IMG/VR virus record: IMGVR_UViG_3300028388_003825
Coordinates: 1 to 20,772 of that record
Strand: one strand, 5' to 3'
DNA from: a virus
DNA length: 20,772 nt
The notes under the pieces were generated by a model. That model did not search any database. It saw nothing but the letters and a program-made list of their open reading frames with translations, and was not told the origin of the DNA. The position numbers were made by a program, and so were the translations under genes. Shown in pieces: positions 1 through 20,772 of this stretch. Within the stretch, counting starts at the first letter, position 1. The number at the start of each line of letters is the position of its first letter.

Positions 1-1
1 C

Positions 2-214
2 TGGATCGACAACGTGACGTGCGAGGAGCTGATCGACTGCCTCGACAACTACTGCAAGGACTGGGACCCGAAACTCGCCACCTGGAAGCGCGGTCCGCGT
101 CATGACTGGGCATCCCACGGCGCGGACGCGGTGCGCTGCGGCGCGGTCGGGTTCAAAGACGAGCAGCACTACACCAAGAAGGACCTGATGCCACAGGCCC
201 TGCCGGACTACTGA
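2..214 (+). CDS. Terminase large subunit, C-terminal fragment
   Basis: This is the last 70 codons of a gene that begins before the window; the frame is open from base 2. The segment HDWASHGADAVRCGAVG (around 89-139) matches the end of the nuclease domain of phage large terminases, where a D-x-x-S-H-x-A-D-A-x-R pattern carries a metal-binding aspartate. The enzyme's ATPase and nuclease drive and cut DNA during packaging into the prohead. Its place before the portal gene, with two small genes between, fits that role. The GTG at 14 is only an internal codon, not a start. The short fragment limits certainty, but pattern and position agree. Confidence 0.82.
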   Translation, partial: WIDNVTCEELIDCLDNYCKDWDPKLATWKRGPRHDWASHGADAVRCGAVGFKDEQHYTKKDLMPQALPDY

Positions 215-224
215 GGAGGCACAC

Positions 225-401
225 ATGGCCACATTCAAGATGCCGTCGAGGAACGTCAACGAGCCGCGGTTCTCCAATCGCGACTGGCGTACCCTGGTCG
301 AAGAGATCGACACCCGCGGCCCGAGCGAGGTCTCATACGAGTTCTCCAACGGTCGCAAGTTCAAAGAACCATTCATCCCCACCGGCGGCGCTTATGAGTG
401 A
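225..401 (+). CDS. Small hypothetical protein between terminase and portal
   Basis: A 58-residue ORF starts at ATG 225 behind a strong ribosome binding site (GAGGAGG at 213-219, about 5 bases before the start) and ends at TGA 399-401. It overlaps the next ORF, which starts at ATG 394, by 8 bases, so translation is probably coupled. The protein is hydrophilic, has no cysteines or membrane segment, and contains the stretch YEFSNGRKFKEP near residues 38-49. I do not recognise a family. Its position in the late operon suggests a small head or connector-associated protein, but that is only context. Confidence 0.7.
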   Translation: MATFKMPSRNVNEPRFSNRDWRTLVEEIDTRGPSEVSYEFSNGRKFKEPFIPTGGAYE

Positions 402-618
402 CATCAAGCTCATCAAGCGAGACGGCGAGGACGGCATCAGCGTATCGGGCATGAGTCTGGTGCGCCGTGTTGCCGAGACACTGCACAAACACTACCCGGA
501 CCACCTCTGGGCGGTGAACATCGACGAAGAAGGCGGCGTGCTGACCGTGATGAACCAAGACCGTCCAGGAAGACCCCGACCTGAAGTCGGTCATGAGAGC
601 CGGCGGAGAACTGCTTGA
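394..618 (+). CDS. Small virion-associated protein, 5' part of an apparently frameshifted gene
   Basis: A 74-residue ORF starts at ATG 394, inside the end of the preceding gene. Residues 1 to about 52 look like a real protein (MSLVRRVAETLHKHYPDHLW followed by AVNIDEEGG). The tail after residue ~53 is Arg/Pro-rich (QDRPGRPRPEVGHESRRR) and looks like an out-of-frame translation. The +2 frame from 554 to 709 continues with a convincing sequence (VQEDPDLKSVMRAGGELLER and onward). The natural product is therefore probably about 105 residues, made from both frames. I recall a recurrent small podovirus protein next to the portal with this arrangement of helix and AGGE-LLER-like end, but cannot confirm it. 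Function unknown. Confidence 0.6.
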   Translation: MSDIKLIKRDGEDGISVSGMSLVRRVAETLHKHYPDHLWAVNIDEEGGVLTVMNQDRPGRPRPEVGHESRRRTA

Positions 619-709
619 GCGCTACCGGATCCACCGCGGTCGCTATCGCCCGGGCACCATTCAATCATTGCAGAAGGACTTCCGCGGCAACGTGAAGTTC
701 GACACCTGA
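554..709 (+). pseudogene. 3' part of the frameshifted small gene
   Basis: Frame +2 is open from 554, just after a TGA at 551-553, to TGA 707-709. It reads a hydrophilic, protein-like sequence including DPDLKSVMRAGGELLERYR and a C-terminus DFRGNVKFDT. The only ATG is at 593 and would give 39 residues, with no good ribosome binding site in front. The simplest reading is that this is the second half of the gene begun at 394, joined by a +1 frame change somewhere around 551-575. A loss of some bases at the junction is also possible. Whether it is a programmed frameshift, a mutation or a sequencing error cannot be told from sequence alone. Confidence 0.5.
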
Positions 710-720
710 CGGGGGATACC

Positions 721-2937
721 ATGGATCCAGAAGAGAACAAACAGGTCTACTTCGACGGCGAGGACCTCGAGCCGGACGAATTCGAGCACGGTGAGCCGGA
801 TGAGGACACCGACTGGTTGGCCCTCGCGCAGGACGCCTACCGGACCAGCACCGACTACTACAACTCCAGTCTGCGCAAGCAGTTCGAGCGGAACATCTCG
901 ATGTTCAACTCGAAGCATCCCTCTGGATCCAAGTACAACAGCGACGCCTACAAGTACCGCTCGAAGCTCTTCAGACCCAAAACTAGGTCCGCAATTACCC
1001 GAAACGAGGCCCAGGCAGCCTCGTCGTTCTTCGCCACGCAGGACATCGTCAACGTGGAGCCGGAGAACAAGAACGACCCGGTTGAGGTGCTGCAGGCCGA
1101 CATCAACGGCGAGCTTCTCAACTACCGCCTCGAGCATGACATCCCCTGGTTCCTTACCTGCATGGGCGCGTTCCAGGATTCGATGGTCATCGGCGCCTGC
1201 GTGTCCAAGCAGTACTGGGACTACGAGGAGGAGATACCGGAGGAACTCGACGACCCCTTTGCTGACCCCGAGATCACAGAGGAGGGTGGGATGCTCAGCG
1301 GCCCCGAGCCGAAGATCAAGAGCGACAAGCCAGTCGTCGACCTCATACCGATCGAGAATATCCGCTTCGACCCGGCCGCCGACTGGCGCGACCCGATCAA
1401 CACCTCACCCTACTTCATCCACATGATGCCGATGTACCTTGGTGACGTGAAGGACAAGATGACGATCGTGGATACGAAGACGGGGCAACCGGCGTGGTAC
1501 CAGGCATCTGACGACATCCTGATCGGCGCCAGTTCGAAGCTCGATGACGACTCCACCCGCCAGGTTCGCGTCGGCGACCGCAAGGACCCGATCGACGACA
1601 ACGGGCGCACAGACGACTTCCGGATCATCTGGATCCACGAGAACTTCATCCGCAAGGGCGGCTGCGACTACGTCTTCTACACAATCGGCGACCGCCACCT
1701 CCTGACCGACCCGGTCAAGATCGAGGAAGTCTACTTCACCGGCGTCCGCCCCTTCGTCATGGGCCACACCATCATCGAGTCGCACAAGACTCTCCCGAGC
1801 GGCGCCCCGGAGATCTGGGACGGTATCCAGACCGAGATCAACGAGGTCGCCAACCAGCGCATTGACAACGTCAAGCTGGTCCTCAACACCCGCTACTTCG
1901 TCAACCGCACGGCGAACATCGACACCAACAGCCTGACCCATTCGGTCCCCGGCGGCGTGGTGGTGATGGACGACGTGAACGCCGACATCCGGCCCGACCG
2001 CCCCGGCGACGTCACCGGCTCCAGCTATCAGGAGCAGGACCGACTCAACATCGACTTCGACGAGATCGCCGGCGCCTTCTCGCCCGGTTCGGTGCAGTCC
2101 AACCGCCAACTCAACGAGACCGTCGGCGGCATGGAAATGCTCAACGCAGACTCGAACACGCTGACCGAGTACCGGCTGCGCATCTTCGCTGAGACCTGGG
2201 TGCAGCCCGTGCTCAAGCAGCTTCTCCTACTCGAGCAGGCCTACGAGACCGACAAGAAGATCCTCCAGATCGCCGGCCAGAAGGCGCAGGCTTTCGAGCG
2301 GCTCCAGATTGCGAGCATTGAGGACTGGATGCTCGAGGCCCCGGTCAAGCCCAGGGTCAACGTCGGTTTCGGCAACAGCCAACCGCACCAGAGGATTCAG
2401 AAGATCCAGTCCGGATTCACCATCCTCGCCCAGATCCAGCAGATCCCCGGCGTCAACATCGAAGAGGTACGCCGGGAGATCTTCGGTGCCCTCGGCTACA
2501 AGGACGGCGACCGCTTCTTCCTCCCCGAGGAGGAGCAGCAGGATCCGGAGAAGATGCAGATGCAGCAGATGATCCAAGACCTGCAGCAGAAGCTGGCCAC
2601 CAAGGAGCTGGAGGCGCAGGCCAAGATCCAGGTCGCACAGATCAACGCTCAGGCGTCGGTCGAGACCGCACAGATCAAGACCAACGCGCAGCAGGAGATC
2701 GAGGGCTTCAAGACCCGGATCAAGCAGACCGACCAGAAGCTGGCCGCGGCCAAGCTGCGGGCCAACAACGACACCGAGATCGCCAAGCTGATGATGCAGC
2801 GCGAGGCGCTGATCGCCAACCTCCGCCAGAAAGAAGCGGACACGGCGCGCAACAACGCCAACAGCATGGCCGAGACCATCGCCCGGGGGCAATACGGGGC
2901 CGTCCCGGGCGTAGACGACGAACCCGGCAAAGGATAA
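721..2937 (+). CDS. Portal protein (head-tail connector)
   Basis: A 738-residue protein forming the ring at the unique head vertex through which DNA is packaged and ejected. The N-terminus is very acidic (residues 1-40). The middle has the typical portal stretch: ENFIRKGG, then VRPFVMGHTIIESHKTLPSG (around 341-360), then EINEVANQRIDNVK, and an AFSPGSVQSN segment before a long helix ending in the LLLEQ region. Residues about 610-715 are a Gln/Lys/Ala-rich coiled coil, common at the C-terminus of podoviral portals. Size is in the range of N4-like and related podoviral portals (700-770). The start ATG 721 has only a G-run (GGGGGA) in front. Position between terminase and scaffold supports the call. 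Confidence 0.92.
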   Translation: MDPEENKQVYFDGEDLEPDEFEHGEPDEDTDWLALAQDAYRTSTDYYNSSLRKQFERNISMFNSKHPSGSKYNSDAYKYRSKLFRPKTRSAITRNEAQAASSFFATQDIVNVEPENKNDPVEVLQADINGELLNYRLEHDIPWFLTCMGAFQDSMVIGACVSKQYWDYEEEIPEELDDPFADPEITEEGGMLSGPEPKIKSDKPVVDLIPIENIRFDPAADWRDPINTSPYFIHMMPMYLGDVKDKMTIVDTKTGQPAWYQASDDILIGASSKLDDDSTRQVRVGDRKDPIDDNGRTDDFRIIWIHENFIRKGGCDYVFYTIGDRHLLTDPVKIEEVYFTGVRPFVMGHTIIESHKTLPSGAPEIWDGIQTEINEVANQRIDNVKLVLNTRYFVNRTANIDTNSLTHSVPGGVVVMDDVNADIRPDRPGDVTGSSYQEQDRLNIDFDEIAGAFSPGSVQSNRQLNETVGGMEMLNADSNTLTEYRLRIFAETWVQPVLKQLLLLEQAYETDKKILQIAGQKAQAFERLQIASIEDWMLEAPVKPRVNVGFGNSQPHQRIQKIQSGFTILAQIQQIPGVNIEEVRREIFGALGYKDGDRFFLPEEEQQDPEKMQMQQMIQDLQQKLATKELEAQAKIQVAQINAQASVETAQIKTNAQQEIEGFKTRIKQTDQKLAAAKLRANNDTEIAKLMMQREALIANLRQKEADTARNNANSMAETIARGQYGAVPGVDDEPGKG

Positions 2938-2943
2938 TCCCCC

Positions 2944-3255
2944 ATGTCCAGATACAGCGACGACGTGCAGATCCAGGAGCAATCCGACCCCCTGTTCAAC
3001 AACGCCCGACTGGGCGTGGAGGCCGAAGCGTTCCTGGAGTCCAACCTCGGCAAGCATTTGATCACCCGAGCCGAGCATGAGATCGAGACGCACTACAAGG
3101 CCCTGAGCGAAACGGACCCTTTCGACTCAGCCCGTGTCGCGCATCTACAGAACAAGATCAAGGTCGCTCGAGCAGCCATCCAGTGGCTGGCCGAAACCAT
3201 CAACGAGGGGCATGTGGCCGCACAGACTCTCATTCAGCAAGACTTCAACGACTAG
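2944..3255 (+). CDS. Small portal-neighbour helical protein
   Basis: A 103-residue, almost wholly helical hydrophilic protein beginning 6 bases after the portal stop. AAAGGA lies about 8 bases before ATG 2944. Its layout (a short leader, AEAFLESNLGKHLITRAEHE, an acidic spacer, HLQNKIKVARAAIQWLAETI, and a final GHVAAQTLIQQ helix) matches a recurrent small protein that I recall immediately downstream of portal genes in many podovirus-like phages. No biochemical role is known to me; portal assembly or head completion is inferred from position only. No cysteine, no membrane segment. Confidence 0.78.
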   Translation: MSRYSDDVQIQEQSDPLFNNARLGVEAEAFLESNLGKHLITRAEHEIETHYKALSETDPFDSARVAHLQNKIKVARAAIQWLAETINEGHVAAQTLIQQDFND

Positions 3256-3264
3256 GAGCACCAC

Positions 3265-3843
3265 ATGCCATACAACAAAGTTGTTCGTTTGCGCAACGGG
3301 TACGAGTGGGACGACCTGCGCTTCCCGGCCACAGCAATCAACCCGCCCGGGCAGGTATCTGACCCCGATGTGGAGGCGACCACCGGGCTGCTATTGTTCG
3401 ACGCGGCGGGCACAGAGCTGATCTATGCGCTCGCGCAGATGCCTCACTCGTGGAAGGAGGGGAGCGAGATCAGCCCGCACGTCCACTGGACAAAGACTAC
3501 CTCCGCGGCAGGCAATGTGGCTTGGCAGCTGCGCCATCAGATCCTCCCGATCGGCGAAGTGGGCCCGGACGAGTGGACTGACGACGGGATAATCACCTCG
3601 CCCGTCGGCGGTACGCCGGACAATGACACCGCGTGGGAGCATCTGATCAGCAGCTGGCCAGACATCCCGATGGTCGATGGGACGAGCAAGTTTTCACTGT
3701 CGACTTGTATCCTGTTCGAGATTTCCCGAGTCGGTGGAAACGCCGGGGATACCTATGCGGCGGATGCCCGGCTCTTGGAGTTCGACCTCCACTACCAGAT
3801 CAACTCATTGGGCTCCGAAGTGGAGTTTGTGAAGAAGCCATGA
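3265..3843 (+). CDS. Putative beta-sandwich virion protein (MPHxWKxG...PHxHW family)
   Basis: A 192-residue protein with AGGAG 6 bases before ATG 3265. It is rich in predicted beta strands and carries two motifs I recognise from a widespread uncharacterised phage family: MPHSWKEG (residues 59-66) with PHVHW (71-75), and a C-terminal segment LLEFDLHYQINSLGSE. In that family these lie on adjacent strands of what looks like a jelly-roll. The clustered histidines (60, 72, 74) could bind metal, but that is inference. It sits between portal and lysis genes, away from the tail genes; head decoration or a neck appendage are both possible. The stop overlaps the next start as ATGA at 3840-3843. Confidence 0.72.
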   Translation: MPYNKVVRLRNGYEWDDLRFPATAINPPGQVSDPDVEATTGLLLFDAAGTELIYALAQMPHSWKEGSEISPHVHWTKTTSAAGNVAWQLRHQILPIGEVGPDEWTDDGIITSPVGGTPDNDTAWEHLISSWPDIPMVDGTSKFSLSTCILFEISRVGGNAGDTYAADARLLEFDLHYQINSLGSEVEFVKKP

Positions 3844-4178
3844 ACGTACTGACCCCCATCTACCTAACTTTCGCGGCGCTCTTCGGCGCCCTGATCATCT
3901 TCAACCTGGCCCACGGCGGCCCTGCGGCCGGGACCGTCGACACGGTCCACACCCGGTCCTACATGATCATCGAGGGTAACCCCTACGAGGTCGCCGGGGT
4001 GGAGTATCGGATTCACCGGGACCGGTGTATGCGGCTGGTGAATGAGGCGTTCCTGGATTCGAGGATCGACGGCGAGGAGGTGAAGACCTCGTTCGTGCTC
4101 TGCATGTCGTCGTCGTATGAGAAGCAGGCCCGCTACGAGGCGCAACTGATGATGAAGAAGGCGGAGGACAAACTCTGA
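3840..4178 (+). CDS. Single-membrane-segment protein before the lysozyme; candidate holin
   Basis: 112 residues from ATG 3840, which overlaps the previous stop by 4 bases; the stop shares its last base with the start of the lysozyme gene at 4178. Residues 4-24 form one hydrophobic helix (LTPIYLTFAALFGALIIFNL). The remaining ~88 residues are soluble, with two cysteines (63 and 88) that could pair if this part is periplasmic. One N-terminal segment plus a periplasmic domain is the layout of T4 T-type (class III) holins, and the lysozyme next door lacks a signal peptide and needs a holin. No sequence match to T was recognised. A spanin-like or other membrane protein is also possible. A longer in-frame start at 3633 lies inside the preceding gene and was not chosen. 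Confidence 0.72.
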   Translation: MNVLTPIYLTFAALFGALIIFNLAHGGPAAGTVDTVHTRSYMIIEGNPYEVAGVEYRIHRDRCMRLVNEAFLDSRIDGEEVKTSFVLCMSSSYEKQARYEAQLMMKKAEDKL

Positions 4179-4615
4179 TGACCGGACCCCACAAGTTTTT
4201 GCTCGAAGAGATGATTACCAGGCACGAGGGTTTCCGCGAGCGGGCCTACCTGGACACCGAGGGATTTCTGACGATCGGCTACGGATTCAACATCGACGGC
4301 AACGTCATGTGCGAGGAGGCCGCCAGAGCCCAGCTCCGCTGCGACATCAAGAAAACGGAGAAGGAGCTGAAGCGAACCATGCCTGTGTTCAATAACGTCT
4401 CAGGGGCCCGCAGAGCGGCTCTGATCGACATGGGCTACAACCTGGGCGTGCCCGGGCTGAAAGGCTTCCGCCGCATGTGGGCGGCGATCGCCAAGGACGA
4501 CTGGGAGACGGCGGCCGACGAGGCCAAGGATTCGAAGTGGTACAAGCAGGTCAAGTCCCGCGGCAAGCGGATTGTGAAAATACTTCGTACTGGGGAGTGG
4601 CCCCAGGACTTTTAA
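4178..4615 (+). CDS. Endolysin, T4-type lysozyme (glycoside hydrolase family 24)
   Basis: A 145-residue muramidase that cuts the glycan strands of peptidoglycan at the end of infection. The catalytic set Glu17, Asp26 and Thr32 (RHEGFRERAYLDTEGFLTIG) has the same spacing as Glu11, Asp20 and Thr26 of T4 lysozyme. The C-terminal half matches too: RRAALIDMGYNLG, then a DDWETAADEAKDSKWYKQV segment and the ending RTGEWP. Length is a little below T4's 164. There is no signal peptide or signal-anchor segment, so it should stay in the cytoplasm until a holin acts. The start overlaps the upstream stop (TGATG), implying coupled translation with the candidate holin. Confidence 0.95.
   Translation: MTGPHKFLLEEMITRHEGFRERAYLDTEGFLTIGYGFNIDGNVMCEEAARAQLRCDIKKTEKELKRTMPVFNNVSGARRAALIDMGYNLGVPGLKGFRRMWAAIAKDDWETAADEAKDSKWYKQVKSRGKRIVKILRTGEWPQDF
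4590..4613 (+). terminator. Terminator-like hairpin at the end of the lysozyme gene
   Basis: A 6-bp GC-rich stem pairs CTGGGG (4590-4595) with CCCCAG (4601-4606) around a 5-base loop AGTGG. Three bases later comes TTTT (4610-4613), overlapping the TAA stop. The T-run is short, so termination is likely partial. It would separate the portal-lysis transcript from the scaffold-capsid genes. Confidence 0.42.
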
Positions 4616-4642
4616 CCCCATCAGCCTACCCCAAGGGGCGGC

Positions 4643-4657
4643 GAGGAGATAGCTATG
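4643..4657 (+). promoter_or_regulatory. Ribosome binding site and ATG out of frame with the scaffold
   Basis: GAGGAG sits about 6 bases before ATG 4655. That ATG opens a 52-codon Arg/Gly-rich reading frame that runs over the scaffold N-terminus and does not look like a protein. The scaffold frame has a TGA at 4656 and only CTG 4668 or GTG 4680 as starts. The signal therefore most likely belongs to the scaffold gene, with one base too many or too few between 4655 and 4680, or with a re-initiation arrangement. Confidence 0.5.
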
Positions 4658-4679
4658 ACGCGCCTCACTGGACGACATC

Positions 4680-5663
4680 GTGAAGAATGCCCGCGCCGCG
4701 CGAGCCGGCGTGGAGCCGGACGAGGTACCGACCCCCGCGGATCCGCCCGAGGAGGAGTGGGAAGAGGAGGATCCGACGGTCCCAGATCAACCCGAACTAC
4801 CCGGCCCGGATGACGAATTGGAAGAGGAACGGGAACAAAATTCCGAAAATGGGAACTATACTGGTGAAGGGGAAGAAGATTCCCAAGACGAACCCGAAGA
4901 TCTCGTCACCATCATAGTCGACGGTGAGGAGCGACAGGTCCCCCGGGACCAGGTCTACGAGCAGGGCATTCGCACGCTCCAGAAGGAAGCGGCTGCGGAC
5001 AAACGCCTGGCAGAGGCCACACAACGGATGCGAGAGGTGGAAGCCTATCGCCAATCAGTTGAAGCGCAGCTGAGGAACAGCCAGCGCAAAGAGAATGATG
5101 GACGCCCGCTATCCAAGCAACAGGACGCGGACGTCCGCAAGAGAGCCCGTCAGATTATCGACAAGATTCTCGACGGGAATGAAGACGAGGCCGCTGAAGC
5201 TCTGGCCGAAGCAATGACGGGACGACAGCAGTCTACCCCGGACTTCGACGAGCAACGGCTGGCGCAAGAGCTTACCGAAAAGGTACAGCGTAATCTTGAG
5301 CGCCAGGCGGGAATCGCGGCCTTCAACGAGCAGTATGCTCACATCGCAAACGACCCACAGCTGTTTGCTATGGCCGATCGGAAGACGATCGAGATCGCCC
5401 AGGAACACCCCGAGTGGGGACCCAAGCAGATCATCCTGGAAGCGGGCAAGAAAGTCGAAGAGTGGCTGGCTGAGGTCGGTGGTGGTCCTACATCTCAGAA
5501 CGACACACCCCCGCCGTCAAGGAAGAATGAGCGGAAACGTACCACGGAAAAGCTAAAGACGGCCAAGTCCGCGAAGGCACCACGCCCGGCGGAGAAGCGG
5601 CCACAAACCAAATCGGAAATCGTCGCCGACATGAGAAAGAGGCGAGGTCTCCCGAACTACTAA
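4680..5663 (+). CDS. Capsid scaffolding protein
   Basis: 327 residues that direct assembly of the capsid shell and then leave it. Three features fit: a very acidic, Pro-rich N-terminal third (Glu/Asp runs to about residue 85), a helical charged middle with a coiled-coil look (residues 95-150), and a short basic C-terminus (KRPQTKSEIVADMRKRRGL) such as scaffolds use to bind coat protein. It lies directly before the capsid gene. The GTG start at 4680 has no ribosome binding site. The good one, GAGGAG at about 4643-4648, precedes ATG 4655, which is in another frame. Reading from there with one base skipped would give a plausible N-terminus containing ASLDDIVKNA, so the true start may be upstream. 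Confidence 0.85.
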   Translation: MKNARAARAGVEPDEVPTPADPPEEEWEEEDPTVPDQPELPGPDDELEEEREQNSENGNYTGEGEEDSQDEPEDLVTIIVDGEERQVPRDQVYEQGIRTLQKEAAADKRLAEATQRMREVEAYRQSVEAQLRNSQRKENDGRPLSKQQDADVRKRARQIIDKILDGNEDEAAEALAEAMTGRQQSTPDFDEQRLAQELTEKVQRNLERQAGIAAFNEQYAHIANDPQLFAMADRKTIEIAQEHPEWGPKQIILEAGKKVEEWLAEVGGGPTSQNDTPPPSRKNERKRTTEKLKTAKSAKAPRPAEKRPQTKSEIVADMRKRRGLPNY

Positions 5664-5684
5664 TTCTCTAGCGAGGTAATCACT

Positions 5685-6629
5685 ATGTCTGGTCAACTCT
5701 GGCAAACCGATTCGCTCGGTGGCTACATGTACTCGGACGAGCTGTCGGACGTGCTGCGCACGGCCCTTCAGCCGATGGTCCGTTTCCGTCAATTCTGCGA
5801 CGCTAAGGACGCAACTTCCAAGGGCCTACACAAGGGTGCTGAGTTCTACTGGAACGTCTACAGCGACGTGGCTGACGCCGGCGGCACGCTTCAGGAAACG
5901 GAAGCTATGCCGGAAACCAACTTCACGATCGAGCAGAACTCTCTGACCGTGACTGAATACGGTAACTCGGTCCCCTACACCGGCAAGCTCGACGACCTGT
6001 CGAAGCATCCGGTCGAGGAGATCATCCACAAGGTGCTGAAGAACGACGCCAACAAGGCGATGGACTCGGCGGCCCACGCGCAGTTCGACGCAACGCCGCT
6101 CACCGTCACCCCGGAGTCGGGCAACAGCGCGACCGCCATCACCCTGGAGACCACGGGTACGCCCACGGCCACCAACGCACTGGCGCTCAACAACGTCCAC
6201 GTCAAGCTCATCGTCGATCAGATGAAAGAGCGCAACATCCCGGTCTACAACGGCTCCGACTACTTCTGTGTCGGCCGCCCGAGCACCTTCCGGGATATGA
6301 AGGACGACATCGAGGCGCTCCACAGCTACGTGGATGCTGGCTTCCAGATGATCCTGAACGGTGAGATCGGCCGCTACGAGGGCTGCCGCTTCATCGAGCA
6401 GACGAACATCGCCTCGGAAGGCTGGAGCGGCGGCGTCTCTGACGCAGCCTACTTCTTCGGCGAGGACACGGTCGCTGAGGCCATCGTCATCCCGGAGGAG
6501 ATCCGCGGTAAGATCCCGACCGACTACGGTCGCTCGAAGGGTGTCGCCTGGTACTACCTGGGTGGCTTTGGTCTGGTCCACGATGCAGCCGCTCAGGCTC
6601 GCATCATCAAGTGGGCATCGGCCGCTTAA
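5685..6629 (+). CDS. Major capsid protein (HK97 fold, N4 gp56-like)
   Basis: 314 residues with a start at ATG 5685 behind GAGG. The order of segments is that of the N4 gp56-like family of HK97-fold coat proteins: a short N-arm (TDSLGGYMYSDELSDVLRTA), LQPMVRFRQFCDA, the KGAEFYWNVYSD strand, TLQETEAMPETNFTIEQNSL leading into VTEYGNSVPYTGKLDDLSKH, the backbone helix EEIIHKVLKNDANKAMDSAA, and a C-terminal GFGLVHDAAAQARIIKW. There is no sign of an N-terminal protease-cleaved delta domain; the separate scaffold gene just upstream takes that role. Codon use is strongly biased to C/G-ending codons, as expected for the most abundant virion protein. Confidence 0.92.
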   Translation: MSGQLWQTDSLGGYMYSDELSDVLRTALQPMVRFRQFCDAKDATSKGLHKGAEFYWNVYSDVADAGGTLQETEAMPETNFTIEQNSLTVTEYGNSVPYTGKLDDLSKHPVEEIIHKVLKNDANKAMDSAAHAQFDATPLTVTPESGNSATAITLETTGTPTATNALALNNVHVKLIVDQMKERNIPVYNGSDYFCVGRPSTFRDMKDDIEALHSYVDAGFQMILNGEIGRYEGCRFIEQTNIASEGWSGGVSDAAYFFGEDTVAEAIVIPEEIRGKIPTDYGRSKGVAWYYLGGFGLVHDAAAQARIIKWASAA

Positions 6630-6648
6630 TGAACTGACTGGGTGACCT

Positions 6649-6667
6649 GGGGCGGATTGGCCGCCCC
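6649..6667 (+). terminator. Hairpin after the capsid gene (no T-run)
   Basis: GGGGCGG (6649-6655) pairs perfectly with CCGCCCC (6661-6667) around ATTGG, a 7-bp GC stem. The bases after it are GGCACCCCGTC, so there is no T-run and it is not a standard intrinsic terminator. It more likely protects the 3' end of processed capsid mRNA or attenuates read-through. Confidence 0.45.
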
Positions 6668-6699
6668 GGCACCCCGTCTGAACCATAGGAGAGAGCATC

Positions 6700-7059
6700 A
6701 TGTCTTACGACGCACCTATCCACGCAACGTACCGTTTCGCATCGGCTACGTTCGACACCGCCTCGACTGTTGGCACGATTGTCGGCCCCGCCGGCAAGAA
6801 GGGTCGCATCCTGGGCGTCAGCTCCGTTGTCACGGTCGCCACCACTGTCGCAGCTTCCACTGTGCAGATCGGCGACGGCACCGACGACGACGAGTACGCA
6901 ACTCACACTGTGCCGATCGGCACCGCTGGTACAACCACCAACGGTTTCACGCAAGGTGACGACGAGTACATCCCGGCCGACACCGACGTGGTCGTGAAGA
7001 CCGGCGGTGAGGCGACCGCTGGCGACGGCGACATCATCGTCCACATCGCCTGGTTCTAA
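6700..7059 (+). CDS. Putative capsid decoration/head-stabilising protein
   Basis: 119 residues following the capsid gene, with AGGAGAG before ATG 6700. The sequence is rich in Thr, Val, Gly and Asp and looks all-beta, with almost no helix-forming stretch and no cysteine. The order RFASATFDTASTVGTIVGPA, then a KKGRILGVSSVVTVATT strand pair, and a final DIIVHIAWF is typical of small beta-barrel proteins coded next to capsid genes that coat the outside of the shell. Codon use resembles the capsid gene, suggesting high expression. I do not recognise a named family, so decoration is inferred from position, size and composition. Confidence 0.68.
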   Translation: MSYDAPIHATYRFASATFDTASTVGTIVGPAGKKGRILGVSSVVTVATTVAASTVQIGDGTDDDEYATHTVPIGTAGTTTNGFTQGDDEYIPADTDVVVKTGGEATAGDGDIIVHIAWF

Positions 7060-7070
7060 GGAGGATCATC

Positions 7071-7199
7071 ATGGCTAAAGATTCTGGCTACAAGTCCGGT
7101 CTGACCTCGAAAAAGCCCCTGGGTCAAAAGGCCCCGCGCGGCGAAGCTCAAGGTCAACGTCCTGTCAAAGATGCTGAGCCGCGCGCAAAGCGCAAGTAA
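7071..7199 (+). CDS. 42-residue basic protein
   Basis: A short ORF from ATG 7071 to TAA 7197-7199 with a near-perfect AAGGAGG 6-7 bases upstream, directly following the putative decoration gene and just before a strong terminator. Twelve of 42 residues are Lys or Arg against four acidic. It shares the peptide GYKSGL (residues 6-11) with the protein coded at 7272-7454. There is no membrane segment and it is probably disordered. The strong ribosome binding site in a highly expressed capsid block argues that it is real. It may bind DNA or the acidic inner shell surface, but the function is unknown. Confidence 0.65.
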   Translation: MAKDSGYKSGLTSKKPLGQKAPRGEAQGQRPVKDAEPRAKRK

Positions 7200-7225
7200 G
7201 CTCAGCTGATTGACGTTATCTGACA

Positions 7226-7259
7226 GCCTGCGCCTGGGGCCCCTGGGCGCGGGCTTTCT
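7226..7259 (+). terminator. Rho-independent terminator after the capsid block
   Basis: A 10-bp stem (with two G-T pairs) joins GCCTGCGCCT (7226-7235) to GGGCGCGGGC (7245-7254) around a 9-base loop GGGGCCCCT, followed at once by TTTCT. This is the clearest intrinsic terminator in the window. It closes the scaffold-capsid-decoration block; read-through or an unseen promoter must supply the tail genes downstream. Confidence 0.75.
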
Positions 7260-7271
7260 AGGGAGAAGAGC

Positions 7272-7454
7272 ATGAGCGATCTCGAGTACATCTACGATCC
7301 GACCAAGCGGGGCCTGATCTATCAGAAGCCCGGCAACCGTTGCACCGGCCGCACCCGCGAGGAGCTGGCCCAAGACACTCCGGAGGACGGCTACAAGTCC
7401 GGCCTCGCGAAGCAGACGCCGATGAAGCGTCCGGTAGGTATCTTCGATGCCTAA
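7272..7454 (+). CDS. Small hypothetical head/connector-region protein
   Basis: 60 residues from ATG 7272, with GGGAGAAG in front. The protein is hydrophilic: DLEYIYDPTKRGLIYQKPGN, one cysteine (24), then EDGYKSGLAKQTPMKRPVG at the C-terminus. The GYKSGL peptide also occurs in the 42-residue protein coded 70 bases upstream, suggesting a shared binding motif or old duplication. Its stop overlaps the next gene's start by 8 bases (ATGCCTAA at 7447-7454), so the two are probably co-translated. I do not recognise a family. It is likely a small structural or assembly protein because of its place between capsid and adaptor genes. Confidence 0.65.
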   Translation: MSDLEYIYDPTKRGLIYQKPGNRCTGRTREELAQDTPEDGYKSGLAKQTPMKRPVGIFDA

Positions 7455-7890
7455 GCTCGACAAGAACAAGCCCTACGGCGAGACATTCGGACACCCCCAC
7501 GTACGCTACATCCAGGACGGTGAGAAGTTCACCGGTGGTGGTGAGCACATCCCTGCCGGCGACCCCCGGTTGACCGCAGAGCGCGACACCGGCGTGGCTC
7601 GAGCAGAGCGCAAGGCCGCCGAGCGGCAGGCCCTCAAGGAAGCCTTCAAGGAACGCCTCAAGCAGGGTCCGGCCGTCAAGGTGGTTGAGCCGGAGCCCAA
7701 ACCCCAGGCCAAGATCCTGGACCCTGAAACCCTCGAGTTGACCCCGGCCATCGACGAGCACGGACAGGTCGACAACGTACCGCTCGAAGACCTTCATTGG
7801 ACCAAGCTGCGCGAGCTTGCGGCCGAGAAGGGCATCGAGTACCAAGGCAAGGCAAAGACCATCGCGCTCATTCGACAAGCGGGGGAGTAA
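7447..7890 (+). CDS. Small protein with C-terminal HeH/SAP-like helix-extended loop-helix
   Basis: 147 residues. The N-terminus (YGETFGHPHVRYIQDGEKF) looks folded. Residues about 48-80 are a highly charged helix (ERDTGVARAERKAAERQALK and on), followed by a Pro-rich linker (PEPKPQA). The last ~33 residues (VPLEDLHWTKLRELAAEKGI and QGKAKTIALIRQ) match the helix-loop-helix pattern of HeH, SAP or Rho-N-like domains, which often bind nucleic acid and are common at the ends of small phage head proteins. It lies between the head genes and the adaptor, so it may belong to the connector region. The domain call rests on pattern alone. Confidence 0.72.
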   Translation: MPKLDKNKPYGETFGHPHVRYIQDGEKFTGGGEHIPAGDPRLTAERDTGVARAERKAAERQALKEAFKERLKQGPAVKVVEPEPKPQAKILDPETLELTPAIDEHGQVDNVPLEDLHWTKLRELAAEKGIEYQGKAKTIALIRQAGE

Positions 7891-7893
7891 ACC

Positions 7894-8589
7894 ATGGCCA
7901 AGCGCACCTTTCTTGAACTCGCACAGCGGGTGTACCAGGAGTGTGGTGCGCCTGGTTCAGCGCCCCCGAACGTCACCGGCCAAATCGGTCTGCGGCAGAA
8001 GATTGTCGAATGGACGGCGGACGCCATCTACGAGATCGAGGCCCTCTGGGGAGACTGGAAGTTTCTACAAGACGAACTCAACCAGGCCATAGTCCAGGGC
8101 GGTCGGACCTACAACTACGTTTCCGACTGGGACGGGCCCCACGACGACTCGTTCTTCATCCAGGGGACAGGGAGCGACTTCTGGCCACTCCACCACATGG
8201 ACTACGAGCACTGGTACCGCACGTATCGGGGTCTGGACCCCTCTGACGCGGACAACCAGGATCGTCCTACCCATGTGGTCTGGGGGAACGATGAGATCAT
8301 CATCCACCCCACCCCTGACGACTCCTACACCCTGATCGGTCGCTACAACACAACACCCACTCGGGTCGTAGCGAACACCGACACCTCTCAGATCCCCGAG
8401 CAATTCGAAGCGGCCATCATCGCCCTCGCGAAAATGAAGTTCGCGGAGCACGAGGGGGCGGGCATCATGCTGGCCAACGCACAGTCCGAGTACAACCTAT
8501 GGCTGGCCGCGCTCGAGGCCAACCAGCGCCCGAACCAAGGGCACCGACGCAGCGATCGCAGAGAGCAACTGGTGGTGCGCCCCGTATGA
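7894..8589 (+). CDS. Head-tail adaptor (connector) protein
   Basis: 231 residues; GGGGGAG precedes ATG 7894, three bases after the previous stop. The N-terminal half reads TFLELAQRVYQECG, VTGQIGLRQKIVEWTADAIY and WGDWKFLQDEL, the pattern of a recurrent phage adaptor family that docks under the portal ring. A beta-rich middle follows (DYEHWYRTYRGL, THVVWGNDEIIIHPTP), then a C-terminal helix IPEQFEAAIIALAKMKFAEHEG. The adaptor extends the portal and receives the tail nozzle coded next. The stop overlaps the next start as ATGA at 8586-8589. I am confident of the adaptor role but give no symbol. Confidence 0.82.
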   Translation: MAKRTFLELAQRVYQECGAPGSAPPNVTGQIGLRQKIVEWTADAIYEIEALWGDWKFLQDELNQAIVQGGRTYNYVSDWDGPHDDSFFIQGTGSDFWPLHHMDYEHWYRTYRGLDPSDADNQDRPTHVVWGNDEIIIHPTPDDSYTLIGRYNTTPTRVVANTDTSQIPEQFEAAIIALAKMKFAEHEGAGIMLANAQSEYNLWLAALEANQRPNQGHRRSDRREQLVVRPV

Positions 8590-11582
8590 GACGATCGACC
8601 CTTAAACGTGGCCCGGTAGAGAAGTTCAGCCGGCGCCCGGTCGGGCGAGTGGAGAAGGTTCAGACCTTCGCCACCGAGCTGACTGGTGGCGTGAATGAAA
8701 TCTCGGGGCTGCTCGACTTCCCGCAGACCGACGCCCTCTTCGCGCTCAACTACGCACCGGCCGAAGGCGGCGGCTACGAGCTTGTGGGGCAGCTGGAGCG
8801 CTTCGACGGCACGTCCCCGCCTCCGAGGGAGGCCAACTACTACGGCGTCCCTTATACGAAGCTGAACCGCTCCAACGCCTTCTACCTTTACGCGCCCTGC
8901 AATGGCGTCAGCTCGAGCGCGGAGGCCAACTACATTCCGATCAACTGCATGAGCTTCAAGGCCGGCAGCGAGAAGATCATCCCCGGCAGCCAGTTGTCGC
9001 TTGAGGTCGATACGTACGACCCGATCGGCGGAGTCACGGCAAAGAGCACGATTACGATCGCCTGCCGCGGGATCTATGTTGAGTCCGGTACCTGGGAGGG
9101 TGGAGACGCACAGGGTACGATTTTCTTTGACGACCTCACTGCATCCCTCGACGCCTATCGGGCACTCGACGGCTATAGGATCAGCGGGGTAGGTGATACC
9201 TTGGGTGAGGCACAACTCGCATACAGCTCCACGGCCGCTGGCATTTACGTCCCCACGGTCACGCTACAGAACGGCGCCACGGCGGAAGAGATCGCGCTCA
9301 ACCGCGCGCAGACCAGCAACGTCTATCGAATACCCTTCCGCCTGGGTACGTCAAACCAAAACCCTTACGGCTCCGGCGGCGCCAGCTTCCCTGAATGGTT
9401 TCGTCCGCCATGTATGATCAAGAGCGACGTCGGGCATTATTTCTGGCTGACCGACGTAGAGGTCACCAGCGGTGACCCGACCACTGACGATGCGGCTGGC
9501 TATCTCTATGGGATACCCTTCGTTGCCCCATACACCGACCTCACGCTGGCCAGCTACTTCACCGGTGGCGGCGGCGTAGATGTTGGCGGGTGCCTGTCTG
9601 GTGGTGTTGCCGTCATCGACGGCCCACTTGAGTCCACTGGCGACTTCACCTCACTCGAAGACGCGGACAACGATGCGGTCTGGAAGGCGAAGGGTGTGCT
9701 GCCGGCGTTCAGTTGGAACGGTACAGAATTCACAGCCGGAGAAGATATAGATGACGGCGCGGGCGTTGTTATCGCCGAGGTGCCGAGCGCACCGTTGAGT
9801 GACGACTCTGGTGAAGGTGGGCTTCGCACTGAGTTCCTCGACAAAGTCTACCGCAACTACATGGGCTACCAAACCAGGTTGGGTATTCAACCGGTCCCCG
9901 GAAAAGGCCCGGTCAGGGGGATCTTCGAGTACGACGGCGACATCTTTGCCATCCGGCAAAAGTTCACCGGCACCAACCTCGGGTTCTACAAAGCGAACGG
10001 CAGCTTGTGGTCTGGAATCACAGCGACCCCGGCACCGAGCGATCAGTGGGAAGAGGTAGAGGTCTACAACACACTGAAGTTCTACGCGGGCGTCGATGAT
10101 TTTGAAATCGGTGATACGGTCACTGGGTTGACTAGCGGTGCAAGCGCAACCGTCATATATGTCGGGGCGACCGGCGGCGCTACCGGAACAGGTAGTCTGT
10201 CGGGCGCGTTGACTTTAGGTACCATCACAGGTGGACCTTTTCAAGACACCGAAGCGTTGCAGGTATCGGGCGCGACGGTGGCCCTTGCCGATGGAGTGGT
10301 CAGCACTACATTCGACGGCACCAACGAGACGCCGTGTGAGATCATCAAGGCCAACTTCGGCGACGGCGAGAAGGTGTACATCACCACCGGCGGCGATGAC
10401 ATCGCTGTCTACGATGGCACAAAGTTGTCCAAAATATCACTCGGCACCACAGCGCAACTCGGCGGTGGACCGACGCATCTCATCGAGCACAAGAACTACT
10501 TGTTTGTCTCGATAGGCTCTTCGGTATTCCACTCTGCGGTCGGCGACCCGCGAGTATTTACAGCGCTGAACAACACTGTGGAATTTGCACTCGGTGACGA
10601 AGTCACCGGGTTCGGAAAGACAGCCGGCGGCCTACTGGCTATGCTTACGCGGGACAAGACACACGTTTTGTATGGCGCAGAGGTGGCAGACTGGGAAAAG
10701 AAAGAACAGCCTTCTCGCATCGGCGCGATACCGAAGAGCATACAACCGGGCGTCAACCCGATATTCACCGACGTGCAGGGGATAACGACTCTGTCGGCGG
10801 TTCAAGAGTTTGGTGACTTTCGCGCCACCGAACTGTCGAAGATGGTGTCGCGCTCCTTGCAACGGAACATCAACAACATCGTAGCTTCGGTGAAGATCAA
10901 GGATACGCAGCAGTATTGGTTGTTCTTCAGTGACGGTACGGGAATCATCGGCTACTTCGGCGAAGAGAATCCGCGCTTCACCTTCTTCGGCTACACTTCC
11001 GACTACTACGAGACGCCAGACTTGGATCTGACCGAAGTGGTGTTGAACAGCGACTACGAAGACATCATACGCCCGTACGTGGCATTCGCGACAGATTACA
11101 TCGGGGGCATCGAGCGCGTCTTCATGGGCGACCAGCAAGGTTTCGTCTATGAGATGAACGTCGGCACCAGTCTTGATGGTGCGCCTCTCCAGGGTTACCT
11201 GCGGTTGGCCCCTTGGAACATGAAGGCTCCGATGCTCAACAAATCGTTCATCAAGGCGACTGTGTATGTCGAGGCCGGAGAGGGATCTGAGGTCCTTGCG
11301 TCGTACGAACTCGACTACGGCGACAACTCTCTTGAGCGAAACAGAACCAACGCCAACGAACTGAACAACCTTTCGGACGTAGAGCCGTCTGGTGGATACT
11401 GGGGAATCGACGAGTGGGGCCAGTTCAGTTGGGGCGGCCGCGCCGTGTCAGAGATCAACATTTACATCGACGCCCCAAGTAGAAACATCGGGCTGCTCAT
11501 CTCATCGCTGAGCGCCGTGGAACCCAAACACACCATCGAAGGGTGTGTTGTTGAATACATCCTACGAGGACGGAAATCGTGA
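8586..11582 (+). CDS. Tail nozzle / tail tubular B-like protein
   Basis: 998 residues from ATG 8586, overlapping the adaptor stop. An upstream in-frame ATG (8499) lies inside the adaptor gene and adds only Arg/Pro-rich shadow sequence, so it was rejected. The protein is mostly beta and resembles the long nozzle proteins of short-tailed phages: an early GGVNEISGLLDFPQTDALFA segment, repeated strand blocks, GLLAMLTRDKTHVLYGAEV, then DFRATELSKMVSRSLQRNIN before WLFFSDGTGIIGYF. Residues ~506-571 carry a Gly/Thr-rich insert (FEIGDTVTGLTSGASATV) found in many environmental phage virion proteins. The final part (LLISSLSAVEP and on) probably faces outward. It should form the tip of the short tail. 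Confidence 0.8.
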   Translation: MRRSTLKRGPVEKFSRRPVGRVEKVQTFATELTGGVNEISGLLDFPQTDALFALNYAPAEGGGYELVGQLERFDGTSPPPREANYYGVPYTKLNRSNAFYLYAPCNGVSSSAEANYIPINCMSFKAGSEKIIPGSQLSLEVDTYDPIGGVTAKSTITIACRGIYVESGTWEGGDAQGTIFFDDLTASLDAYRALDGYRISGVGDTLGEAQLAYSSTAAGIYVPTVTLQNGATAEEIALNRAQTSNVYRIPFRLGTSNQNPYGSGGASFPEWFRPPCMIKSDVGHYFWLTDVEVTSGDPTTDDAAGYLYGIPFVAPYTDLTLASYFTGGGGVDVGGCLSGGVAVIDGPLESTGDFTSLEDADNDAVWKAKGVLPAFSWNGTEFTAGEDIDDGAGVVIAEVPSAPLSDDSGEGGLRTEFLDKVYRNYMGYQTRLGIQPVPGKGPVRGIFEYDGDIFAIRQKFTGTNLGFYKANGSLWSGITATPAPSDQWEEVEVYNTLKFYAGVDDFEIGDTVTGLTSGASATVIYVGATGGATGTGSLSGALTLGTITGGPFQDTEALQVSGATVALADGVVSTTFDGTNETPCEIIKANFGDGEKVYITTGGDDIAVYDGTKLSKISLGTTAQLGGGPTHLIEHKNYLFVSIGSSVFHSAVGDPRVFTALNNTVEFALGDEVTGFGKTAGGLLAMLTRDKTHVLYGAEVADWEKKEQPSRIGAIPKSIQPGVNPIFTDVQGITTLSAVQEFGDFRATELSKMVSRSLQRNINNIVASVKIKDTQQYWLFFSDGTGIIGYFGEENPRFTFFGYTSDYYETPDLDLTEVVLNSDYEDIIRPYVAFATDYIGGIERVFMGDQQGFVYEMNVGTSLDGAPLQGYLRLAPWNMKAPMLNKSFIKATVYVEAGEGSEVLASYELDYGDNSLERNRTNANELNNLSDVEPSGGYWGIDEWGQFSWGGRAVSEINIYIDAPSRNIGLLISSLSAVEPKHTIEGCVVEYILRGRKS

Positions 11583-14500
11583 GCAACGACTACATCGACA
11601 ACACACAGAATCGAGTATTTGACGGGCGTCGCGCTGCGGCATCCGACGTCAACAACGTCCTCGATGCTGTCACCGCGGCCTTTGACCAGCTACCTAGTGC
11701 CCCTGCGGTTTGGGCAGACACTGCGTCGGTAGGTACTGCCGGTGGAACCGCCAACGCAATTATCGTCACCCTTGTCGGCGGCGGCAATGTTCCAATCCCT
11801 TATGTGGATGGGCAGTCTGTCGTCTTTCGCGCGACTGCCGATAACACCGGACCATGCACCTTGGCTCTCAATGACGGCTCTCCGAAGGCACTCGTGTCAC
11901 ACGGCGGCGAGCCGCTTGAACCAAGCGACCTTGTGGTCGATCGGTGGTATGGGGCAAGGTTCAACACCAGCACCGACCAGTGGCAGATCTCCAGCGACCT
12001 GGCACGTAGCGCCCTGGACACCGCTGTTCAGCGCGCGGAGGACGCGCAAGCTGCGGCGGAGACTGCACAGGGACTGAGCGAGACGGCGTTGGCCGACGCG
12101 CAGCAGGTTCTTGTTGATACAGAGGCGGTCTATGATAGCTTCGATGATCGCTACCTCGGCGCCAAGGCAGTAGCCCCGACTCAAGATAACGATGGTGACC
12201 CGCTACTCACGGGCGCAGTCTACTTCAACACCGACACCAACGTCCTTTATGTCTGGGATGGTTCAGATTGGTTGGACTTTGGGGCCCAGTCCCGCATTGT
12301 CAGAACGACTGAAACTGTTTTCTTCACACCAAAGACCACGTTTACCGTACCCGAGTACACCGAAGGGTACGAGCAGGTCTATTTCGAGGGCATCAAGCAA
12401 GTTCGCGGGACGGATTACAACTGCACCAACAGCACAACCATTACGTTCACGTCTGCTGTAGGGCCAGGGGTTTTTGAGTTCGAGGCTTTTGTTGTTCTGG
12501 CCTTCAGTGGCTTTGTGACCGAACTCGCAGGCAAGGTGGAGAAAGCTGGGGATACGATGACCGGTGGTCTCGAGATCTCGGCCGACGTCCCGTTCGTCAA
12601 ATTCGTCGATGAGAATGGACCAGCTGATGAGAAAAAATGGTTGGTTTCTGTTGGCGCCGGTGATTTTGAGATCACCTATAGGAACGACGCAGAAAGTATA
12701 TCCGGGACCGCTTATGAGATCGTACGTGACGGTAGTTCCATCGACTCCCATATCTTCTACACTGGCTTCTCTGAGGCGTTTGAAGTCCAAGAATCCAACG
12801 TCATAGCCCACCCTGATACCTTCCGCGTCGGCGACACGCAGGGCGGGGTGGTCTTCTACGACAGCACAGGCGATGCGTTTAAGATTGGACAGAAGAATGG
12901 CGTGCTGGCAATAAGTGCCGACACGTCTCCTCAAGACGGCGCGCTCGATTCAGACGGCAACTTCACCGATGTCAAATTCATGGAGTTTGTGGCATCTACC
13001 GGTGCGGTTGACTTCATATCAGACGTCTCGATACAGAACACCAGCCCATCTTTGTCGTTTGTAGATACAAGTGGGTTTGGGGGCAGAAATGACTTCCAGA
13101 TAACCGTCGACAACGACGATCTGATAATCACCGGTGGGGAGACAGGCACAGAGAACGTTCACCTTCGGATCAACAGTGATTTCGAGCGCGTTCACCTTTA
13201 TGGTGATGTCGGTATTGGAACAGACGGAGCACAAACAAGAGCCAGACTGCATGTTGAAGACAGCAGCACCGATATAGTTTATGTTGCTTCCACTGGAGCA
13301 AACGCGGACATCAAGTTCAACGATATTGGGAGCACGATCAGCATTTACAACCGAGGGATTGGTTGCGTTGGCGACGACATGCGTATCACCACTGCTGGCT
13401 TGGAAAGACTGCGTGTAACTGACGAAGGGTTGATTGGACTTAGCAAGCCTTCCCCAACCGCACAACTGCACATGCAGAGCAACCAGATTTTGGGGACACT
13501 CGGTGGGACTCCGGGAGATGATGTACCACACATTACTCTTGAGGGTCGCAGCGCCAACGCCGACTACCTCAACTTCAAGCTAGTCCGAGAGTCTGCTGGT
13601 GCAAATTGGCAAACGGCACAGCATCGTATTCAGCGGCAAGTTGACACTGTACAAAAGGGCTTTATTGGGTTTGGGGGCGATACTACTGCAGCCGTGACTT
13701 TTGGTGATGACAATACAGAGTTTATGCGGATCGACATGTATGGCAATGTAGGAATTGGTACTGATGCTCCTACTAGACCACTTGATGTTGAGGGAGTTGT
13801 TCTCGCCACCGGAAACATCATTACCGACAATGACACTAGCTCAGACAGTCGATTTATGATTCAACGCGGCAGCACTGAGGTGGCAGCGTTTGGTGTCCGT
13901 TCGTACAACAACGACGCCTTAGAGATCCGAGGACCAACCGGCGTTGGTACTGGGAGTGAGGTTGCTGCATACTACGATGCTGTTGATGGATGGGACTTCC
14001 GTACTGATAACACCCCGCGGATGCGGATCACCGATAGTGGTCAAGTGTTGATAGGTGCGACTACACCCAAAACCAACATGGCAAACTCCAGCGTCTTGAT
14101 TTCAAATGGTAGTGTGGGTTCTACTGTTAATGCTGCAGCAGATGATCTTGTTATTGAGCGCAACTCTGTAGCAGGCATTACTATCCTTTCGGATAGGGCA
14201 AACAGTTCTCAGGTTTACTTTGGAGACCAAGATTCGCCAGATCAAGGTAGGGTAATTTACAATAACAGCAACAACAGTATGTCGTTCGCTACCTCTGGCA
14301 ACGAGTCGCTCTTTATTAGTTCTGATGGTGAGGTTGGTATTGGTGAAAATACACCTCTCGCTAAGCTCCATGTTAAGACAGGTGACAGCGGGCTGGCGCT
14401 TGTTGGTACTGGTGCTGACGACTTGTTTATTGAAAGTGATAGTAATGCAGGAATGACCATCGCCTCCTCTACTGGCAACTGCTACATCAACTTTGCAGAC

Positions 14501-15577
14501 GCGGCGGATGCTAACGTCGGCCAAATCGAGTATCGGCATGATGTCGACATTATGTCATTTGCTGTTGCTGACGATGAGAAGATGAGGATTACTTCTGGCG
14601 GTAATCTCCTCCTCAATACCCTAACAGCCACAGCTTATACCTCATTAGATCAACTTGTCATTGGTAGTACAAGCGACGATTTTAATGGTATCGTACTTCA
14701 AACCAACGGTACGGGACAATCGGCGATTGCGTTTACTGATGGTTCCATAAGTAGTAGGATATTGTACAACCATGCTTCTGATAGTATGACATTTAGGGTT
14801 GCTGGCGATGACCATATGTTCATTGACAGTTTGGGTAATCTTCTGGTAGGTCAGAATTCGGCAAGTTTTATTAATGATGGTATCTCGCTACGAGCAAGCA
14901 ATACGTTTTATGCCACTAAAAGTGATGGGGCGGTTGGAGTAATTAACCGACTAGGCACTGATGGTATTCTACTAAACTTTTACAACGATAGTACTGCCGC
15001 AGGAAACATTTCTGTATCTGGTACGACCGTTTCCTATAACGGGGCGCATTTATCTAGGTGGTCGCAATTACCAGAAGGGGAATCCAAAAAAACAATTAAG
15101 CGTGGTACGGTTATGTCCTCAGTGGATGAAATGTGTGAATGGTTTGAGCTTGAAGATGTACCAGAAGATCAACTTCCTGAAGATCAAAAGGTAATTAAAG
15201 AAATAGAAAAACGGGATAAGCGAGTAGCCAAAAGACTGAAAGCGGACGGCAGTAAAAGACCAAACGAACAACTTACTCGTTGTAAAGTTAGTGATGTTGT
15301 CGGAGACAAAACAGTTTCTGGTGTATTTCAGGGCTGGGATGAAGAAACCGACTATTTGGAAGACGACTTCTACGTTGCCCAAACGGGAGATTTTGTTATC
15401 CGAGTCACTGGCCCATGTAATGTGGGCGACCTTCTTGAATCCAACGGCGATGGAACGGCGAAGGTGCAAGCGGATGACATTATTCGCTCATCGACAATAG
15501 CCAAATGTACAAAGGGCTTTCCTGATGCCAAGATGACAGAAGAAAATATCGTGCCCTGTTTGTTAATGCTGTGCTAA
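11579..15577 (+). CDS. Tail fibre / receptor-binding protein with beta-helix-like repeats
   Basis: 1332 residues from GTG 11579 (GAGG about 9 bases upstream), overlapping the nozzle stop as GTGA. Residues 1-160 (VFDGRRAAASDVNNVLDAVT; ending in an Ala-rich helix) should attach the fibre to the tail. A small YFNTDTNVLYVWDGSDWLDF domain and DTMTGGLEISADVPF follow. From ~540 to ~1090 a repeat with core G-x-V-G-I-G-T-x-x-P...LHV recurs about every 75-105 residues (glycines near 542, 617, 722, 821, 917, 1008, 1086). The last ~178 residues (from 1155, GAHLSRWSQLPEGE, to the terminal LLMLC) form a different, charged domain. The 3' half of the gene is much AT-richer than its surroundings. Host recognition is the expected job. 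Confidence 0.85.
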   Translation: MSNDYIDNTQNRVFDGRRAAASDVNNVLDAVTAAFDQLPSAPAVWADTASVGTAGGTANAIIVTLVGGGNVPIPYVDGQSVVFRATADNTGPCTLALNDGSPKALVSHGGEPLEPSDLVVDRWYGARFNTSTDQWQISSDLARSALDTAVQRAEDAQAAAETAQGLSETALADAQQVLVDTEAVYDSFDDRYLGAKAVAPTQDNDGDPLLTGAVYFNTDTNVLYVWDGSDWLDFGAQSRIVRTTETVFFTPKTTFTVPEYTEGYEQVYFEGIKQVRGTDYNCTNSTTITFTSAVGPGVFEFEAFVVLAFSGFVTELAGKVEKAGDTMTGGLEISADVPFVKFVDENGPADEKKWLVSVGAGDFEITYRNDAESISGTAYEIVRDGSSIDSHIFYTGFSEAFEVQESNVIAHPDTFRVGDTQGGVVFYDSTGDAFKIGQKNGVLAISADTSPQDGALDSDGNFTDVKFMEFVASTGAVDFISDVSIQNTSPSLSFVDTSGFGGRNDFQITVDNDDLIITGGETGTENVHLRINSDFERVHLYGDVGIGTDGAQTRARLHVEDSSTDIVYVASTGANADIKFNDIGSTISIYNRGIGCVGDDMRITTAGLERLRVTDEGLIGLSKPSPTAQLHMQSNQILGTLGGTPGDDVPHITLEGRSANADYLNFKLVRESAGANWQTAQHRIQRQVDTVQKGFIGFGGDTTAAVTFGDDNTEFMRIDMYGNVGIGTDAPTRPLDVEGVVLATGNIITDNDTSSDSRFMIQRGSTEVAAFGVRSYNNDALEIRGPTGVGTGSEVAAYYDAVDGWDFRTDNTPRMRITDSGQVLIGATTPKTNMANSSVLISNGSVGSTVNAAADDLVIERNSVAGITILSDRANSSQVYFGDQDSPDQGRVIYNNSNNSMSFATSGNESLFISSDGEVGIGENTPLAKLHVKTGDSGLALVGTGADDLFIESDSNAGMTIASSTGNCYINFADAADANVGQIEYRHDVDIMSFAVADDEKMRITSGGNLLLNTLTATAYTSLDQLVIGSTSDDFNGIVLQTNGTGQSAIAFTDGSISSRILYNHASDSMTFRVAGDDHMFIDSLGNLLVGQNSASFINDGISLRASNTFYATKSDGAVGVINRLGTDGILLNFYNDSTAAGNISVSGTTVSYNGAHLSRWSQLPEGESKKTIKRGTVMSSVDEMCEWFELEDVPEDQLPEDQKVIKEIEKRDKRVAKRLKADGSKRPNEQLTRCKVSDVVGDKTVSGVFQGWDEETDYLEDDFYVAQTGDFVIRVTGPCNVGDLLESNGDGTAKVQADDIIRSSTIAKCTKGFPDAKMTEENIVPCLLMLC
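14141..14860 (+). repeat. Three imperfect repeat units inside the fibre gene
   Basis: Three copies start with D-D/Q-L (14141, 14417, 14648; 276 and 231 bases apart). Each runs through an N-x-A-G-I/M-T-I-like strand or its equivalent, a Y-x-x-x-x-D-x-M-S/T-F core, and ends in G-x-x-L/V-x-x-G/N. At protein level the copies are related but diverged; at DNA level identity is low. They are part of the longer repeat series from ~13200. Confidence 0.6.
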
Positions 15578-15595
15578 TGGCAGGCACTTATCGAA

Positions 15596-15608
15596 GCGCC
15601 AAAGGCGC
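15596..15608 (+). other. Small hairpin between fibre gene and the next gene
   Basis: GCGCC (15596-15600) and GGCGC (15604-15608) pair around AAA, 19 bases after the fibre stop. There is no T-run, so it is not a standard terminator. The 60-base gap (15578-15637) holds no other recognisable promoter or gene. Confidence 0.3.
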
Positions 15609-15637
15609 ACATTCCCCAACCAAGTGAGGTACAAACC

Positions 15638-15805
15638 ATGATCAACATTCAACTCGAAGAGAATCAAGTCAACGTCGTTCTCAACGCACTCGCGCAGCGC
15701 CCTTACGGGGAGGTTGCAGCCATCATCAACGCAGTGGCGACCCAGGCCCAGGCCCGAGTCAACACCGGTGGCGAAGAGGTAGCGAGTTCGGAAGACGGCG
15801 AATAA
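15638..15805 (+). CDS. Small conserved-type phage protein
   Basis: 55 residues from ATG 15638 to TAA 15803-15805, with GTGAGG about 7 bases upstream. The pattern INIQLEENQVNVVLNALAQR, PYGEVAAIINAVATQAQAR matches a very common tiny phage protein (a Leu-rich helix, an ALxxxPY turn, then a second amphipathic helix ending in a Q-A-Q segment) that I recall next to tail-fibre genes in many phages. The C-terminal tail is acidic. It has no known activity. GC content returns to about 60% here, right after the AT-rich fibre end, so it belongs with the phage core rather than the fibre segment. Confidence 0.72.
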   Translation: MINIQLEENQVNVVLNALAQRPYGEVAAIINAVATQAQARVNTGGEEVASSEDGE

Positions 15806-15823
15806 CCGTAAGAGGGGATTCAC

Positions 15824-17047
15824 ATGCCCATAGCATCAGATAGTTTGACGAGCAGTTTGTCGCGGCTAAACCGGGCCACGGGGACGCAAGACTACAGCGC
15901 AACGCCCGCTCTCCCGAACCGGACCACCGAACCCACTCAAGCTCAAGACGCTTACCAGGGTTCGCTCGCTGGTGAGGCAGGCAGTTCCCTGCCCAGTACC
16001 CCTAGTCTGCGCGAGAGCGCTTACGCCAATCAACCCACGGCAGCAGCCGGTGGTAGTCAACCTGTGTCGAACGACATGAACAGTCTGCCAGGCAGCACAC
16101 TGGATGCTGCTGGTGGGTTGCTCACCGGGGGCTACAGCCCGAATACATCCATGGCATACACCCGCGAATTGGACGAATCCAAGGACACGATGCGGGGCCA
16201 ACTGGATTCGATACTTAGCAAGGACAGTGACCTCATGAAGCGGGCCTATCAGCAAGGCCTACAAGAGGCCAACGCGCGTGGGCTGCTGAACACTAACCTG
16301 GCCGGATACATGGCTCAGAATGCTGTCTTTGATCAAGCCACCGACATCGCAGAGTTCGATGCTTCGGCCAATCTCAAACAGGGCCTGGATAACCAGTCTG
16401 TGATCAACCAGTTCCGTAGGGACAGAAATACGTTTGATCGCGACTTGGCACGCAGCCAGTTCGACACCGACCTTCAAGAGTACACAGATCAGCGGCAGTG
16501 GGGACGGGAAGAGGTATCGGCAGATCGACAGCTGCAGCGGGACGAGTACGCAGCCGATACAGCTTACGGGCGCGAGCAGTCCGGTGAAGACCAGGCGCTT
16601 CAACGCGACATCGCAATGAGCAATGTCGACTACCTGGAGCAGCTAGGCCTCGACAACAATCTAACCAATAACCGGATCCTTGAAAACTTCCGACAGAGCG
16701 AGAACCGCATACGGGAAAGTATGCAGGATTTTAGAGAGCTGATGACCGAGACCGAGTACAAGGCCTGGCAAGACTCCGGCGCTGAGCGCGCGGTGAATCT
16801 TGGCGGACTCGTCAAGGAGTACTCGACGGCCGCCAAAGAGATTCGACTTAGCGATGACCTGACTGTGGATCAGAAGAAGGCACACCTTGATGCGCTGAAG
16901 GTCTTCTACTCCGATCTGGCTGAAAGTATAGATGTCAGCTTCGACTACCTGGACGGCACAGTCGACGGGATACGAGAATTGGACCTCGCGGTGTTCGGTG
17001 ACGAAGAGGCCGGCTCAGGAGGTGCCGGCCAGACCAGCTTTCAGTGA
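15824..17047 (+). CDS. Putative internal virion/ejection protein
   Basis: 407 residues; AGAGGGG lies 7 bases before ATG 15824. The first ~105 residues are low-complexity (Ser, Pro, Ala, Gly). From about 110 comes a long helix-rich part with AYQQGLQEANARGLLNTNLA (about 142-161), a segment type common in podoviral inner-head proteins. An unusual Arg/Asp/Gln-rich charged stretch follows (about 195-265; for example QRQWGREEVSADRQLQRDEY). The C-terminal third is helical and ends in a Gly-rich tail GSGGAGQTSFQ. Position after the fibre fits proteins stored in the capsid and ejected with DNA. The stop lies 25 bases past the only plausible start of the next gene and close to a strong hairpin; see 17022-18098. 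Confidence 0.7.
   Translation: MPIASDSLTSSLSRLNRATGTQDYSATPALPNRTTEPTQAQDAYQGSLAGEAGSSLPSTPSLRESAYANQPTAAAGGSQPVSNDMNSLPGSTLDAAGGLLTGGYSPNTSMAYTRELDESKDTMRGQLDSILSKDSDLMKRAYQQGLQEANARGLLNTNLAGYMAQNAVFDQATDIAEFDASANLKQGLDNQSVINQFRRDRNTFDRDLARSQFDTDLQEYTDQRQWGREEVSADRQLQRDEYAADTAYGREQSGEDQALQRDIAMSNVDYLEQLGLDNNLTNNRILENFRQSENRIRESMQDFRELMTETEYKAWQDSGAERAVNLGGLVKEYSTAAKEIRLSDDLTVDQKKAHLDALKVFYSDLAESIDVSFDYLDGTVDGIRELDLAVFGDEEAGSGGAGQTSFQ
17008..17030 (+). promoter_or_regulatory. Strong hairpin carrying AGGAGG in its loop
   Basis: GGCCGGC (17008-17014) pairs perfectly with GCCGGCC (17024-17030) around the 9-base loop TCAGGAGGT. The loop contains a full AGGAGG (17017-17022) whose last G is also the first base of a GTG in the next gene's frame. 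A 7-bp GC stem with an exposed ribosome binding sequence 20 bases before a stop in the previous frame suggests translational control or frame change. Confidence 0.5.
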
Positions 17048-18098
17048 TGGTGGTCCCGACTTCACTCTACCGGTAGATCCCACCCCACCCGGCGAAAGGG
17101 AATCCGACGTTACTCTTCTACCAGGGGCTACCCCACAGACTGAAGATGAACTGTTTTCTCAGGACGAGTGGCTTAACCGCTATCAAGTCGAATCGGGTGC
17201 TGGGCCGCTTACGCCGCAAGAGCGAGAGGCAGAGCTTCTTCAGGCTAAGCGAGACGATCCCGTACGGGCGAGAGCCCACCAGGCGGTCCTTGATGCAAGA
17301 CAGGAAGTTAGCCGCTTAGAGAGAAGGATAGCGAACTTTAACACTCCGGAGGAGAGGGAACGACGCAATCAGAGTTGGGCGGAACGTGTGGACCGACTTC
17401 GTGCCAAATATGACGCAGCAGTGGGTTTCGATGCCCGTAACACCGCGTACTGGAATTGGTATAATGCGAGCCGGGCTACACAAGGTACAATCGACAATCA
17501 CTACCGGGATCTATTTGACAGGGTACTTGAAGAGAAAAGGGGCATCTTAGATTCTGCATTTGATGAATACAAGAAAGAAGACCGGCGGGTTGAGAACACC
17601 CATGTGTATAGTGACGAGGCTGGTGTCTTTGCTTCGCTAAAATCTAGTTACGACATCACCGGCGGCGGAAAGGTCATGGGAGAGACCGAGCAAGTTGAGA
17701 TGCTAAGGGACTGGTATGCTAGGGAGGACGCCGCGTGGGCTAAGGTTGATAAGACCGGAAACAGGCAGTGGGATGACGATGGTGGTTGGATAGGTAATAC
17801 CAGGGACAGGGTGTATCGTACTTACGACTATGAGGGACTACCCCCGTTCTTGGCGAACCCGACCGTACCAGAAGGCAGCAAGTTCAACCCGAGCTATGAA
17901 AGGACAGGTTTTTATAGAGGGGACGACATGGACCCCCTAGAGAAATTCAACGATTTCATGAAAAAGTACCGGAAGCAGCCAGACTACGACCAGTACACTG
18001 GTGTGTACCACAAAGACTACTACCCCTTGGAGTGGATACAGATGGCGAGACACATCATAGCTGAAGAAGAAAAGGATCCAGATTACTCGTTGAGTTGA
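17022..18098 (+). CDS. Putative internal virion protein; start uncertain
   Basis: 358 residues if read from GTG 17022. An in-frame ATG at 16932 would give 388 residues, but its first 30 look like shadow sequence of the upstream gene. Neither start has a well-spaced ribosome binding site. The N-terminus is acidic and Pro-rich (DFTLPVDPTPPGE). Residues ~65-150 are a charged helix (RAHQAVLDARQEVSRLERRI), and the rest mixes helix with aromatic segments (NTAYWNWYNASRA, a C-terminal YHKDYYPLEWIQMARH). I recognise no family. Sampled GC drops to about 38% (17521-17580) against ~60% nearby. It may be the second half of a fusion with the upstream protein through a +1 frame change near 17039-17047. Confidence 0.68.
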   Translation: MPARPAFSDGGPDFTLPVDPTPPGERESDVTLLPGATPQTEDELFSQDEWLNRYQVESGAGPLTPQEREAELLQAKRDDPVRARAHQAVLDARQEVSRLERRIANFNTPEERERRNQSWAERVDRLRAKYDAAVGFDARNTAYWNWYNASRATQGTIDNHYRDLFDRVLEEKRGILDSAFDEYKKEDRRVENTHVYSDEAGVFASLKSSYDITGGGKVMGETEQVEMLRDWYAREDAAWAKVDKTGNRQWDDDGGWIGNTRDRVYRTYDYEGLPPFLANPTVPEGSKFNPSYERTGFYRGDDMDPLEKFNDFMKKYRKQPDYDQYTGVYHKDYYPLEWIQMARHIIAEEEKDPDYSLS

Positions 18099-18111
18099 CG
18101 GGAGGGAACAC

Positions 18112-18567
18112 ATGGCGCTTCGGTTAAGAAAAGCCACAACACAAGACATCGACTCGATCGGCGAGCTACTCCAGTTCGCGCGGGACGAGTCGCCCCTCTA
18201 CTTTCGAACCGGGTACTCGGAGCTTCGCGTCAAGTCGACGCTCTACAACCTGATGCAGAACCCGACCATGCTGCACATCGTCAGCGTGGACGAGGATGAC
18301 AAGGTGCAGGGATACCTGATGGGCGACATACAGCCCGACTGGTTCGGCCTCGGCTCGGTGGCGGTGACGCACATCGTCTACGCCCGATCGGGCAAGGGCG
18401 GACTCGGACTCATTAAGTATTTCGTCGACTGGGCGAAGGGCTGGAAGAAGGTCAAGAAGATTCACATACCGATCAGCTTCGGCGGCGAGAGAGCCGAGCG
18501 GACTGGTCAATTACTTGAACGGCTGGGCTTCGAGAATGTTGGCAGCCAATACATGGAGATACTCTGA
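18112..18567 (+). CDS. GNAT-family N-acetyltransferase
   Basis: 151 residues, GGGAGGG before ATG 18112. The GNAT order is clear: an N-terminal strand and helix (LRLRKATTQDIDSIGELLQF), a central strand pair (MLHIVSVDEDDKVQGYLMGD), strand 4 (VAVTHIVYARS), then the acetyl-CoA pyrophosphate loop as SGKGGLG (about residues 91-97), matching the family's R/Q-x-x-G-x-G/A pattern only loosely. The C-terminal RTGQLLERLGFENVGSQYME is the usual GNAT end. Such enzymes transfer acetyl from acetyl-CoA to an amine. Single GNAT genes recur among podoviral structural genes; the target is unknown. It shares one base with the next gene's start. Confidence 0.85.
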   Translation: MALRLRKATTQDIDSIGELLQFARDESPLYFRTGYSELRVKSTLYNLMQNPTMLHIVSVDEDDKVQGYLMGDIQPDWFGLGSVAVTHIVYARSGKGGLGLIKYFVDWAKGWKKVKKIHIPISFGGERAERTGQLLERLGFENVGSQYMEIL

Positions 18568-19367
18568 TGGTAGCAAGCGCAGCAGCTGCAGCAATTATGA
18601 CCATAGTGCAGGTGGCATCGGTTGTCGCTTCTGTCGTCACTATGGTCCAGGGCCTGAAGGAGGGCAACCTCCTCCAGGCAGTCATGGGTGGAGTCGGTGC
18701 CTTCGTTGGTATGCAGGCGCTCGCCGGTAGCAGCTTGGGGGCAGCGGCCAATACGTCCGCTCAGGCCACCAAGGCGGCAACGCTGGGGGACCTCGGTGGC
18801 GATCTGGTGATCAACAATGCGGGAGGGTCGATGGTCTCGAGTAGCCTGGCGAACGCGGCCCCGGTAGCAACGGAGGTGGCGGCCCCCGCGGCAATGCTGA
18901 CCAGTGCAGCACCGGCGGCGGCCGAGCTGGCTGCGCCCGAGCTGGTGAATCTGAGCTTGGCTCCGACTCAAGCGGCTGCGGCAGCGCCCGCGGCGGAGTT
19001 GGCGGCCCCCAGCCTGGCGGGTGACGTAACGTCTCGGGCAGGCAACGTCATGAACCAGGTGGCCAGCGGCGCAACAGGCGTGGCAGATAGCGCCATGGCT
19101 GGCCTCGACAAGCTCGGTGGGTTCCTGAGCGACGCTGGGACTTACATGAAAGACAACCCCGGGCTGATGGAAGTCGGCGGCGGCCTACTGAAGGGCTACT
19201 CTGAGGGACAGATGCTTGACGAGAAGTTGAAGCGTGAGGAGGCGATGAAGCGCGAGGCGTGGGCGAGGGAAGAGCGCATTGATGCGGCTCGCCGGGCGCG
19301 CGCAGGCTCGGTGCCCGATGCCCCAGAGGGCGGTTATGGGATTATGAGGAGAGGAGGTGTAGGATGA
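18567..19367 (+). CDS. Putative internal virion protein, Ala-rich with membrane-like N-terminus
   Basis: 266 residues from ATG 18567, overlapping the GNAT stop (TGATGG). The N-terminus (MVASAAAAAIMTIVQVASVV and on to ~55) is strongly hydrophobic and Gly/Ala-rich, like the ends of ejection proteins that enter the host membrane. Residues ~95-155 are Ala/Pro-rich with an internal imperfect repeat (AAPAAAELAAPELV, then AAPAAELAAPSLA). Next come a helix, GGGLLKGYSEGQMLDEKLKR, and a charged C-terminal helix. The whole layout (hydrophobic head, Gly-rich middle, 'GLLKG' helix) is typical of short-tailed-phage inner proteins. A membrane-pore role in DNA ejection is inferred. Confidence 0.7.
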   Translation: MVASAAAAAIMTIVQVASVVASVVTMVQGLKEGNLLQAVMGGVGAFVGMQALAGSSLGAAANTSAQATKAATLGDLGGDLVINNAGGSMVSSSLANAAPVATEVAAPAAMLTSAAPAAAELAAPELVNLSLAPTQAAAAAPAAELAAPSLAGDVTSRAGNVMNQVASGATGVADSAMAGLDKLGGFLSDAGTYMKDNPGLMEVGGGLLKGYSEGQMLDEKLKREEAMKREAWAREERIDAARRARAGSVPDAPEGGYGIMRRGGVG

Positions 19368-19909
19368 GTGTCCCCCCGGAACAGATGCAAGGTCAACTTG
19401 CCGGCCAGGCGCCGGTGCAAGGTCAACCGCAAGGTGGCGCCCCAACTGAGGCCGCGCTCACGGCGAAGCTCGGCGAAGCGCTACAGGCGGCCTCGAATCT
19501 CCTGTACGAGGAGAAGGTATTCGACGCGCTGGTCAAGATGGCGAAGAATACCGAGCCGAAACTTGCGCTCTCCGAAGTCGCGGTGAAGGTCCTGACCAAG
19601 GTTCAGCAGGACATCGGCGAGCTACCGATGGAGATCCTGTTCTCGGTCGGCATGACCATCGTCGCCGATGCAGCCGATGCGCTGCAGCAGATCGGCATCG
19701 AGGTCCCAGAGCAAGAGGTCACACTGGGCCTGCAGATGGCTATCCAGGGCTACCTGGAGGCCAACCCCAACCAGTTCACCAAAGAGGAACTGGCTGAGAG
19801 CTTCAAGCAGCTCAAGCAGGCGGTTGAGTCGGGTGCGCTTGAGCAGATCGACGAAAGTCAGATGCAAGACGAGATGCCCAGGCCGGGCATGCTGTCGGGA
19901 GGTGTATGA
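19364..19909 (+). CDS. Virion-associated hypothetical protein
   Basis: 181 residues from ATG 19364 (ATGA overlap with the previous stop), with GAGGAGG about 7 bases upstream. A disordered Gln/Gly/Pro N-terminus (QGQLAGQAPVQGQPQGG, residues 10-26) contains a 30-base-spaced repeat of GCAAGGTCAAC. Residues ~30-160 are all-helical: AALTAKLGEALQAASNLLYE, a MEILFSVGMTIVADAADALQ segment, then VTLGLQMAIQGYLEANP. The C-terminus is acidic (ESQMQDEMPRPG). This helical layout recurs in phage gene blocks that code inner-head proteins, but I cannot name a family. Its tight coupling on both sides makes a shared complex likely. Confidence 0.68.
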   Translation: MSVPPEQMQGQLAGQAPVQGQPQGGAPTEAALTAKLGEALQAASNLLYEEKVFDALVKMAKNTEPKLALSEVAVKVLTKVQQDIGELPMEILFSVGMTIVADAADALQQIGIEVPEQEVTLGLQMAIQGYLEANPNQFTKEELAESFKQLKQAVESGALEQIDESQMQDEMPRPGMLSGGV

Positions 19910-20613
19910 TGGGGTTCGGTATGCTGGGTGCTATCGGTGGCGTAGGTGGGGCGATGCAGGACCTCGGCAAGCGCTGGAGCCAGGAGGCCAAAGAGAAGCG
20001 GATCATGGAGGCCAAAGAGAAGTACAAGCTCGAGGCCGAGGGGCGCGCGGAGAAGCGGGCGCTGGATGCTGAAGGTCGTGCCGAGGAGCGGGCGCTGGAT
20101 GCTGAAGGTCGCGCGAACGCAGAGTACGATCGCCGGCAGGGTCTATCATCGGGCTATCGTACCGAGGAGAAGGAAAACGAGCTGCGTCTCAAGCGCGAGG
20201 ATGACCTCGAGCGTGACAGATTGGGCATCACGCGGACGTCGAAGCATCGTCCTCGGAGTCCGTATGAGGGTCGCGACCAGTGGCTGAAGGAGAAGAAGGA
20301 GGCCCGAGAGAGCGGCGAAGATCCGGCGAAGTTCCCGAGCTACGAGGAGTGGTCCAAAAGTAACTCGCCTGTGGCAGAGCCGAAGGGTGAGTTGAATGGA
20401 GTTGATACGAGACCTTCCCGCACACAGAAGCCCGAGTATAAGATCCCCGAGGATCTGGCCGAGAAGAATATAGACGCTCGTCGCTTCGCAAGCCTCAAGG
20501 CCTACCTCGACAAAGGCCACACCGCAGAAGACGCTCGGGCTGTATGGCGAAGCCAAGGCAAGGACGAATGGATTATCGACCGCATGCTCGAAGAGCTTGG
20601 CGTCGAAGAGTAA
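19906..20613 (+). CDS. Putative internal virion protein with 11-residue coiled-coil repeats
   Basis: 235 residues. ATG 19906 overlaps the previous stop; a second ATG at 19909 is better spaced from GGGAGG (19897-19902) and may be the true start. A short Gly-rich hydrophobic N-terminus (GFGMLGAIGGVGGAMQDLG) is followed by a charged helix (residues 22-75) holding near-exact 11-residue repeats, EGRAEKRALDA then EGRAEERALDA. The middle is very polar and probably disordered (KHRPRSPYEGRDQWLKEKKE). The C-terminal ~45 residues look like a small helical domain (DARRFASLKAYLDKGHTAED). Similar 'glycine head plus charged rod' proteins occur among phage inner-head genes. Function not known. Confidence 0.7.
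   Translation: MMGFGMLGAIGGVGGAMQDLGKRWSQEAKEKRIMEAKEKYKLEAEGRAEKRALDAEGRAEERALDAEGRANAEYDRRQGLSSGYRTEEKENELRLKREDDLERDRLGITRTSKHRPRSPYEGRDQWLKEKKEARESGEDPAKFPSYEEWSKSNSPVAEPKGELNGVDTRPSRTQKPEYKIPEDLAEKNIDARRFASLKAYLDKGHTAEDARAVWRSQGKDEWIIDRMLEELGVEE
20038..20103 (+). repeat. 33-base tandem repeat coding 11 residues
   Basis: Two full units (20038-20070 and 20071-20103) code EGRAEKRALDA and EGRAEERALDA; a partial third (EGRA) starts at 20104. The last ~20 bases of each unit are identical (GCGGGCGCTGGATGCTGAAG at the unit join). The 11-residue period is a hendecad coiled-coil spacing. Repeat number could vary between relatives. Confidence 0.75.
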
Positions 20614-20646
20614 CTCACGAAAGACCACACACTCGAAAGGGGTCGG

Positions 20647-20772
20647 ATGTGGCTTGGAGGAATGATGGACAAATATGATGACGATCCGTTTGCAGCCTAC
20701 CTTGAAGAAGCGCAGGGTTCATCCTTGGCCGCCGAACAGGAGGACCCGTTCGCGGCGTATCTTGACCAAGAC
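20647..20772 (+). CDS. N-terminal fragment of a further virion protein
   Basis: An open frame runs from ATG 20647 to the window end (42 codons). Starts at 20647 (behind AAAGGGG), 20662 and 20665 (behind GGAGG) are all in the same frame; 20665 is the best-spaced second choice. The sequence is acidic and contains the same peptide twice: DPFAAYLEEA (about residues 13-22) and DPFAAYLDQD at the edge. Its position after several putative ejection genes suggests the start of a large internal virion protein, perhaps one with a peptidoglycan-cutting domain, but the visible part does not show this. The 33-base gap before it holds no terminator. Confidence 0.65.
   Translation, partial: MWLGGMMDKYDDDPFAAYLEEAQGSSLAAEQEDPFAAYLDQD

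Follow-up and report, generated by a model that had tools for sequence, protein, structure and literature searches.

Two overlapping reading frames in the virion region of a viral contig, ORF1 and ORF2, are best taken as two separate genes, with ORF2 probably starting at GTG 17022, preceded by AGAGG 12 nt upstream, and probably coupled to the translation of ORF1 (rough probability 0.55). The contig is an IMG/VR virus record of 20,772 bases, analysed as a whole and called the window here. Its genes are those for portal, lysozyme, major capsid, stabilization-like protein, and tail fibre, then ORF1, ORF2, the acetyltransferase, and some small genes further downstream. The features of the junction are the following.

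15824-17047, plus strand: ORF1, a helical protein of 407 aa, from a podovirus-like virion-region family that is uncharacterised; it ends with TGA at 17045-17047 and has the Shine-Dalgarno (SD) sequence AGAGGGG upstream.
17022-18098, plus strand: ORF2, 358 aa from GTG 17022, in frame +1 of ORF1, without detectable homolog; best-scoring frame over most of 17046-18095.
17005-17009, plus strand: AGAGG, a possible weak SD 12 nt from GTG 17022, its last GG lying within the 5' arm of the hairpin.
17008-17030, plus strand: GC hairpin, arms GGCCGGC (17008-17014) and GCCGGCC (17024-17030), loop TCAGGAGGT (17015-17023).
17017-17022, plus strand: AGGAGG, inside the ORF1 codons TCA GGA GGT, with no start codon 5-9 nt downstream.
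17022-17024, plus strand: GTG, where ORF2 probably starts; two of its bases belong to the loop and one to the 3' arm.
17039-17042, plus strand: TTT-C, where the +1 slip was proposed; the next codons in frame are CAG and TGA.
17047-17049, plus strand: ATG of a TGATG stop/start overlap; it lies in the third frame, opens only 9 codons, and has no SD.
18112-18567, plus strand: GNAT-like acetyltransferase (phrog_1249), found directly 3' of the ORF1 homolog in 19 relatives.

A sequence-only reading of this DNA had described a perfect 7-bp stem with AGGAGG in its loop just before the end of the 407-residue ORF, and a next ORF in the +1 frame; all of this is as described. The frame of ORF2 is open from 16932 to 18098, and its in-frame starts near the junction are ATG 16932, GTG 16998, and GTG 17022, the next usable candidate being CTG 17151. 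With a codon model trained on the contig's other genes, the frame of ORF1 (frame 2) scored +16 bits over 16934-17045. The frame of ORF2 (frame 0) was negative upstream of 17022 and was the better frame downstream, the scores passing from one to the other at about 17020-17080. Because of this switch near 17022, the reading of ORF2 should begin at about 17022-17045, either at GTG 17022 or through a change of frame. ATG 16932 was rejected as a start because frame 0 does not look coding there, in agreement with the earlier view that it reads shadow sequence. GTG 17022 is the only usable start. The statement that ORF2 lacks a properly spaced start was right in that AGGAGG overlaps GTG 17022, but it missed AGAGG at 17005-17009. 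The SD energy of GTG 17022 with this element (-5.8 kcal/mol) is equalled or exceeded by 14 of the 16 other starts; it is better than that of about 78-86% of internal start-like triplets, 14-22% being as good. The coding score of ORF2 is weak (0.09 bits per codon, against 0.19-0.56 in the other genes).

The GC3 of ORF2 (0.55 over 17046-18098) is below that of its neighbours and resembles the value of the tail fibre gene (0.50); this could be a sign of recent acquisition. Elsewhere in the window, the listed ATG 8499 of the stabilization-like gene (8499-11582) is probably not its start, as a start at ATG 8586 overlaps the gene before it by 4 nt (ATGA).

Initiation of ORF2 at GTG 17022 would be helped by AGAGG. 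The hairpin partly covers both AGAGG and the GTG, so that its opening by ribosomes that are finishing ORF1 would couple ORF2 to ORF1. It is plausible that the hairpin and the internal purine-rich sequence affect (re)initiation of ORF2, as the sequence-only reading had also envisaged. Translationally coupled overlapping genes of phages and bacteria similarly have the downstream start inside the upstream gene, and a start and weak SD within a structure that translating ribosomes would open. They differ in that their overlaps are usually 4, 1, or 8 nt, as against 26 nt here (from GTG 17022 to the stop at 17047), in that the start here is a GTG with AGAGG 12 nt away, and in that coupling is in this case a prediction. 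The weakness and distance of the SD count against separate genes, as does the overlap of 26 nt, an unusual length in a contig whose other overlaps are of 4 nt. Reinitiation has been reported to be efficient only at very short overlaps or distances (PMC10666635).

The family of ORF1 indicates what belongs to this gene. ORF1 matches a 519-aa gene of Pseudoalteromonas phage vB_Pun_Y3 and genes in StenR_269, ctsTn925, and phage 1.232.O. By portal, the nearest named phages are Vibrio phages, e.g. 431E45.1 and 1.232.O (39%), and Escherichia phages PTXU04 and Bas95 (33-34%). Scans with the portal, ORF1, the stabilization protein, and a core HMM gathered 44 distinct homologous ORFs including ORF1 (43 others), and no ORF1 relatives were found in the genome contigs scanned. 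Except for fragments at record ends, the homologs are single intact ORFs of 155-981 aa. ORF1 shares with them a conserved helical core with an RGL-(N/S)-S motif and the position before the acetyltransferase. It matches the core HMM with an E-value of 7.8e-37, being itself one of the 16 rows from which the profile was built; independent pairwise tblastn/BLASTP matches and synteny also place it in this RGL-core family.

The 299-aa homolog of StenR_269 aligns over its whole length, with its end falling at ORF1 residue 380. The predicted model of ORF1 is helical over residues 118-374 (pLDDT 49, with a low-confidence end), and the helical part ends near residue 375, to be followed by a Gly/Ala-rich tail. 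Tails in the family are variable, often Gly- or Pro-rich, and commonly have no domain after them (Y3, L276, L317, L318). The local order in vB_Pun_Y3 (tail fibre, 519-aa gene, acetyltransferase) is that of the window. More broadly, the contig resembles the P22-like/podovirus virion module of vB_Pun_Y3, Vibrio phage 1.232.O, and Stenotrophomonas phage StenR_269 in having portal, major capsid, stabilization protein, and ORF1 homolog in the same order, with the acetyltransferase in Y3. It differs from them by the separate ORF of 358 aa that it alone has between the ORF1 homolog and the acetyltransferase. The acetyltransferase starts -70 to +17 nt from the end of the homolog in all 19 relatives where it was located, but 1064 nt away in the window, and this gap holds ORF2.

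No relatives of ORF2 were found in DNA- and protein-level phage searches or in single-protein scans of viral and genome contigs, nor among the matches listed in a scan for its motif YWNWYN; a single-sequence structure model was unusable (pLDDT 40). From this comparison, ORF1 alone is a complete member of its family. ORF2, so far seen in no other lineage, is something extra, be it a gene of its own or an extension of the ORF1 C-terminus.

Unrelated C-terminal extensions occur in several homologs. Hint domains lie in frame after Pro/Gly linkers in two relatives, L271 and G016. The domain of L271 (IMGVR_UViG_3300020234_000027, 11863-13593) is a Vint-type Hint (PF14623) after a Gly- or Pro-rich linker, with an E-value of 1.6e-8, above the Pfam cut-off. 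The same C-terminal arrangement in L094 (IMGVR_UViG_3300026544_000012, 463-2046, minus strand) has an E-value of 2.6e-4, below this cut-off. Hint is a domain of the self-processing type, appended here to a phage virion-region protein. In two homologs of 965 and 981 aa (L246, 18329-21226; L258, 12772-15717), the conserved core is followed by numerous QALDRAQQ-like repeats, each about 35 residues long, and one homolog of 615 aa (L306, 13607-15454) has a DUF4214 near its C-terminus (E 6.2e-9). The acetyltransferase of one relative matches DUF2824 (PF11039), which we take to be P22 gp14-like.

Since relatives extend the ORF1-family protein in frame at its C-terminus, an extension would be as natural here as a new gene. 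The main rival of separate genes is for this reason a single gene of about 757 residues, ORF1 with an in-frame C-terminal extension, broken by an indel of one base within the linker, which could be an assembly or read error or else a real mutation of the sampled virus. We consider it a tentative alternative, with perhaps one chance in four. It would account for the lack of a good ORF2 start, and it fits with the single gene found in this slot in every relative (up to 981 aa), with the in-frame domains appended in L271 and G016, and with the linker-like sequence on both sides of the junction. Against it, the other genes in the 20.8 kb are all unbroken, the junction has no long homopolymer, and it is normal in this family to have a Gly-rich tail and nothing more. 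Furthermore, although relatives do code one protein here, as had been suggested for verification, none contains the sequence of ORF2 in any arrangement.

A doubtful variant of coupling is that ribosomes terminating at TGA 17047 back up or are held on AGGAGG and restart at GTG 17022 with no fresh 30S subunit being recruited. An SD-like sequence close to a gene end may indeed keep the 30S subunit for coupled restart (PMC5009743). However, AGGAGG overlaps GTG 17022 and so cannot position it, the end of the stop lies 25 nt downstream of this start, and the ATG of the classical TGATG arrangement belongs to the wrong frame. Overlaps of more than 8 nt are also rare among coupled pairs (PMC10666635).

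The hairpin and AGGAGG look like by-products, explained mostly by which codons the Gly/Ala tail (EAGSGGAG) uses; stems of this length and AGGAGG are about as frequent in the window as chance would make them. The 23-nt hairpin has a folding energy of -14.9 kcal/mol (z -2.85), but in its 71-nt context z is -1.49, with 18 of 200 shuffles equally stable; its statistical significance is weak. The window contains 13 perfect 7-bp stems with loops of 3-12 nt (14.8 expected), 2 all-GC perfect 7-bp stems (0.46 expected), and 17 copies of AGGAGG on the plus strand (9.4 expected), these mostly within genes. Both arms of the hairpin contain GCC-GGC, an Ala-Gly codon pair, and GCCGGC is its own reverse complement, so that two direct copies in an Ala/Gly-rich tail make a stem. 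When the peptide DEEAGSGGAGQTSFQ was recoded with the codon usage of the contig, a stem this long appeared in 2.4% of the trials; codon usage alone makes such a stem uncommon but possible. The hairpin was absent from every other homologous gene end checked, including that of L085, where Gly codons likewise contain an AGGAGG, 34 nt from the gene end. An intrinsic terminator and a known structured RNA were both rejected, the hairpin not being called terminator-like and having no match in Rfam.

The sequence-only reading had proposed that the hairpin and AGGAGG drive a slip at TTT-C, giving a fused product of about 760 residues. A one-base slip there does join the frames as TSF-SDGG, into a 757-codon read that contains no stop at the join, and TTT to TTC re-pairs fully with tRNA-Phe. 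UUU-C is in principle a known +1 shift codon, as in influenza PA-X. We nevertheless find such a fusion by programmed slippage, as a minor virion protein, unlikely, and even less probable than reinitiation. Phages use frameshifting in tail genes, and SD-like stimulators act at 3 nt from the slip site for +1 and at 9-14 nt for -1 shifts (PMC5009743); AGGAGG (17017-17022) is 16 nt from TTT 17039. The A-site codon CAG, neither rare nor a stop, is the commonest Gln codon (168 of 240, 70%). TTT-C occurs in frame 11 times in the genes of the window, once more as TTT-CAG. The upstream hairpin is not conserved, the two-frame arrangement is found in no homolog, and relatives indicate that ORF1 is complete by itself. 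The +1 frameshift of prfB (release factor 2) likewise has an internal SD-like sequence upstream of a shift near UGA, but there the spacing is 3 nt; here UUU-C is followed by a sense CAG, with UGA one codon later, and nothing is conserved. A GGG-A/ATA at 16967 was rejected as an alternative +1 site, as it would swap the Gly tail for sequence from a frame that scores non-coding. It is likewise improbable that a low-level UUU-C shift, with the upstream GC hairpin and the internal SD, adds a 350-residue extension to a minority of the virion protein copies, so that the particle would contain both a short and a long form.

In a rough weighing of event frequencies, which is our own judgement, we rank separate initiation first, an indel second, and a frameshift last. 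Should the fusion be shown, a virion-region protein other than the tail-assembly chaperones would offer a rare case of +1 frameshifting. As it stands, the locus is of little importance, being the overlap of a conserved virion-region gene with a lineage-specific ORF. More useful is the family to which ORF1 belongs. Widespread and unannotated, its proteins combine a small conserved core with tails that vary greatly, and they are encoded before the acetyltransferase of podovirus-like phages.
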